Below, in pieces: positions 1-64,000 of a stretch of 64,000 nt of DNA. Position 1 is the stretch's first letter. Each line of letters opens with the position of its first letter. Origin of the DNA: Armatimonadota bacterium (GTDB taxonomy: Bacteria; Armatimonadota; Fimbriimonadia; Fimbriimonadales; Fimbriimonadaceae); contig JADFMN010000002.1 in NCBI GenBank assembly GCA_022563855.1, positions 124,001-188,000 of the forward strand, read 5' to 3'. Position numbers and translations under genes: made by a program. Under the pieces are notes generated by a model. It searched no databases. It was given only the letters and a program-made list of their open reading frames with translations, and had not been told where the DNA came from.

Positions 1-1412
1 TTGTTCACCGCCCCGTAGTTTCTTGTCGAGTGCAGCTGCGAGGCCCATTTCCGACCCGTTTCGTCGAGTTGTCCAAAGTCAATGAAAAACTGACAGTATC
101 CGACCCTTTTGAATGCCTCGTCGATAGATCCTTTCCTAGCCGCTGGAACGCTCCAAGCTTTCAACTTCCCATCGGTTCCAACAGCCCGGAACCCGCCTTC
201 GTAGAACGAGAACCCGACTGGGAAGTATTTTTCGCCGAGCGATTCAGCGAGGAACGCCCCGGTCATCATCGGCTTGTCGTTTACGAGGAGCCTGCTTACG
301 TGATAGTTATGCGCCCAAAGCATGACCTTCGCTCCGGGCAAATACGTGTCTTGTATCCAGAGCAAGTTTTCCGCCATGCTTTGATCTCTGTGTGCCGAAA
401 CGTTCAGCCCAGACATGCCTTGCGCGAGCGCGAGGAACTCTAAAACCTCTGCGCAACGTGTGTACGCCTGCGCTTTGTCGCCCTGTGAATTCGCGTACTT
501 TCTTATTGCCAGCGCACGTTTCATAAAGCTATCTTTGTCGACGCTCTCTTCTGCGACTCTCCTGTTCTCGTGCTCTACCAAGAACGACAGGCCTGCTTCG
601 ACACCATCTGGCATGTTCCTTGAGCCTTGCATCAGGTTCTCGACGGATTTGAACGTTTCAGCAAGATGTGGGAGCGCCTTGCTTCTGGCCCAGATGAAGT
701 GCTTGATCCTATTGTTGTCGACAGCCTGCTTGTACACGACGACCATACGCTCATAGAGCCTCGCGGCGTCCTCGCCGACCTTCTCCCTTACGACAGGTAA
801 GTCGCGCGAAACAATGTCTGCGAACTCTGACATCTGCTCGTCCGTCGGATCATCCCAACTCATCTCTTCCCAAAACTGCGCCTGACCATCGCTGTTCAAT
901 ATTCGACAAATCTTCTGAAAGTAGAGCGTGCACGTGGCTTGGTTCTGCATGTCGATTCCGACCACCCTGAGTTTCTGAAGATGCTCTGGGTCTGTGTTAT
1001 ACGTTCGCATCCATTCGAGCAGATCGACGATCTCCTCGGTCGACCACGTCCAGAATCCCTGTGCCCTAGCGGCCTCTTGTACGGATCCCTCACCGTAGAG
1101 GACATAGCGATCCAGAGCAACTGTATCCGACATGTTGGACTCTAGCGCGAACACGGTAAAGCCATGGTTCTCGACGAGGTATTCGAACATGCGGTGCTTC
1201 ATCTGGAACACCTCACGAGAGCCGTGCGTCGGCTCGCCCATTCCAACGACCTCGACACCTTGAAGCGACTTTGCCATCAGTGCCATGTCGTCGAACCCAT
1301 TTCCAGCGACGACAGTCTTCAATGGCAGAGAGGCCCTACTCAGTGACTCGATCAGCAGGTCGTCCGATAATTGCGTCTGACAGAGCAGCGCGGCTATAGT
1401 AAGGGCCAACAT
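1..1412 (-). CDS. Erythromycin esterase family protein, 3' end cut by window edge
   Basis: An open frame runs on the minus strand from an ATG at 1412 to the left edge with no stop, so the C-terminus is missing. AAGGAG lies 7 nt before the start. The first 20 residues look like a secretion signal (MLALTIAALLCQ). The erythromycin-esterase signatures are visible: GEPTHGSREV near residue 60 (Glu and His of the active site), FALESN near residue 90, and AHNYHVSR near residue 370. Family members hydrolyse macrolide lactones (EreA/B), but many environmental members have unknown substrates and are secreted or succinoglycan-linked, so resistance should not be assumed. It stands alone, with tRNA-Gln upstream. 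Confidence 0.85.
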   Translation of the reverse strand, partial: MLALTIAALLCQTQLSDDLLIESLSRASLPLKTVVAGNGFDDMALMAKSLQGVEVVGMGEPTHGSREVFQMKHRMFEYLVENHGFTVFALESNMSDTVALDRYVLYGEGSVQEAARAQGFWTWSTEEIVDLLEWMRTYNTDPEHLQKLRVVGIDMQNQATCTLYFQKICRILNSDGQAQFWEEMSWDDPTDEQMSEFADIVSRDLPVVREKVGEDAARLYERMVVVYKQAVDNNRIKHFIWARSKALPHLAETFKSVENLMQGSRNMPDGVEAGLSFLVEHENRRVAEESVDKDSFMKRALAIRKYANSQGDKAQAYTRCAEVLEFLALAQGMSGLNVSAHRDQSMAENLLWIQDTYLPGAKVMLWAHNYHVSRLLVNDKPMMTGAFLAESLGEKYFPVGFSFYEGGFRAVGTDGKLKAWSVPAARKGSIDEAFKRVGYCQFFIDFGQLDETGRKWASQLHSTRNYGAVN

Positions 1413-1474
1413 GAAGTACTCCTTCGAAGGGAATTATACGCGTTCTGTCGCACCGTGATTTTGAAATGAGTTGG

Positions 1475-1545
1475 CTGGCGGACTAAGATTCGAACTTAGA
1501 TAGCTACCACCAAAAAGTAGAGTCCTGCCATTAGACGATCCGCCA
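1475..1545 (-). tRNA. tRNA-Gln (anticodon TTG)
   Basis: Read on the minus strand it folds as a cloverleaf. The acceptor stem is TGGCGGA/TCCGCCA, the D-stem GTC/GAC, the anticodon stem CTACT/GGTAG with loop TTTTGGT (positions 34-36 TTG), and the T-arm CTAAG-TTCGAAT-CTTAG. The discriminator is G and no CCA is encoded. The anticodon reads CAA, glutamine. Confidence 0.93.
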
Positions 1546-1607
1546 ACATCCCGCATTATACAGCCTAGCCGAGAGCAGCGTGAGCCCGTGCCATACTCGT
1601 CGTTACG

Positions 1608-2714
1608 ATGTCTACTGGCGTGATGAAGGGCAGCAGGCTGGCGCGGCTTGCGGACGTTCTGAAGAGCGAGGGCGTGGATGCGCTGGTGCTGAGCAGTACC
1701 GTAAACATGGGGTATCTGCACGGCTTCACCGAGGGCGGGGGCGAGCGGTTCCTGACGCTCAGCATCCGTAGCGACGGGAGCGTGCGGATGATCTGCCCGT
1801 CGCTGAGCGAGAACCAGGCGCGGCGCTGCGGGATCGAGGACGTGCGGACGTGGAAGGACGGGGAAGACCCTATGGCGCACTACCGGCAGTTGGTCGAAGA
1901 CTGGGGGCTGGCGGACGCGACCGTCGCGGTCGACGACGAGATGCCCGCGCAGTACCTGTTGCCGATGCAGGCCGTCGCGCCCGGTGCAAAGTATCGCAAG
2001 GGGTTCTCGCTGATCGCTCAGCTCATGCGCAGGAAGGACCCGGAGGAGCTGGAGAACCTGTACAAGACTGCGCGGTACGCCGACGCGACTTGGGACGAGG
2101 TGATGCCTCAGATCAAGTCGGGCATGACCGAGTGGGACGTCGCGATGCTGCTGACGCAGGGGATGCAGAACCGCGGCGGCTTGGTCAGTTTCTGCATCGC
2201 CGCGACGGGAGCGAACGGCGCCGAGCCGCACCACTACACCGACCGGACGGTCATCCAGGACGGCGACGTGCTGATCATGGACTTCGGGTGCGGCTACAAG
2301 GGGTACCACAGCGACATCACGCGCACCGTCTGCGTCGGCCAGGCGAGCGACGAGGCGAAGAAGGTGTACGAGATCGTCCACGCCGCGCACATGGCCGCGC
2401 GAGAAGCCGCCAAGGAGGGCGTCGCCTGTCAAGAAGTCGATCGAGCAGCAAGGAAAGTAATCACGGACGCTGGGTACGGCGAGTTCTTCACACACCGCAC
2501 GGGCCACGGGCTTGGGATGCGCGTTCACGAGGAGCCGTACATGGTCGAAGGGAACACAGAACTGCTCGAAGAAGGGCACTGCTTCAGCGACGAGCCTGGA
2601 ATCTATCTGCCAGGGCGGTTTGGCGTGCGGATCGAGAACATCCTCCACATCGCGGGAGGTGTCGCGAAGAGCTTCAACGCAGAGCCCTCGCCGACCGTGA
2701 TCGAGCTTGGATAG
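1608..2714 (+). CDS. M24 family metallopeptidase (Xaa-Pro aminopeptidase-like)
   Basis: The product is 368 aa with an N-terminal creatinase-like domain (about 1-140) and a C-terminal pita-bread catalytic domain. The dinuclear metal ligands are present: D225 and D236 (MDFGCGYKGYHSD), H300 (HRTGHGLGM), the Glu of DEPGIY, and the Glu of RIENI. These ligands and the length fit cytosolic Xaa-Pro dipeptidases/aminopeptidases that cleave the bond before proline; the exact specificity cannot be read. No good Shine-Dalgarno is seen before ATG 1608, and ATG 1623 is an in-frame alternative. The gene is monocistronic and ends at a strong hairpin shared with the convergent neighbour. Confidence 0.9.
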   Translation: MSTGVMKGSRLARLADVLKSEGVDALVLSSTVNMGYLHGFTEGGGERFLTLSIRSDGSVRMICPSLSENQARRCGIEDVRTWKDGEDPMAHYRQLVEDWGLADATVAVDDEMPAQYLLPMQAVAPGAKYRKGFSLIAQLMRRKDPEELENLYKTARYADATWDEVMPQIKSGMTEWDVAMLLTQGMQNRGGLVSFCIAATGANGAEPHHYTDRTVIQDGDVLIMDFGCGYKGYHSDITRTVCVGQASDEAKKVYEIVHAAHMAAREAAKEGVACQEVDRAARKVITDAGYGEFFTHRTGHGLGMRVHEEPYMVEGNTELLEEGHCFSDEPGIYLPGRFGVRIENILHIAGGVAKSFNAEPSPTVIELG

Positions 2715-2721
2715 AACAGTC

Positions 2722-2754
2722 GCCGCCCCTCAAATGTGGTCGTTGAGGGGCGGC
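2722..2754. terminator. Bidirectional hairpin between convergent genes
   Basis: Arms GCCGCCCCTCAA and TTGAGGGGCGGC (12 bp, perfect) flank a 9-nt loop, placed between the M24 peptidase stop and the stop of the convergent PEP-CTERM gene. There is no clear T-tract on either side, so termination is inferred from position and stem strength. Confidence 0.6.
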
Positions 2755-2778
2755 TGCGTGGTGAAGCGGATCGGTTTG

Positions 2779-3513
2779 TTAAGCGACCTTTCGTTTGCGC
2801 CGAGCGACGACGAATCCAGAAATCGCCATGCCTAAGGCCAGTAGCGTTGCTGGCTCTGGAATGGGATTGCCTCTGTTGAAGAGGAACCCAGCTGTAAACG
2901 GTACGACGAGAGCTCCGATGAGCTGCGGCGAACTCGTGAAGACCGGCAGCGGTGGCGGCGCGTGTGCCAACAGCATCGCGTTGACGTCGGGGAGTCCCGG
3001 CGTTTGCGTCGTTGCCACAAGCTCTTGATGTCCGATGCCCGACGGGGGCGACCCAGCCAGCTCGCGAAGAGTTCCAGTCGGCTGCAAAGCCACAGTCTCG
3101 TCCTGCTCAACCACGCGGTCGTCGGTCCCACGGACCATCGGGTTCCCGCACGAGACTTTCAGGATGTACGTGCCCGCAACGTCAACCCAAACTTTCGTGC
3201 CCTTCTTGAAGAAGAGGACGCGCGCCCGGATCTCGCCGCTCTCTGGCGTGTTGTACATCAAGTACACACCGTCCTCTTTGACGGTCCCCAAAGAGAGCGT
3301 GCCGATGTAAGACAGCACCTCTTCGGGCATCATGCCAAAGTGCCGCATATACCGATCCATCACGATCGGATCGCTGTCGATTTGCCCCAACAACGCTTCG
3401 AGCGTGGGCGCGGGCTTCTTGATGAATGGATTAGGCACAGATTGCGCAAGCGCAAATGTCCCTAGAGCCAAGACCGCTAAGCATGCGGTCATCGCATAAA
3501 CGTTACGTCGCAT
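2779..3513 (-). CDS. PEP-CTERM sorting-signal protein
   Basis: The 244-aa product begins with a signal peptide (MRRNVYAMTACLAVLALGTF, then ALAQ). It ends with the PEP-CTERM tripartite tail: the IPEPATLLALG motif, a hydrophobic helix and the basic cluster RRKRK. PEP-CTERM proteins are normally exported, cleaved by an exosortase and tied to exopolysaccharide; no exosortase lies in this window. The central region (about 20-200) has no recognised domain. The ATG at 3513 is preferred over an in-frame upstream ATG at 3537 because GGGAG lies 9 nt before it and the signal peptide then begins at residue 1. The roughly 200 bp upstream show nothing distinctive. Confidence 0.8.
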   Translation of the reverse strand: MRRNVYAMTACLAVLALGTFALAQSVPNPFIKKPAPTLEALLGQIDSDPIVMDRYMRHFGMMPEEVLSYIGTLSLGTVKEDGVYLMYNTPESGEIRARVLFFKKGTKVWVDVAGTYILKVSCGNPMVRGTDDRVVEQDETVALQPTGTLRELAGSPPSGIGHQELVATTQTPGLPDVNAMLLAHAPPPLPVFTSSPQLIGALVVPFTAGFLFNRGNPIPEPATLLALGMAISGFVVARRKRKVA

Positions 3514-3721
3514 CGAATTACCACTCCCTGGAGCCACTGGCTCCAGAAACTCATATTGTCTAAAAGATCAAACTCTGGCTGCGGTAGCAAGCCAACCAAA
3601 TGTGACCTGACGAACCCGCCAGATACCACCCAATGATACACCAGGGGTTATCTAGACTCATGCCTAAAGCGAACAGTTCCGAAATTTTCACCTGAATCTG
3701 GTGCAATTGCGAGGAACGAGA

Positions 3722-4426
3722 CTACTGTCGGCGCGACTCGTCAGCCTGCTCTCGGGCTCGCCTGGCGCGCTCAATGACTTCCAGCGCGTCTTTGGCCGCT
3801 GCCTGCTCGGCCTCCTTCTTGGACCGGCCAAACCCCTCTCCCATGACTTCATTGTCGAACAAGACTTGAATGTTGAACCGTCTTTCGTGCTCGCTTGATC
3901 CGTGTCCCGAGACTCGGTATTCGGGCGTTTTGCGCCAAATGGCTTGTGCGACTTCCTGAAGCCGCGACTTGTGGTCGTGCGGACTTACGTCGCCGGCGCT
4001 GATCTGCATGAGAAACGGATGCAATTGCTCTAGTACAAACCACCGTGCTTTCTCAAGTCCGGACTCGATGTAGATCGCTCCGATCACGGACTCGAACACG
4101 TCGCACAGTATTGACGGCCTTCTCCGACCGCCGGTGGCCTCTTCGCCGGCACCGAGAACCATCTTCTCGTCCAGACCGAGGCGCAGCGCCGACTCCGCCA
4201 ACGGGCCTTCTTGAACGACGCTTGCCCGCGCCTTGCTCATGTCGCCCTGATCCCATTCAGGATGGTGCTCGTATAAATATTGTGCTACGACCAGCCCCAG
4301 CACCGCGTCGCCGAAGAACTCCATTCGCTCGTAGCTGTCCTTCAGCGAGTCGTCCACGGCCGAGCGATGCGTCATCGCCAGGTTGAACAGGCTCTCGTCT
4401 TTAAGCGGGATTTCCTTCGGGATCAT
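3722..4426 (-). CDS. rnc: Ribonuclease III
   Basis: The 234-aa length is normal for bacterial RNase III. The catalytic signature ERMEFFGDAVLG sits near residues 33-45 and the second acidic cluster (CDVFESVIGAIY) near 105-120. A C-terminal double-stranded RNA-binding domain follows (about 150-225, with FGRSKKEAEQAAAKDAL). It processes rRNA precursors and structured mRNAs in the cytoplasm. The start codon overlaps the stop of the upstream aspC gene by 4 bp (ATGA), indicating translational coupling. Confidence 0.97.
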   Translation of the reverse strand: MIPKEIPLKDESLFNLAMTHRSAVDDSLKDSYERMEFFGDAVLGLVVAQYLYEHHPEWDQGDMSKARASVVQEGPLAESALRLGLDEKMVLGAGEEATGGRRRPSILCDVFESVIGAIYIESGLEKARWFVLEQLHPFLMQISAGDVSPHDHKSRLQEVAQAIWRKTPEYRVSGHGSSEHERRFNIQVLFDNEVMGEGFGRSKKEAEQAAAKDALEVIERARRAREQADESRRQ

Positions 4427-5610
4427 CGGGAGAGCTTCTGCAGGGCTTCTGCGATGCGCGCCGTGCCCTTTTCAATGTCCTCTTCGCTGAGCGCGTAGCT
4501 GAGGCGGAGGTGCCCAGGGCCATAGAAGACGGTGCCCGGCACTGTCGCGATCCTGGCCTCTTCGAGGAGGTATGCCGCGAGTTGGGCGTCGTCCTGGCAC
4601 TTGCCGCCGATGTAGGCCGAGAAATCGGGGAATACGTAGAAGGCGCCAAGCGGGTCGCGGACGCGGAGGTCTGGTATTTCACGGAGCCTCTGCGTGATCA
4701 GGTTTCGTCTGCGCTCAAACGTCGCGCGCATCTTTTCGACCTCTGCCCGGTCGAGGTTGAGCGCCGCGACTGCCCCGGCTTGGCTGAAGGTCGTAGCGCC
4801 GCTGGTGACCTGGTCCTGCAGGTTGGTCATCGCCTTGATGACGTCGAGCGGGCCGGCGATGAAGCCGATTCGCCAGCCGGTCATCGCGTAGCTCTTGGAG
4901 CAGCCCGTGACCGTTACCGTTCTACCTTTGACCTCCTCTGAGAACGTCGCGATACTGGTGTGTTCGTGCCCGTACGTCAGGTGCTCGTAGATCTCGTCGC
5001 TGATGATCCAAAGGTCGTTCTTGACCGCGATCTCCGCAATCGCCTCGAGGTCTTCGCGCTTGATCGCTCCGCCGCTTGGGTTGCACGGCGTATTGAGCAT
5101 GATCGCCTTCGTTCTTGGTGTGACTGCCTCTGCGATCCTCTCCGGCGGCGGAACGAATCCCTCTTCGTAAGTCGAGGGGACGATGACCGCAGTGCCGCCG
5201 GCCAACTGGACCTGCGCCTCATACGTCATCCAGAACGGTGCGGGGATGACGACCTCGTCGCCTTCGTCGACAAGCACCTGGACCGCGTTGTAGATGCACT
5301 GCTTTGCGCCGGTCGAGACCATCGTCTCTTTGGGGTCGTAATCGAGTCCGTTTTCGCGTTTGAGCTTTTCTGCTATTGCCTGCCGCAGGTCGAGCGAACC
5401 GGAGGTCGGGGAGTATCGGGTCTGGCCAGCGTCGAGCGCAGCCTTTCCCGCCTCGGTGATCGCGCGGGGTGTGTCGAAGTCCGGCTCACCCGCTGCGAAC
5501 GAGACGACGTCCACTCCCTCGGCCTTCATCTGCTTCGCCTTCGTCGCCATGGCGAGCGTAGGTGATGGTTGGAGCCGTCTCGCCCGTTGCGAAAGAGTAG
5601 CTAGGGTCAC
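4423..5610 (-). CDS. aspC: Aspartate aminotransferase, class I PLP enzyme
   Basis: The 395-aa product is a fold-type I aminotransferase of the aspartate aminotransferase Ib / LL-DAP-like group. It opens with SFAAGEPDFDTP, carries the PLP-ring contact NTPCNPSGG (about 170-178), the DEIYEHLTYG segment, and the Schiff-base lysine in CSKSYAMTGWRIGF (about 236-249). It interconverts aspartate/2-oxoglutarate and oxaloacetate/glutamate. The start is GTG at 5610 with a TATCAT box (minus strand) only 8 nt upstream, so the transcript may be leaderless. It overlaps rnc by 4 bp and is co-transcribed with it. Confidence 0.9.
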   Translation of the reverse strand: MTLATLSQRARRLQPSPTLAMATKAKQMKAEGVDVVSFAAGEPDFDTPRAITEAGKAALDAGQTRYSPTSGSLDLRQAIAEKLKRENGLDYDPKETMVSTGAKQCIYNAVQVLVDEGDEVVIPAPFWMTYEAQVQLAGGTAVIVPSTYEEGFVPPPERIAEAVTPRTKAIMLNTPCNPSGGAIKREDLEAIAEIAVKNDLWIISDEIYEHLTYGHEHTSIATFSEEVKGRTVTVTGCSKSYAMTGWRIGFIAGPLDVIKAMTNLQDQVTSGATTFSQAGAVAALNLDRAEVEKMRATFERRRNLITQRLREIPDLRVRDPLGAFYVFPDFSAYIGGKCQDDAQLAAYLLEEARIATVPGTVFYGPGHLRLSYALSEEDIEKGTARIAEALQKLSR

Positions 5611-5618
5611 CGCATTTG

Positions 5619-5624
5619 ATGATA
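5619..5624 (-). promoter_or_regulatory. -10-like box of aspC-rnc
   Basis: TATCAT on the minus strand lies 8 nt before the GTG start of aspC. The short distance suggests leaderless or near-leaderless transcription. Confidence 0.45.
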
Positions 5625-5637
5625 CCTCTGGCCCATA

Positions 5638-6648
5638 ATGCTGGCCGTGCTCTTGAGCAAATCGATCGTAGCGAAGCTGTGCGCGCTGCTCATCGCGGCG
5701 GCGTTAGCGTTCGTGCTGCATATCGGACTCGGAAGCTCTAGCGCGGTCAATCTGGTGGACGTGCTGCGCGAGCTGTTCGCCGGTTACGGAGGCGACGAGC
5801 AGGCGAACGTGATCGTATGGCAGCTGAGGATGCCTCGGGCCGTTGGTTGCGCGCTGATCGGCGCGATCTTGGGTGCGGCCGGAAGCGCGTTTCAATCGCT
5901 GTTTCGCAACCCGCTGGCCGAACCGTACGTGCTCGGCGTTTCTTCTGGGGCCGGGATCGGGGGGACGGTCGCGCTGATGCTCGGCGTATCTGGCGCGGCG
6001 TACGGGCTCGGCAAGCTCGGCCTGGCGTTCGTGGGAGGAATGCTCACGCTGTGGCTCGTAGTCGCGATCGCCCGCAAGGGCGGACGCATCTCGATCACAA
6101 CGATGCTGATCGCCGGCGTCGTGGTATCGGCGATGCTGGCTTCTGCGATGACCGCGATGCTCTTGGCCGCTGGGCAAGACACGAATCAAATTCTGCGCTG
6201 GCTGCTGGGCACGACCGCCGATCTGCAGTGGCCGCGGGTGGAGACGCTGGCGGTCGTGCTGCTGGTCTGCCTCGCGGTTCTTCAGACCCAGACGCGGGCT
6301 CTCAACGCGTTCTCCGTAGGTGAGTTCACGTCAGAGCGCCTGGGCGTCGATGTACCCCGGCTGCGGGCGATCACCCTGCTGACGGTCACACTGATGACGG
6401 CTATGGCCGTGGGCTCTGCTGGCATCATCGGTTTTCTCGGCTTGGTCGCCCCGCACATAGCCCGCCGAATCGTCGGACTCGACCTGCGCATCTCTTTGCT
6501 CGGCTCGGCGCTGACTGGCACGGCGGTTCTGCTTTTTGCGGATGTGATTGCGCAGAGGGCGTTCGAGTTCATGGAGCTACCGCTGGGCGCTGTAACAGCG
6601 ATCATCGGCGCGCCGATGCTGCTTGCTCTGCTCCGAAAGCAGCGCTAG
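5638..6648 (+). CDS. FecCD/BtuC-family ABC transporter permease (iron-siderophore or cobalamin type)
   Basis: The 336-aa protein is almost wholly hydrophobic, with about 9-10 predicted helices. It carries the FecCD hallmarks RMPRAVGCALIGAILG (about 63-80), FRNPLAEPYVLGVSSGAG (about 89-107) and GIIGFLGLVAPHIAR (about 261-275). Such permeases pair with a BtuF-like binding protein and a BtuD-like ATPase. Neither is beside it, so the partners must lie elsewhere and the substrate cannot be assigned. It is divergent from aspC (27 nt apart). Its stop overlaps the convergent TIGR03790 gene in a shared CTAG. Confidence 0.88.
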   Translation: MLAVLLSKSIVAKLCALLIAAALAFVLHIGLGSSSAVNLVDVLRELFAGYGGDEQANVIVWQLRMPRAVGCALIGAILGAAGSAFQSLFRNPLAEPYVLGVSSGAGIGGTVALMLGVSGAAYGLGKLGLAFVGGMLTLWLVVAIARKGGRISITTMLIAGVVVSAMLASAMTAMLLAAGQDTNQILRWLLGTTADLQWPRVETLAVVLLVCLAVLQTQTRALNAFSVGEFTSERLGVDVPRLRAITLLTVTLMTAMAVGSAGIIGFLGLVAPHIARRIVGLDLRISLLGSALTGTAVLLFADVIAQRAFEFMELPLGAVTAIIGAPMLLALLRKQR

Positions 6649-7760
6649 TCCGACTTCGCGTATGGGCTGCAGAGCGGGTCGCCGATGACCAGGTCCTTCC
6701 ATTTGATGACTGCCGACGCCATGTAGAAGCTCTCGGCGAGGTTGTAGCCGCTCGTGTATCGGTCGAACAGTATTTCTGTGTCGGCGAGCGCAAACGTGAA
6801 CGGTTCGCTGACATAGCCCTTTATTCCCGTCACACCGTTGGCGATCAGGTCAGTGATAACGCTTTGGCCCTTGTCCGTGTGCTTGAACGTCCTCGCGCTG
6901 GTAGAGACGAACGTCTCGCAGATCGCCCCAGGCTTGAACTTTATCCTCCTGTACGTCGCCTTGTCGTACGCGCCGTCGTTGCTGCCCCAGCTCGCGTACC
7001 CCATGAGCGCGTATTGTGGCGCGACGAACTTGGCGGTTTCCTCAAGTCGCGAATCAAACCCCTTCTTCGTCAGCGTATTGTGCGCCCCAGTCAGCTTCTT
7101 CTGCCAAGTCAGGTAATCGCCTTTTCTTCTATTGGCGGCTGTGTCGAAGAAGAACGGCCCCTTGTCGCCCTTTGCGGCCAGCGAGTTGTCGACGAGGCGC
7201 TTCGCGTCTTCAAGCGTATAACCGTCGAGCCGTGTGACAAGGTAGTAGCCATACTTCTTGCTGCTGAACGGTTCGCTCTTCCGGTAGTACGGATTATTCG
7301 CGAAACGACCGATCTTCGAGTCGTTTTCGCTCTTTGGACGGAAGTTGACGTCCATGCCTCCAAGGTGGCCGTCGACCGAATACCCCGGCTTTCCGGATAT
7401 TCGGATCGGAATGCCCTTCGTCAGCACGATGAAGTCGATGGGCTTTGAAAGAGCTTTGATCGCGGTTCGCACCGGGGCTTCAATCTCAGATCTATACCTG
7501 GCGATCGGGATCGTCTCCGAGTCCCGCACGTTGATGAAAACAACGTTTGTCTTAGGGATTCCTCGCTTGTTTCGGTAGTAGCTGCCGACCTGGACGGAGT
7601 CGGGGCTGGCTTGGTTGATGACTATTAGAACGCGACTTGCGTCTTTGCTTTGTTGTGTTTCCTTGCTCGATGTCGTCGTGCCGCCGCCCAGCGCGCACAC
7701 CGCCGCAGCAAGGGCGATAACGGCTGCGGCTCTGCGGAAGCTATGGCGTTTGTTCAACAT
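6645..7760 (-). CDS. TIGR03790 family secreted protein
   Basis: The 371-aa product has an N-terminal hydrophobic signal (AAAVIALAAAVCALGGG), possibly a lipoprotein signal with Cys22. The body matches the TIGR03790 pattern of residues: RVLIVINQASPDSVQVGSYY, KRGIPKTNVVFINV and DFIVLTKGIPIRIS. The family is of unknown function, occurs in scattered phyla and is often seen in PEP-CTERM-containing genomes, which agrees with the PEP-CTERM gene nearby. Stop codons of this gene and the FecCD gene share a palindromic CTAG. It lies 61 bp downstream of degT on the same strand and may be co-transcribed. Confidence 0.75.
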   Translation of the reverse strand: MLNKRHSFRRAAAVIALAAAVCALGGGTTTSSKETQQSKDASRVLIVINQASPDSVQVGSYYRNKRGIPKTNVVFINVRDSETIPIARYRSEIEAPVRTAIKALSKPIDFIVLTKGIPIRISGKPGYSVDGHLGGMDVNFRPKSENDSKIGRFANNPYYRKSEPFSSKKYGYYLVTRLDGYTLEDAKRLVDNSLAAKGDKGPFFFDTAANRRKGDYLTWQKKLTGAHNTLTKKGFDSRLEETAKFVAPQYALMGYASWGSNDGAYDKATYRRIKFKPGAICETFVSTSARTFKHTDKGQSVITDLIANGVTGIKGYVSEPFTFALADTEILFDRYTSGYNLAESFYMASAVIKWKDLVIGDPLCSPYAKSD

Positions 7761-7821
7761 GGACTGCTCTGGACAATCATTTCTCGGACGTTTGATCGAC
7801 GGGCGAGTGTTCAGCCTGCAA

Positions 7822-8943
7822 TCAGCGTGCCGTAATGCACCGTGCGCAAAAACGCTGAATCGACTGGCAAACGAACCGAACCTGTTCTTCTGACAGATGG
7901 GGATTGATCGGCAGCGATAGCACTTGCTTGGACACGCGCTCGGTGACCGGCAGACTCCCCTCGCCGCCGCCGAACGCTCGGTACGGCGCGTGCAGATGGA
8001 GCGGGACAGGGTAGAAAATGCTGCAGGAGACCTCGCTTTCCTGAAGGTGCTTCATCAGCTCGCCGCGGCTGTCGCACCGGATCGCGAACTGATGGTACGT
8101 GTGGTTGTTGCCAGCCGATGTGACGGGGGTCTCGACGTCGGTTCCTTCTAGCCCGTCGATGTAAACCTGTGCCAACTCCGCCCGGCGCGCATTCCATCCG
8201 TCGAGCTTCTCAAGCTTTGCGCACAACACCGCCGCCTGGATCTCCGCCATCCGGCTCGTGTAGCCGAGGTCGTCGTAGTAGTACCGCTCCTTGCCCATGC
8301 CGTGAATCCGCAGTGAAAGCGACTTGTCCCTGATCTCTTCGTCGTCGGTCAGGATCAACCCGCCGTCGCCGGCAGCGCCAAGGTTCTTGGTGACGTAAAA
8401 GCTGAATCCAGCGGCGAGGCCGAACTTTCCGGTGTAGACGCCGTCGCAGTGGTTGTCCAACGCTTGCGCCGAGTCCTCGATGACCGTCAGGCCGTTCTGG
8501 TCGGCAATCTGCTTGATCTGCTTTGCTGCCGCGAGCTGTCCGAACAAGTGGATCGGCATGATCGCCTTCGTGCGCGGCGTGATCGCGGCTTCGATCAAGC
8601 TCGGATTCATATGGAACGTGTCCGCCTCGATGTCGACGAAGACCGGTACCGCGCCGAGCTGCGCGATGACCTCGACGCTCGCGACGAACGTGAACGCGCT
8701 CGTGATGACCTCGTCCCCTTCGCCGATTCGCGCAGCTTGGAGCGCGATCCGCAGGGCGTCGGTACCGCTGTTCACCGCTACCCCGTACTTGACGCCGTGG
8801 CGCCGTGCGATTTCGTCTTCGAACTGGGTGCAGTACTTTCCGAGCACGAACGCGCTTGAGTCGAATATCTCGGCGATCGAAGAATCGATACTCTCGCGAA
8901 CCTCGTCGGTTTGCGCTCTTAGATCAAGGAATGGGACTCGCAA
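7822..8943 (-). CDS. DegT/DnrJ/EryC1/StrS family sugar aminotransferase
   Basis: The 373-aa PLP enzyme starts RVPFLDLRAQ, as is typical of the family. It has NSGTDALRIAL (about 55-65), TFVASVEVI, PIHLFGQ, and the PLP lysine in YVTKNLGAAGDGG (about 180-192). Members aminate nucleotide-linked keto sugars for O-antigen, capsule or glycan synthesis. TTG at 8943 is chosen because AGAGG lies 7 nt before it. The in-frame TTG at 8961 falls inside the TACAAT -10 box and is unlikely to be transcribed. It is divergent from maf, and the TIGR03790 gene follows. Confidence 0.9.
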   Translation of the reverse strand: MRVPFLDLRAQTDEVRESIDSSIAEIFDSSAFVLGKYCTQFEDEIARRHGVKYGVAVNSGTDALRIALQAARIGEGDEVITSAFTFVASVEVIAQLGAVPVFVDIEADTFHMNPSLIEAAITPRTKAIMPIHLFGQLAAAKQIKQIADQNGLTVIEDSAQALDNHCDGVYTGKFGLAAGFSFYVTKNLGAAGDGGLILTDDEEIRDKSLSLRIHGMGKERYYYDDLGYTSRMAEIQAAVLCAKLEKLDGWNARRAELAQVYIDGLEGTDVETPVTSAGNNHTYHQFAIRCDSRGELMKHLQESEVSCSIFYPVPLHLHAPYRAFGGGEGSLPVTERVSKQVLSLPINPHLSEEQVRFVCQSIQRFCARCITAR

Positions 8944-8960
8944 ATGTTGACCTCTGACCA

Positions 8961-8966
8961 ATTGTA
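8961..8966 (-). promoter_or_regulatory. -10 box of the DegT-family gene
   Basis: TACAAT on the minus strand, 17 nt before the TTG start at 8943. It decides against the upstream TTG start. Confidence 0.5.
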
Positions 8967-9002
8967 TCAGGTGGCTTGCCGTTCGGTTTGGGATGGAGCG
9001 GA

Positions 9003-9008
9003 TACAAT
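9003..9008 (+). promoter_or_regulatory. -10 box of maf, leaderless type
   Basis: TACAAT ends 6 nt before the GTG at 9015. This spacing fits a leaderless mRNA and supports GTG 9015 as the start. Confidence 0.5.
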
Positions 9009-9014
9009 CTGCGG

Positions 9015-9608
9015 GTGCTTGAACTGAGCTTGTCGGTGGTGCTTGCCAGCGCGTCTCCTCGTCGTCAGGAGCTGTTGCGCAGCCTGGTGAGCGATTTCAC
9101 CGTGGTACCGGCAGATCTCGACGAGTCGCGACTGACCAGCGAAGACCCCTGGGACAGCGTACAGCGGACGGCTCGCGAGAAGGCGCTGTTCGTGGCCGAA
9201 AAGCACCCCGATGCGCTGGTGATCGCTGGAGACACCGTGGTCGCACTGCCACATGAGGGCGGGTGGCGGCAGCTCGGCAAGCCCGCGACCAAGGGCGAGG
9301 CGAGGCGGATGCTTCGCGAGCTTTCGGGTCGGACGCACACGGTGGTAACGGGCGTTTGCCTTCGGTGGCCGGATGGGCTGTCGGCGTTCACCGAGGCGAC
9401 CAAGGTCACGTTCCACGCGCTGTCCGATGACGAGATTCGAGCGTACGTCGCAACCGGTTCGCCGATGGACAAAGCCGGCGCGTACGGACTGCAGGACGAG
9501 TCTCAGAGCTTCATAGCGAGAGTCGAAGGCTCAGTCAGCAACGTCATCGGTCTGCCGACGGAGCGGTTGGAGCAGGCGCTGGTTGATTGCCGTATTGGTA
9601 GGAGTTGA
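9015..9608 (+). CDS. maf: Maf-like nucleoside triphosphate pyrophosphatase
   Basis: The 197-aa product has the Maf fold signatures LASASPRRQELL (about 8-19), AREKALFVAEKHPDALVIAGDT (about 55-76, the acidic metal site) and the C-terminal GAYGLQDESQSFIARVEGS. Maf enzymes hydrolyse dTTP/UTP or modified NTPs as a house-cleaning function and have been linked to septum formation. GTG 9015 is preferred because of the TACAAT box 6 nt upstream; an in-frame TTG at 8976 lies before that box. The stop is immediately followed by the ATG of the PhyH gene, so the two form an operon. Confidence 0.9.
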   Translation: MLELSLSVVLASASPRRQELLRSLVSDFTVVPADLDESRLTSEDPWDSVQRTAREKALFVAEKHPDALVIAGDTVVALPHEGGWRQLGKPATKGEARRMLRELSGRTHTVVTGVCLRWPDGLSAFTEATKVTFHALSDDEIRAYVATGSPMDKAGAYGLQDESQSFIARVEGSVSNVIGLPTERLEQALVDCRIGRS

Positions 9609-10358
9609 ATGTCAATGTCCGGGTTTGCCGAACAGTTCGATCGCGATGGCTTTGCACTGGCTAAGAGCGTATTCGGCGGCGAGCTGCTTGATGCGATGGC
9701 TGCGGATTTCGATCGGATAGTCAGGCAACTTGAAGAGAGCGGGGAAGAGATCAACGCGCGGTGGGCGGGGACGGACGAGGACAGCGTCTTGATTCATACG
9801 CACAACGTGCAGCAGTACTCGGCGGTTTGGATGCGCGCGCTGCTGCACGAGCCGTTCTTGGACTGCGCGCGCGCCCTATTGGGACCAGATATCGTCCTGC
9901 ACCACACGAAGCTGTTCAGCAAGCCGCCGGAGAAGGGTGCGCCGATCCCGATGCACCAGGACTGGGCGTACTTCCCGTGCGAGAAGGACACGATGATCGC
10001 CGCTGTCATCCATCTTTCCGAGGCGACGGACGAGATGGGGTGCCTCCGCGTCGTGGCGGGGTCGCACAAGATGGGGCGGATGCCGGACTCTGGCGGGCAG
10101 AGCGCCGACTTCGCCGTGAGATATCCGATCGAAGACTCCGTCGCACTCGAAGCCTCCCCGGGGGACGTGGCGTTCTTCCACTACTTCACGGTGCACGGCT
10201 CCAAGCCGAACATCAGCGACCGCACGCGCAAGACCGTGCTCGTGCAGATGCACTCCGGCGACGATGTTGTAGAAGACGGATGCCAGCACCCCGACGAGCA
10301 TCTGGTGCTCAGCGGTTGGAACCGCCGCATGACGCGGGATCTTGCGAATCGGACATGA
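9609..10358 (+). CDS. Phytanoyl-CoA dioxygenase (PhyH) family protein
   Basis: The 249-aa product is an Fe(II)/2-oxoglutarate dioxygenase. The metal triad is visible as PMHQDWAYFP (His and Asp, near residue 117) and the distal His in FTVHGSKPN (near 196), followed by an Arg that would bind the 2-oxoglutarate carboxylate (TRKTVLVQ). Substrates in bacteria range from phytanoyl-CoA to ectoine and secondary metabolites; none can be inferred here. ATG 9609 directly abuts the maf stop; ATG 9615 is an alternative with better spacing (10 nt) from GGAG. It is co-transcribed with maf, and a palindromic repeat cluster follows. Confidence 0.85.
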   Translation: MSMSGFAEQFDRDGFALAKSVFGGELLDAMAADFDRIVRQLEESGEEINARWAGTDEDSVLIHTHNVQQYSAVWMRALLHEPFLDCARALLGPDIVLHHTKLFSKPPEKGAPIPMHQDWAYFPCEKDTMIAAVIHLSEATDEMGCLRVVAGSHKMGRMPDSGGQSADFAVRYPIEDSVALEASPGDVAFFHYFTVHGSKPNISDRTRKTVLVQMHSGDDVVEDGCQHPDEHLVLSGWNRRMTRDLANRT

Positions 10359-10380
10359 GGATAGTTGTCCTGGTCGGAGC

Positions 10381-10628
10381 GCGGACTCTTAGTCCGCAAC
10401 CCGGCCTGTGGACTCTCAGTCCACTGCCGTGGCGCCGCCCAGCGTTATGGCAGCCACATTCGCACGGACAGACCCTCCGGGCCTGGCCGTGGCACACGGC
10501 TGGAGGAGTTTTGTTCGGGTTGGTTCAGGTTGGGAGGTCGAGCGTCCTCGCGAGCCGCGCCTATCGAGTCGTCTCACGAAGTCTGCGGGCCAAACGCCCG
10601 CGGACCGGGGTGCGGGCTAAATGCCCGC
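10381..10628. repeat. Cluster of four short GC-rich palindromes (family P)
   Basis: Four near-perfect palindromes with GC-rich arms and 3-5 nt centres occur here: 10381-10397 (GCGGACTCTTAGTCCGC), 10408-10424 (GTGGACTCTCAGTCCAC), 10585-10601 (GCGGGCCAAACGCCCGC) and 10612-10628 (GCGGGCTAAATGCCCGC). The last one contains the stop codon of the minus-strand gene at 10617. The same style of unit recurs at 51040-51183 and, decayed, at 54467. They resemble REP-type extragenic palindromes. Nothing else is seen in this 258-bp gap. Confidence 0.7.
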
Positions 10629-11192
10629 GCTCCATATTTCGCCGAGCACGACGCGGTAGGCGGGTTTGTACTTCTGTTCGTACTGCCTTGAGTGGTGGAT
10701 CGCTGGGTAGCCGAGCGCATGCGTTTCTTCGTCGAGCCGCTGCCACTCCTTGCGTGTAACGTGGCCTTGGCTCGCTACTGACAGGCGGTCGCCGAGATTG
10801 TTCCATGCGTTTCGGAAGACTGACTTGTTGGCCTTGAACCGTTCGGCGGAGAACACGAACGCCCAAAGCAGCATCTCCTTGTTTCCTCCTCTGTCCTTGT
10901 AAGGTCGCAGGTTGACGCGCAGCACCGACCCGTCCGGAGTGAGCTTGACGACCTCCGGCTCATCTTGCTCAGAGAGTTCGAGCGAAGCCCACTCGCTGTC
11001 CATCCAATTCCTTGGACTATTCACGTCTTGCACTGCGTGCTCGCCACCGAGAGTCGCGTGGAACAGCCACTTGTAGGCGTCCTCAATTCGCATCTCCGGG
11101 GTCGCCTTCCACTGCGCGAAGGCGTGGTCGAGCAAGTCGGACGAACCTGAACTCGGCACGAACGAGATCGCTAGCAGCAGTGTGGAGATCAT
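10617..11192 (-). CDS. Secreted hypothetical protein
   Basis: The 191-aa product has a short signal peptide (MISTLLLAISFVPSSGSS) and then a soluble domain I do not recognise. That domain includes AYKWLFHATLGGEHAV, SEWASLELSEQ, LRVNLRPYKDRGG, and the C-terminal GYPAIHHSRQYEQKYKPAYR. The HHS..Y..KY..YR segment is striking and may be a ligand site, but this is inference. It overlaps the stop of deoA by 4 bp (ATGA), so it is translated from the deoA transcript. Its stop codon lies inside a family P palindrome, which may have trimmed or extended the natural C-terminus. Confidence 0.7.
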   Translation of the reverse strand: MISTLLLAISFVPSSGSSDLLDHAFAQWKATPEMRIEDAYKWLFHATLGGEHAVQDVNSPRNWMDSEWASLELSEQDEPEVVKLTPDGSVLRVNLRPYKDRGGNKEMLLWAFVFSAERFKANKSVFRNAWNNLGDRLSVASQGHVTRKEWQRLDEETHALGYPAIHHSRQYEQKYKPAYRVVLGEIWSAGI

Positions 11193-12445
11193 GTCAGTAG
11201 AATCGACCTAGCGGCTACCGGTGAGTCGGAGATTTGGAAAGCCTGGCTCGCTGCACTTGCAACGCCATGCACTTGTAGTAAGAGCTGACCCGGCTCGACT
11301 TTGTAGCCGACCTCGACGTGCAACACGATGCCGACGGTCGGGTCGATCTCGTCTTCTTTGCGCTTGCGTCCGCCGCCCATGTCGACGACGGCTTGGCCGA
11401 TCGCCTGCGCGTCGACGCGCTCGACCCAGCCGGGCTCGCCTTCGTGTCGTACTTCCGTGATCGTGGAGTTGGCGCACCAGTCCTCGGTTTCAAAGACCGA
11501 GAGGTCTGCGCCCTGCGCGTCGAACCACTCCTTGGCCTTTTCTAAGGCCCTGCCGGAATCTAGCGTCTGGCGAGCGTCGTCTTCTGTGCCCTTGCCCGTT
11601 GCCGCTAGGGTCTTGCCTGCGAAGTGGAGGCAGAGGTCTTTGAATCGGCCTTGCTCCTCGCCATGCAGCACGCGGATCGCTTCTTTGACCTCGAGCGCGT
11701 TGCCGACCGCGCGGCCGAGCGGCTGGTCCATGTCTGTAATGGATGTGTATAAGTTCAGATCGCATAACATGGCGGTATCGTGCAGAGATTGTGCCAGCGC
11801 TTTCGCTTCCGGCAAGGTCTTCATGAACGAGCCGGAGCCGCACTTGACGTCGAGGATCACCGTCTCGGCGCCGCCTGCGATCTTCTTCGATAGGATCGAC
11901 GAGACGATGAGCGGTACGCTCCCGACGGTGCCGGTGACGTCGCGAAGCGCGTACAGTTTCTTGTCCGCCGGCGCGAGGCGCGGGGTTTGGCCCGTCAGCG
12001 CGATACCGATTCGCGCGGCCTGCTCCTTCATCTCCTCTGGCGTGAGGTCGAGACGGAACCCCGGCACTGACGAAAGCTTGTCAACCGTCCCACCGGTGAT
12101 CCCGAGCCCGCGCCCGGACATCTTGACGACCGTCAGCCCGCACGCCGCGAGCAGTGGCAGCAGGACGATGGTGGTCTTGTCGCCGACGCCGCCGGTCGAG
12201 TGTTTGTCCACCCACGGCTTCGGCAGTCCGGTCAGGTCGAGCCGCTCTCCGCTCTGGGCCATCGCGAGGGTTAGCTGTGCTGTCTCCTCGGGCGACAGCG
12301 GGTTGTCGAAAGCTGCCTTCAGCCATGCCGTCAGCTCTTCGTCAGAGAGAGAGCCGTCGGCCGCACCATCTGCGACGAACCGCAACTCTTTCTGCGAGTT
12401 GCCCAGACCCTGATGGCGCTTACCGCTGATCTTCTGAACGTCCAT
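11189..12445 (-). CDS. deoA: Thymidine / pyrimidine-nucleoside phosphorylase
   Basis: The 418-aa product has the family signature KHSTGGVGDKTTI (about 83-95) that binds phosphate. It also has the SGRGLGITGGTVDKLSSVPGF block (about 115-135), the glycine-rich DVKCGSGSFMKT, and a C-terminal alpha/beta domain. It splits thymidine or uridine with phosphate to base and (deoxy)ribose-1-phosphate in nucleoside salvage. Length agrees with the usual 430-440. The following gene overlaps by 4 bp. A TACACT box (minus strand) stands about 11 nt before the ATG. Confidence 0.93.
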   Translation of the reverse strand: MDVQKISGKRHQGLGNSQKELRFVADGAADGSLSDEELTAWLKAAFDNPLSPEETAQLTLAMAQSGERLDLTGLPKPWVDKHSTGGVGDKTTIVLLPLLAACGLTVVKMSGRGLGITGGTVDKLSSVPGFRLDLTPEEMKEQAARIGIALTGQTPRLAPADKKLYALRDVTGTVGSVPLIVSSILSKKIAGGAETVILDVKCGSGSFMKTLPEAKALAQSLHDTAMLCDLNLYTSITDMDQPLGRAVGNALEVKEAIRVLHGEEQGRFKDLCLHFAGKTLAATGKGTEDDARQTLDSGRALEKAKEWFDAQGADLSVFETEDWCANSTITEVRHEGEPGWVERVDAQAIGQAVVDMGGGRKRKEDEIDPTVGIVLHVEVGYKVEPGQLLLQVHGVASAASQAFQISDSPVAARSILLT

Positions 12446-12527
12446 TGGCTGTCAACAGTGTAGAAGATGCGCTGATGGACTTGGTGCGGGTTTTTGACCT
12501 AAAGCCGATGTGGTAGCGTGCAGGCAA

Positions 12528-12851
12528 GTGAAGCTGTTGTTGCTAGATCGGAATTTGATGTGGACGGTTCGGCTGAAGGGCGCCGCCGAGGCGTTCGGCG
12601 CGACCGTCGAGGTGCTGGGAGAAGCGCCGCAAACAACTCCAGACTTCGACATCGCGATCATAGACCTTGCAGTGCCGGATTTCGTCGCCGCGATTCCGTT
12701 GCTGAAGGAGGGGGGTGGAAAGGTCGTCGGCAGATCTGGGCACAAGGAGAAGGAGCTGATTCAGGCGGGCATGACGGCGGGTTGTGACTTCATCGCATCA
12801 AACGGCGCGCTGGCGAAGAACCTCAAGGCAACTCTCTCCCGCGTCCCTTAA
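12528..12851 (+). CDS. Small receiver-like (REC-fold) protein, degenerate
   Basis: The 107-aa product opens KLLLLDRNLMW, followed by VEVLGEAP, DIAIIDLAVPDF and a C-terminal helix. This alternation fits a CheY-like alpha/beta receiver domain: IIDLAVP sits at the phosphoacceptor-strand position (Asp) while GGKVVGRSG occupies the Thr/Ser strand. The paired N-terminal acidic residues of true receivers are reduced to one Asp (LLLDRN), so phosphorylation is uncertain. GTG 12528 is chosen because the fold starts there; a GTG at 12510 is in frame. The gene stands alone and ends at a canonical terminator. Confidence 0.6.
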   Translation: MKLLLLDRNLMWTVRLKGAAEAFGATVEVLGEAPQTTPDFDIAIIDLAVPDFVAAIPLLKEGGGKVVGRSGHKEKELIQAGMTAGCDFIASNGALAKNLKATLSRVP

Positions 12852-12947
12852 AACCACCTGGACTGCAGCCGGCCGCGGGAACAACTCCCCGACCATCGAA
12901 GTCATAGATGGGTCAGAAGTGACAGAGATAGCACTGTCAGATTGCTT

Positions 12948-12981
12948 TGGGCGGGCGCTAGTCGTTCCGCCCATTTTTTTT
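12948..12981 (+). terminator. Rho-independent terminator
   Basis: Stem TGGGCGG/CCGCCCA with a 12-nt loop is followed by eight T (12974-12981). It lies about 100 bp after the receiver-like gene and just before the scoA promoter (TAGAAT at 12996). Confidence 0.85.
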
Positions 12982-13021
12982 GCTCCGCGCATCGGTAGAA
13001 TGGGCGATACCGAGCGATCGT

Positions 13022-13723
13022 ATGAACAAAGTTTATCCAGACGCCTCGGCAGCCCTCGACGGGCTGCTGTTCGACGGCATGACGATCATGGCGGGGGGCT
13101 TCGGGCTCTGCGGCATCCCCGAGCACCTGATCCTGGCTCTGCACGACAGCGGCGTCAAGGACATCACGGTCATCAGCAACAACTGCGGTGTCGACGACTT
13201 TGGTATGGGGGTGCTCCTGCAGACTAAGCAGATCAAGAAGATGGTCTCGAGCTACGTCGGCGAGAACGACGAGTTTGAGCGGCAGTACCTCTCGGGAGAG
13301 TTGGAGTTGGAGTTCAACCCACAGGGGACGCTTGCTGAAAGGTGCCGCGCGGGCGGCGCGGGGATTCCTGCGTTCTTCGTCAAGACCGGCTACGGCACGA
13401 TCATTGCGGAAGGGAAGGAGACGCGCGAGTTCGACGGCGAGATGTACGTGATGGAGACCGCCCTGCACGCCGACCTCTCGATCGTGAAAGCGCAGAGGGG
13501 CGACATAGAGGGCAACCTCGTCTACCGCATGACCGCCCGGAACTTCAACCCGATGATGGCGACGGCTGGCAAGGTCTGCGTCGCGGAGGTCGAAGAGCTG
13601 GTGCAGCCCGGCGAGCTGGACGCCGACAGGATCCACACCCCCGGCATAGCGGTGGACCGGATCATCAAGGGCACGAACTATGAGAAGCGCATCGAACGTC
13701 TGACGACTAGAGATCGCGAGTAG
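13022..13723 (+). CDS. scoA: 3-oxoacid CoA-transferase subunit A
   Basis: The 233-aa product matches the alpha subunit of succinyl-CoA:3-ketoacid CoA-transferase. It has GLLFDGMTIMAGGFGLCGIPE (signature 1, about 11-31), SNNCGVDDFG, and GGAGIPAFFVKTGYGT. The enzyme moves CoA from succinyl-CoA to acetoacetate or related 3-oxoacids. ATG 13022 is used; an upstream in-frame start at 12980 would lie before the TAGAAT box. The beta subunit gene normally follows directly but is found 5.8 kb away at 19491. A remnant of its 5' end sits at 14305. The next gene begins 5 bp after the stop. Confidence 0.93.
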   Translation: MNKVYPDASAALDGLLFDGMTIMAGGFGLCGIPEHLILALHDSGVKDITVISNNCGVDDFGMGVLLQTKQIKKMVSSYVGENDEFERQYLSGELELEFNPQGTLAERCRAGGAGIPAFFVKTGYGTIIAEGKETREFDGEMYVMETALHADLSIVKAQRGDIEGNLVYRMTARNFNPMMATAGKVCVAEVEELVQPGELDADRIHTPGIAVDRIIKGTNYEKRIERLTTRDRE

Positions 13724-13728
13724 TCGGT

Positions 13729-14265
13729 ATGACAATTAGCCTTATCCTTGCAACCATCTGCGCGTCTTCTGCCTTCACCCCAGAAGAGCCGACGCTCAAC
13801 GACAAGCTTGTCGCCTGGTCAAAGGAACAGGTCGGCTATGCACAAGGCCGTGGCGAGTGCACGGACTTTATCCTTGCGGGGTTGAAGGCGGTCGGCGCCA
13901 AGACGAATAGGTCGTTCAGGGACGATCCGAACAACGGCGACTATGTGTGGGGCGAGCACATCGGCACACTGTACGTCGCGTCAAACGGCCGCGCTGTATT
14001 CGAGTGGGTCGATCCCAAGAACAAGGCCAAGGCAGGCGATATTCTCCAGTTCAGGAACGTCAAGATCAAAGTTCCCAGAACCAGCGTGCCGGCGCAGTTT
14101 CGTCACCACACCGCGCTATTGGAAATGACCTCGGACGACCAGCGCAGATGGACTATGCTGCACCAGAACGTCAACGGTAAGCGGACGGTGCAGCGGCACA
14201 CTTTTCAAATGAGTAGGCTGACTGGCGGCTGGATCGGTGTCTATCGTCCTCAGCCAATCAAGTAA
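13729..14265 (+). CDS. Secreted papain-like (CHAP/NlpC-like) cysteine hydrolase candidate
   Basis: The 178-aa product has a short signal (MTISLILATICASSAF). Its arrangement suits a papain-fold enzyme: a nucleophile in GECTDFILAG (Cys near 47), a general base in RHHTALLE (His near 126) and a polar residue in HQNVNG (Asn near 147). Relatives act on peptidoglycan or peptides, but overall similarity to a named family is not certain. It sits 5 bp after scoA and is probably co-transcribed, though there is no obvious functional link. A hairpin after the gene probably ends the transcript. Confidence 0.6.
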   Translation: MTISLILATICASSAFTPEEPTLNDKLVAWSKEQVGYAQGRGECTDFILAGLKAVGAKTNRSFRDDPNNGDYVWGEHIGTLYVASNGRAVFEWVDPKNKAKAGDILQFRNVKIKVPRTSVPAQFRHHTALLEMTSDDQRRWTMLHQNVNGKRTVQRHTFQMSRLTGGWIGVYRPQPIK

Positions 14266-14304
14266 CCGCCTTGTTCAGGGCTCGGAATTGGCTAGAATCA
14301 CGTT

Positions 14305-14343
14305 ATGGCCCTCTCGCGCGAACAGTTGGCAAAGGGCGCCGTA
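14305..14343 (+). pseudogene. 5' remnant of scoB
   Basis: The 13 codons read MALSREQLAKGAV, against MALTREQLAQRAA at the start of intact scoB (19491). Nine of the first 12 residues are identical, as are about 29 of 39 bases. A TAGAAT box stands 6 nt before the ATG, as a TACAAT box does before scoB. Similarity stops after codon 13 and the frame closes within 30 codons. The remnant lies just where scoB would be expected in a scoA transcription unit. Confidence 0.55.
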
Positions 14344-14363
14344 ACAGATGCGACGGCGCCCTT
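14332..14363. terminator. Strong hairpin between convergent genes
   Basis: Arms AAGGGCGCCGT and ACGGCGCCCTT (11 bp, perfect) flank a 10-nt loop between the papain-like gene and the convergent porin gene. It overlaps the last codons of the scoB remnant. There is no T-tract on the plus strand; on the minus strand the stem is followed by TTTG. Confidence 0.55.
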
Positions 14364-14389
14364 GCAAGCGGGCATCCGATTCGCCAGTC

Positions 14390-15520
14390 TCAGAACTTGG
14401 CGACCACGGTCAGCCGTATGAACATGTCGTTGCCGGGCGTCGGGCCTGACGTCGGGTTGCTGTAGGTAACCCATTCAATGTTCGGTATCAGGTGAACGTT
14501 CTTGCTCAGCTTCATGTCGACCCCGACAATGAAGAGGGATGGGCTAGCGTCCTTTGAGAGCTTCAGATACTTGATCTTGTCTGCTTTGGGAACCGCGCCG
14601 TTCACGAAGTCCGCTCGGAAGAACGGCTTCACGGTATCGGACGAATGGAAGGAGAGGTACAGCGACACGATATCGAGGCTGACGTCCGGGCCTGCCGCGA
14701 TCGATCTCGCCTGGTGCGCGTAGAAGAGGCTGCCCTCAATCTTGTCGCCCTTATATCCCAAGAACACGGCTGCGGTCGTCCAGTGGTCCGACCCATCCTT
14801 GTCCGCGTACACGGCAGTTCCATTCAGATCGAGATTCGGAGCGAGCTCGTGATTGAGATTCAAGTAGAACGCCTTGCCCTTGTTCGTCTCAGACCCGACG
14901 CTGCTGTCGTTGCCGACCATCAGCCAGTAGTCGGTCTTGCCGCTCAGGTGGCCCTTGAAACCGATACCAGTGTCCCTGCTGCCTGACATCTTGAAAAGGT
15001 CGAGCGGCGTCCTTTCGATCGCGCGGTACCCTTTGTGGTACTTCTCGTAGCTGCCGATCAGCGGGTTGATCGTCAGTCCGAAGTACGCGTGTCCTGCCTC
15101 GCCATGATGCGAGATGTAAGCGTCCTTGAACTTTGTATACAGCTTGTCGTCGGTCGTGAAGTCGCCGGGGCTGGCGGCCTCGAAGTTCAGGCGTGCCGCA
15201 AAGCCGCCTTCGAGCTCGCGGTCATAAGTCAGGTAGATGCGGCGGAACCAGAATCCGCCCATGCCGTTCACCGTCGAACTGTGGTGGTCCGCAGCGAAAT
15301 AGGCGTCGGCGAAAACGGTGACTGATAGCTTGCCATGGTCTGGCGCGGACTTCTTAGAATGGTCTTGGTCGGATCCATTCGCATGGTGCTTTTCGGTTTC
15401 GTGCGAATGGGTCTGCTTGGACTCGCTCGCTTGGTGCTGCGCGGTTGCAGTCGTTATGAAGGCGAAGCACAAGGCCGAGCCTATTACGCGACTAAGATGC
15501 TGACGGTGCATAGCCAGCAT
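14390..15520 (-). CDS. Outer-membrane porin-like protein with His-rich N-terminus
   Basis: The 376-aa product has a signal peptide, then a histidine-rich stretch (about 28-62, HQASESKQTHSHETEKHH), then a beta-barrel-type region ending in an aromatic residue (VVAKF), typical of outer-membrane proteins. It is clearly paralogous to the porin at 43769. Shared blocks are GFWFRRIYLTYDR, FEAASPGDF, ERTPLDLFK versus EKTPLDLFK, and FIPNIEFVTY versus LIPNIEWVTY. The His-rich extension is absent from the paralogue and suggests metal binding. No transport partner lies next to it. An in-frame Met lies at residue 4. Confidence 0.7.
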   Translation of the reverse strand: MLAMHRQHLSRVIGSALCFAFITTATAQHQASESKQTHSHETEKHHANGSDQDHSKKSAPDHGKLSVTVFADAYFAADHHSSTVNGMGGFWFRRIYLTYDRELEGGFAARLNFEAASPGDFTTDDKLYTKFKDAYISHHGEAGHAYFGLTINPLIGSYEKYHKGYRAIERTPLDLFKMSGSRDTGIGFKGHLSGKTDYWLMVGNDSSVGSETNKGKAFYLNLNHELAPNLDLNGTAVYADKDGSDHWTTAAVFLGYKGDKIEGSLFYAHQARSIAAGPDVSLDIVSLYLSFHSSDTVKPFFRADFVNGAVPKADKIKYLKLSKDASPSLFIVGVDMKLSKNVHLIPNIEWVTYSNPTSGPTPGNDMFIRLTVVAKF

Positions 15521-15832
15521 TTTTGGCAGGTCTCATTCCCTGCACTAGGGCGTTCTGTAACTAATTCGATACTGGCACGGAAGGGGTGGCTTTGGCAGAC
15601 CGGCAGTCGTCTGTACTGGGCCATTTCTATACACGTCTCTATAGATTTGTGAATCTCTCTCCGAACATTAAACTTGATAAAGCATAGCAGGGCACCTTCG
15701 CAATCGCGTTGGTGCCCTGCACTTTGATTGGCAAGCGACCCGGCAAGGTTGCCGTATCTGTTACGATCGTCGCGACTGGCGCAGGAGTTGCCCCAGTTTC
15801 GGTGTAGAGTACACAGTAAGCGAGAACAAAGC
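15521..15832. other. Divergent intergenic region with one hairpin
   Basis: This is the 312-bp gap between the divergent porin gene and the small secreted gene. The one structure seen is a 10-bp hairpin at 15687-15720; the rest shows no coding pattern. Confidence 0.5.
15687..15720. promoter_or_regulatory. Hairpin of unknown role upstream of two divergent genes
   Basis: GCAGGGCACC and GGTGCCCTGC form a perfect 10-bp stem around a 14-nt loop. A terminator is not expected between divergent genes, so it may be an attenuator or the end of a short transcript. Confidence 0.35.
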
Positions 15833-16117
15833 ATGTTAGCAACACTCACCCTCATAACTGCAATCATGACGGCCCCAGCCGACTACACGGTCGTCGACGT
15901 CGAGGTCAAGAAGATATTCGCCGGAAGCTTCGGGAGCCGTATTAAAACCGAGCTGATCGTTGAGCGGAACGGCCGCCGGGTTCACATCTTCGTTCAGGAT
16001 CGCCGCCACGACAAGTTCCAGAGCGCCGACGCCAAGTGGGAGACGGGCGACGTGGTGTCCCTGCCCGATCTAGATGGCAAGAGCAAGGCGTATCTGCGGC
16101 CAGACCAGATCAAGTAG
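15833..16117 (+). CDS. Small secreted hypothetical protein
   Basis: The 94-aa product begins MLATLTLITAIMTAP, a likely signal peptide. It then forms a small beta-rich domain (DYTVVDVEVKKIFAGSFGS, ELIVERNGRRVHIFVQ, WETGDVVSLPDL, KAYLRPDQ) that resembles an OB- or SH3-type barrel. No family is recognised. ATG 15833 is preferred to an in-frame start at 15728 because the signal peptide begins there. It ends 6 bp before the stop of the convergent gene. Confidence 0.55.
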   Translation: MLATLTLITAIMTAPADYTVVDVEVKKIFAGSFGSRIKTELIVERNGRRVHIFVQDRRHDKFQSADAKWETGDVVSLPDLDGKSKAYLRPDQIK

Positions 16118-16123
16118 CGCCCG

Positions 16124-16750
16124 TTAGAACGTCCAGCCGTAGACGAATCCGACCGAGTACTGCACGCCGTCGCTCTTGTTGGACGGTACGCCGAGGAATA
16201 GATCGAGTTCTAGCCCGGGCACTGAGTCGATAGGCAGGAACAGACCGCCCCAGGCGTACGCGCCTGGGCCGCTCGCGTATTCGACAGTCCAGGTTCCAAT
16301 GTCGAGAAACGGAGCGTCGATGCCCACCGCCAAACGGTTAGAGCCTTCGGCCATCACCGCGACGTGAAGCCGAAACCCGTCGAAGTCGTGCCTGCCCAGC
16401 AACACCGCCGAACCAGCGGCGTCCGACCAGTCGGCGACGCCGATCGAGATTGCATACTTCGCTTCTTCCGGCTCCTCGAACAGCAGGAGCTTTGTGTTGA
16501 AGACCGTCGAGCCGTCGAAGTCGTTGTCGTAGCCCAGCTCCAGCCTGTCGAACACGCCCAACTCCATACCATGCGAGTGCCCGATGCCCTTCGAGACGTT
16601 CGGCTCTGTTCCCGAGACGCTGTACCCGTAGTACGCCTCCCGATGGCCCAAGATGTCGGCGATCGGCATCAAGACGAGCGCCGTCCAACCGGCGAAGGCG
16701 GCAGTAGGCAATGACAAGGCGAGCGCGACTAGAATTACTCTGGTTTTCAC
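16124..16750 (-). CDS. Secreted or outer-membrane hypothetical protein
   Basis: The 208-aa product has a signal peptide (KTRVILVALALSLPTAAFA) and alternating aromatic and polar segments (MELGVFDRLELGYDND, NTKLLLFEE, FRLHVAVMAEGSNRLAVG, VQYSVGFVYGWTF). It ends in Phe, which suggests a small beta-barrel outer-membrane protein. GTG 16750 is chosen because GGAGG stands 5 nt before it; an in-frame extension to 16873 has no signal peptide. Function is unknown. Confidence 0.6.
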   Translation of the reverse strand: MKTRVILVALALSLPTAAFAGWTALVLMPIADILGHREAYYGYSVSGTEPNVSKGIGHSHGMELGVFDRLELGYDNDFDGSTVFNTKLLLFEEPEEAKYAISIGVADWSDAAGSAVLLGRHDFDGFRLHVAVMAEGSNRLAVGIDAPFLDIGTWTVEYASGPGAYAWGGLFLPIDSVPGLELDLFLGVPSNKSDGVQYSVGFVYGWTF

Positions 16751-17063
16751 AGTTCCTCCGAAGCTAGTAATTCCACTGTACGGCACTTTATAGAGCAGTA
16801 ATTTTACGGGTAATGGCGTGGCATGGAACGCGGTGCGGGCAGTGAAAAGCCCCCGGTCGGACCCCGGAGGCATCGCAGCCGCTCAGCTGTAGGCGGCCTA
16901 CAACGGAAACACGGACGAGCAGCTGCGTTCTGGTACGCGGCAAGATCTGCTGAAATAATTAGGAAGACCTTCTCCCTCGTATATCTAACGATACAGATAC
17001 AGCCTGCCTAGGATTCCTTTCAGACGCCGAGCATTATTGCTGGGCAAGACCGGAGACCCAAAA
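16751..17063. other. Intergenic region upstream of the chemoreceptor
   Basis: This 313-bp divergent gap holds an operator-like palindrome TGTAGGC-G-GCCTACA at 16888-16902. I looked for a c-di-GMP riboswitch because of the chemoreceptor downstream and found no matching core. Confidence 0.35.
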
Positions 17064-19412
17064 ATGACAACTCAATTTAGAACGCTCGCGCTGCTGTTGG
17101 CGGTGCTTGCCCTACCCTTCGCTTCCCACGCGAGCGCTCGCACTATGTCGAACGACGCAGTGAAGCAAATGCTCATGGGTGGCTACACCCAATTCGTCGC
17201 AGGCTCCCAGCCCGGGCCTGCATCCGACAACGGTCAGTCCACGACCGTCGTTGGCATGCAGCTGGTCGGCTACGGCCAGTCAGAAGACGCATCGGCTACT
17301 GGCACGCCACCTGCTAGCAGCGCCAGCAAAGGTTCGGTCGGTGCGGCTGTACCCACATCGGAAGCGAAGACGGCAAATGCGAACACGCTGCCGATCTGGC
17401 TCATCGGTGCGGGCATCGCAGTGGCAGTGTTCTTCGCCATGAGGTTCAAGGGCTTCCAGACATGGATCGGCAACCTGAAGCTCGCTAAGAAGCTTGCGCT
17501 CGGGTTCGGCGTCGCGCTGTTCGGCACGGCTGTGGTCGGCGGGTTCGGAATGGTCGCTAAAGAACAGCTTCACGGAGAGGGCGAGCAGCTTGTAGGAGAC
17601 ATCATAGGCGACATGGATATAATCGGCGTGATCGAGACGGGCGCGCTCGCCGCCAGGATTCAGATTCTCAACACAGTGCACGCTGAAACCGACGAGGCGA
17701 TGGATATCGAGGCCGCTATGCTCGATCCGCTACTTGATGGCGTAGACGAGGCGCTGAAATCTTACGACGGGATGGCGGACGATCCTCAGGAGATCAAGCT
17801 GCTCGCCGAGATCGACGATGCTTGGGCCGCACAGTCCATATTGCTCCGCCAGATCGAGACCTTGGCGCTCGCCGGCGAGGAGGTACAGGCCCGAGTGATC
17901 GAAGACCAGTCGGAGGTCCAGTTCGAGAACGTGTTCCTGCCCGCGATCAACGCGCTGGAGGCCTGGGGAGACGGGGAGGCGGATTTCGCCGCATCCGACC
18001 TGACGAGGGTCAACGTTATTGGCACGACCAAGATGATTGTCGTGTTCGTCGTTGTTGCGCTCTTCTCGGTCATGATGGCAATGGCGATCACAGGTGCGAT
18101 GACCGGCGCGGTCAAGGCGCTGATCGAGCAGATGACAAGCCTGAAGGACAACTGCCTCGCTAACTTGAAGGCCAGTATCGACGCCCTCAAAACTGGCGAT
18201 CTGACAAAAGACGTCGTCGCCGTCACCGAACCGATCGAAAACTGCGGCAAGGACGAGGTCGGCGACCTGGGTCGGCAGTTCAACGGTCTGCTGGATCAGA
18301 CCACAGGCATGATCGAGGCCTTTACGGCATCGCAGGACAGTCTAAAGACGATGATGCGCGACCTCGTGAAAGAAGCGACGTTCGTCAAAGATTCTGGCGG
18401 TAAAGTCGAGGCTGCCATGGGCGAGACCTCAAAGGCGTCCGAGCAGATCACAGGAGCGATGGATGAGATGACGCAGTCAGTCACCCAGGGCGCGAAGACT
18501 AGCCAGGAGATAGCTTCCGGAGCAGGCGATTTGGCGACCAACGCCAGCACCGCCGCCAACGCTGTCGAGGGCATGCTGGAGGCGATCGGCAAGGTCAAGT
18601 CCGGCAGCGAGGCCCAGCAGGCTGCGGGCGAAGAGGCAGGCCGCACCGCCAAGGAAGGCGGCGAGGCAGTACAACAGGCGATCTCCAGCATGGCGAAGAT
18701 CCAAGAGCAGGTCGAACTGTCCAACGCGTCGATCAAGGAGCTTGGTGAAAAGCAAGCTCAGATCGGCTCGATCGTCAATTCGATCGACGAGATAGCCGAA
18801 CAGACGAACTTGCTGGCCCTGAACGCTGCGATCGAAGCGGCACGAGCAGGCGAGCACGGTCGCGGCTTCGCCGTCGTTGCAGAAGAGGTCCGCAAGCTCG
18901 CCGAGCGAGCAGGCACCTCGACGAGCGAGATCGGCGAGATGATCAAGGAGATCAACGCTGGCGTCGAGCAGTCGATCGCTGCGATGCAAGCAACATCGGA
19001 AGAGGTCGAGTCTGGCGCTGAATACAGCGCAAAGGCGAACGAGGCGCTTCAAAGCATCCTGTCCGCAGTTGAGACCTTCGGGACGCTCGCGGCGGACAGC
19101 CAGGAGCAAGTCGAGGCGATGAGCAAGAGCGCAGAGGAAGTCAACGCGTCGGTAGAGTCGGTCGCTTCGATCTCTCAGCAGACAGCGGCAGGCGCCCAGG
19201 AGCTCAGCGCGGGCAACGAACAGATGTCCGCCAACGTCGAGGAGTCCGCAGCATCGATCCAGGAGCAGTCGGCGAACATCGAGCAGGTCAGCAACATGGC
19301 CAAAGAGCTCTCCAGTGCTGGAGACAGACTGCAGGCGCTGGCTGCTCAGTTCAAGTACGAGGAGTCCGGTTCGCGAGCGGCTCGCCCCGCGGAGGAATCC
19401 GAGGCGGCATAA
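17064..19412 (+). CDS. Methyl-accepting chemotaxis protein
   Basis: The 782-aa product has an N-terminal signal-like helix, a low-complexity Ala/Ser/Thr segment, and a transmembrane helix near 115-135 ([20 protein letters not shown]). A second helix ([17 protein letters not shown]), a helical sensor region (about 170-320) and a third helix ([19 protein letters not shown]) follow. Then come a HAMP-like linker and the signalling domain, whose hairpin tip reads [20 protein letters not shown] and then [17 protein letters not shown]. It senses an unknown ligand and would control CheA. No che genes are nearby, so it is an orphan receptor. ATG 17064 is used; an upstream in-frame start at 17037 lacks support. 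Confidence 0.93.
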
Positions 19413-19432
19413 CCCAGTCGCGCTCATCCCAG

Positions 19433-19469
19433 GAACCCTCGTCCAATAGTGGGCGGGGGTTCTTTATTT
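19433..19469 (+). terminator. Rho-independent terminator of the chemoreceptor gene
   Basis: A 13-bp stem with some G-T pairs (19433-19445 with 19450-19462) and tetraloop ATAG is followed by TTTATTT. It separates the chemoreceptor from the scoB promoter. Confidence 0.85.
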
Positions 19470-19473
19470 GAGA

Positions 19474-19479
19474 TACAAT
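19474..19479 (+). promoter_or_regulatory. -10 box of scoB
   Basis: TACAAT stands 11 nt before ATG 19491 and directly after the upstream terminator, so scoB has its own promoter here. Confidence 0.5.
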
Positions 19480-19490
19480 TAGCGCTGGCA

Positions 19491-20150
19491 ATGGCACTGA
19501 CACGCGAACAATTGGCACAGCGCGCAGCGAAGGAACTTCAGGACGGATTCTATGTGAACCTCGGGATTGGGATTCCGACCTTGGTCGCGAACTACATTCC
19601 TGACGCGATGGACGTTGTCTTGCAGAGCGAGAACGGGATGCTGGGCATGGGGCCGTTCCCCTATGAGGGCGAGGCCGACCCGGATCTGATCAACGCGGGC
19701 AAGCAGACGATCACCGAGATCCCCGGAACGTCGTACTTCTCCAGCGCGGACTCTTTCGCGATGATCCGCGGTGGGCATATCGACCTCTCGATCCTCGGCG
19801 CGATGGAGGTCAGCCAGGAGGGCGACATCGCCAACTGGATGATCCCCGGCAAGCTGGTCAAGGGCATGGGCGGGGCGATGGACCTCGTCGCCGGCGTCAA
19901 GCGCGTAGTCGCCGTGATGTCGCATGCGAACAAGAAGGGCGCGTCGAAAGTGCTCAAGGAGTGCACTCTGCCGCTGACCGGCAAGGCTTGCATCGACCTG
20001 ATCATCACGGACTTGTGCGTTTTCGAAGTCTCTCGCGGCCAGAGCATTAAGCTGGTCGAGCTGGCTGATGGTGTGACGCTCGACGAAGTGCGCGAGAAGA
20101 CCGAGGCGACGTTCGAGGTCGCTGACGATTTGAAGACTGTTGCCGTCTGA
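19491..20150 (+). CDS. scoB: 3-oxoacid CoA-transferase subunit B
   Basis: The 219-aa product is the beta subunit of succinyl-CoA:3-ketoacid CoA-transferase. It has GFYVNLGIGIPTLVANYIPD (about 18-37), the catalytic-glutamate signature LQSENGMLGMGP (about 46-57), and GGHIDLSILGAMEVSQ. It works with ScoA (13022). Separation of the two subunits by 5.8 kb is unusual, because scoAB are normally adjacent; here scoB has its own promoter and terminator. ATG 19491 is chosen because it follows the TACAAT box; an in-frame start at 19449 lies in the upstream terminator. Confidence 0.93.
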   Translation: MALTREQLAQRAAKELQDGFYVNLGIGIPTLVANYIPDAMDVVLQSENGMLGMGPFPYEGEADPDLINAGKQTITEIPGTSYFSSADSFAMIRGGHIDLSILGAMEVSQEGDIANWMIPGKLVKGMGGAMDLVAGVKRVVAVMSHANKKGASKVLKECTLPLTGKACIDLIITDLCVFEVSRGQSIKLVELADGVTLDEVREKTEATFEVADDLKTVAV

Positions 20151-20180
20151 CGTCTCGCTTTCTTGTGGGGGCTTGTGTTC

Positions 20181-20217
20181 CGCGATACGTCCTATATGAC
20201 TTATAGGACGTATCGCG
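20181..20217. terminator. Bidirectional hairpin between scoB and the M1 peptidase gene
   Basis: A perfect 16-bp inverted repeat (CGCGATACGTCCTATA and its complement) with loop TGACT lies between two convergent stops. It has no long T-tract but is positioned to end both transcripts. Confidence 0.7.
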
Positions 20218-20222
20218 CTGCT

Positions 20223-22562
20223 TTACTCAATCCTCTCCAATCGGCGGATCGCGCTCTTGATGCGGTTGGTGAAGCGGGGGTAGCCCTCGTTCGCGATCGG
20301 TTTCAGAAACTCTAGCGCGGCCTTGTTTCCGTACGAAGCTAGTGAGGCAGCGGCGGCCATGCGGCCTTGGTAGGAGTGCTCGTCGCGGACGATCGAGATC
20401 AGCGCATTGTACACACTGCTCGATCCGTCGGCGTCTTTGAGCGAGCCGAGACGGCGGATGGCCTCAAGCCGCAGTATCGTGTTCGTCGAGTTCGCGATCA
20501 GATCAAGGGCAATCGCCCTCGCGCGACCAGCGTCGCTCCGAGCGATTTGGCGGAGCGCGAAGAGCTTGTAGCACTCGTTCGGCGCGCTAGTGCTCCACGC
20601 GCGCTCGATGAGCGACTCGTCCTCCGTCAGCTTGTAAATTTGTTGTAAAGCGTTGCAGGCGATGCGCGGATTGGGGTCGTTCTCCATGACGTTGTGCAGG
20701 AACGCGAGAACTTCGTCGGACTTTTCGACCGAACCGAGGCGGCTAATTGCGGAGTTTGCGATCCGTCTGTCTTCGTCTCCTGCCAACTCTAGGAGCGCAG
20801 TCGCGTTTTTGATATCGACCAGAGCAATCACGCGCCTGCGGAGGTCCGGGTCGGTCTCGCCCAGCGCAAGCGCCTGCTTCGCTTCTGCGTCGTCGGAAGC
20901 GCGCACGCGGCTGATCAGTTCGTCCTTGATCCCCGCATTCGGCGCGGCGTGATAGGCGGCGATCGCAAGATCCGCCGGGAATGACGGTGCGCCGGAGAAC
21001 CGCGCGACAAACCTGCGTTCAGGATCGACAAGGAAACTTGCGTCTTTGCCGAGGAAGACGGTCGACTCCGCGCTGTCGACGCGCACCAACAGCTTCTGCC
21101 ATCGACCGTTCGTGTACCTCCAGACCGGCATGTCCAGCGCCCACGGTTCGCCGGATTGCGTGAACGTCAGCACGCCGTTGGCAAACGAAAGCTCGATCGC
21201 TGGCACTCCCTCGCGGTAGAACCACTGGTCGCGGAACCATGAAAGATCGGTACCGGCGGTATCGGAGAGCACGTCGAAGAACTGGTCCGTGTTGACCGCT
21301 TGGAAGCGGTACTTCTTCAGGAAGTTTCCGATGCCGTTCCAGAAAACCTCTTCCCCGATGACGTCGATCAGCATGTACATCCGCGCGGCGCCGCCGCCGT
21401 ACGAGACGCTGCGGAACATAAAGTCCGGGTTGTCGCCGTAATCCTTGGTCACGATCGGCTTGCGGTCGCGGCTGGATGCTCCGTACGCTCCGTTGATCGT
21501 GCCCTTGCGCTGCAGCTGAAACGCAACCAGACCGCGCGTGTGGCGGGTCCAGAAGTGCGGCATCAATGATGCAAAGCCCTCGTTGATCCACATCTGCGAC
21601 CAGCCCTCGCAGGTGACGGTGTCGCCGAACCACTGGTGCGCCAGCTCGTGGCAAACGAGCCCGGTGGAGCTGGCCAGCGGCTGTTCAAACGGCTCGTGGA
21701 GCGTACGAATGGTGTTCGTCACCATCGTCGTGTGCTCCATTCCGCCGGTGACGAAATCGCCGACCACGAGCTGGCTGAACCGGTCGTAAGGGTAGTCGAA
21801 GTGCGTCAATTCGTTGAAGAAGCCAATCATCTCCGCCGTGCCTGCGAACGACGCGACCCCTCGGCTAACGAGACCGTTCGGCACGTACCACTCGACGGGC
21901 AGGTCTCCGATCCGCTCTTCGCCTTTGACGAAGTCCGCGATCGCCCAGGCGATCAGGTACGTCGGGTGGTCTTGGTCGATGCGCCAGTGGTAGGTCCACT
22001 CTTCATCGCCCTTGTTGACGCCGAGCAGGACGCCGTTGCTGACTGCCGTGTAACCGGGCTTGCAGTTCAGCCAGCACTCGCTGGTCGCTTTGTCGTCGGG
22101 GTAATCGTAGGTCGGGAGCCACTGGCGGTTGTACTCCGGCTCGCCTTTGCTGTAGATCATGGACGACTTCGCGGGCCAGGCGTCGCGCTCGTGGACGAAG
22201 TAGAGCCCGGCGGTAGGCTGGCCGCTGTACCTTATGAGTACGTCGATCTTTTCGCCCTTGGCGTACGAGCGTCCGAGGTCGGCCGTGATCTTGTTGCCGT
22301 CGTATTCGAAGTCGAGCGGTCTGCCGTCGACCGAGACCTCTTTTATGTTGAGGTTGACCGCGTCGAACCAGACGGACGTCATGCCGTCGGCGAGCGGCGC
22401 GACCGTGTTTGTGACCTGACCGGCGAAGGATCGCTGCTCTTCATAGAACCAGAGCCGGTATGCGACATGCTGGAGGTCGTAGGTGCGACCCTCGCGCGGC
22501 TGCGCGAAGGCGAAAAACGGCAGCGCGAGAAGCGCTAAGGTCGAGGCTCGACGCAAAGTCAT
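20223..22562 (-). CDS. Secreted M1 family zinc aminopeptidase with C-terminal HEAT-like repeats
   Basis: The 779-aa product has a signal peptide (TLALLALPFFAFAQ). An N-terminal beta domain is followed by the M1 exopeptidase motif GGMEH (about 273-277), the zinc site HELAHQWFGD (about 307-316) and NEGFAS (about 329-334). The C-terminal third (about 540-779) is a run of short alpha-helical repeats (DPDLRRRVIALVDI, RIACNALQQIYKL, NTILRLEAIRRLGSL) of HEAT/PBS-lyase style instead of the usual ERAP1-like domain. It would trim amino acids from peptides in the periplasm or outside the cell. It appears monocistronic. Confidence 0.9.
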   Translation of the reverse strand: MTLRRASTLALLALPFFAFAQPREGRTYDLQHVAYRLWFYEEQRSFAGQVTNTVAPLADGMTSVWFDAVNLNIKEVSVDGRPLDFEYDGNKITADLGRSYAKGEKIDVLIRYSGQPTAGLYFVHERDAWPAKSSMIYSKGEPEYNRQWLPTYDYPDDKATSECWLNCKPGYTAVSNGVLLGVNKGDEEWTYHWRIDQDHPTYLIAWAIADFVKGEERIGDLPVEWYVPNGLVSRGVASFAGTAEMIGFFNELTHFDYPYDRFSQLVVGDFVTGGMEHTTMVTNTIRTLHEPFEQPLASSTGLVCHELAHQWFGDTVTCEGWSQMWINEGFASLMPHFWTRHTRGLVAFQLQRKGTINGAYGASSRDRKPIVTKDYGDNPDFMFRSVSYGGGAARMYMLIDVIGEEVFWNGIGNFLKKYRFQAVNTDQFFDVLSDTAGTDLSWFRDQWFYREGVPAIELSFANGVLTFTQSGEPWALDMPVWRYTNGRWQKLLVRVDSAESTVFLGKDASFLVDPERRFVARFSGAPSFPADLAIAAYHAAPNAGIKDELISRVRASDDAEAKQALALGETDPDLRRRVIALVDIKNATALLELAGDEDRRIANSAISRLGSVEKSDEVLAFLHNVMENDPNPRIACNALQQIYKLTEDESLIERAWSTSAPNECYKLFALRQIARSDAGRARAIALDLIANSTNTILRLEAIRRLGSLKDADGSSSVYNALISIVRDEHSYQGRMAAAASLASYGNKAALEFLKPIANEGYPRFTNRIKSAIRRLERIE

Positions 22563-22702
22563 TCGGTGATTCTACTTTATGCGTCTCAAAAGGTGGAATG
22601 AGGTGCGGGGCTTGGACAATCAGCGAGATCGTGGGCGCAAAGGTCCTTGCGTACTCACATTGCCGCAAATGTCGCATCGGTAGGGACATGGAAAGAACCT
22701 AC

Positions 22703-23587
22703 ATGAAAACCTTAGTTGTCTCGGCCGCGCTGATAGCGGCGTTTGCTGCGAGCGGATGCGGAGGCGACGGAGGAACCGGAGTCGGCGACAGCGGCAGCAA
22801 GATCGCGTTTTGGTCCGATCGCGACGGCAACAATGAGATCTACGTCATGAACGTGAACGGCTCTGGGCAGACGAACCTGACGAATAACGCGGCTTCCGAT
22901 ATCTTCCCTGCGTTCAGCCCGGACGGGTCGAAGATCGCGTTTGCGTCCTACCGCGACGGCAACTTTGAGATCTACATCATGAACGCAGACGGCACTGGAC
23001 AGACGAACCTGACGAATAACGCGGCGAACGATGGCTTTCCGGCGTTCAGCCCAGATGGATCGAAGATCGCGTTCTACTCTCTGCGTGACGGCAACCGTGA
23101 GATCTACGTCATGAACGCGGACGGCTCGGGGCAGACGCGGCTGACGAACAATGCGGCTTCCGATGGTCACCCTGCGTTCAGCCCGGATGGGTCGAAGATC
23201 GCGTTTATGTCCAACCGCGACGGCAACTTTGAGATCTACGTCATGAACGCGGACGGCACAGGAGTAACGCGGCTGACGAATACCGCGGCTCCCGAAAACC
23301 ATCCTACCTTCAGCCCTGACGGGTCGCAGATCGCGTTCGGATCCAGGCGCGACGGCAACGATGAGATCTACGTCATGAACGCGGACGGCTCGGGGCAGGC
23401 GAACCTGACGAATAACGCGGCTGAAGATCGCAACCCTTCGTTCAGCCCTGATGGATCGAAGATCGCGTTCGCGTCCTTCCGCGACGGTAACTGGGAGATC
23501 TACTTCATGAGCGCAGGCGGCACTGGACAGACGAACCTGACGAATAACGGAGCGAGAGCTGAATCTCCCTCCTTCCCGCTTTGGTAG
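22703..23587 (+). CDS. PD40/TolB-like beta-propeller lipoprotein
   Basis: The 294-aa product has a lipoprotein signal (KTLVVSAALIAAFAASGC, Cys about 18) and a short Gly/Asp-rich linker. Six tandem 43-residue units of the type SKIAFxSxRDGNxEIYVMNA ... PAFSPDG then form a six-bladed TolB-like propeller, probably anchored to a membrane. ATG 22703 gives a clean lipoprotein signal with GGAAAG upstream; ATG 22688 (after AGGG) is also possible. No tol/pal genes are nearby. A close relative lies at 58100. Such DNGSEIYVMN propellers are common in Armatimonadota, Acidobacteriota and similar phyla; the function is unknown. Confidence 0.8.
   Translation: MKTLVVSAALIAAFAASGCGGDGGTGVGDSGSKIAFWSDRDGNNEIYVMNVNGSGQTNLTNNAASDIFPAFSPDGSKIAFASYRDGNFEIYIMNADGTGQTNLTNNAANDGFPAFSPDGSKIAFYSLRDGNREIYVMNADGSGQTRLTNNAASDGHPAFSPDGSKIAFMSNRDGNFEIYVMNADGTGVTRLTNTAAPENHPTFSPDGSQIAFGSRRDGNDEIYVMNADGSGQANLTNNAAEDRNPSFSPDGSKIAFASFRDGNWEIYFMSAGGTGQTNLTNNGARAESPSFPLW
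22796..23584 (+). repeat. Six tandem 129-bp coding repeats
   Basis: The 43-codon propeller units are highly alike at DNA level too (for example GGGTCGAAGATCGCGTT and GAGATCTACGTCATGAACG recur at 129-bp spacing). This suggests recent expansion or gene conversion. Confidence 0.8.
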
Positions 23588-23743
23588 AAGGACTGACCGT
23601 ATGGCACTCCGGCGCTGGCAAGCGCAAGGGAGTCTGTCGTGTTCTTATCCCGCACCTGACCTCGGGACTCAATACTTGTGACTCGTTACTCATTTCAGTG
23701 AATCGCGATTCAGTTTTGCGCTGTCTGTCAAAATCAGATCGTC

Positions 23744-24841
23744 ATGCCGTACCGTGTGCGCCCGAACGTGATGAAGATGCGTGCCTACTCGCCGGGGAAA
23801 CCGATCGATGAGCTCAAGCGCGAGCTGGGGCTGGCGGAGGTCGTCAAGCTCGCCAGCAACGAGAACCCGCTTGGCCCGTCGCCGAAGGCTGTCGCGGCAG
23901 TGAAGGACGCAGCGAGCGGAATGAATCTGTACCCGGACGCGAGCGGCTATGCGGTCAAGCAGAAGATCAGCGAGCGGTTCGAGATCGATCCGAAGCACAT
24001 CGTCCTGGGCAACGGCAGCGATGAGGTTCTCAACCTGATCGGCCAGGTCTTCTTGGGCGGGCATGAGGATGTGGTCGTGGCCGGGAGCCCGTCGTTCGTG
24101 CGATACAGGGCGTTGGCGCAGCTCGCCGATTGCGCGTTCACTTCCGTGCCTGTCAACGGCCATTGGCGGCACGATCTCGTCGCGATGGCAACGGCGATCA
24201 CTCCTGCCACCAAGCTCGTGTTCATTGACAACCCGGGCAACCCGACGGGCACGATATTGAATGTGGACGAAGTGGACGAGTTCATGAGCGCGATTCCTGA
24301 GGGCGTCGTGATCGTGTTCGACGAGGCGTATTACGAGTTTGCGCGCCATGAGCCGGGGTATCCAGATTCTTTGCGATACTTGCGCGACGGCAAGCCGGTG
24401 ATCGTCGTGCGCACGCTCAGCAAGTCGTACGGATTGGCCGGCATTCGCATTGGCTACACGTTCGCGCCGGTCGAGGTCGTCGATGCGATCGACCGCGTTC
24501 GCGAGCCGTTCGCCGTCAACTCTCTGGCGCAAGTCGCAGCGATCGCCGCGCTCGACGACGACGAGCATTTGGCCAACACGCTCGCGGTGAACAGGGAGGG
24601 GCGCGACCGGGTCTCAGAGCGCATGTCGGAGCTGGGGTTCGACACGATTGAGAGCTTTGCCAACTTTATTTGCATCGACGTCAAGCGTCCGGCTCAAGAG
24701 GTCGCGGAAGCGCTCTTAAGACAGGGAGTCATCGTCCGGTCGGGTCACGCGCTCGGCATGCCGCGCCACATCCGGGTGAGCATCGGTACGCCGGACGAGA
24801 TGATCCGGTTCCTTGAGGCATTTGAATCTGTGACGAACTAG
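23744..24841 (+). CDS. hisC: Histidinol-phosphate aminotransferase
   Basis: The 365-aa fold-type I PLP enzyme has the HisC hallmarks VVKLASNENPLGPSPKA (about 29-45), YPDASGYAVK, IDNPGNPTGT (about 163-172), FDEAYYEFA (about 189-197) and the PLP lysine in TLSKSYGLAGIRIGY (about 223-237). It converts histidinol phosphate and 2-oxoglutarate to imidazole-acetol phosphate and glutamate in histidine synthesis. It may also accept aromatic keto acids. No other his genes are adjacent. A CAAAAT box 9 nt before ATG fits a near-leaderless transcript. Confidence 0.88.
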   Translation: MPYRVRPNVMKMRAYSPGKPIDELKRELGLAEVVKLASNENPLGPSPKAVAAVKDAASGMNLYPDASGYAVKQKISERFEIDPKHIVLGNGSDEVLNLIGQVFLGGHEDVVVAGSPSFVRYRALAQLADCAFTSVPVNGHWRHDLVAMATAITPATKLVFIDNPGNPTGTILNVDEVDEFMSAIPEGVVIVFDEAYYEFARHEPGYPDSLRYLRDGKPVIVVRTLSKSYGLAGIRIGYTFAPVEVVDAIDRVREPFAVNSLAQVAAIAALDDDEHLANTLAVNREGRDRVSERMSELGFDTIESFANFICIDVKRPAQEVAEALLRQGVIVRSGHALGMPRHIRVSIGTPDEMIRFLEAFESVTN

Positions 24842-24897
24842 GAATCGGGCCTGTGGCTTCACCATACGACAGCCAGGAGGCTAGCTGGCGGGCAGGT

Positions 24898-24903
24898 ACG
24901 ATG
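24898..24903 (+). promoter_or_regulatory. -10-like box of the M20 gene, leaderless type
   Basis: TACGAT ends 5 nt before ATG 24909, leaving no room for a ribosome binding site. Confidence 0.4.
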
Positions 24904-24908
24904 CAGGC

Positions 24909-26117
24909 ATGTCCAGCACGTTGCGAAAGAGAATCATAGCCGACCACGGAGCGATCACTGAGATTCGGCACGATCTGCACCGGCATCCGGAGCTGATGTA
25001 CAAGGAGGAGCGGACGACGAAGGTCGTCCAACGCGAGCTGACCGAGGCCGGGATCAAGTTCACAGCCGGACTCGCCGGTGGAACGGGCGTGCTCGGATTT
25101 CTTCCCGCGAACGGAGCTGATTCTGCGAAGGCAAGAACAGTTGCGCTGCGCGCGGACATGGACGCGCTTCCGATTCTCGAAGCGACCGGACTCGACTACG
25201 CCAGCACGAATGAGGGGGTGATGCACGCGTGCGGCCACGACGGACACACTTCGATTCTGATCGGCGCCTCGCGCGCGCTTGTGAAAGAGACGGGGCGCAA
25301 GAACAACATCTTGTTGATGTTCCAACCAGCGGAGGAGGGCGGCGCGGGCGGTCGGCGGATGTGCGAAGACGGGGTGCTGGACGGCACGATCTATCCGGCG
25401 AAAGCAGACGTTGCGTACGGTTTGCACGGTTGGCCGACGGGGAAGGAAGGAGTGTTCGGCGTGAAAAACGGTGCGATGATGGCTGCAACTGACCAGTTCC
25501 GCGTGGTTTTGAAGAGCCCTGGCGGTCATGCCGCCGCTCCGCACCTGACGAGCGACACGATCGTTGCAGCCTCGCAAATTGTGACAGCCTTGCAGTCGGT
25601 CGCATCGCGCAACATCATCGCGACAGAGGGGTACATCCTGACGGTGACCTTCTTTAACGCCGGAAATGCGTTCAACGTGATCCCGTCGAGCATTGATTTT
25701 GGTGGCACGATGCGCACGTTGACCACAGAAACACAGGAGAAGGGCAAGAAGCGGTTCGACGAAATCGTCGAGGGCGTCGGTCGTGCCATGGGCGTGGAAG
25801 TCGAGATCGAGTGGATGGAGGGATACCCGGTGACGTTCAATGATACAGCGGCAACCGACAGGTACCGTCGCATTGCCGCAACCGTCATCGGTGAAGGCCG
25901 TATGCAAGAGGAGTCGGCCCCGGTGATGGGTGGCGAGGACTTTAGCTTTTATGGCGAACACGTGCCCGCATGCTTCTTCTTCGTCGGCCTGTGTCCGGCC
26001 GATCGCGAGTCGTATCCGTCGGTGCACACTCCGCTTTTCAATTTCAACGACACCGTCATCCCCGACTGTATTGAAATGATGAGCCAACTGGCGCTTCAAC
26101 CGGTCGAACTGGGCTAA
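24909..26117 (+). CDS. M20 family amidohydrolase (N-acyl-amino-acid hydrolase type)
   Basis: The 402-aa product has metal-site motifs of the M20D (hippurate/IAA-amino-acid hydrolase) subfamily: HDLHRHPELMYKEE (about 18-31), LRADMDALPI, HACGHDGHTS (about 102-111), PAEEGGAGG (about 140) and GGEDFSFYGEHVP (about 344-356). It hydrolyses the amide bond of N-acylated amino acids in the cytoplasm; the acyl group is not predictable. The AAA-ATPase gene starts 6 bp after its stop, so the two are co-transcribed. Confidence 0.9.
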   Translation: MSSTLRKRIIADHGAITEIRHDLHRHPELMYKEERTTKVVQRELTEAGIKFTAGLAGGTGVLGFLPANGADSAKARTVALRADMDALPILEATGLDYASTNEGVMHACGHDGHTSILIGASRALVKETGRKNNILLMFQPAEEGGAGGRRMCEDGVLDGTIYPAKADVAYGLHGWPTGKEGVFGVKNGAMMAATDQFRVVLKSPGGHAAAPHLTSDTIVAASQIVTALQSVASRNIIATEGYILTVTFFNAGNAFNVIPSSIDFGGTMRTLTTETQEKGKKRFDEIVEGVGRAMGVEVEIEWMEGYPVTFNDTAATDRYRRIAATVIGEGRMQEESAPVMGGEDFSFYGEHVPACFFFVGLCPADRESYPSVHTPLFNFNDTVIPDCIEMMSQLALQPVELG

Positions 26118-26123
26118 CGAAAC

Positions 26124-27626
26124 ATGCAATCAAAGAAGGAATTTGAAGTCCTCATTCGGGCCAAGTACCCGATCATCTACGTCGTGACTTGGGAAGAGCA
26201 GCGCTTCTTGGAAGCGATTGCAGAAGTGGCCAAGGAGCTTGATCGCGATCTCCATGTTTGGTCGATTACACAAGGGTTGAAACCGCCGGTGGCTAGAACG
26301 AGAGGTCCGGCAAAACCTTCGAAACTGGCGAGTGAGCTGGAGGTGCTCGCGCAGGTGCACGAATCGCCGGAGTTCACCGTGTTCGTCCTGAAGGACTTTC
26401 ACGCTTATCTAAAAGATGCGCGGGTTATCCGGCTTCTGCGCGATCTCGCGGTTCGCCTGCGCAGCCGTGCGTCGACGCTGTTCCTGGTGTCACCAAGCCT
26501 GAGTTTGCCCACGGAGCTGGAGAAGGACTTGACCGTCGTCGAGTTCCCGCTGCCAAGCGCTGAAGACATCGCCGAGCAGCTCGATGAAGTGATCGAGGCG
26601 ATGAAGGACGTCGAGGCTGTCGACGTAGATTTGACCGACGACGAAAGGGAGCTGCTGATCCACTCCGCCCAGGGGTTGACGAGCGCTGAAATCGAGTCCG
26701 CCTTTGCTCGCAGCCTGGTAGTGAAGAAGTCGCTCTGCGTTGAGACGATCATCGAAGAGAAAAAGCAGATCGTGCGCAAGACGGGCATGCTTGAGTTTTA
26801 TCCGGCGGACAACACCCTTGCGGACGTCGGCGGGCACGAACTGCTGAAGACGTGGCTTGGGAAGCGATCAAAGTCGTTGAGCGAAGCGGCGCGAGCGTTC
26901 GGCATTCCATCCCCTCGCGGCATCCTGCTTTTGGGCGTGCAGGGGTGCGGCAAGTCGCTCGTAGCCAAAGCGGTCGCGTCGACTTGGAACCTGCCGATGC
27001 TCAAAATGGACGTGGGCCGAATCTTCGGAAGCTATGTCGGGCAGAGCGAGGAGAACATGAGGAGGGCGATCCGGCTGGCGGAGTCGCTGGCGCCGTGCGT
27101 CCTTTGGCTCGATGAGATGGAGAAGGGGTTCGCCGGCGTGGGAGGCGGCGTCAGCGACAGCGGAACGACCGCGCGCGTGTTCGCGACGTTCTTGACATGG
27201 ATGCAGGAGAAGACCAAGCCGGTGTTCCTCATCGCGACGGCCAACGATGTCTCAGCACTGCCGCCTGAGCTGTTGCGCAAAGGCCGGTTCGACGAGATCT
27301 TCTTCGTCGATCTGCCGAACCTCGAGGACCGCAAGGAGATCTTCAAGATTCACATAACGAAGCGTGGCCGATCGCCTCGAAAGTTCAGAGTCGCAGAGCT
27401 GGCAAAGGCAACGAAGGGGTTCAGCGGCGCTGAAATCGAGCAACTCGTGATCGGCGCCCTGCACCTCGCCTTCGACGCAGGTCGCGAGCTTGAGACGAAG
27501 GACATCATGCAGGAAGCGAAGAACCAGGTGCCGTTGAGCAAGATGATGCCGGAAGAGATTTCGATGTTGCGAGCCTGGGCCAAGAACCGCGCGCGACCAA
27601 GTTCAAAGCGCACTGCTGACGACTAG
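26124..27626 (+). CDS. Ycf46-like AAA+ ATPase
   Basis: The 500-aa product has an N-terminal domain starting [20 protein letters not shown] (about 6-25). This is the arrangement of Ycf46-type AAA proteins, where the N-terminal half is a degenerate ATPase-like domain. The C-terminal AAA module has Walker [15 protein letters not shown] (about 270-283), Walker [12 protein letters not shown] (about 326-336), and an arginine finger in RKGRFDEIF. Cyanobacterial and plastid Ycf46 affects photosynthetic carbon use, but the role in heterotrophs is unknown. It lies between the M20 gene and lnt. Confidence 0.85.
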
Positions 27627-27694
27627 GGCTCCATGGATCGAAATCGCAACCCGTTCTGCAAGCGCCCCGCGCATCTCGCTGGCGGAGGGCGGCG

Positions 27695-29200
27695 GTGAAG
27701 AAGGCGCTGGCGTCGATTCGTCGTGCATGGCCGGCGCTTTTGGCCGCGGGTCTGCTCAGCCTTGCGTTTCCGCCCGCAAATGTCGCGCTGATCGTGTTCA
27801 TCGCTCTTGCGCCGTGGCTGGCTTCTCTTCGTGACACGGATGGTCGCGGCGCTTGCAAGTCCGGTTGGATTTTCGGCTTTGTCTACTTTCTTTTTCAGAT
27901 GTTCTGGCTGGTTCCGTTTGTCAGTCACTGGACGGGGAGCTACCTGCTGGCCGCTATTCCGTGGGTTCTCGCGGCTGCGATCGCCGGTCTCTACTACGTG
28001 CTCACAGGGTGGCTGATCCACCGATGCTGGAAGCTCTCGCGACCGTGGGTGATTCCGCTGGTCTGGGCCGGGTCGGAGGCGGCGCGATCGTACATCCACG
28101 AGTTGGCTTTCCCCTGGGGCATCGCTGCCATGCCGTTGTGGCGATTCCCCGCGATCGTTCAGCACGCCGCGTGGGGAACCTTGTTCCTCGTGTCGGCGTG
28201 GGTGATCCTGCCGAACCTGCTTGCCGCGATGTACATCTGGCCGACCGACAAGAGTGAAGGCTCGCTGAGCACGGTGCGAAAAGTGTGGCGCTACGGCGGC
28301 GTGTTCGTTGGATTGCTTGCGCTTTCATTGGTTCGGTACGGCCAGCCGCAGGAAGGTGAGAGTTTTACCGTCACCGTCGGCCAGACCGGGGTCGACGTTG
28401 CGTTTGGCGACCCCGAAACGCGCGCGTCCGACCTGGCGCAATCAATCGACCTGATACTGGCGGCAGCTGTCTTGCAGGGCGCCGATCTTGTCGTGCTGCC
28501 AGAGGGCACAACGTCGCCGTCAACGATGATTCCTCCGCCAGAGTTTGCTGGCCGCGAGCCAGAAACGCCAGTGCTGTTCGGCGGCAACAGGGTCGATGCG
28601 GACGGGAAAACGTATCAGACCGCGATCGCATACACCGGCGACGGTTGGGCGCATGCGGACAAGACGCGACTCGTCATATTCGGAGAGTACGTGCCGCTGC
28701 GCGACAGTCTTCCGTTTCTCAAGGCGTTCGACCTTCCGTCCGGCGACATCACCCCGGCCGACAAGCTCTCGGTTATCGAGATCAACGGCGTGATCGTCGG
28801 ACCGATGCTCTGCTTCGAGGGCGTTTTTCCCGATATCGCCGAGCGCGAGGGGAGGATGGGCGCGCAACTGCTGGCGGTCATGTCGATCGACGATTGGTAC
28901 GTCGGAACGATGGCGCATGACCAGCTCTGGATGTCTACGGTATGGCGGAGCATCGAGTCGGGGCTGCCGCTGGTCCGCGCGGCGAGCACCGGGGTCAGCC
29001 TGGCGACGGACTCGCGGGGCAATCTTTTGGAGGTGGCGCCGACAGGTCTGACGGTGCCGATGGACGTTGAACTGATCGTTCCCGCTGGTTCTGACGCCGC
29101 ACCGTACCGGTTCGCCTTCGTGTGGCTCTGCTGGCTCGCGATGGCCTGGATCGGACTGGAATCGGTTGTGAGGCCCAGGCTTGGACGGGGTGAGAAATAG
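27695..29200 (+). CDS. lnt: Apolipoprotein N-acyltransferase
   Basis: The 501-aa inner-membrane enzyme has six or more N-terminal transmembrane helices (about 10-210) and a periplasmic nitrilase domain. The triad is visible: Glu in VVLPEGTTSPS (about 270), Lys in ADKTRLVIFGEYVPL (about 324) and Cys in GPMLCFEGVFPD (about 371). A final membrane helix follows. It N-acylates the diacylglyceryl cysteine of lipoproteins, as needed for export to an outer membrane, which supports a diderm envelope. The start is GTG 27695, with GGAGGG upstream. Confidence 0.93.
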   Translation: MKKALASIRRAWPALLAAGLLSLAFPPANVALIVFIALAPWLASLRDTDGRGACKSGWIFGFVYFLFQMFWLVPFVSHWTGSYLLAAIPWVLAAAIAGLYYVLTGWLIHRCWKLSRPWVIPLVWAGSEAARSYIHELAFPWGIAAMPLWRFPAIVQHAAWGTLFLVSAWVILPNLLAAMYIWPTDKSEGSLSTVRKVWRYGGVFVGLLALSLVRYGQPQEGESFTVTVGQTGVDVAFGDPETRASDLAQSIDLILAAAVLQGADLVVLPEGTTSPSTMIPPPEFAGREPETPVLFGGNRVDADGKTYQTAIAYTGDGWAHADKTRLVIFGEYVPLRDSLPFLKAFDLPSGDITPADKLSVIEINGVIVGPMLCFEGVFPDIAEREGRMGAQLLAVMSIDDWYVGTMAHDQLWMSTVWRSIESGLPLVRAASTGVSLATDSRGNLLEVAPTGLTVPMDVELIVPAGSDAAPYRFAFVWLCWLAMAWIGLESVVRPRLGRGEK

Positions 29201-29213
29201 GAAACTGCGCGCC

Positions 29214-29219
29214 GATAAT
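29214..29219 (+). promoter_or_regulatory. -10-like box, leaderless type
   Basis: GATAAT ends 8 nt before ATG 29228 of the small membrane protein gene. Confidence 0.4.
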
Positions 29220-29227
29220 CAGGGGTA

Positions 29228-29635
29228 ATGGCCGCCGCGCCCAAGACCGATCCGATGCCCGATATCGTCGTGCGAGACCTGCCGGTCGAAATCCGCACGG
29301 GCATGTCGCGCGAGCAGCTGCAGGCGATTCGCAAGGCGGTCAGTCGCCAAACGTCCAAACGACGTCATTTCATCGACGTGCGAATCTTGATCCCGCTGAT
29401 ATTCACGCAGCTGTACGTCGTGTTCCTGATCGGTCGTGACACCCGCAAAGAGACCGAGGACGTCATGGACGACCGCCGATCGGAAGGCGGCAAGATCGTC
29501 CTGCGCGCATGGTCCGTGATCTTGGCGACGGTCGTTGTGTTCACCGGGCTTGTAGTTCTGTACATCGTCAAAACCCGCGCCGGAATCAACCTCTTCGACG
29601 GCCACCTGCGGGACTGGCTTCCGTTCTTCGACTAA
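29228..29635 (+). CDS. Small two-helix membrane protein, unknown
   Basis: The 135-aa product has a cytoplasmic-type N-terminus (about 1-55, VRDLPVEIRTGMSREQLQAI) and two predicted transmembrane helices (about 56-75 LIPLIFTQLYVVFLIG, and about 97-120 WSVILATVVVFTGLVVLYIV). A short charged loop (RDTRKETEDVMDDRRSEGG) joins them. No family is recognised. It starts 27 bp after lnt but has its own GATAAT box. Confidence 0.6.
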   Translation: MAAAPKTDPMPDIVVRDLPVEIRTGMSREQLQAIRKAVSRQTSKRRHFIDVRILIPLIFTQLYVVFLIGRDTRKETEDVMDDRRSEGGKIVLRAWSVILATVVVFTGLVVLYIVKTRAGINLFDGHLRDWLPFFD

Positions 29636-29763
29636 ACCTGGCGGTGAAAGATATCCGTTTGAGATATCGCATCCTTCGCCTCCAGTTTCATCTATAGTCC
29701 GCCAAAATCAGCTCACAATGTGAGAGAATAGGTTGTTGAGCTGTCATGAATGGAGAAACAGCA

Positions 29764-30168
29764 ATGAATAGACTCTTATCAGAAGAGGAAGCCGACGGCA
29801 AGGTCGCCGAGGTGTATGCGGAGATCGAGGAGGAGTTCGGCAAGGTTCCAAACTTCTTCAAAGCGCAGGCTGCGGTGGACGCTGAGTGGCTCGAAGTGAA
29901 CTGGCAAAGACAGAAGCTTATCATGCTTTCTTCCGGCGGTCTCGACCGCAAAACGCGAGAGCTGATCGCCTATGCGGTTTCTTCGGTCAATCAGAACGAG
30001 TACTGCTGCGTCGCACATGAGGGAATGGCACGAGACAGCGGCGCCACCGACCAGGAAATCGATCAGACCAGACAGATCATCGAGCTGTTCTGCAGCTTCA
30101 ATGCAATCGCAGAAACCTTGCGCGTGCCGATCGATATCGGCCCGGTAGTCCCTGTGGACGCTTCGTAG
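29764..30168 (+). CDS. AhpD/carboxymuconolactone decarboxylase family peroxidase-like protein
   Basis: The 134-aa product is all-helical, with the AhpD-like active-site segment NEYCCVAHEGMARD (about 79-92; Cys-x3-His type) preceded by LDRKTRELIAYAVSSVN. Members are small alkylhydroperoxidases or peroxidase-related proteins. The typical CxxC pair is replaced by adjacent cysteines (CC) before VAH, so the chemistry may differ. ATG 29764 is chosen for GGAG 8 nt upstream; ATG 29746 is in frame. An integron attC site, in the orientation that would make this gene its cassette gene, lies 128 bp downstream. Confidence 0.8.
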   Translation: MNRLLSEEEADGKVAEVYAEIEEEFGKVPNFFKAQAAVDAEWLEVNWQRQKLIMLSSGGLDRKTRELIAYAVSSVNQNEYCCVAHEGMARDSGATDQEIDQTRQIIELFCSFNAIAETLRVPIDIGPVVPVDAS

Positions 30169-30296
30169 GACCTCGCAGGCCAACAAGATGCCCAGCGGTC
30201 GCAGACAATCCGCGCCCTAGCCGGGAGGGACAGGGGGACAAACCCTCGGGACGGGTCTGCTGGCTTGGGCTACCAGTGGCGATAGGACAGTTCTGA

Positions 30297-30369
30297 CCCC
30301 TAACAAGTCGCTCCAACCGACGGACTTGCGGTCGCGCCGCTCGTCCGTCGGTGAACTCGGTCGTTGGGC
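30297..30369 (+). mobile_element. Integron attC recombination site
   Basis: The site runs from CCCCTAAC (inverse core, R'') to GTTGGGC (core GTTRRRY, R') over 73 bp. Between them lie AAGTCGCTCCA, the perfect 10-bp arms ACCGACGGAC/GTCCGTCGGT (30316-30325, 30343-30352), and GAACTCGGTC. The order and the characteristic unpaired spacers agree with classical attC sites read in the plus direction. It ends 7 bp before the stop codon of the convergent MDR gene. No integrase gene is present in the window. Confidence 0.75.
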
Positions 30370-30376
30370 GATTGCC

Positions 30377-31414
30377 CTAGTTCTCTGACCACGGCAACAG
30401 CACGAGGTTTCCGCTGACCTTGCCGGCAGCGATCAGGCGATGAGCCTCTGCCGCCTTGCTGAGCGGAAGAGTGCGGTCGAGCACCGGCTTGATGCGGCCC
30501 GCACGGACCTGCTCCAGTCCCCATTCGAGGTCCTCGATGTCGCTCGCCATCGAGCCGCGGAGCTGTTTCTGGGCAAAGAACAGGCTTCGAATGTCGAACT
30601 TGACTTCGGGACCGGCCGCAAAGCCGAAGGCGACGATAACGCCCATGGGCTTCGTGGCTTCAATGCTCTTGGCCAAGACGTCTCCAGCGAGGTTGTCGAT
30701 CACGACGTCGGCGCCGACTCCGTCCGTCCATGCCGTGACGCGCTCGACGAAGTCCTCGTTGCGAGTGTTGATCACAAGGTCCGCGCCCAGCTCTCTGGCA
30801 AATTCGACCTTCTCATCGCTACGAACCGTCGTCGCGACGTCCGCGCCCAGCGCCTTGGCGACCTGAATCTGCATGCTGCCGGAACCGGAAACGCCTGCAT
30901 GAATCAGAACCTTGTCGCCGGCCTTGACTTCGCCGACCTGTTTGAGAGCATGTACAGCCGTCGCCAGAACGACCGGAAGCGTAGCCGCCTCTTCGGGCGT
31001 AAGCCCAGTCTCATCTTTGATAACGGCGTAGGCAGGGACTTCCATGTACTGTGCGTAAGTCCCGGAGATGTGCAGCCCTGGCAATGCAAAGCTCGGGGCG
31101 GCTATCGCAGGACGGACGTCGGTCTCGTCCGCGTTTTGCGGATATCCCGGGGCTACGATCACTCGCTCGCCAGTGCGGAAGCCGGTGACTCCTTCCCCGA
31201 GCTCGGCTACTTCGCCAGCGGCGTCTGCGCCGAGAATGTGCGGGAACGGAAGTTCAGGAACGATGATTCCTTCGCGGATGTAGTGGTCCAGGCGGTTGAC
31301 GCCTGCTGCGAGCACTTTGACCAGGACGTGGCCGGGTCTCGGGCTCGGCACGTCGATGTCTTCGTACTTGAGCACGTCGATGTCGCCGAATTCGTGAATT
31401 ACTGTTGCTTTCAT
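30377..31414 (-). CDS. Zinc-independent MDR oxidoreductase (quinone oxidoreductase-like)
   Basis: The 345-aa product has an N-terminal GroES-like domain (about 1-130, HILGADAAGEVAELG) and a Rossmann domain with HAGVSGSGSMQIQVAKALGA (about 166-185) for NADPH. The four-Cys structural zinc loop of alcohol dehydrogenases is absent. It probably reduces quinones or enones with NADPH in detoxification. It is the first of a run of minus-strand genes each flanked by repeats. Its stop lies against the attC site, and repeat A lies directly upstream of its start. Confidence 0.88.
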   Translation of the reverse strand: MKATVIHEFGDIDVLKYEDIDVPSPRPGHVLVKVLAAGVNRLDHYIREGIIVPELPFPHILGADAAGEVAELGEGVTGFRTGERVIVAPGYPQNADETDVRPAIAAPSFALPGLHISGTYAQYMEVPAYAVIKDETGLTPEEAATLPVVLATAVHALKQVGEVKAGDKVLIHAGVSGSGSMQIQVAKALGADVATTVRSDEKVEFARELGADLVINTRNEDFVERVTAWTDGVGADVVIDNLAGDVLAKSIEATKPMGVIVAFGFAAGPEVKFDIRSLFFAQKQLRGSMASDIEDLEWGLEQVRAGRIKPVLDRTLPLSKAAEAHRLIAAGKVSGNLVLLPWSEN

Positions 31415-31423
31415 CTGAGTTTC

Positions 31424-31508
31424 CTCGTTACGCGGTTACAAGGGCCTCGCAGCGCCTCCCGGTTCCCCACATTTGCGGCGGGAGGCTTGGCTGAGTCCTA
31501 AAGACCCA
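31424..31508. repeat. Intergenic repeat, copy A
   Basis: About 85 bp, roughly 87% identical to copy B (32741). Shared blocks are CTCGTTACGCGG, TACAAGGGC, CGGTTCCCC, TTGGCT and TAAAGACCC. In this copy only, arms GCCTCCCG/CGGGAGGC could form a hairpin. Confidence 0.75.
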
Positions 31509-31563
31509 TGTGCTGCGAAGGTTACCAGAATTGCGGTTCTCGGAGTCGTGAGTGTGCCCGCCG

Positions 31564-32637
31564 TTAGCGCGTCTCCGAGGTCATGAAGTTGCGGATCAGC
31601 TTCGCGATGACATCGCCGTCTTCTTCAAGGGCAAAATGCCCGGTGTCCAGCAGGTGAAATTCGAGGTTCTTCAAATCCCGCTTGTACGGGTGTGCGCCCG
31701 CAGCCGGGAAAATCTCGTCGTTCGCGCCCCACACGATCAGCGTCCGCGGCTGGTGCTCGCGAAAATACGCTTGCCAGCTAGGATACAGAGGCGGGTTGCT
31801 GCCGTAGTCGTAGAACAGTTGAAGTTGAATCTCCGCATTTCCCGGCCGATCCAGGAGTCTCTGCGTGACGTGCCAATTGTCGGGGCTGATCGTCTCCGGG
31901 TTACGAACGCCGTTGGTGTACTGCCATTTCGTCGCGTCCAGGGTCACGAGAAAGCGGATCGCGTCTTCGTTCGCCATATTGGGCTGCTTGTAAGCAGCCT
32001 TGACGTTTTTCCACCATTCGTTGTCAAGACCCTTGTTGACGGCCCCACGATCTTTCCAGTACTCCTTGATCGGCTCCCAGAAATCATTGTCAATTCCTTC
32101 GACGTAGGCGTTGCCGTTCTGGATGATGAGCGAATCGATGCGCTCGGGGTGTTTAGCTGCCAGACGGAAGCCGATCGGAGCACCGTAGTCCATCAGGTAG
32201 AGGCTGTAGTGATCGAGGCCAAGCTCCTCAGTGAACTTGTCGATGATTTGGCTGAGATAGTCGAACGTGTAGTCGAACTCATCGACCGCAGGCATCGAAC
32301 TGTTCCCGTATCCGGGGTAGTCCGGCGCCACCAAATGAAACTGGTCTGCCAGTGCAGGGATAAGATCCCGGAACATGTGCGAAGAAGTCGGAAAACCGTG
32401 CAGCAATAGTAGGGTCGGTGCATCTGGCGAACCGGCCTCGCGATAGAAGATCGTTTGCCCATCGATTTCGATCGTGCGGTGCATGACCTGGTTCGTGTCG
32501 GCAATCTTGGCTTGGTTCGTATCGGCGATCTTGGTCTGAGTCTCCTCACTCCCGGACAGCAGCGGCGCAAACATGACAAGGGACGTTCCCAAGGCGAATC
32601 TCATGGGATTGTTAGTGAACATTTTCGTTAGATTCAT
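31564..32637 (-). CDS. Exported alpha/beta hydrolase (epoxide hydrolase / haloalkane dehalogenase type)
   Basis: The 357-aa product has a signal-like N-terminus ([17 protein letters not shown]) and an alpha/beta fold with the oxyanion motif [14 protein letters not shown] (about 77-90). The nucleophile elbow [12 protein letters not shown] carries Asp (about 151), which points to epoxide hydrolase or dehalogenase chemistry rather than esterase. The acid is in WGANDEIF and the base in [10 protein letters not shown]. Just after the signal an eight-residue unit KIADTNQ(A/V) is repeated in tandem (about 37-52). It lies between repeats A and B. Confidence 0.88.
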
Positions 32638-32995
32638 GATTAGATTCCTGGGCCAACTTAATCAAGTTGACCTGTGCCCGGCAGCGTTGCCGCGCACTTG
32701 AGTGACAAGCGCTCCGCCCTGCGGCGATACACCTCTCGAACTCGTTACGCGGCTACAAGGGCGGAGCAGCGCGTCACGGTTCCCCGCATTTGTGGCAGGA
32801 GGTTTGGCTTAGTCTAAAGACCCGTATCCGGCGGGTGGCCTGTGGTGACCACGAACGTACCACTCGTGTGCCCTCCACGGATCCACGTCCTGAGGCAGTT
32901 AGCTCCGGCTAGACCCCGGCCGAATACTTCCGTGCTCCGCCAGCGAGTGCGAACGGCGCGACAGCCCGTCAGTCCGGGCGCTGAGAAAGAAGCCG
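32638..32995. other. Intergenic region holding repeat B
   Basis: This 358-bp gap holds repeat B (32741-32824). A right-hand block at about 32946-32985 (GCGCGACAGCCCGT) recurs beside copy C at 34098. No coding sequence is seen. Confidence 0.5.
32741..32824. repeat. Intergenic repeat, copy B
   Basis: 84 bp with about 11 differences from copy A. It lies between the hydrolase and MOSC genes. The hairpin arms of copy A are not conserved here. Confidence 0.75.
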
Positions 32996-33643
32996 CTATC
33001 CCGAAAGCCTCTCAAGCTGATGCTCGAAAAAGCCACGCCAACGCTCGGGTAGAACCTCGACGGTAACGGCCTTTCGCAGGAGCGGCTCGTTTGCGCGATC
33101 CGTCGTGTAGAGGCGCGTGACGTCGGCGACGCTCAGCCCGGCCGGGTGCTCCGAAACGCGCTCAAGGCTGTCGCCCGCCTGGATCTGGCCCTCCTCGACG
33201 ACGCCGAAATAAAAGCCGGTGCGCTGGCTCTGCAAGAACCGCTTCACCATGTCATCGCGGCCGAAGCGAATCCCGAGCTTGAAGCAGGGCATCCGGGGCT
33301 CGGTAACGACCACGCGGGCGCTGCCGACCTGAAACTCATCACCGATGTTTATGGTCTCTTCGTCCGCTCCATCAACGGTCAAGTTCTCACCGAACGCCCC
33401 CCAACCAAGCTCGGCGTCAGGTAGCTCGCCACGCCAGAACTCATAGTGCTGGGACGAATAGACGTAGACCGCCTTCGTCGGTCCGCCATGCACTGAGAGG
33501 TCCGCCTGTCGGTCGCCCTCGAGGTTGTGCCGCCGAAGCGCCACGATGCCGTCCACTGGAAACTTGAAAATCCCGGTCGTCACGGTCTTACCCTTCCAAC
33601 TGACCTCACGAGGAAGTCCGACGTTGACGGAGACCAGTTTCAC
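32996..33643 (-). CDS. MOSC domain protein (YiiM-like)
   Basis: The 215-aa product matches YiiM-type MOSC proteins: KLVSVNVGLPREVSWKGK at the start, LEGDRQADLSVHGGPTKAVYV (about 43-63), GENLTVDG, and the sulfur-handling cysteine in TEPRMPCFKLGIRFG (about 118-132). A C-terminal 3-alpha domain follows (SVADVTRLY). YiiM reduces N-hydroxylated base analogues with molybdenum cofactor. GTG 33643 overlaps the stop of the preceding ORF (GTGA), so it is translationally coupled. A longer in-frame start at 33691 lies inside that ORF. Confidence 0.88.
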   Translation of the reverse strand: MKLVSVNVGLPREVSWKGKTVTTGIFKFPVDGIVALRRHNLEGDRQADLSVHGGPTKAVYVYSSQHYEFWRGELPDAELGWGAFGENLTVDGADEETINIGDEFQVGSARVVVTEPRMPCFKLGIRFGRDDMVKRFLQSQRTGFYFGVVEEGQIQAGDSLERVSEHPAGLSVADVTRLYTTDRANEPLLRKAVTVEVLPERWRGFFEHQLERLSG

Positions 33644-33939
33644 GCGGCCCTCACTTTCAAATCCCGACTCCGCGAACCGGCGCCCTTCCACAGGACGTAC
33701 GGGCTCATCACGTTGACGACCAGCGGGATGTTCGGCTCGTTCGGTTGCAGATGGAACAGGGACGGATCGTCCACCACCATGTGCACGCTGGTCGCTACCC
33801 CCATGATTCCCGTCAGCATCACGGCCGCTGCGCGGACGGGATCGCCTTGTTCGAGAAGTTGATAGCCAGCGGGAGTTCCGGTATGGCCGCCTGCTGATGC
33901 GACTAGGATATTTGCCTTCTTCACTAGTTCTTGCTCCAA
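33640..33939 (-). CDS. Hybrid ORF: NmrA-like N-terminus joined to an unrelated hydrophobic segment
   Basis: The 99-aa frame starts VKKANILVASAGGHTGTPAG, which aligns with the start of the intact NmrA protein (KKNNILILVTGAAGKTGAPV at 34418), up to about residue 37 (GDPVRA). The rest (AAVMLTGIMGVATSVHMVVD ... NIPLVVNVMSPYVLW) is unrelated to NmrA and looks like part of a small membrane protein. It is probably a fusion made by recombination between two degraded genes. It still overlaps the MOSC start by 4 bp and may serve to couple translation. Confidence 0.5.
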   Translation of the reverse strand: MEQELVKKANILVASAGGHTGTPAGYQLLEQGDPVRAAAVMLTGIMGVATSVHMVVDDPSLFHLQPNEPNIPLVVNVMSPYVLWKGAGSRSRDLKVRAA

Positions 33940-33957
33940 TGTTTCGACATCGGTCGA

Positions 33958-34005
33958 GTCGTTATGCCGCTACAAGGGCATGACGGCGCTCTACGGTTCC
34001 CCTGA
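33958..34005. repeat. Intergenic repeat, copy C (partial)
   Basis: About 48 bp matches the left half of copies A and B (GTCGTTATGCCGCTACAAGG, then CGGTTCCCC). The right half (CATTTG ... TAAAGACCC) is missing. Confidence 0.6.
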
Positions 34006-34149
34006 ACCTGTTACAGTACCCAGGAAGAACCATAAGGATCCTTGTGTGGCTGAATCGCCCGCGTCCGTCATCGGAAGTACTCGCAGTAAGGGCGAACTGC
34101 GCGACAGCCCGTGAGCCGGGACGCCGGGCGAAATCAACGTTAAAGTTCA

Positions 34150-34251
34150 ACAGCACTAGAGACGGCCCGGTATTCGCGGCGGCCCGCCGATCCGCTCGAC
34201 GGCGTCTCTCTTGTCGCGGAATATCTCGTTCCGGCAGTCGGCGGCGACCGC
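34150..34251 (-). pseudogene. NmrA-family C-terminal remnant, inverted relative to the intact gene
   Basis: On the minus strand this reads AVAADCRNEIFRDKRDAVER then IGG, against KAVAVDHQNGIFRGETDVVER then IGG near the end of the intact NmrA protein. After a short deletion and frameshift it continues REYRAVS, against REHRAVF. It is a broken copy with no start. Confidence 0.65.
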
Positions 34252-34417
34252 AGAACAGCAACGACTGGCGCTGCTCGACTCGAGCGCTACGAGCGGAACC
34301 GTGTGGCCACAGCCGCTGGTGGGAAGGGAACCGCGTTGAGGCGCGCAAAGCGCTGACAGGCCGGGAACTTTTTTTGAAACCAAAGCTTTGTACGGAAGTT
34401 AATTGTAGGAATGAACA

Positions 34418-35326
34418 ATGAAGAAGAACAATATCCTGATTCTCGTTACCGGCGCCGCCGGCAAAACCGGCGCCCCGGTTGTCGAACAGATGCTCAATCG
34501 CGGATTCCCCGTCCGGGCGCTCGTCCGTCGCAATGATGAGCGGTCGGCGCGGCTCGAAGCGTTGGGCGCTGAGATCATAGTCGGCGACCTGCACGATCTG
34601 AAATCGATGCGCACGGCGATGCAGAACGTCAAGCGCGTCTACTTCGTTTATCCGCCGCAAGGTGAGCTGCTAGTGGAAGCCACCACAATCGTCGCCGTTG
34701 CCGCCCGGGATGCGGGCGTCGAGGTACTGGTCAACATGTCGCAGATCTCGGCGCGGGAAGACTCCAAGAGTCCGCTGGCACGCCAGCACTGGCTGTCGGA
34801 GAACATCTTCGACTGGGCCGACATCGATGCGGTGCACGTGCGGCCGACGTTCTTTGCGGAGAACCTGCTCATGTTCGGCGCGGCGACGGTGGCCACCGAG
34901 GGCAAGCTCTACCTGCCTTACGGCACCGAGAAGCACGCGCCAGTCGCCGCCGCCGACATCGCCCGTGTGGTAGTCGGCATCCTGGCCGACCCGGCAGGAC
35001 ACGTTGGCGAGCGCTACATCGTCACCGGACCCCGCAACCTATCGCTGACCGAAATAGCCGGCGTGCTATCGCAGGAGCTGGGCAATCCCGTCGAGTACGT
35101 CGACTTGCCGGTGGATGCCTGGGGCGAGGTGCTCGCCGGAGTTGAAGGCATGACCGATTCGCTGGTGACCCACCTCAAGGCAGTGGCCGTCGATCACCAG
35201 AACGGAATCTTCCGCGGCGAGACCGACGTCGTCGAGCGGATTGGCGGTCAGCCGTCTCAGGCGCTGGACTCGTTCATCCGCGAGCACCGGGCCGTCTTCG
35301 GTGCGGCCGAAGCGGTCGTGTCGTGA
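34418..35326 (+). CDS. NmrA-like NAD(P)-binding family protein
   Basis: The 302-aa product is an atypical short-chain dehydrogenase. The nucleotide-binding motif is ILVTGAAGKTGAPVVEQML (about 8-26), followed by FPVRALVRRNDERSARLEALG and GDLHDLKSMRTAM. The middle and C-terminal parts (RPTFFAENLLMFGA, PVAAADIARVVVGIL, GPRNLSLTEIAGVLS) agree with NmrA/HSCARG-like redox sensors and ergot-type reductases. The substrate is unknown. It has degraded inverted relatives just upstream. The next gene overlaps its stop by 4 bp (GTGA). Confidence 0.88.
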   Translation: MKKNNILILVTGAAGKTGAPVVEQMLNRGFPVRALVRRNDERSARLEALGAEIIVGDLHDLKSMRTAMQNVKRVYFVYPPQGELLVEATTIVAVAARDAGVEVLVNMSQISAREDSKSPLARQHWLSENIFDWADIDAVHVRPTFFAENLLMFGAATVATEGKLYLPYGTEKHAPVAAADIARVVVGILADPAGHVGERYIVTGPRNLSLTEIAGVLSQELGNPVEYVDLPVDAWGEVLAGVEGMTDSLVTHLKAVAVDHQNGIFRGETDVVERIGGQPSQALDSFIREHRAVFGAAEAVVS

Positions 35327-36087
35327 ACCAACACAGCCAGGGCCCTGACCAGGAACTCGATCAAAGTGAACCCCTTAGGATCCCAAGTGGCTCGCGCCAG
35401 AGGGCAAGCGCCAGCGAAGAGAGACCTCCCGTGACCGCCTTAGCAGAACGCGATAAATCTCAGACCGCCCCGGGCGTGGGCCCGGTCGTCACCGCGATCG
35501 TGATCCTTTGGCTAGCCGGCGTGGTCGTCGCCCACTACGCCGGCCTGCTGCGTACGCCGCCGGGCAGCCCGCCAATCCCTATCTTCATCGCAGTGACGTT
35601 CCCGATCGCGATCTTCTTCGCCGCCTACCGGGCGATCCCGCGCTTCCAGGCGGCGGTGCTCGGCGTCGATATCGGACTCGTCACCAGCTTCCAGGCCTGG
35701 CGCGTCGCCGGGTTCGTGTTCCTGCCGCTCCTCGTCTTCGGCCATCTGCCGGGCCTATTCGCGTGGCCGGCAGGGTTAGGAGACGTCGCGGTCGGCCTCG
35801 CGGCACCCTTGGTCGCCTGGCGCGTGGTCCGTGACGCGAGCTTTGCTACGACCGGCGCCTTCGCCACCTTCCACTGGCTCGGCATACTTGATGCCTCGGT
35901 CGCTCTCGGCACCTTCGCGCTCGCCTCGGGGCTCATCCCGGGCCTGACCAACCCGACGACCGTGGCGATGGCGGAGATGCCGCTCTCGCTGATCCCCGGC
36001 TTTTTGGTGCCCGCCTTTTTGATCCTGCACGCGGTCGCGCTCTTGAAAGCGCGCGCCTTGCGATGGGGCGCTGTGGTGGCGTCATGA
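35323..36087 (+). CDS. Multi-pass membrane protein, unknown
   Basis: The 254-aa product has a polar N-terminus (about 1-45) and about six or seven predicted helices (VVTAIVILWLAGVVVAHYAG, PIPIFIAVTFPIAIFFAAYR, VAGFVFLPLLVFGHLPGLFA, and others). No family is recognised. GTG 35323 overlaps the nmrA stop. A second GTG at 35431 would give a compact protein starting just before the first helices, so the N-terminal 36 residues are doubtful. Co-transcribed with nmrA. Confidence 0.65.
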   Translation: MNQHSQGPDQELDQSEPLRIPSGSRQRASASEERPPVTALAERDKSQTAPGVGPVVTAIVILWLAGVVVAHYAGLLRTPPGSPPIPIFIAVTFPIAIFFAAYRAIPRFQAAVLGVDIGLVTSFQAWRVAGFVFLPLLVFGHLPGLFAWPAGLGDVAVGLAAPLVAWRVVRDASFATTGAFATFHWLGILDASVALGTFALASGLIPGLTNPTTVAMAEMPLSLIPGFLVPAFLILHAVALLKARALRWGAVVAS

Positions 36088-36191
36088 ACCCGCACAGCGG
36101 GCGGCTGGAACCCGGTTACAGAGCTCGTGGGATCCGTGCGCGAGTTCACCGTTTCGTCCGTTGGACGTGGCCAACATTGGCGTCGCACTGG

Positions 36192-37772
36192 TCAAATGCA
36201 TTTCAGGATCACTCTGCTGGCGTTGTGTCCCGGTGCGCCGGTGACGCCGCCGCCGGGGTGTGCCGCTGAGCCGGCGATGAACAGGTTTTTGATTGGCGTC
36301 CGGTGGTCGGACCAGCCCGCTACGGGGCGCATGAAGAACAGTTGGTTGAGGCTCATCGACCCCTGGAAGATGTTGCCGCCACGAAGCCCGAAGATACTCT
36401 CGATGTCTGCCGGCGTCAGCAGTTCATACCCCTCGACCGAGTCGCGAAAGTTCGGCGCGAACTCCGTCATCACGTCGATGATCCGGTTCGCGAAGTTCTC
36501 CTTTTCATCCGCCCAATCTGCGTCCTTCAGCGAGTAAGGAGCGTACTGGCAGAAGATACTCATGACGTGCTTGCCGTCGGGCGTCAAGCTGTCGTCGACC
36601 GCAGACTGGATCGTGCATTCGAGCATCGGGTTCTGCGAATACCAGCCGTACTTGCAGTCGTCGAACGCGCGCTCAAGGTACTCCACTGTCGGTGAGATAT
36701 GGATCGTGCCTTTGTGCTGCGGCCCGACGGTTTTTCCAGGCGCGGCTATGAAATCCGGAAGCTCGGAAAGGGCCAAGTTCATCTTGGCCGTGCCCGACTT
36801 GTAGTCGATGTTCTTGACTGCCGCCAGAAAATCCTCAGGCAGTTGGTCCGCTGACATCAGCCTTACGAACGTCATGTGCAGATCGACGGTAGAAACCACG
36901 CAACGCGCCCGGTAGTCCTCTCCGCTGTCCAAGACGACGCCGACTGCCGCTCCGTTTTCGGTGATGATCCGAGCAACAGGCGATCCGGTCTTGATCTCGA
37001 CACCAAGCGAACGGCACGCTGCGGCGATCGAATCGCTCAGCCCGCCCATGCCTCCGCGCACGTAAGCCCAGACGCCTCGAACCCCGTCCGTCTCTCCCAT
37101 AACGTGGTGCAGCAGCACATACGCAGTGCCGGGGGAGTACGGCCCGGCCATCGCGCCGATCACGCCGTCGGTGACCAGCGTAGACTTCAGCGCTTCTGAC
37201 TCGAACCACCTGTCAAGGAAGTCGGCCGCTGAGAGCGTGAAAACGTCTGCGGTGTCTTGCAGAAATCCCGGGCCGAGCTTCTTCGCTTTCATTCCCATTT
37301 TGGCTAGGCTGAGAACATCGCCGGGCTTGCCGGACATTGCGGACGGTGGAGGCTGATCCCAGGTCGGCTCGACGAAGCTGACGATCCGGTCGAGCATCGC
37401 TTCGTACTTTGGATACGCCTCGGCGTCCTTGGTAGAGAACTTGGCGATCTCCTTTTGGTTCTCCTGCATGTCCGCGCCGAGCATCAGATGGCTGCCATCC
37501 GGGAACGGTGAAAAGCTGGCTGGCTGGCGCGGTATGAACTCCAGGCCGAAGGACTTCAGTTCGAGGTCCCTGATGATCTTCGGTCGGAACAGGGAGTTTA
37601 CGTACGACGCGCGCGAGCACTTGTAGCCGGGGAAAATCTCCTCGGTGACCGCAGCCCCGCCGACGATGTCACGACGTTCCAAGACGATGACCTTCTTGCC
37701 GGCTTTGGCCAGGTATGCCGCACACACGAGGCCGTTGTGGCCAGCGCCAATGATAATCGCATCGTAAGTCAC
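36192..37772 (-). CDS. FAD-dependent oxidoreductase, PYROXD2/phytoene-desaturase-like
   Basis: The 526-aa product has the dinucleotide-binding motif DAIIIGAGHNGLVCAAYLAK (about 4-23) and VIVLERRDIVGGAAVTEEIF (about 28-47). It also has the family block YVRGGMGGLSDSIAAACRSL and the C-terminal FAD contact FIAGSAAHPGGGVTGAPGHN. These place it with carotenoid-desaturase-like amine/phytoene oxidoreductases related to PYROXD2. No carotenoid genes are near, so pigment synthesis is not implied. GTG 37772 is chosen because the Rossmann motif begins there; the frame extends to 38105 without domain support. It is divergent from the molybdoenzyme operon. Confidence 0.85.
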   Translation of the reverse strand: MTYDAIIIGAGHNGLVCAAYLAKAGKKVIVLERRDIVGGAAVTEEIFPGYKCSRASYVNSLFRPKIIRDLELKSFGLEFIPRQPASFSPFPDGSHLMLGADMQENQKEIAKFSTKDAEAYPKYEAMLDRIVSFVEPTWDQPPPSAMSGKPGDVLSLAKMGMKAKKLGPGFLQDTADVFTLSAADFLDRWFESEALKSTLVTDGVIGAMAGPYSPGTAYVLLHHVMGETDGVRGVWAYVRGGMGGLSDSIAAACRSLGVEIKTGSPVARIITENGAAVGVVLDSGEDYRARCVVSTVDLHMTFVRLMSADQLPEDFLAAVKNIDYKSGTAKMNLALSELPDFIAAPGKTVGPQHKGTIHISPTVEYLERAFDDCKYGWYSQNPMLECTIQSAVDDSLTPDGKHVMSIFCQYAPYSLKDADWADEKENFANRIIDVMTEFAPNFRDSVEGYELLTPADIESIFGLRGGNIFQGSMSLNQLFFMRPVAGWSDHRTPIKNLFIAGSAAHPGGGVTGAPGHNASRVILKCI

Positions 37773-38273
37773 GTAGTGGTCACCAGTCTCAGATTGTGAC
37801 ACCGCAACGTCGTAGTGTGCGTCGACGAGCGGAGTGGGCCGTTCTTTCGCGCAGAAGAGCGCCAGAGCGTATTGGGCGCAGCTTGTGAGAGTGCCAAAAT
37901 CGAAGAAAAGGACAGTCCGCGCAGAGAATAGTCCCGCCGTATGACGGGCGTCATATGGGCGGCTTTCGGAGGCTCGCAGAATGAGAGTGAAGATGGAGTC
38001 TGCACATGCAAAGCCTGAAACTGTATTGCAGGGCGAGGCAGAATTGGCCGACCAACTCTGAATACGGTTTCCACCGGCTAACGAAATGTGTGCGATCCAT
38101 GGCACGGCTCAATTAGCTGGAAATGAGCCACTATTCGACTCCATTTGACGACAACGCAGTTCGATAGCGACCAGCGGTCGCACAGGGCTCAAACAGCCGA
38201 TGAATTGGAATGTGGCGCAGGGTGCGCCGGACAGGACACCAGTCCATGATGTGCGACTCAAGGAAGTCCCATC
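37773..38273. other. Divergent promoter region of the molybdoenzyme operon
   Basis: A 501-bp gap between two divergent units. It contains the operator-like palindrome at 37940 and a hairpin GGCTCA/TGAGCC at 38106-38129. I see no riboswitch that I recognise. Confidence 0.45.
37940..37955. promoter_or_regulatory. Putative operator palindrome
   Basis: TATGACG-GG-CGTCATA, flanked by a further CCGCC (37934-37938) and GGCGG (37958-37962) pair, lies between the divergent PYROXD2-like gene and ttrB-like gene. Dyad symmetry and position suggest a transcription-factor site; the factor is unknown. Confidence 0.4.
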
Positions 38274-39251
38274 ATGAACGTTGAAGTAGAAACCTCGAAG
38301 AGAATCACCGACGTACAGGAGGAGGCTTCTGCCTGGGATGCGCTGCTCGACAAATCCCAGGCGGGTGAGCGCCTTACCCCGCTCAAAGTCCTCCAAGGGC
38401 AGCCAGTCGGGCGGCGAACCGCGCTGAAGCGTTTCGCGAGCACAGTTTTCGGCGTGCTCGCCGCACCGCTCGTGCTGGGTGAGGCGGAAGATGACGCGCT
38501 GGCCACGGTCTCGCTAGACTCGATGCCGGCCTTGCCTGATCCAACCCTCGGCGAAGACATCTTGATCCGCATGATGCGCGAGCTTCGAACGGCCTTGAAA
38601 AAGCCAGTCGAAGAGCGCCGCTGGGTCATGGTGATCGACCTGCAAAAATGCATCGGATGCCATTCGTGCACCATCGCGTGCGTGGTCGAGAACAAACTTC
38701 CGCCCGGGGTTGTGTACCGGCCGGTCATTGAAGAGGAGATCGGCACTTACCCGAACGTTGGTCGGCGATTCCTTCCGCGTCCCTGTATGCAGTGCGACGA
38801 ACCGCCCTGCGTGCCCGTCTGCCCGGTCGGAGCGACCTGGAAGGCTGTGGACGGCGTGGTCCACATCGACTACAACAAGTGCATCGGATGCCGTTACTGC
38901 ATCACCGCTTGTCCGTACGGCGCTCGCACGTTTGACTTTGGCGAGCACTACACGGACGACACCCCCTTTATCGCAGAGCATGAGAAAATGCCTTCCTATG
39001 AGTACGGAAAGAACTGGACTCGGGAAGACGATAAGTCGCCAGTCGGCAACGTCCGAAAGTGCCACTTCTGCCTGCATCGCGTAAGAGAGGGCAAGCTGCC
39101 GATGTGCGTATCGAGCTGCATCGGTCGGGCGACGTACTTCGGTGACGCCAACGATGAGGAGAGCCTCGTGGCCGAGCTGATCAGCAAGCCCAACGTCATG
39201 CGCTTGAAGGAGGAGTTAGGCACGAAGCCTCGCGTCTACTATCTCACATAG
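38274..39251 (+). CDS. Four-cluster ferredoxin subunit of a molybdoenzyme (TtrB/NrfC/PsrB-like)
   Basis: The 325-aa product has a long N-terminal region with a possible twin-arginine signal ([20 protein letters not shown], about 44-63). Cysteine groups for four [4Fe-4S] clusters follow: [11 protein letters not shown] (about 126-136), [26 protein letters not shown] and CHFCLHR...CVSSC. It passes electrons between the membrane NrfD-type subunit and the molybdenum subunit. It is the first gene of the operon, with AAGGAAG 8 nt before ATG; the next gene begins 10 bp after the stop. Gene order B-C-A matches ttrBCA of tetrathionate reductases. Confidence 0.9.
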
Positions 39252-39261
39252 GAGTCAGAGA

Positions 39262-40449
39262 ATGTCAACGATCACGAATACCTTATCCCTTCAAACAAAG
39301 AAGGCGGCAATTTGGCCAAAGATCATGTGGCTCGTGCTGTTCATCATCGGATCGATCGCGGTTGTCCAGCGGTTCACCCAAGGCCATTTGCTGACGAACT
39401 ACGGCAGCTATGTTCCCTGGGGGCTTTGGGTCTCGGCGTACATGTGGCTTGTAGGACTGTCCGCTGGCGCTTTCCTGTTCTCTAGCCTGCATTACGTCTT
39501 CGGTGTCGAGAGACTTGAAAGAGTCAGCAAGTTTGCACTTCTCACGGCGTTGGTGACTCTGATCTGTGCGCTTGTCGCAATCCTGTTCGACCTCGGACAG
39601 ATGTGGCGGTTTTATCGGATATTCACAAGTCCGAACTTCAGTTCGATGATGACCTGGATGGTATGGCTGTACACGGCTTATGCGATCCTGTTGGTATCAG
39701 AACTGTACTTGGTCTTGAAGAAGCCGAATGAGAAACGGAAGATCCGGATAATCGCCTCTGTAGGTTTGCCGTTGGCCGTCGCATTCAGCGGCGGTGCCGG
39801 CGCGCTGTTCTCAACTGTTGCAGCGCGCCCGACTTGGCACAGCCCGATGATGCCGATCCTCTTCTTGACCGGCGCGCTGGTCTCGGGCGGCGGACTCCTG
39901 CTGCTCATCGTCGGCCTTTACGGAAAGATCGAGGCTGAGACCCGCCGCAAGATCGCCATGTACATTGCGAAGCTCGTGGCCGGCTTCCTCATCTTCGATC
40001 TTCTGCTCGAATGGGCGGAGTTCTCGATCCCCATGTGGTACGGCGTAGGGCACGAGTTCGAAGCGCTGCGAATGGTGCTGTTCGGACAGTTCTGGTGGGT
40101 GTTCTGGGTGGTTCATCTTCTCATCGGAAGCCTGATTCCGCTCTACATCTTGCTTCGCAGCAAGAGCACCAAAGCACTTGCGTTCGCCGGCTCGCTGATC
40201 GCAGTGACCTTCATGGCAGTGCGCCTCAACATCGTGATTCCGGCGTTCATGACTCCGGAGCTGGAGGGGCTCCAGAACTCGTTCACGGGCGACCGCCTTC
40301 AGTTCGCATACGTCCCAAGCCTGCACGAGTGGCAGGTACTCCTGTTCATCGTCTGTGCGGGGTTCGCGATGTTCTACGTCGGCAGCAGAGTGCTCGGCAA
40401 CAACGCGGGCGACGGGCAGGCGAGCGACCTAATCTATGAGGAGAAATAA
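39262..40449 (+). CDS. NrfD/PsrC/TtrC-like membrane quinol-interacting subunit
   Basis: The 395-aa integral membrane protein has about nine helices, including GLWVSAYMWLVGLSAGAFLF (about 54-73), LVTLICALVAILFDLGQMWRF and LIGSLIPLYILL. This is the NrfD family pattern for quinone/quinol exchange. It anchors the ferredoxin and catalytic subunits and links them to the menaquinone pool. It sits second in the operon. Its last codons overlap the longest possible reading of the catalytic gene, but the better catalytic start (40475) lies 25 bp downstream. Confidence 0.9.
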   Translation: MSTITNTLSLQTKKAAIWPKIMWLVLFIIGSIAVVQRFTQGHLLTNYGSYVPWGLWVSAYMWLVGLSAGAFLFSSLHYVFGVERLERVSKFALLTALVTLICALVAILFDLGQMWRFYRIFTSPNFSSMMTWMVWLYTAYAILLVSELYLVLKKPNEKRKIRIIASVGLPLAVAFSGGAGALFSTVAARPTWHSPMMPILFLTGALVSGGGLLLLIVGLYGKIEAETRRKIAMYIAKLVAGFLIFDLLLEWAEFSIPMWYGVGHEFEALRMVLFGQFWWVFWVVHLLIGSLIPLYILLRSKSTKALAFAGSLIAVTFMAVRLNIVIPAFMTPELEGLQNSFTGDRLQFAYVPSLHEWQVLLFIVCAGFAMFYVGSRVLGNNAGDGQASDLIYEEK

Positions 40450-40474
40450 GAAAACCCAGGTGAGTGAAAACGTC

Positions 40475-43400
40475 ATGTCAAAGAAGAAAGCAGAAACTCC
40501 GAAACTGTCGCGACGCGACCTCCTCACGTCGACGGTGCTATTGGGCAGCGGTGCGCTTGTCGCAGGCTGCGATAGGGCTAGAATCATGGGATGGGGAGGC
40601 GAGGTCGGCGACTACGATCTCAACAACCCCGAGAACATCATCAACACGGTCTGCCTACAGTGCAACACGGGATGCGGCATCAAGGTCAAGTTCCACGACG
40701 GCGTGGCCTCGAAGATCGACGGCAACCCGTTGGCGCCTCAGTGCCTCTACCCGCACCTGCCGGCGAACACCTCTCCGTGGGACATGGCAGGCATCGACGG
40801 CGCCATCTGTCCGAAGGGGCAGGCCGGCCTGCAGTCCGTCTACGACCCATATCGGATCCGCAAGGTCCTCAAGCGCGCCGGCAAACGCGGCGAGAACAAG
40901 TGGGAGAGCATCGAGTTCGACCAGGCAGTCACCGAGATCGTCAGGGGCGGAAAACTGTTCAGCAAAGTCCCCGGCGAGGAGAACCGCCACGTCGAGGGCC
41001 TGGACGAGATCATGGCCCTGAAGGATCCAGTCGTCGCCAAGTCGCTCGCCTCGGACATCACCGCTCTGACAAGGAAGATCAGGAATCTTCGGAAGGCGAA
41101 CGGAGTCGATGCGGACGTCACGCCGCTCGTCGAGGAGTTCAAGGCCAAGCACCGGGATCACCTCGACGTCCTGATCGACCCTGACCATCCTGACCTCGGT
41201 CCCAAGAACAACCAGTTGGTGTTCAACTGGGGTCGCTTGAAGCACGGAAGGTCCGACTTCATCAAGCGGTTCGTCAACGATTCGTTCGGCTCCACGAACA
41301 CGCACGGCCACACGACCGTCTGCCAGGGAAGCCTGTACTTCACAGGCCAGGCGATGATCCAGCAGTTCGGCTATGACAAAGCGTTCCAGAAGGCCGACTG
41401 GATCGGGACGAAGCACCTGTACTGGCAGGCGGACACTGGCAACTGCGAGTTCATCCTGTTCATCGGCGCGTCCCCGTTCGAGGGGAATTACGGGCCTCCG
41501 GGCCGCACGCCGCGCATCGTGAACAACATCAAGAGCGGAAAGATGAAGATCGCGGTTGCAGACCCGCGGTTCTCGAAAACTGCGGCGAAGGCGTGGAAGT
41601 GGCTGCCGATCAAGCCTGGCCACGAGTGCGCGTTCACGCACGCTATGATGAGATGGATCATCGAGAACAAACGGTACGACGCGAAGTACCTTTCGTGCGC
41701 GAACAAAGCCGCTGCGGACGAATCGGGCGAGCCCACTTGGTGCAACGCCTCCTGGCTCGTCAAGATCGGCGCAGACGGCAAGCCCGGGGCATTGCTGCGA
41801 GGCCACGAAATCGGTCTGGGAGCGCCGGAGCGGCGGACCGAGGGCGACGTGGAGTACGACTATCCATCGTTCGTCGTCCTGCAGAGCGGGACGCCGAAGG
41901 CGTTCGACACGAACGACAAGACGAACCCTGTGTACGGCGACGTCCTAGGGACGAAGACGTTCACCGGCACAGACGGCAGGACCTTCACGGTGAAGACCGC
42001 CTGCCAAGTCCTGCTCGAGTCCACACAGGAGCACACGATCGAAGAATGGGCCGACATCTGCGGCCTGAAGGCCGATGACATCGTCGACGTCGCGCGCGAG
42101 CTTACGAGCCACGGCAAGAAGGCGTGCGTCGACAGCCACCGCGGCGTCAGCCAGCACACGAACGGGTACTACAACGTCCTGTCCGCTTTCTCGATCAGCC
42201 TGCTCGTAGGCAACTACGATTGGAAGGGCGGCTTCATCAAGAAGCACTCTTGGAACGAGGACGGCACCAAGTACGGCGGGCAGCCGTTCCAGTGGAAGTC
42301 CACGCACGACGGCAAGATGAAGAAGATGGGGATCTCCATCATCCGGCACTTGGTCAGGTACGAGGACACGACGCTTTTTGAGGGGTATCCCGCGAAGCGT
42401 CCGTTCTACCCGTTGGCGACCGACATCTACCAGGAGATCATCCCGAGCATGGGCGACGGATACCCGTATCCGTGCAAGTGCCTGATCACCTACATGGGCT
42501 CGCCCGTATACGCGCTGCCGGCCGGTGACAAACTGATCCCGATCCTGACCGACACGAAGAAGATTCCGCTGTACATCGCCAACGACATAGTGGTCGGCGA
42601 GACTTCGATGTACGCCGACTACATCTTCCCCGACCTGTCCTACCTGGAGCGGTGGGAGTTTCAAGGGAGCCACCCGTCGTTCGCGAACAAGATCGCTCCG
42701 GTGCGCCAGCCGGCGGTCTCCCCGATTCCTGAGGAGGTCACCGTCTTCGGAGAGAGGCAGCCGATCTCGCTCGAGTCGATGCTGATGGCGTTCGCTGAGA
42801 AGCTGGGCAGCTCAGGCTTCGGTCCCGATGCGCTCGGTCCTGGAATGGACCTGACTAGGCAAGAGCACCTGTATCTCAAGATAGTCGCAAACATCGCGGC
42901 TGGCGAGAAGGAGGGCCAGATGCTCCCGGACGCGAGCAAGGAGGAGATGGCGCTGTTCGAGAAGGCCCGAAGGCACCTCCCGCCAAGCGTGTACGACGTA
43001 AACGTCTGGAAGGCGGCTGTCGGCGAAAAGGTGTGGCCGAAGGTCGTGTACGTCCTCAACCGGGGCGGACGATGGGAGGACTTCGAAGACGGCTACGAAG
43101 GAGAATGGGTCGCCCACAGGCACGGGAAGTTCCTGAACTTCTACGCAGAGAACACAGCGAGCGTAAAGAACTCGATGTCTGGAAAGAACTTCAGCGGCGT
43201 GGCGATTTACGAACAGCCCATGCAAGACTCGGCAGGGAACCTCATCGTCGAGGATCCCAAATACAACATGAAGCTCCTGACGTACCGCGAGATCACGGCT
43301 ACGAAGTCGCGCACCTCCGGGAACTACTGGCTGTCAGCGATTCTGCCCGAGAACTCGCTGCTGATCAACGCAAAGGACGCGGGCAAACTCGGAATCTCGG

Positions 43401-43738
43401 ACGGCGACTTGGTCAAAGTGACGTCTCCGTCCAACCCCGAGGGGTTCTGGGACCTGGCCAACGGACAAGTAGTGCCGTTGCACATCAAAGCGAAGGTCAT
43501 GCAGGGAATGCGACCGGGTAACGTCTCCTTCGCGCTGGGGTTCGGCCACTGGGCGTACGGAGCGGCAGATATAGAGATCGACGGACAGACTGTGAAGGGC
43601 GACGCTCGGAGATCCCGCGGCTGCCACCTGAACGCAGCGAACCGCGTCGATCCGATCCTCAAGAACGTCTCTCTCACCGATCACATCGGCGCGAGCGTCG
43701 CGTTCTACGACTCGATGGTAAAAGTAGCGAGGGTTTAA
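40475..43738 (+). CDS. Molybdopterin oxidoreductase catalytic subunit, TtrA/SrdA/ArrA-like
   Basis: The 1087-aa product has a Tat signal (SRRDLLTSTVLLGSGALVAG then Cys, so possibly a Tat lipoprotein). It has an N-terminal [4Fe-4S] site CLQCNTGC...GAICPKGQAG, and the likely Mo-ligand cysteine in TTVCQGSLYFTG. A C-terminal molybdopterin dinucleotide-binding domain follows (ENSLLINAKDAGKLGISDGD, GFGHWAYG). The length and operon order resemble periplasmic tetrathionate, selenate (SrdBCA) or arsenate reductases. The electron acceptor cannot be decided from sequence alone. ATG 40475 is preferred to 40436 because AGGTGA lies upstream and the Tat motif is then near the N-terminus. Confidence 0.85.
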   Translation: MSKKKAETPKLSRRDLLTSTVLLGSGALVAGCDRARIMGWGGEVGDYDLNNPENIINTVCLQCNTGCGIKVKFHDGVASKIDGNPLAPQCLYPHLPANTSPWDMAGIDGAICPKGQAGLQSVYDPYRIRKVLKRAGKRGENKWESIEFDQAVTEIVRGGKLFSKVPGEENRHVEGLDEIMALKDPVVAKSLASDITALTRKIRNLRKANGVDADVTPLVEEFKAKHRDHLDVLIDPDHPDLGPKNNQLVFNWGRLKHGRSDFIKRFVNDSFGSTNTHGHTTVCQGSLYFTGQAMIQQFGYDKAFQKADWIGTKHLYWQADTGNCEFILFIGASPFEGNYGPPGRTPRIVNNIKSGKMKIAVADPRFSKTAAKAWKWLPIKPGHECAFTHAMMRWIIENKRYDAKYLSCANKAAADESGEPTWCNASWLVKIGADGKPGALLRGHEIGLGAPERRTEGDVEYDYPSFVVLQSGTPKAFDTNDKTNPVYGDVLGTKTFTGTDGRTFTVKTACQVLLESTQEHTIEEWADICGLKADDIVDVARELTSHGKKACVDSHRGVSQHTNGYYNVLSAFSISLLVGNYDWKGGFIKKHSWNEDGTKYGGQPFQWKSTHDGKMKKMGISIIRHLVRYEDTTLFEGYPAKRPFYPLATDIYQEIIPSMGDGYPYPCKCLITYMGSPVYALPAGDKLIPILTDTKKIPLYIANDIVVGETSMYADYIFPDLSYLERWEFQGSHPSFANKIAPVRQPAVSPIPEEVTVFGERQPISLESMLMAFAEKLGSSGFGPDALGPGMDLTRQEHLYLKIVANIAAGEKEGQMLPDASKEEMALFEKARRHLPPSVYDVNVWKAAVGEKVWPKVVYVLNRGGRWEDFEDGYEGEWVAHRHGKFLNFYAENTASVKNSMSGKNFSGVAIYEQPMQDSAGNLIVEDPKYNMKLLTYREITATKSRTSGNYWLSAILPENSLLINAKDAGKLGISDGDLVKVTSPSNPEGFWDLANGQVVPLHIKAKVMQGMRPGNVSFALGFGHWAYGAADIEIDGQTVKGDARRSRGCHLNAANRVDPILKNVSLTDHIGASVAFYDSMVKVARV

Positions 43739-43768
43739 CTTCCCTTAACGAACAGAAGGTATCAAACC

Positions 43769-44785
43769 ATGAAGATGAAACTACGGAAGATGATCGTGAT
43801 CGCTGTCGGACTCGGCGCAGCATCTGCTGCACTCTCCCAGAGCGGATCTGACCCAGGCAAGATCTCTGGCACGGTGTTCGGAGACATCTACTACGTCGGA
43901 GGGCACCACGACAACTCGATAGAAGGAATGAACGGCTTCTGGTTCCGCAGGATCTACCTGACGTACGACCGAACGATCGATGAGAACCTTATGCTGCGGC
44001 TCAGATTCGAGGCGGCGAGTCCGGGAGACTTTAGCTCGAGCAGCAAGATGACGCCGTTCTTCAAAGACGCCTACCTGAAGTTCACCGAGAACGACATGAC
44101 CTACTACCTCGGTCTCCACGTGACGCCGACTTGGTCGACGCTGGAGAACGCGTTCGGGTATCGGCCGATCGAGAAGACTCCGCTCGACCTGTTCAAGCTG
44201 GGGTCCTCGCGGGACCAGGGCGTATCAGTGCAAGGCAAACTGGGCAGCGCCACGAAGTACACGCTCATGATTGGCAACGGCAGCGGCACAGGCGGCGAGA
44301 CGGACGCTGGCAAGACGATCTATCTCTCGCTGGATCACAAGGTGTCCGACAGCGTGTCGGTCATGGTGTACAGAGACTTCTGGGACAAGCCTGGGCACAC
44401 GGACCGGGAAACGACACAGGTATTTCTTGCGTATAAGAAAGGCGGCTTTCGAGCCGGCCTGCTGTGGGCGGACCAGCGGAGGCAGGTAAGCGGCGGAGGA
44501 AACTTCACGGTAAGCCTCTGGTCCCTGTACGCAGACGTTAGAGTCTCGGACAGGTCGAAACTCTTCGTCCGCGTCGACAAGCTCAATGCGCCTGTGCCGG
44601 GCGCCGAGAATATCTCGTACCTGTCGCTTTCGCCGGACGCGATACCGACGCTCTACATAGTCGGTCTGGACATGGAGGTGAGAGAGAACGTCCGGTTCAT
44701 TCCGAACATCGAGTTCGTGACGTACGACGGGTCAGGCGTCGCTGACAACGTGTTCGTCCGCATGACGTTTTCCGTCAAGTTCTAA
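43769..44785 (+). CDS. Outer-membrane porin-like protein of the molybdoenzyme operon
   Basis: The 338-aa product has a signal peptide (KMIVIAVGLGAASAALSQ) and beta-barrel-type sequence ending in FSVKF. Blocks shared with the porin at 14390 are GFWFRRIYLTYDR, FEAASPGDF, EKTPLDLFK, YIVGLDMEV and FIPNIEFVTY. It follows the catalytic subunit by 30 bp and is the last gene of the operon. Its place there suggests that it lets the respiratory substrate (an oxyanion) into the periplasm. It lacks the His-rich N-terminal segment of its paralogue. Confidence 0.75.
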   Translation: MKMKLRKMIVIAVGLGAASAALSQSGSDPGKISGTVFGDIYYVGGHHDNSIEGMNGFWFRRIYLTYDRTIDENLMLRLRFEAASPGDFSSSSKMTPFFKDAYLKFTENDMTYYLGLHVTPTWSTLENAFGYRPIEKTPLDLFKLGSSRDQGVSVQGKLGSATKYTLMIGNGSGTGGETDAGKTIYLSLDHKVSDSVSVMVYRDFWDKPGHTDRETTQVFLAYKKGGFRAGLLWADQRRQVSGGGNFTVSLWSLYADVRVSDRSKLFVRVDKLNAPVPGAENISYLSLSPDAIPTLYIVGLDMEVRENVRFIPNIEFVTYDGSGVADNVFVRMTFSVKF

Positions 44786-45152
44786 GGACGCAGAACGCCG
44801 GAAGGGTGCTCGCCATCTTGCCTGCATTTGCGTGAAGGAGGCGGCGACCAAATGGCCAGGTTCACTTGAACCTCAAAGGGAATCTGGCGAAGAGAGAGGG
44901 AGTCCTCCACCCGATTGAAGGTGCGTCTTGGTAAAAACCGGGTAGTAACGGGGCACTAATCCTTAGTACAGGAGTAGTTCGTGTCGTGCAAAACATCGTG
45001 AAGGAACAGTCGGCATATGTATACGGTACGCACGACAACATGCACTTTTCCGATCCATCTAGGCCCGAGCCGCGCTTGGACAGGTATCCTAGCTGAGGAA
45101 CGTGTTCGGGAGATGGCGGTGTTGAACCGCGACACGGAGAGGTGAAATCCAA
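44786..45152. other. Intergenic region with element X copy 1
   Basis: This 367-bp gap holds the first copy of the three-copy element X (44884-45005). About 120 nt follow before GGAGAGG and the start of the next gene. Confidence 0.6.
44884..45005 (+). ncRNA. Element X copy 1: conserved structured-RNA candidate
   Basis: About 120 nt shared with copies at 57966 and 61020. Conserved blocks in order are GAGAGAGGGAG, CTCCACC, TTGAA, TTGGTA.AAAC, AGTA, TAGTTCGTGTCGTGCAAA and TCGTG. GGAG-TC-CTCC and TAGT...ACTA can pair, at the same places as hairpins in the other copies. The secreted-protein gene at 45153 lies downstream on the same strand. Confidence 0.5.
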
Positions 45153-46007
45153 ATGAACGGGATTCTAGGTAAATCAGTCGTCAAGTCCATTGCGCTTCTT
45201 GTCGGCATGTGTGCAACGGTGTCGCCCGCGTGGGCGCACGTGACCCTGCAGGCTCCGAACGGGGGCGAAGTGCTGGGAGTGGGTTGCACAGTCGAGATCC
45301 GCTGGCGAATCGACATCCAGCACAACCAGTTGAATTGGGACCTCTGGTATTCCACAACCGGTTCCGGAGGCCCTTGGATTGCGATCGCTATGGATCTGCC
45401 GCCCGGAAGCTTCGCTGTCGGCAGTATTCACACCTACGATTGGACCGTGCCCGATGACGCCTCGAATCAAGTGAGGGTTCGGGTCCGCATGGATAACTCT
45501 GGTACGGACTATTACGACATCAGCAACGGCGATCTCTCGATCGTGCCGCCCACGCGTCCTGACAGCTTCTGGCTTTTCCGCGGGATTCTGACTGGCGGCG
45601 GGCTGAACGAACTGCTTGCGAGCGACGACAGCTGGATGACGGTTCGACCGGGGATCACGCTGGGGCAGACTGAGCCCTCAGTGCAGCTAATCGTCATCGG
45701 TACTGCTCCGACGGAAAACCCCACCGAGCTTCGGTTCAGAGTGGAGGCCCACGCCGACATCAACAACATCGGTCAATGGATCGAACTGTTTAACTACATC
45801 ACGAATTCGTACGATCTTGTCGACTTCATGATCGCGACGACGGTAGATTCGATCGTCGAGGTCACCATCACAAACGATCCATGGCGGTACGTACAGGCGG
45901 GCACGAAGGAGATGACAGCCAAGGTCAGCTACCTGGAAGCCGGCATAATACTCTCATACCCGTGGCTGGTCAGCATCGATCAGACGGTGTGGATCATCTG
46001 CGACTAA
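45153..46007 (+). CDS. Secreted protein with N-terminal Ig-like (KNH/Kre9-type) domain
   Basis: The 284-aa product has a signal peptide (SIALLVGMCATVSPAWA). It is followed by VTLQAPNGGEVLGVGCTVEI (about 30-49), the opening motif of Kre9/KNH-type Ser-Thr-rich anchored beta domains found in many bacterial surface proteins (WxIDIQHNQLNWDLWYSTTG). The C-terminal half (about 130-284) is unrecognised. It is probably extracellular or surface-bound. GGAGAGG lies 9 nt before ATG. Element X copy 1 lies in its leader region. Confidence 0.7.
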   Translation: MNGILGKSVVKSIALLVGMCATVSPAWAHVTLQAPNGGEVLGVGCTVEIRWRIDIQHNQLNWDLWYSTTGSGGPWIAIAMDLPPGSFAVGSIHTYDWTVPDDASNQVRVRVRMDNSGTDYYDISNGDLSIVPPTRPDSFWLFRGILTGGGLNELLASDDSWMTVRPGITLGQTEPSVQLIVIGTAPTENPTELRFRVEAHADINNIGQWIELFNYITNSYDLVDFMIATTVDSIVEVTITNDPWRYVQAGTKEMTAKVSYLEAGIILSYPWLVSIDQTVWIICD

Positions 46008-46287
46008 AGTCAGATTGGCACGATCGAAGGTTCTCAAAATTCGTGACTCGTTTGCGATCAGGGTAGCGCCACGACCTCGTACGCCGACGATCTGCGGAGG
46101 CTGTTCTCCATACCGGTGGGAAGGGATTCCCGGTACTCGCTCGCGATGCAATTTGCCGGCTTGACCACGCACGACGATGAACTGGCAGCAACGCGTCATC
46201 TATCCCGTTCATTCGAAGCGAAGGACAGCCGTCGGCGATCTTGCCGCAACGACACGCTCGCAAAACGTGTTGTGGTAGCCTAGTATC

Positions 46288-46749
46288 GTGTTCAGTTGGC
46301 ACAGACCGGCAAAAGCTCTGGTGGCCGCGCTCGCGCTCCTTGCGCTAGCGGCCCCAAGCGCGTTCGCCATGTTCTGTGCCTTGGATTCCAGCGTTGTTCA
46401 TTCTCACTCCAAGGCAGGGCACGATCCCGAGAGCCACCACCACGGTAGCCACGATGGGTCGAACAGCTCCGAGAGTCACGATGGACATCACGGCGACCAG
46501 GACGAAGATTCCGCCAACTGCTGTCAACAGCTGTTCTGGTCCGGCACCGAACTAGTAGTCGCCGGGGCAGTCGCTTTCCGCTTACCGACTTCTACCGATC
46601 TTCCGGTTATCCTTCTAGCGGGCCCGGCTATCGAGGTCCGGCTTACCCCGACAACGGAGCCTGGAATCTTCAGTCAGGACTCTGGACCACCGTATCGGCG
46701 ACCGCCGTGTTCGTTTTTTGGTCGCGCCCCTCCTGTGCACGTTGCGTAA
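46288..46749 (+). CDS. Small exported His-rich protein at the head of the metal-efflux cluster
   Basis: The 153-aa product has a signal peptide (ALVAALALLALAAPSAFA) and a histidine/acidic segment (about 33-73: HSHSKAGHDPESHHHGSHDG and continuing). SANCCQQLFW follows and then a Pro-rich tail. Such proteins commonly precede CusCBA/CzcCBA-type genes and bind divalent metal. The start GTG 46288 has no obvious Shine-Dalgarno. The TolC-like gene begins 77 bp later from its own -10 box. The 280 bp upstream of this gene show no supported feature. Confidence 0.65.
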   Translation: MFSWHRPAKALVAALALLALAAPSAFAMFCALDSSVVHSHSKAGHDPESHHHGSHDGSNSSESHDGHHGDQDEDSANCCQQLFWSGTELVVAGAVAFRLPTSTDLPVILLAGPAIEVRLTPTTEPGIFSQDSGPPYRRPPCSFFGRAPPVHVA

Positions 46750-46815
46750 CCGCCTGCCCGCCATAACTGGCGAGCGGGGTTCGTCGTTGACGCAAGTCCC
46801 TTACTTTTAAGCACA

Positions 46816-46821
46816 GATAAT
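46816..46821 (+). promoter_or_regulatory. -10 box of the efflux operon, leaderless type
   Basis: GATAAT ends 5 nt before ATG 46827 of the TolC-family gene; no ribosome binding site fits between. Confidence 0.45.
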
Positions 46822-46826
46822 CATAA

Positions 46827-48167
46827 ATGTTGAACATCATCGCCTCTTTGGCGGTCGCGATCAGTCAGGCGCAGGCCGTCAAGCCTCCGCTCGCCGCCGG
46901 GGTTGTTTCCGACGAAGCGAGCCACGGCGTTGAGTCACAAGACTCGAATTATCAGCTCGCCTTCACGCTGGAGGACGCCATTGCGTTCGGAGTTGCTCAC
47001 AGTCCTGTGCTTGCCGCAGCCCGAGCACGCGTCGCCGCAGGGCGTGGTCGTCTACTAAGCGCTCGCTCGCTCCTGCCGCTTGAATTCGATCCTGGTATAT
47101 CGATCGGTGGCGAAGAAGCAGTCGCGGTCGTCACGCAAGTGTTTGAAATCAGTGGCCGCCGTTCAGCACGGACCGCCGTCGCTCAGCACGAGCTGAAGAT
47201 CGACCAGAGACAGTACGATGCGGCCGAGCGGGATCTCGTGAGAGACATCAAGTCGGCTTACGCCGACCTTGTCCAGACCCAAAGCGGGGTACTAGTCGCA
47301 ATCGACGTCGCCGATGTGATTGGACGGCTCCGCGACAGCGTTGAAAAGCAGGTCGAAGTCGGCGAAATTCCGGCCCAAGAGCTAGTCAAAGCTAACATCG
47401 AATTCTCGCGGGCAGAGCTAGAGACATTGCGGGCGCGGAGCGTGCGCGACAGGGCCAGTCAAGTCTTCAACGTAACCATCGGAAGGGCAGTGGAGCTTCC
47501 AACGACAGCTGCTGAACCGACGACTTTCGCTCGCCTCGTCGCCGAACTCGACGAACTGATAGCAGAAGCCCAGCGGTCGCGTCCGGAAATCGCAGCAGCC
47601 CAGTCAGCCGTAAGCGCTGCCAAGGCAAACGTCGGATTGGAGAGATCGGACTACCGGCCGGATCTTGAGCTGAGCCTGCTCCAGAACACCGACGTGAGGA
47701 GTCGAGACTTCTACAATCCACGATCGACCGGGCTCAGCTTGTCGCTTGTATTTCCGATCTTTGACACAGGGCGCATCCGAGGCAGAGTCCGCGAGGCAGA
47801 GTCCCATGTGAAGGAAATGGAGTACGTCTTGATCGACACACGATTCCGCGTGTCACTGGACGTGGCCGACGCTTTCACCCGCGTTCGAATGACCGAGACT
47901 CTCGTTTCCCGCTATGTGGACGCGATTCTGCCGAGTGCGCAAGATCTTCTTGCCAAAGCGGAGTTCGGCTACGCCCGCGGTGGATCGACCTTGCTCGAAT
48001 TCTTGGAAGCACAGCGCACGTACAGATCGACGCAGCTCGAGTACTTGGTCGCGCTCGCAGACAACGCCAAGGCACGCGCCGACCTCGACCGAGCGGTCGG
48101 CCGGGGGCTCGCTCCGGCAACAACAAGTTTCAACCAAGACACGTCCGTGAACGGAGGTCATCAATGA
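46827..48167 (+). CDS. TolC-family outer-membrane efflux protein (CusC/CzcC-like)
   Basis: The 446-aa product has an N-terminal signal and two OEP repeats rich in long helices. The first includes LTEDAIAFG-type LEDAIAFGVAHSPVLAAARA (about 49-68). The second includes AQSAVSAAKANVGLERSDYR and FPIFDTGRIRGRVREAE (about 309-325). It forms the outer-membrane duct of the tripartite pump with the adaptor (48874) and RND protein (51253). It is first in the operon; a lipoprotein gene follows at 48244. Confidence 0.9.
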   Translation: MLNIIASLAVAISQAQAVKPPLAAGVVSDEASHGVESQDSNYQLAFTLEDAIAFGVAHSPVLAAARARVAAGRGRLLSARSLLPLEFDPGISIGGEEAVAVVTQVFEISGRRSARTAVAQHELKIDQRQYDAAERDLVRDIKSAYADLVQTQSGVLVAIDVADVIGRLRDSVEKQVEVGEIPAQELVKANIEFSRAELETLRARSVRDRASQVFNVTIGRAVELPTTAAEPTTFARLVAELDELIAEAQRSRPEIAAAQSAVSAAKANVGLERSDYRPDLELSLLQNTDVRSRDFYNPRSTGLSLSLVFPIFDTGRIRGRVREAESHVKEMEYVLIDTRFRVSLDVADAFTRVRMTETLVSRYVDAILPSAQDLLAKAEFGYARGGSTLLEFLEAQRTYRSTQLEYLVALADNAKARADLDRAVGRGLAPATTSFNQDTSVNGGHQ

Positions 48168-48243
48168 AGAGAACCTTAGTTCTGAGGCTGCCACGGAGGG
48201 CAGCTAGACCAGTACCGTTCGCGGAGAAATCCAGGAGCCTATC

Positions 48244-48867
48244 ATGATTAAAAAACTGAAAAAACTGCCGCTTTTGTCGGCAATACTCGCCTTTGCTGCC
48301 GTTTTCGCGGTCGTCGCATTCGTCGCCGGCTGCGGCCCGTCTGACTCCGACGAGTCCGGCGATGGCTCAAGTACCGTGGACGCGAGCGACGTCGGAACAT
48401 CCGGCACAACCGCCGCGGACAACCATGACGATGACGACGAGGATCATCTCGATGACGAGGATGACGACGAACACCACGATGATGAGGATGATGACGGCCA
48501 TGGCGAGGACGGAGAGTCCGACCTCTCCTCCGCATCCTTCGATGACGTGGTAGCCGTCTGGGCCGAGGTCATGACTTTGAAAACAGAGCTGGACGGCATA
48601 ATTGCCTCCAAGGAGCTCTTAGACGTCCACAAGGCTGCGTTCGCGATCCGAGACCTCGTCAAAATGCTGCCGGACAAGTCGCACGATCTCTCTGGCGACG
48701 CAAAAGCCGACCTAGCCAAAGGCGTCGGATCGGTCGTCAGCCTCGCAGCTGAACTTGACGAAGCCGGAGACGACGAAAAGCAGGACGAGACTGAGGCGCT
48801 CAACAAGCGGCTTCAGACCGTCCTTGACGCGATCGCGGAGATCTATCCGGAGGGAGCGCTGAAGTAG
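48244..48867 (+). CDS. Asp/His-rich lipoprotein of the metal-efflux operon
   Basis: The 207-aa product has a lipoprotein signal ending FAAVFAVVAFVAGC (Cys about 29). An acidic-histidine run follows (about 58-92, HDDDDEDHLDDEDDDEHHDD and continuing). The C-terminal helical domain (about 95-207) contains DVVAVWAEVMTLKTELDGII and two further amphipathic helices. The run is a likely divalent-metal buffer. It lies between the TolC-like and adaptor genes and stops 6 bp before the latter. GGAG lies 7 nt upstream of ATG. No named family is recognised. Confidence 0.75.
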   Translation: MIKKLKKLPLLSAILAFAAVFAVVAFVAGCGPSDSDESGDGSSTVDASDVGTSGTTAADNHDDDDEDHLDDEDDDEHHDDEDDDGHGEDGESDLSSASFDDVVAVWAEVMTLKTELDGIIASKELLDVHKAAFAIRDLVKMLPDKSHDLSGDAKADLAKGVGSVVSLAAELDEAGDDEKQDETEALNKRLQTVLDAIAEIYPEGALK

Positions 48868-48873
48868 GAGGCG

Positions 48874-50967
48874 GTGAGCAACATGGGCAAATGCATTCGT
48901 AAGGTACAGGCAAAGGGCGTTCTGCTCGGCGGGCTCGCGCTGCTCGCGCTGACGCCTTCGTATGCCTTTGCCCAGTCTGCGGGAGCGGAGATCGTCGTTC
49001 CTGACGTACAGATCGACATCAAGATTGTTGACACGAGCAAGTTCGACGCCTTGGCAGGAGGCGAAGTACCGCTCGTAGGGGCTGAGGTTCGTCTCGACAT
49101 CAACAGGGACGGCGAGCTCTTTAGTGGCGGGCCGTTAGAGGAAGCAGAAGTTTCGGGAAGGTACTCCGTTGAGGTGTGGCTCGATGCGAACGGGCCGTAC
49201 GAGTTTCACTGGTACATCACTCCCGAGGACTCGCCGGGGTTTGATTTCGTGACCCCCGTCATAGTCGCGGGCGTGCCGGAGAGCACTGCGTTTTTGTCGG
49301 GCTGGCGACTTTGGGCGGCAGGACTGGTCCTGTTGGCCGCTCTGGCCGCTGCGTTTGCATTCGGCAAGCTCAGCGCACGCGGTAAGCGCGGTATCGCCGC
49401 TGGAGCGGGGGCCGTGTTGATCGCGCTGTCCCTCTTGCCGAGTTCCACTAGTGCCCACGCGGGCCATGACGCGGCCGAGAGCGCCCCCGGAACCGTCTAC
49501 GCCGACCTGAAAGTCGGGTTCGGGGACTTGGGAACGACCAGCATCGAAAAGATGGTCGGCGACTACCGCGTGAGGATCGAGATCAAGGTGCTCTTTCCGA
49601 CGCCGTTCGATCCAAATCGCCTCACGCTGACCGAAGAGCAGGCCATGGTGCTGGGAATCAAGACCGAAAAGGTCGAGCGCAGCGATCTGAAGTCGGGGCT
49701 TGCCGTGACCGGCTCGATACATCCTAACCCGGCAAACGTCGTCACGATCACCAGTCGAGCGGCCGGCAAGCTTCGGTCTGTGCTTGCCAACGTCGGTGAC
49801 CGAGTGGTGGCCGGCCAAGTTCTCGCACTGGTCGAGTCGTCGGAGATCGCGGACGCCCAGGGGGCTTACGCAGCTGCAACAGCGAACTTGACAGCCGTCG
49901 AGTCAGCGCACCGACAGGCAGTAGCCATGGTTGCGGTAGCGGAGCGCCAGTTGTCGCAACAGCAGGAGCTTGCCGCAGCAGGAGTGTTCTCCGAAGCGCC
50001 CGTGCAAACGGCGCTCGCACAAAAGGCAGAGGCCGATTCCGAACTAGCTTCTGCAAGAGCGGACCTCGCTTCGCACACTAAGGCGCTGGCTCGGTTGCAG
50101 GAGTTGTTCGACGAAGGGATCCGTTCCAAAGCGGAGCTTGAAGCGGCACAGCTTGAAGTCGAACTGGACAAGGCTCGACTAGCGCAAGCCCAATCGCGGG
50201 CGGATTTGGCCGATGTTTCATTGAAGCGCCAGCAGGAGCTCGCCAGGACGAACGTTCTGGACCGTAAGGAGCTGATCGCCGTCGAAACCGCGCTGGACAT
50301 GGCGCGGCTCGACCTCGATCAAGCACAGGCGAACGTCGACAGCGCCCGCGTTGCCGCGACGATTGCGCGCTCTGGCCTTGGTGCCTTCGGCGTCGCCCCC
50401 GGTGATGGAAACCTGTTGCGGTTGAGAGCCCCGATCGATGGAGTGGTCACGGAGCGGGAGGCCAATGTCGGCGAGACCGTCGGAACCGAAAACGCGCTCT
50501 TCGAGATCCTGAACCCTTCCGTCGTTTGGGTCGAGGGTGACGTCTTTGAGATCGATCTGCCACGGGTTCGGGTCGATATGCAGGCGCAGATCACAACGGA
50601 CGCAGTGCCCGACCGAATCTTCGAAGGCAGAGTCAGCTACATAGCCGCAATCGTGAATCCAGAGACCCGCGCTATTCGCGTCCGCGTCGCCGTCCCGAAC
50701 CCCGATGGACTCTTGCGGCCTGGAATGTTCGTTCGTGCGCTGTTCGTCAGTGGCGTGGCGCAGGCCATCACCGTCCCGGATGAGGCGGTCCAAAAGGACG
50801 CTGGCATGTTCGTGGTCTACGTCAAGAACGGCGACGTGTATGAGCGCCGCGAGGTCGCCGTTGGAGATAGCGCGATGGGACGCACCGAGATCAAGTCGGG
50901 CATCGAGCCGGGGGAGCTAGTCGTAACGAGCGGCGCATACCAGCTCAAGTCCATCGGAAAACCGTGA
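48874..50967 (+). CDS. RND efflux periplasmic adaptor (CusB/CzcB-like) with unusual N-terminal extension
   Basis: The 697-aa product is about 250 residues longer than usual adaptors. Residues 1-35 are a signal, 36-140 form a beta-rich domain (LVGAEVRLDINRDGELFSGG). Residues 148-170 are a transmembrane helix (LWAAGLVLLAALAAAFAFG) and about 178-195 a second hydrophobic stretch. The adaptor proper follows (about 250-697), with the lipoyl halves GKLRSVLANVGDRVVAGQVL and APIDGVVTEREANVGETVGT and a long coiled coil. It connects the pump to the TolC protein. The start is GTG 48874; ATG 48883 is possible. Confidence 0.85.
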   Translation: MSNMGKCIRKVQAKGVLLGGLALLALTPSYAFAQSAGAEIVVPDVQIDIKIVDTSKFDALAGGEVPLVGAEVRLDINRDGELFSGGPLEEAEVSGRYSVEVWLDANGPYEFHWYITPEDSPGFDFVTPVIVAGVPESTAFLSGWRLWAAGLVLLAALAAAFAFGKLSARGKRGIAAGAGAVLIALSLLPSSTSAHAGHDAAESAPGTVYADLKVGFGDLGTTSIEKMVGDYRVRIEIKVLFPTPFDPNRLTLTEEQAMVLGIKTEKVERSDLKSGLAVTGSIHPNPANVVTITSRAAGKLRSVLANVGDRVVAGQVLALVESSEIADAQGAYAAATANLTAVESAHRQAVAMVAVAERQLSQQQELAAAGVFSEAPVQTALAQKAEADSELASARADLASHTKALARLQELFDEGIRSKAELEAAQLEVELDKARLAQAQSRADLADVSLKRQQELARTNVLDRKELIAVETALDMARLDLDQAQANVDSARVAATIARSGLGAFGVAPGDGNLLRLRAPIDGVVTEREANVGETVGTENALFEILNPSVVWVEGDVFEIDLPRVRVDMQAQITTDAVPDRIFEGRVSYIAAIVNPETRAIRVRVAVPNPDGLLRPGMFVRALFVSGVAQAITVPDEAVQKDAGMFVVYVKNGDVYERREVAVGDSAMGRTEIKSGIEPGELVVTSGAYQLKSIGKP

Positions 50968-51039
50968 TGAAAGTTCGAGCGTTACTTTGTAGGACGAGCG
51001 TGGTTCGTGGCGCGGGGCTGTGGCCTATGACGCACGTGG

Positions 51040-51183
51040 CATGGGCTTCCAGCCCATGTGTGGTTCGGGCATCTTGCCCGAAGGAACGCGCCAGGGAGCA
51101 AGGTCTGCGGAGGGATTCCCGGTGCAGGCCCGGGGGCACGCACGGCCAGGATGTCCGTGCCACTCACGGGCGAGACGCCCGTG
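51040..51183. repeat. Second cluster of family P palindromes, between adaptor and pump genes
   Basis: Four palindromes lie at 51040-51058 (CATGGGCTTCCAGCCCATG), 51064-51082 (TTCGGGCATCTTGCCCGAA), 51140-51160 (arms GCACGG/CCGTGC) and 51165-51183 (CACGGGCGAGACGCCCGTG). They fill most of the 285-bp gap inside the efflux operon. Confidence 0.7.
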
Positions 51184-51252
51184 CTACGGGTTCTCCTCGT
51201 TCCTCGGCCCGAACCCGTTGCTTCGTAAGCCAGTCGCAAAGTTAGACCGCCT

Positions 51253-54200
51253 ATGTTCAACCGCATCATCGCCTTCTCAATCAAGAACCGATTGCTGGTG
51301 CTGTGCGCCGCCGCCCTGCTTCTTGTCTACGGGGCGAAGCTCATACCGGACATGCCGGTTGACGTACTGCCGGACCTCAACCGGCCGACGGTGACGATAT
51401 TCACCGAGGCTCCGGGTCTGGCTCCCGAAGAGGTCGAGGCGCTGGTCACGTTTCCGCTAGAGACGCTGGTCAACGGCGCCACCGGCGTGCAAAGAGTGCG
51501 GTCCGCATCCGGCATCGGGCTGTCGCTCGTATTTGTCGAGTTCGACTGGGGAACCGACATCTATCAAGACCGACAGATCGTCAACGAAAAGCTATCTCTC
51601 GCGGCGGAGAAGCTGCCAGAGGGGATCACGCCGGTCATGGGCCCGATCTCTTCGATCATGGGCGAGATCATGCTGATCGGCATGACGAGCGAAGGGGGCG
51701 TGCGGGAACCGTATGAGGTCCGCTCGCTAGCCGACTATGTCGTCAGGCTGCGCCTTCTGTCTGTTCCGGGGATAGCTCAGGTGACGGTGATCGGCGGCGG
51801 CACCCAGCAGTACCAAGTCCTGACCAATCCGTCGCGCCTGAAGCAGTACGGCGTCACCCTCAAAGAGCTGACGGAGGCCGTCGAGCAGTCTAACCAGAAC
51901 TCTGCCGGCGGGTTCTTTCTGCAGTCCGACACAGAGTCGCTGATCCGCATCGTCGGGCGCGTGACGAATCTGGAGGACATCCGAAACTCCGTCGTGGCGG
52001 CCCACGACGGGGTGCCTGTGCTCGTCGGTCAGGTCGCGGACGTGCAGCTAGGGCACGGAATCCTCCGAGGCGACGCCAGCGTGAACGCGAAGCCAGCCGT
52101 CATCCTCAGCATCCAAAAACAGCCAGGGGCGAACACCGTCGAGCTGACGAAGGCGGTGGACGAAGCGCTCGCTGAGTTGCAAGAATCCCTTCCAGAGGAC
52201 GTAAAGATCGACAGCCACGTGTTCCGGCAAGAGCGGTTCATCAACGCGGCCATCGACAACGTGACGGAGGCGATGCGAGACGGAGCGATCCTCGTAACGA
52301 TCATCCTCTTCGTTTTCCTGCTCAATTTCAGGACCACGGTGATCTCGCTCGTCGCGATCCCCCTGTCGTTCGTATCGGCGGCCATCGTCATGGACGCGTT
52401 CGGGCTCACGATCAATACGATGACGCTCGGCGGGCTTGCCGTTGCGATCGGTGAACTGGTCGACGACAGCGTCGTCGGCGTTGAAAACGTATTTCGTCGT
52501 CTGCGCGAAAACCGCCAAAGCGCCAAACCACACTCGCCGCTGAGCGTGGTTTACCATGCCTCGAGGGAGGTCAGGAACTCGATCGTCTACGCGACAGTGA
52601 TCATCTTCGTGGTGTTCATACCGCTGTTCGCGCTGGAAGGGGTCGAGGGGAAGATCTTCTTGCCTCTGGCTCTGGCGTACGTGGTCGCGCTCGCCGCGTC
52701 GATGATTGTGAGCCTGACCGTCACACCGGCGATGTGCGCCTATATGCTCGCTAAGTCGAAGGTGCTCGAGGCGAAGGAGTCATTCCTCGTAGTCTTCTTG
52801 AAAAAGATCAACAAGGTAGTTGTCCAGTGGGCGTTGCAGAGATCGGCATTCGTCATCGGGGCCGCCTTCCTATTGGTCGCGATCGCAGCCGGTCTATTCA
52901 GCGTGATGGGCAAAGAGTTCTTGCCGCCCTTCAATGAGGGAACCTTCACGATCAACGCGAGGATGGCGCCTGGGACGTCCCTTGAGGAGAGCAACCGTAT
53001 TGGCAAGAGGATCGAAGAGGTCTTGCTGAGCATCCCGGAGATTAAGTCGACCGGACGGCGCACGGGCCGGGCCGAGCTCGACGATCACGCCGAGGGCGTC
53101 AACAACAGCGAGATCGAGGTCGAGCCGAGGGTCGAGGGCGGTAACAAGGACGCGCTGGCGGCGGATATCAGGATGCACTTGGCCGATTTTCCGGGAGTGG
53201 CGATCAACGTCGGCCAACCGATCTCGCACAGGATCGACCACCTGCTTTCGGGCGTTCGCTCACAGATCGCAGTCAAAGTGTTCGGCGACGACCTGGACGT
53301 CCTGCGCCAAAAGGCCGCGGAGATCCGAGACCAGATGGCGACCGTAGAGGGGATCACGGACCTGTCCATCGAGCCCCAGGTCGAAGTGCCGCAGATCAGA
53401 ATCGACATCGACAGGAAGGAAGCCGCCCGCTATGGGCTCACCGTCGGTGAGATCGCTGAATCGCTGGAGACCGCCTTCAACGGACGTGTCGTGTCTCAGA
53501 TTCTGCTTGGCCAGCGCACATACGACCTTGTCGTTTGGTATGACGAGGAGAGCCGCACCGATCTCAACGCGATAAAATCAACGCTGATCGACACCCCAGG
53601 CGGAGCGAAGATTCCGATCGGCCAGGTCGCAACAATCAAGGAGAGCACAGGGGCCAATACGGTCTACCGGGAAAACGTCCGGCGGCGGATCGTGATCCAG
53701 GCGAACACCGAGGGTCGAGACCTCAACAGCGTGATCAAAGAGGTCCAGTCGAAGGTCGCGCAGAACGTCGTACTTGACGAGGGGTACTTCATCCAATACG
53801 GTGGACAGTTCGAGAGCCAGCAGTCGGCTTCGAAGCGGTTGCTCGCACTCGGGGTCTTCTCGATCATCGGCGTCTTCCTTGTGCTTTACGTCGCGTTCAA
53901 GTCCACGCGATCAGCTCTTCAGGTGATGGTCAACCTGCCGCTCGCGCTCGTCGGAGGCGTGGTCGCGATCTTCTTGATGGGGGGGACGCTGTCGATCGCA
54001 TCGATGGTCGGGTTCATCACGGTCTTCGGAATCGCGTCCCGCAACGGCATTCTGATGGTCTCGCACTACATCCACCTGATGGAGCATGAGGGCGAGACGT
54101 TCGGTGTGAAGATGATCGTCCGCGGCACCTTGGAGCGGCTGTCCCCTGTTCTGATGACGGCGTTGACCGCGTCGCTCGGACTGCTTCCGCTTGCGCTGGC

Positions 54201-54396
54201 AGTTGGCCAGACGGGCAAGGAGATCCAGCAGCCGATGGCGGTCGTGATTCTCGGCGGCCTGTTCACGTCTACGGTCCTGAGCCAAGTCGTAACGCCTGCG
54301 CTCTTCCTGCGCTTCGGACGCAAGGAGTGGGAGAACTACGTGCCCGGCGCGCCTGCCGAAGAAGAGGACATCACCGCGCCGCTGCCGACGGTGTAG
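51253..54396 (+). CDS. Heavy-metal RND efflux pump (CusA/CzcA family)
   Basis: The 1047-aa inner-membrane pump has 12 predicted helices and two large periplasmic loops. The N-terminus reads NRIIAFSIKNRLLVL; DMPVDVLPDLNRPTVTI is the usual HME-RND block. TM4 carries GGLAVAIGELVDDSVVGVEN (about 396-415) with acidic residues of the proton path. The C-terminal FGIASRNGILMVSHYIHLME agrees with CusA/CzcA. It exports divalent or monovalent metal by proton antiport. The metal cannot be fixed, but His/Asp-rich neighbours favour Zn, Co, Ni or Cu. It is last in the operon, after a palindrome cluster. Confidence 0.92.
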   Translation: MFNRIIAFSIKNRLLVLCAAALLLVYGAKLIPDMPVDVLPDLNRPTVTIFTEAPGLAPEEVEALVTFPLETLVNGATGVQRVRSASGIGLSLVFVEFDWGTDIYQDRQIVNEKLSLAAEKLPEGITPVMGPISSIMGEIMLIGMTSEGGVREPYEVRSLADYVVRLRLLSVPGIAQVTVIGGGTQQYQVLTNPSRLKQYGVTLKELTEAVEQSNQNSAGGFFLQSDTESLIRIVGRVTNLEDIRNSVVAAHDGVPVLVGQVADVQLGHGILRGDASVNAKPAVILSIQKQPGANTVELTKAVDEALAELQESLPEDVKIDSHVFRQERFINAAIDNVTEAMRDGAILVTIILFVFLLNFRTTVISLVAIPLSFVSAAIVMDAFGLTINTMTLGGLAVAIGELVDDSVVGVENVFRRLRENRQSAKPHSPLSVVYHASREVRNSIVYATVIIFVVFIPLFALEGVEGKIFLPLALAYVVALAASMIVSLTVTPAMCAYMLAKSKVLEAKESFLVVFLKKINKVVVQWALQRSAFVIGAAFLLVAIAAGLFSVMGKEFLPPFNEGTFTINARMAPGTSLEESNRIGKRIEEVLLSIPEIKSTGRRTGRAELDDHAEGVNNSEIEVEPRVEGGNKDALAADIRMHLADFPGVAINVGQPISHRIDHLLSGVRSQIAVKVFGDDLDVLRQKAAEIRDQMATVEGITDLSIEPQVEVPQIRIDIDRKEAARYGLTVGEIAESLETAFNGRVVSQILLGQRTYDLVVWYDEESRTDLNAIKSTLIDTPGGAKIPIGQVATIKESTGANTVYRENVRRRIVIQANTEGRDLNSVIKEVQSKVAQNVVLDEGYFIQYGGQFESQQSASKRLLALGVFSIIGVFLVLYVAFKSTRSALQVMVNLPLALVGGVVAIFLMGGTLSIASMVGFITVFGIASRNGILMVSHYIHLMEHEGETFGVKMIVRGTLERLSPVLMTALTASLGLLPLALAVGQTGKEIQQPMAVVILGGLFTSTVLSQVVTPALFLRFGRKEWENYVPGAPAEEEDITAPLPTV

Positions 54397-54466
54397 GGTC
54401 GATTCGGACCGTGGTAACTACAGATAAAAATGGGCTAACCAGTGCCTGGCAGTTCTCTTGCAAAGC

Positions 54467-54482
54467 GCGGCTCTTAGTCCGT
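54467..54482. repeat. Decayed family P palindrome
   Basis: GCGGCTCTTAGTCCG differs by a single-base deletion from the unit at 10381. It overlaps the end of the convergent gene that stops at 54474. Confidence 0.45.
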
Positions 54483-56069
54483 GGGTAGCTGTCGAATGTG
54501 GATCCGCCGTTGTTCGCTGGCCGCCAGCTCTATGTGGATACCTTCGTGCAGTTGCCGGCCGGAGTACACGTTCTTGGTGCCGAGATCAGCGTCTCTCAAA
54601 ACGTACTCCTTGTCGCTCTCCACTGTAAACCATTCTGGGAACTGGTTGATCCTGGGCCAGTCGATCGGCAGCCCCATGTTCGTCTTATGGCGTGGCGCGT
54701 CAAAGACGACCGTTCCGCTCCAGTCGGTTCCTGCTTCCATGGTCAGCCAAAGCTCACCGTCCCTCTGCACTGCCCCGAACACGACGTCCTCGCGCCACGG
54801 GCGGATCGTGACGCCCTTGGTCTTCCACAGGCAGTACATGATCGTCGTGCGGGCGAAGTTGCCGTCGCCGTGCCAGCCCGCGATCACGCCGTCCTCTTGT
54901 TGCTTGGCCCACATGACCTTCGTTTCGCTGTCCAGCCACTCTGGCACCGATGGAATTTGCTCGCGGTTGTAGAGGTTCAAGGCGCTCTCGATGGAGTCGG
55001 CGTATCCGTCGGAGCTGGACCCCTCCCAGGCGAACCCTCGGTAGTTCGCGTTCAAGCAGGAGAGCGCTTTGCGCGTGGCTTCACGATACGCCTCGGTCTT
55101 GTCGATCAGATAGACGGTGTAAAAGCCGTTGAACGTGTACCCCCAGGTGTCGGCGACGCCCCGCCCCGTGACCTCGCCCGTCTGAGGGTTGATCGCGTTG
55201 TAGAACAGGCCAAGATCGTTCCTCCCGACCTCGAGGATGCGGTCTAGCATGTCGTGGACCGGCTTCTGGTAAGCCCGCTTCTTCTCAGGCCGGGCAAAGC
55301 TGACTGCCGCATAAAGTTCGCACAGCCCGGAGACGATCTCGCATCCATGGTCGCGCAGCCGGAGGTTCGTGAAGTCCTTCGTCGGGTGGTGGTCGCCGAG
55401 GAGGTAGTAGTCGCCAAGACGGACCGCCCAATCTAGGTACTTCTGCTCCCCGGTCATCCAGTAGACCCGCGAGAGGGTCTGGAGCATCTCGCCATTGACC
55501 TCGACGTTCGTGGAAACGATTTTCCCGAACGGTGTTTCGACCGGGGCGTGCTTCCACATGTCGTCGATGATCCCGATCATCCGGTCGTACCAAGGGCTTT
55601 GGCCTAGCCACTCGGTCAGTGGGAGGAGTCCGTCCTTGACGTACTCGGAAGAGCCGAACATGATCCTGTCGAGGTTTGGTGCGTTGGTCAAGAAGCCTCT
55701 GTACGTGAACGAGTATGCGTCGGGGAGACGGTCGACGCGGGAAGTCAGTTTGATCTCTGTATCGAGCATCTCCTTCATGCGACCTTCGAACATCTCATGG
55801 TCGAGCAGTGACGCGGTGAGCACCATGAACGGGTAGTTGTCTGCGGCCGAGTCCTGCGGGTTCCAGTACCTGTCGCTCCGGTTTCTAGGGATGAGGCCGG
55901 TGTACGAATCAGCCAGTTTCAGCCAGCCATCGACGTAGTTGCGGCACCGCCGAAACCCCTCGTTTGCCAGGACACCGTTGCCCATTGCCGTGCGGAACAG
56001 TGCCGCGTCGTGTTCGGCGGATTGCGGAACTGCGATTGTCGCAAGCAGGCTGACGAGTGCTGTGACCAT
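54474..56069 (-). CDS. Secreted protein with likely (alpha/alpha)6-barrel fold, unknown
   Basis: The 531-aa product has a signal peptide (TALVSLLATIAVPQS). A long helical region follows with aromatic and acidic motifs typical of six-hairpin glycosidase-like toroids (DGWLKLADSYTGLIPRNRSD, RVYWMTGEQKYLDWAVRLGD, DTWGYTFNGFYTVYLIDKTE, GWHGDGNFARTTIMYCLW). The last about 120 residues look beta-rich. It could act on glycans, but no catalytic signature is secure. AAGGA precedes ATG, and it starts 11 bp after the stop of the amidohydrolase gene in the same operon. Confidence 0.65.
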   Translation of the reverse strand: MVTALVSLLATIAVPQSAEHDAALFRTAMGNGVLANEGFRRCRNYVDGWLKLADSYTGLIPRNRSDRYWNPQDSAADNYPFMVLTASLLDHEMFEGRMKEMLDTEIKLTSRVDRLPDAYSFTYRGFLTNAPNLDRIMFGSSEYVKDGLLPLTEWLGQSPWYDRMIGIIDDMWKHAPVETPFGKIVSTNVEVNGEMLQTLSRVYWMTGEQKYLDWAVRLGDYYLLGDHHPTKDFTNLRLRDHGCEIVSGLCELYAAVSFARPEKKRAYQKPVHDMLDRILEVGRNDLGLFYNAINPQTGEVTGRGVADTWGYTFNGFYTVYLIDKTEAYREATRKALSCLNANYRGFAWEGSSSDGYADSIESALNLYNREQIPSVPEWLDSETKVMWAKQQEDGVIAGWHGDGNFARTTIMYCLWKTKGVTIRPWREDVVFGAVQRDGELWLTMEAGTDWSGTVVFDAPRHKTNMGLPIDWPRINQFPEWFTVESDKEYVLRDADLGTKNVYSGRQLHEGIHIELAASEQRRIHIRQLPTD

Positions 56070-56080
56070 GTTTCCTTCGG

Positions 56081-57859
56081 TCAGTCTGGCTCATAGACGA
56101 TCTTGCCATTGACGATCGTATATAGCACGCTTGTCTCGAGATACTCGCGCGGCTCGATCTCCAGGAGGTTCCGGTCGAGCACTGTGATGTCGGCGAATTT
56201 GCCGACCTCGATCGAGCCCTTTGTGTCCGCTTCAAAGTTCGCGTATGCGGAATTGAGGGTATAAGCCCGGATCGCCTGCTCGATGGTGATGCGCTGCTCG
56301 GGGAACCAGCCGTCCGGCGGATCGCCGGTGACGGTCTGGCGCGTTACTGCGGCGTAGAGGCCGAGCATCGGGCTGATGGGGTACTCCGCTGCCGATGTGC
56401 CGGGCCAGTCGGTGCCGAAGCTGAGTGTCGCGCCGCTCTCGACGATCGACTTGAAGGCGTATGCGCCGCGGCAGCGCTCCGTGCCGATACGCTCCTCCAT
56501 CCAGCGCATGTCGTCGGAGAGGTGGTACGGCTGGACCTCCGCGACGATGTCGAGCGGGCCGAGCCGCTCAAAGTCTGCTTCCGCTATGACCTGGGCGTGA
56601 ACAAGCCGGAACCGTCTTTCCTTTGGCCCGTTCTGCTCGATGAGTTCTTCCAGGTAGTTGAGCAAAAGGTGGTTTGCCTCGTCCCCGATGGCGTGGACCG
56701 AGAGCTGCAGGCCAGCGGCGTCGGCCTTGAGCATATAGGCGAGGAACTGGCCTTCAGCAAACTCGCCGTTCTCGTCCACCACGAGCTTGCGCCAGCCACC
56801 GCGCGTCGTCGGGTCGCTGTCGTACGGTTCGAAGAAACGGGCGCTGCTGGTGCCCATGATTCCGTCGATGTGGCTCTTGACGGCGCCCAGTCGTATCCAC
56901 GCGTCGCCAGAGCCGATTGCTGCGCCCATCTCTTCGAGCTTCGGCCAGTCCTCCATCTGTGGGCGGAAGTGGATGCGGGTCGTCAGCTCGCCGGCCTCGT
57001 GCAGTTCGCGGAAGATATCGAGCTGCGCCCAGTCGGACATGTCGCTGACGTTCGTGACACCGGCCTCTGCGATGAGACGGAGAGCTTGTCGGCTTTGCTG
57101 CAATCTCCGCTCGTGCGAGACCTTTGGGATGACGGAACCGAACAGTCCCATGATCGTGCTGCGGTCCCCACGAATGATTCCTGTGAACTCGCCCGCGTCA
57201 TTGCGGACAAACGCTATGCCGTTGTTCTTGAGGTCGGCGGGGCCGATCTCGATCGCAGCAAGCGCGCGTTCGTTTACCGCGAACTCACTGCTGTCGAACT
57301 TCCGGATGAAGACAGGGTGGTCCTTGGTGATCTCCTCGACGAGCTTCATGTCCGGCGTGAACGGTTTCTTTTGCTCGCCCCCGGAACTGCCGAACGCCCA
57401 CTGGTCGTACGCGCCCCAGAAGCCTCCTGTGATCCACTCGCCATCTTGAAGCCCATCCACCGCGGCCTGCATGCGTGCGACGAACTCCTCTTGTGTGCTC
57501 GCTCGCATGATGTTGAATTCGTGGAACGACGCGGCAGATCCGAAGTGGATGTGGTTGTCGTTGAAGCCTGGCAGCACGAACGCGCCATCGAGGTCTATCA
57601 CCTGCGTGTCCGGACCTTTGTGGAGCATGACATCGGCGGTGTTACCCACGGCGATGATGCGACCGCCGGCGATCGCGACCGCCTCGGCGTGTGGCTGAGC
57701 GTCGTCCACCGTCCACACCGTCGCGTTGGTGAGCACTAGGTCGGCTTGTTCTGCCATGGGTGTTGACTCTTCGCGGGCGCAAGAGGTCGCGAGGGCGAAG
57801 AGCACGATGAGACTGAGAGCGTTTCGCATACGGACTTTGAGATTCATAGAATTGGTCAT
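56081..57859 (-). CDS. YtcJ-like amidohydrolase, predicted lipoprotein
   Basis: The 592-aa product has a lipoprotein-type signal (LSLIVLFALATSC, Cys about 27), then VLTNATVWTVDD. The amidohydrolase-3 metal site follows: FNDNHIHFGSA (about 102-112), GAVKSHIDGIMG (about 330-341), LSVHAIGDEAN (about 392-402), RLVHAQVI (about 424-431) and FGTDWPG (about 488-494). Members hydrolyse amide or ester bonds in varied compounds, and the substrate is not predictable. It would act in the periplasm. ATG 57847 is a second possible start. It is divergent from the PD40 gene, and the next gene follows after 11 bp. Confidence 0.85.
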   Translation of the reverse strand: MTNSMNLKVRMRNALSLIVLFALATSCAREESTPMAEQADLVLTNATVWTVDDAQPHAEAVAIAGGRIIAVGNTADVMLHKGPDTQVIDLDGAFVLPGFNDNHIHFGSAASFHEFNIMRASTQEEFVARMQAAVDGLQDGEWITGGFWGAYDQWAFGSSGGEQKKPFTPDMKLVEEITKDHPVFIRKFDSSEFAVNERALAAIEIGPADLKNNGIAFVRNDAGEFTGIIRGDRSTIMGLFGSVIPKVSHERRLQQSRQALRLIAEAGVTNVSDMSDWAQLDIFRELHEAGELTTRIHFRPQMEDWPKLEEMGAAIGSGDAWIRLGAVKSHIDGIMGTSSARFFEPYDSDPTTRGGWRKLVVDENGEFAEGQFLAYMLKADAAGLQLSVHAIGDEANHLLLNYLEELIEQNGPKERRFRLVHAQVIAEADFERLGPLDIVAEVQPYHLSDDMRWMEERIGTERCRGAYAFKSIVESGATLSFGTDWPGTSAAEYPISPMLGLYAAVTRQTVTGDPPDGWFPEQRITIEQAIRAYTLNSAYANFEADTKGSIEVGKFADITVLDRNLLEIEPREYLETSVLYTIVNGKIVYEPD

Positions 57860-57965
57860 GGGGCCCCGCCGTGCTGTTAAAGTGTCGCAACTGGACTTCG
57901 AACCGAGTTTTACCCGTCGTTATCACCCAGACTGCCCCGGACGTGAGCGGGCGGGCTGGTTCTCA

Positions 57966-58087
57966 GTGCACGGGAGAGTGCGATCGCGCAACCTGTTTGA
58001 ACCCGTGGCTCCGTAGAAACAAGGCAGTTACAGGTTAGTAACGTCGAGACAGGGGATAGCTCGAATCGTGCAAACTGTCGTGCAGGA
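57966..58087 (+). ncRNA. Element X copy 2: conserved structured-RNA candidate
   Basis: Shares CACCTGTTTGAAC-like, GTAGAAAC, AGTTAC, AGTAAC and TCGTGCAAA blocks with copies 1 and 3. GCG-AT-CGC replaces the GGAG/CTCC hairpin and GTTAC-AGGTTA-GTAAC forms the second hairpin. It ends directly at the GGAGAGG ribosome binding site of the PD40 gene at 58100. Confidence 0.5.
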
Positions 58088-58099
58088 GAGGACAGAATA

Positions 58100-58999
58100 A
58101 TGCAAAAGCTATGTGCATTGCTTGCAGCCGTAGTGGCGGCCCCTTTGTTGCAGGGCGACAGTCGTCGAGATGGCAGTGCCAGTGACGATGAGGGAACCAA
58201 GATCGCGTTTGTCTCCAATCGCGACGGCGACTACGAGATCTACGTCATGAACGCCGACGGCTCTGAGCAGACAAACCTTACGAACAACGTAGTTTCCGAT
58301 TTCGCTCCTGCGTTCAGCCCGGACGGATCGAAGATCGCGTTCACATCCAGCCGCGACGTCAACAATGAGATCTACGTCATGAACGCCGACGGCTCTGGGC
58401 AGACGAACCTTTCGAACAATCCGGCCAGCGATGCCTCCCCTGCGTTCAGCCCGGACGGATCTAAGATCGCGTTCAGGTCCGACCGAGACGGCAACACTGA
58501 GATCTACGTCATGAACGTGGACGGAACGGGAGTGACGCGTCTGACGAACAACACGGCTAACGATGGCTCCCCGGCGTTCAGCCCAGACGGGATGAAGATC
58601 GCGTTCAGCACCGACCGCGACGGCAACAGTGAGGTCTACGTCATGAACGCGGACGGCACAGGGCAAACGAACCTGACGAACGACTCGACCAGCGATGGCG
58701 AGCCTGCGTTCAGCCCTGACGGGTCGAAGATCGCGTTTACGTCCCGGCGGCTAGGCGACCGAGAGATCTTCATCATGAACGCGGACGGCACAGGGCAGAC
58801 GAACCTGACTAACGACGAGTCGGAAGATTCTGCTCCCGTGTTCAGCCCGGACGGGTTGAAGATAGTGTTTGGCTCCAGCCGCCGCGGATTCGACATATAC
58901 GTCATGAACGTGGACGGCAGAGGGCAGACAAACCTGACGCACGGCGATTTCTGGGACAGCTTTCCCTCCTTCCCGCTCCTGCAGAAAAAGAAGAAGTGA
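58100..58999 (+). CDS. PD40/TolB-like beta-propeller protein, exported
   Basis: The 299-aa product has a short signal ([18 protein letters not shown]). Six propeller units with the same 43-residue pattern as the protein at 22703 follow ([34 protein letters not shown]), and it ends in KKKK. It lacks the lipobox of that relative, so it is probably released to the periplasm or outside. GGAGAGG lies 7 nt before ATG. It is preceded directly by element X copy 2. The hydrolase at 59019 follows after 19 bp, so the two may be co-transcribed. Confidence 0.8.
58196..58970 (+). repeat. Six tandem coding repeats of about 129 bp
   Basis: Same 43-codon unit as at 22796. Units 2-5 are close at DNA level (TTCAGCCCGGACGGATC and GAGATCTACGTCATGAACG recur); the last is shorter. 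Confidence 0.75.
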
Positions 59000-59018
59000 G
59001 CCAGGATAGTAGGGAACA

Positions 59019-60938
59019 ATGATTGGTCAACTTGCACTGCTCGTTGTCGGTTCGGCGGTGCCGTCGTTGCACGACGACGGCCCACAGCAGCGCAGCGATA
59101 ATTCTGTGCTGGGTGGGCGGGGGCCGGAGATCATGCGCTCGTTTCTTGCGAAGAAGGTAAAAGCGGCAGCCTCGCAGCCGACGCCGGGAAGCCTAGAAGA
59201 ATTTGAGAAGGAGAGAGAGCGGCGAAGAGAAGAACTCATGCGAGGACTCGGGCTCGATCCGCTGCCTCCGCGCACTCCGCTCAACGCGCGCGTCACAGGC
59301 GTCATCAAGCGGGACGGATACCGCATCGAGAAGATCGTCTTTGAAAGCCGGCCAAACTTTCCGGTCACGGCGCACCTTTACGTGCCGGAAGGAAGCGACG
59401 AGAAGAAATTCCCGGTGATCGTCAACCCGCACGGCCATTGGCGTCACAAAAAGGCGGAGCCTGTGGTGCAAAAAAGGGCGATTGCTCAGGCACTGCACGG
59501 GTACTTGGCGATGGTCGTCGACTCGCCGGGCTCCAGTTTCGAGGGGGACGCGCCGATCGAACGGCGATGGGCCGGCACCCACCACGATCTGCGCCTGATC
59601 CTCGGCTCGTCCAACGCGACCGCCATCTACGTTTGGGACCTCATGCGGGCGCTTGATTATCTCGAGACGCGTCCTGATGCAGACATGTCGCGCGTTGGGA
59701 TCACCGGTGCGTCGGGTGGCGGGCTGGCCACCGTCTACGCGTTCGCTGCGGACGACCGTTTCGGATGCGCGGTGCCGGTGGTGTACGCGACGAGCATGGA
59801 GGTGAACCCGGTCAACGGCTGCCTCTGTAACCACGTCCCGGCGACGCTGCAGGTCGGCGACCGTTCGGACGTTCTCGCCATACGCGCGCCCGCGCCAGTG
59901 CTTATCATAGGAGCGCAAGAAGACCGCGAGTTCCCACCGGAAGGAACGCGGCGCACTGGCGAAAAACTGAAAGAATCTTGGTCGCTCTTCGGAGCAGAAG
60001 CGGACGCGCGGTGGAAGCTGTTCGACGGCCCCCACGACTACAACCGCGCAATGCGTGAGCTGGCGCTCGGCTTTTTTGACGAGCATCTCCGAGGCGTCGG
60101 CGACGGATCGCCGGTGAAGGAGCCGGAGTTCGAGACCGAACCGAAAGACTCGCGGGAACTGCTGTGCCTACCGGATCCTCCAAGCGGCCTAGCGACGATG
60201 CAAGACATCGCAAAGGCGAAGCTCGCTGGTGCAAGACCGATCTCGTTCGCACAGGTCGCAGAGCTGAACGGGGGGCTGCCAGAGCGCACGCCGCTCAACA
60301 CCAAGATCATCGAGCGAAACGGTTCCAAACTTTACATGACCTTCGAGTCGGAGCCGGGGCTGACAATTCCAGGTGTGCTGTACTTGCCGGAAGGAGAACC
60401 AAAAGCCGCTGTCGTGCTGGTTGCGGAAAAAGGGAAGGTCGTCGCACAACAGGAGTTTTCGGTGGAGCGCCTGGTCGCCGCCGGATACGCGTGCCTCCTC
60501 ATCGACGTGCGCGGTTTCGGCGAGCTCCAGGGGCTCGACCCGAGGCTGATGGCTTACCTCGGAACCGCGGATCCGTTTGCGATGGGCTGGGATGCAGCGA
60601 GGGCGGCAGAGGCGGCGCTCCAGTTCTCCCCGCGCGTGGCGGTCGTCGGCCGGGGGCCGTGCGGGGCGCAGATTGCGCTCTTCGCCGGACTGATGGAGCC
60701 ACGCATCGAGTTCGTCGCTGGACTGCTCAGCGTCCGTGATTATGCGGAGTGCTTCGAGGAAGAAGTGCCGACCTACTCGATCCAGCCGAGGGCCGCATAC
60801 TCCGCGCCGCTCTCACACCTGAGGTCCCTGCTGGGCGACAAGGCCGTCTGGTCGTTCCGAGGAGAGGAGGAGCCGGACCTGCTGCAGGTTCTTGAGCAAC
60901 GATTCGGTCGGGAACCTGCGAAGACGATTCCAAGGTGA
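59019..60938 (+). CDS. Exported two-domain alpha/beta hydrolase (acetyl xylan esterase/dienelactone hydrolase-like)
   Basis: The 639-aa product has an N-terminal signal-like stretch. A first alpha/beta domain (about 90-370) carries NPHGHWRHK and the nucleophile elbow GITGASGGGLATVYAF (Ser about 233). The base is in FDGPHDYNR. A second, shorter alpha/beta domain (about 440-639) has VVGRGPCGAQIALFAG at the elbow position, where the nucleophile Ser is absent, so it is probably inactive. The substrate may be an acetylated polysaccharide. It lies 19 bp after the PD40 gene. Confidence 0.75.
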   Translation: MIGQLALLVVGSAVPSLHDDGPQQRSDNSVLGGRGPEIMRSFLAKKVKAAASQPTPGSLEEFEKERERRREELMRGLGLDPLPPRTPLNARVTGVIKRDGYRIEKIVFESRPNFPVTAHLYVPEGSDEKKFPVIVNPHGHWRHKKAEPVVQKRAIAQALHGYLAMVVDSPGSSFEGDAPIERRWAGTHHDLRLILGSSNATAIYVWDLMRALDYLETRPDADMSRVGITGASGGGLATVYAFAADDRFGCAVPVVYATSMEVNPVNGCLCNHVPATLQVGDRSDVLAIRAPAPVLIIGAQEDREFPPEGTRRTGEKLKESWSLFGAEADARWKLFDGPHDYNRAMRELALGFFDEHLRGVGDGSPVKEPEFETEPKDSRELLCLPDPPSGLATMQDIAKAKLAGARPISFAQVAELNGGLPERTPLNTKIIERNGSKLYMTFESEPGLTIPGVLYLPEGEPKAAVVLVAEKGKVVAQQEFSVERLVAAGYACLLIDVRGFGELQGLDPRLMAYLGTADPFAMGWDAARAAEAALQFSPRVAVVGRGPCGAQIALFAGLMEPRIEFVAGLLSVRDYAECFEEEVPTYSIQPRAAYSAPLSHLRSLLGDKAVWSFRGEEEPDLLQVLEQRFGREPAKTIPR

Positions 60939-61019
60939 CCGCTCACGGTGCTTGCCCACATCATGCGCCGACATCGGAAGGCCTGGGACTAGAAGGCCCC
61001 ACCGGACTCATGGAGAAAA

Positions 61020-61140
61020 TTGGCGGAGAGAGAGGGAGTTCTCCACCTGTTTGAACGTGCCCTTTGGTAGAAACCTGCCAGTTACGGGTGAGTAACCCTG
61101 AGTTAGGGGGTAGTTCGTGTCGTGCAAAGTGTCGTGCCTC
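61020..61140 (+). ncRNA. Element X copy 3: conserved structured-RNA candidate
   Basis: The best match to both other copies: GGCGGAGAGAGAGGGAG, CTCCACC, TGTTTGAAC, TTGGTAGAAACC, GTTAC-GGGTGA-GTAAC, TAGTTCGTGTCGTGCAAA, TGTCGTGC. It lies after the hydrolase gene and runs straight into a 17-bp hairpin, with no plus-strand gene after it. Confidence 0.5.
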
Positions 61141-61171
61141 GAGGGGCGGCCGGGGGCCGCCCCTCGAGGCA
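61135..61171. terminator. Strong hairpin between convergent genes
   Basis: A 17-bp perfect stem (TGCCTCGAGGGGCGGCC and its complement) with loop GGG. It closes element X copy 3 and separates the convergent hydrolase and FG-GAP genes. No T-tract. Confidence 0.6.
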
Positions 61172-61203
61172 TTGTGCATTCGGCGTGATAGTCAGCCGCC
61201 GTC

Positions 61204-62772
61204 TTATGGAGCTGTCAGCAAGTCGATGATCGCTTGGGCCTTTGCGATGAGATCGTCCGCGTCCGCTACCGGGATGTGGTTGCCGCTCTGGGCCTGGACG
61301 GCGTTGATGAACGCCTCCAGGACGTTTACAGCGACCTGCTCGCTGTTCCTGCGCGCCTCCTCCAGCGCGGTCAGCACCCTGTCGAGCTTGGCGTCCAGGC
61401 TGTTCTCGATGCCTCTGCTCAGGTTCAGAACGACCACGTCCTCCATGAGGTTCTCGATCAGTATCAGCGGTGTCGTATCGCTAACGATGACGCGCGCGCT
61501 GCCGGAGTCAGTGCCGTTGTTGTCGTCTCTTGGCGCGCCTACGATGAGGTCGGCGAAGCCGTCGCCGTCCACGTCGCCCGCGATGCTGACCGAAACGCCG
61601 AAGAAGTCGCCTGCCGAGTCGCCGTCGAGCGTGTACAGGATCGAGCCGTCGGCCCCGGAGAACACCCGCGCGCTCCCGGAGTCGGTGCCGTTGTTGTCGT
61701 CAGTATGCGCTCCTACGATGAGGTCCGGGATGCCGTCGCCGTCCACGTCGCCCGCGCCGCTCACCCAGGTGCCGAACTGGTCGCCTGCCGAGTCGCCGTC
61801 GAACATGTACAGGACCGACCCGTTGAAGCCGGAGAACACGCGTGCGCTCCCAGAGTTGGTGCCGTTGTTATCGTCAGCATGCGCCCCGACGATGAGGTCG
61901 GCGAAGCCGTCGTTGTTGACGTCGCCCGCTCCGCTCACCGAGACGCCGAACCGGTCGCCTGCCGAATCGCCGTTGAACGTGTACAGGACCGAGCCGTCGA
62001 AGCCGGAGAACACCCGTGCGCTCCCGGAGTGAGTGCCGTTGTTGTCGTCACGCGGCGTCCCTACGATGAAGTCCGGGACACCGTCGCCGTCCACGTCGCC
62101 AGCGCCGCTCACGACCTCGCCGAAGAAGTCGCCGGCCGAGTCGCCGTTGAACGTATAGAGGATCGAGCCGTCGAAGCCGGAGAACACCCGCGCGCTCCCG
62201 GAGTTGGTGCCGTTGTTGTCGTCACCGTGCGCTCCTACGATGAGGTCCGCGAAGCCGTCGCCGTTGACGTCGCCCGCTCCGCTCACGGACTCGCCAAGAC
62301 TGTCGACCGCCCCGTCGCCGTTGAACGTGTACAGGATCGAGCCGTCGAAGCCGGAGAACACCCGTGCGCTCCCGGACCTGTCACCATTGTTGTCGTCAAG
62401 TTGCGCCCCCACGATGAGGTCCGCGAAGCCGTCGCCGTTCACGTCGCCTGCGCCGCTCACCGACCAGCCGAAGGCGTCGAATGCAGAGTCGCCGATGAAC
62501 GTGTACAGGACCGACCCGTCGAAGCCGGAAAACACCCTCGCGCTCCCGGAGTCGGTGCCGTTGACCGTGTCGTCAGCAAACGCCCCCACGATGAAGTCCG
62601 GGATGCCGTCGCCGTTCACGTCGCCCGCTCCGCTCACGGAACGGCCGAAGAAGTCACCGGCCGAGTCGCCGTTGAACGTGTACAGCGTCGTCTGGGCGTG
62701 CGCCCCTGCCGCGAATAGTGTCGCGACCGCCAAAACCGATCCCATTGCCAGTGTGTTCCTATTTCGTCTCAT
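61204..62772 (-). CDS. Secreted FG-GAP (integrin-alpha-like) repeat protein
   Basis: The 522-aa product has a signal peptide (LAMGSVLAVATLFAAGAHA). Seven 58-residue FG-GAP units follow, each with GSARVFSGFDGS, FNGDSAGDFFG, and the calcium-binding loop GDVNGDGFADLIVGA. The C-terminal helical segment (about 440-522, NSLDAKLDRVLTALEEA ... VLEAFINAVQAQ) is a small conserved tail seen after other surface repeats. It is probably a calcium-stabilised propeller on the surface or released. ATG 62772 is chosen for GGAGAGG upstream. The long opposite-strand reading frame is a composition artefact. Confidence 0.85.
   Translation of the reverse strand: MRRNRNTLAMGSVLAVATLFAAGAHAQTTLYTFNGDSAGDFFGRSVSGAGDVNGDGIPDFIVGAFADDTVNGTDSGSARVFSGFDGSVLYTFIGDSAFDAFGWSVSGAGDVNGDGFADLIVGAQLDDNNGDRSGSARVFSGFDGSILYTFNGDGAVDSLGESVSGAGDVNGDGFADLIVGAHGDDNNGTNSGSARVFSGFDGSILYTFNGDSAGDFFGEVVSGAGDVDGDGVPDFIVGTPRDDNNGTHSGSARVFSGFDGSVLYTFNGDSAGDRFGVSVSGAGDVNNDGFADLIVGAHADDNNGTNSGSARVFSGFNGSVLYMFDGDSAGDQFGTWVSGAGDVDGDGIPDLIVGAHTDDNNGTDSGSARVFSGADGSILYTLDGDSAGDFFGVSVSIAGDVDGDGFADLIVGAPRDDNNGTDSGSARVIVSDTTPLILIENLMEDVVVLNLSRGIENSLDAKLDRVLTALEEARRNSEQVAVNVLEAFINAVQAQSGNHIPVADADDLIAKAQAIIDLLTAP
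61530..62690 (-). repeat. Seven tandem 174-bp coding repeats (FG-GAP units)
   Basis: Units are highly alike at DNA level (GTCGCCGTTGAACGTGTAC and CCGTCGAAGCCGGAGAACAC recur on the plus strand at 174-bp spacing), consistent with recent duplication or conversion. Confidence 0.8.
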
Positions 62773-62867
62773 TGTCCTCTCCAATCTGTTGCGCAGAGCC
62801 GCCATCGAACAGCCCTCATCGTTGCCAGTCGTGACCGGTTGCGTCTCCGCTCCGCCTCTAGCGGGCC

Positions 62868-63854
62868 CTAGAACCGCCGCCAGTCAGGCCGACCCGCGCT
62901 CTTTGAGATTTTGGTTATGTCTCCGGTCGCCAGGTCCACCGACACCAGGTTGCCGTGCTTATCGTTATAGGCCAGCCGGGTATCGTCGGGCGACCAGGTG
63001 GGAGCGCGACCTTCGGCGACCCGCACGAGCTCCCCAGTGGTGATATCCAGCGTAAACACGACCCTCGGCTCACTCCCGTCCCTCCGTGTCACATTGAACG
63101 CAAGCTTGTCCTGGGTGCGTGCCCAATCGAGAAAATCGATATCGTACTCCGCGCCCAGCGCAAAGCCGGTCGTGACGACCGTTCCCCAGGCTAAGTCCAG
63201 AATCCTTATCGACTTCGCGCGCTCTGCGTCAAGCTCCACAAACGCGAGCCGCGTGCCGTCCGGGCTCCAGGCCGGCCAGAACACCACGTGTCCCTCGGGT
63301 GCTGAATACAGCTCACCAGGGGTGCCGCCACCAGCAGGAATGGCGAAGAGCGAGGAGGGAGGATTCGCAGTGAACCCCTCGGCAAACGCGATCTCGTTGC
63401 CTAGCGGCGACCAAGCGTGAGTCACCGCGTCGTCGAACAGCTTGGTGAGGTTGCTGCCCTGCGGCACGCCGTCAACGACGGTGACGTCAATCCGCCACAG
63501 CTCAAAGTGCTGGCTGCCAATCGAGCGGGTAAATGCGATGCTGTCTGCCCCTGGCGACCAGGATGGAAGGCCCGGGAACACCCTGAACTTGACTTCCGTG
63601 AACACCGCGGTCTTGTTCGAGCCGTCGTCGTTCATGACCATCAGCTTACTGACGGTGCCTGTCTGCTTGACCGCGATCGCTGGGTCCGCGGGCGGACTCT
63701 CTTTTCCCCCGCCGCCACCGCCTTTGCCTTTGCCTTGACCAAACGCGGCCGCCGTGAAAAGGAGACACGCCAGCGTGACTAGTATCCAAGTCGTGCCGCC
63801 GGTCTTCGCGAGCCCTCTTTTGCAGCTCATCATCTTTGATCTCATCTCGTTCAT
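62868..63854 (-). CDS. Exported TolB-like PD40 beta-propeller protein
   Basis: The 328-aa product has a signal peptide (TTWILVTLACLLFTAAAFG), then a Gly/Lys-rich linker (QGKGKGGGGGGKE). Propeller blades with the PD40 motif follow (PSWSPGADSIAF, AWSPLGNEIAFAE, PAWSPDGTRLAFVE, PTWSPDDTRLAY). It is more diverged than the PD40 proteins at 22703 and 58100. ATG 63854 is 2 nt from GGAGG, which is close; ATG 63845 (spacing 11) is an alternative. Its leader carries a 12-bp inverted repeat just before the ribosome binding site. Confidence 0.78.
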   Translation of the reverse strand: MNEMRSKMMSCKRGLAKTGGTTWILVTLACLLFTAAAFGQGKGKGGGGGGKESPPADPAIAVKQTGTVSKLMVMNDDGSNKTAVFTEVKFRVFPGLPSWSPGADSIAFTRSIGSQHFELWRIDVTVVDGVPQGSNLTKLFDDAVTHAWSPLGNEIAFAEGFTANPPSSLFAIPAGGGTPGELYSAPEGHVVFWPAWSPDGTRLAFVELDAERAKSIRILDLAWGTVVTTGFALGAEYDIDFLDWARTQDKLAFNVTRRDGSEPRVVFTLDITTGELVRVAEGRAPTWSPDDTRLAYNDKHGNLVSVDLATGDITKISKSAGRPDWRRF

Positions 63855-63861
63855 ATCCTCC

Positions 63862-63914
63862 GTCCGTGAGAGTTAGGGGTCTTACGCGCCCGGCTCGCAC
63901 GCACTCTCACGGAC
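63862..63914 (-). promoter_or_regulatory. Leader stem-loop or operator before the TolB-like gene
   Basis: Arms GTCCGTGAGAGT (63862-63873) and ACTCTCACGGAC (63903-63914) are perfectly complementary over 12 bp with a 29-nt loop. The arm nearest the gene abuts the GGAGG site, so folding could affect translation, or the dyad could bind a regulator. Confidence 0.5.
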
Positions 63915-64000
63915 ATGCGGGGCCGATGTTCCTCGAGAGCGCGTGTTGGACGCGCTCCTGGATATGGAAGTCGCCGATGAGCAAAGAACCCGGCGAAAAT

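Follow-up and report, generated by a model that had tools for sequence, protein, structure and literature searches.

The window, i.e. the whole 64-kb stretch of DNA that was analysed, contains just downstream of the gene lnt a plus-strand gene for a carboxymuconolactone decarboxylase (CMD)/AhpD-like protein, an attC site and, in the converging direction, a run of minus-strand genes comprising those for an MDR quinone-oxidoreductase-like protein, an alpha/beta-hydrolase, a MOSC protein and an NmrA-like remnant, together with three related intergenic repeats (A, B and C). The coordinates are collected in Table 1.

Table 1. Positions in the window of the candidate cassette and of the features of the minus-strand region
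Feature	Position	Strand	Basis or remark
GTTGAGC, candidate left cassette boundary (GTTRRRY; crossover G^TT)	29735..29741	+	motif scan
Cassette ORF, carboxymuconolactone decarboxylase/AhpD-core protein	29746..30168	+	PF02627, E 5e-15; TIGR00778 above cut-off
attC	30298..30369	+	R'' CCCTAAC, L''/L' stem ACCGACGGAC/GTCCGTCGGT, R' GTTGGGC
MDR quinone-oxidoreductase-like gene	30377..31414	-	PF00107/PF08240; convergent with the cassette and outside it
Repeat A, leader-like, 5' of the MDR gene, not attC	31424..31517	-	sequence comparison, attC model
Repeat B, leader-like, 5' of the hydrolase gene, not attC	32741..32833	-	sequence comparison, attC model
Repeat C, leader-like, 5' of the NmrA remnant/MOSC unit, not attC	33959..34002	-	sequence comparison, attC model

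On the plus strand the attC has the layout CCCTAAC AAGTCGCTCCA ACCGACGGAC ... GTCCGTCGGT GAACTCGGTC GTTGGGC, and it ends 7 nt short of the end of the MDR ORF. A preliminary description of this DNA had already placed an attC at 30297-30369 against the 3' end of that gene, which was accurate but for the first base. The site was scored with an attC covariance model that we built from 16 sites, taken from gammaproteobacterial and other arrays (by pattern scan), from the R46 integron and, in one case, from the relative G018, with the attC of the window excluded from training. The model, which also recovers the attCs of the R46 plasmid cassettes and those in arrays of other genomes (several of these sites were in its training set), assigns 39.9 bits to the site, corresponding to an E-value of 3e-7 for the window and 1.5e-5 for the whole genome, and thereby gives a significant outcome for the check that the preliminary description had proposed. 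A stricter, rule-based scan for R boxes and stem over both strands of the window recovers this attC as its sole match, and the same scan of 40 dinucleotide-shuffled windows yielded no match with an equal stem. The R''/L''/L'/R' architecture is thus found by the covariance model, by the strict pattern and in the predicted fold. For the bottom strand, an R-box-paired fold is predicted with a probability of 0.50, versus 0.20 for the top strand, a value that falls within the range (0.01-0.95) of the other array and mobile attCs tried. The predicted fold is compatible with an attC and proves nothing alone, because shuffles of the interior in which the R boxes are kept often equal it (a similar fold probability in 44 of 300). 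The attC is genuine.

No second convincing attC was recovered from the 64-kb window by the covariance model, also with its filters off; the next-best candidate, at 39188-39221 on the minus strand (16.3 bits), spans 34 nt, has no L boxes and was taken as a chance match. Genome-wide there are two convincing attCs, namely the one in the window and one on a 4.4-kb contig (G000:C22:266-323, E 4.8e-5). The latter (locus L071, G000:C22:1-4397; 37.8 bits) is directly followed by a methyltransferase ORF (357-980) and a transposase of the IS630 family (982-2049, minus strand); the contig is short, its ownership in this 22-contig assembly is uncertain and it may be a contaminant. A BLAST comparison of the attC of the window with relatives and plasmids produced one informative match (74%), to a site on the Geoalkalibacter plasmid pGSUB1. 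That plasmid carries a single attC-like site (L066, 3997-4067; 33.4 bits by the attC model), which lies directly 3' of a DNA methyltransferase gene and whose L'/R' half closely resembles that of the attC in the window.

Since the R boxes and the model both read on the plus strand, the gene that goes with the attC is the CMD/AhpD-like ORF, as the preliminary description had remarked by way of a formal assignment. The ORF is located 5' of the attC and in the same orientation (+), as in a cassette; it probably starts at the ATG at 29764, after GGAGA, and has a GC content of 54.8% versus 60.3% for the window. The motif GTTRRRY occurs only twice between 29501 and 30400, namely as GTTGAGC at 29735, just 5' of the ORF, and as GTTGGGC at 30363, the R' box of the attC, and the two motifs delimit a candidate cassette of 628 bp (about 29736-30363). 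We estimate the chance of finding a GTTRRRY within some 36 nt 5' of a start codon at about 3-4%, and the assignment of GTTGAGC as the left boundary is suggestive only. The distance from the crossover to the ATG would be 28 nt, which resembles the 25-28 bp at the corresponding position in deformylase cassettes (PMC12690207); the 129 nt between stop codon and attC are above what is found in many cassettes. Upstream of the candidate boundary there is a perfect palindrome, CTCACAATGTGAG, at 29712-29724, which is operator-like and could help to drive the cassette gene from outside.

The phylogenetic distribution of the CMD gene is sporadic: a counterpart at E <= 1e-10 was absent from all 60 relatives searched, versus the presence of lnt in 50 of the same 60. 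Twelve further genomes of the phylum set have weak homologues (30-42% identity), and close homologues of the protein were absent from genome_contigs and viral_contigs. At the locus itself the relatives share only AAA-lnt, except for G001, the sole congener compared, which is 68% complete and lacks lnt; none of them offers an empty site for comparison. As far as such presence and absence can tell, a sporadic gene beside a widespread one is what a cassette looks like, and not a core gene. In AhpD-type enzymes a CxxC pair is usual. The CMD protein reads NQNEYCCVAH at that position, and a classical peroxidase activity is therefore doubtful.

The genome (3.18 Mb) was searched for integron integrases with the family profile TIGR02249. 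No protein reaches the cut-off of 265 bits, the best match scoring 88.9 bits, and no IntI-like stretch was detected in the window with the IntI proteins of relatives as queries (best E about 1). The lack of an integrase that the preliminary description had noted locally thus extends to the genome at this cut-off, and with it the combination of IntI, attI and cassettes that makes up a complete integron is absent. Because the genome is estimated to be 96% complete, an intI gene could still lie in the unseen part. Integrases above the cut-off are present in four of 101 genomes (G018, G058, G074 and G092, at 430-442 bits), the first three of which belong to the same family as the host; attCs lie near the IntI genes of G074 and G018.

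The observed attC and its polarity, the absent IntI, the sporadic CMD gene and the want of a second convincing attC in the window are best explained, with a probability that we put at roughly 0.72, by a single captured integron cassette that lies outside any integron on a chromosome without IntI. In current usage, one attC without an integrase is a SALIN (PMC12690207), which IntegronFinder can report at a calin-threshold of 1, and single-attC CALINs can be true positives according to the IntegronFinder 2.0 paper (PMC9024848). The locus shares with SALINs the single significant attC, the lack of an integrase and the cassette-like ORF directly 5', and there is no essential difference, with the provision that the attC was called here by a home-built covariance model and that one further attC exists elsewhere, on contig C22. 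It differs from a CALIN, a cluster of attC sites lacking integrase in which IntegronFinder 2.0 expects at least two attCs (PMC9024848), in that the window holds one attC and that repeats A, B and C have no overlapping attC match.

Mechanistically, we envisage that a promoterless CMD/AhpD-like ORF with an attC on its 3' side constituted one cassette, and that IntI, in an earlier host or a transient one, inserted the circular cassette through the folded bottom strand of its attC into a non-integron chromosomal site of the attG-like type G^TT. IntI is described as acting on the bottom strand of attC in its folded form and as being able to use targets other than attI and attC (attG), in the work of Loot et al. 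2024 as cited in PMC12444791 and PMC12901181. The insertions into attG and secondary sites reported there, as far as these citations go, share with our locus the single cassette, the non-integron context and, if the candidate boundary is right, the GTT left junction; they differ in that a natural insertion event is here deduced and not observed. Without a resident IntI the cassette would now stay in place and move only if IntI were to arrive in trans.

The preliminary description had instead considered an integrase-less attC cluster or the decayed end of an array, in which the MDR, hydrolase, MOSC and NmrA genes would be minus-strand cassettes and repeats A, B and C their degenerate attCs. The serial occurrence of accessory-type genes, with three related intergenic repeats and an attC at one end, gives this idea its appeal, and A, B and C do constitute a genuine three-copy repeat (in an alignment of about 84 nt, A and B are 86% identical, with an E-value near 1e-20). 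However, the repeats do not follow the genes, as had been described, but precede them, ending 10 nt (A, MDR), 104 nt (B, hydrolase) and 20 nt (C, NmrA remnant) from the respective starts; there is no minus-strand gene ahead of C, and the polarity of the one convincing attC is opposite to that of the run. The attC model with its filters off returns no match overlapping A, B or C; the one weak match that it gives among these genes, at 33036-33095 (9.6 bits, E 1), falls within the MOSC gene. When folded as single-stranded DNA, only A does better than shuffled sequences (z -2.4, versus about -0.4 for B and C), and the three have no strong fold in common. On account of the missing model match, the missing common fold and the position 5' instead of 3' of the genes, A, B and C were rejected as attCs, and a decayed array is very improbable. 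The repeats were rejected as known RNAs as well, there being no Rfam match, and copies with up to 3 mismatches were found neither elsewhere in the genome nor in 120 relatives. To judge by their placement, they are better described as a probable shared 5' leader, duplicated in front of three transcription units, and the best reading of the minus-strand redox, hydrolase and MOSC genes is that of an independent block unrelated to the cassette. The apparent minus-strand 'array' is thereby corrected: its repeats are something else.

That the attC is a hairpin that mimics such a site by chance is also very unlikely, although marginally less so than the decayed array: the genome is GC-rich, the site stands by itself and the fold probability does not discriminate, but the genome-wide E-value, the shuffled windows (0 equal strict matches in 40), the matching R boxes, the L-box stem and the single extrahelical base all speak against it. 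More serious, and still unlikely, is the possibility that a resident integron has lost its intI, attI and other cassettes by deletion and that only the terminal attC with its cassette was left behind. Within the same family, G018, G058 and G074 do have integrons with IntI, and attCs lie near those of G074 and G018. The right half of the R' box, TTGGGC, is moreover consensus-like, a match that is not required of a random attG target; this suggests that the site may once have adjoined an attI or a further cassette, as expected for such a remnant, and points against a random attG. We favour this deletion less than the captured cassette because no trace of intI or of a second attC remains, the 64-kb window having yielded neither an IntI fragment nor another convincing attC; in addition, the CMD ORF lies 110 nt from the upstream gene, which is too little space for a remnant of attI and intI.

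Single attCs in genomes without an IntI above the cut-off are also found in G055 (E 2.2e-6) and G017 (E 9.5e-6), both of the same family as the host, and in G040 (E 7.6e-4) and G036 (E 0.008), both of the same order. At E <= 0.01, a search of 121 genomes should give about one match by chance, and the match in G036 is possibly such a case. G112 has a significant attC site as well; this genome lay outside the IntI screen. A tentative generalization would be that transient integrases scatter single cassettes via attG-like targets across the intI-less genomes of the order (the host, G017, G055, G040 and perhaps G036). If true, integron cassettes spread well beyond the genomes that keep an integron. 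The captured cassette adds to a known kind, namely the stray attC as a leftover of horizontal gene transfer, and would provide a natural example for the idea, shown by experiment with attG insertions, that cassettes can become established at non-integron sites of genomes that lack an integrase.

Two minor observations concern the minus-strand region. At 33640-33939 (minus strand), overlapping the start of the MOSC gene, an NmrA-like N-terminus seemingly continues into a C-terminal part that resembles DoxX (weak match to PF13564), and this ORF is probably a fusion or deletion remnant. Finally, a dispersed repeat of some 26-30 nt with the consensus GGCGAACGGCGCGAYAGCCCGTGAGCATC is present at 32941-32981 and 34084-34124 of the window; it is REP-like, with 41 BLAST matches over many contigs that represent about 40 places in G000.
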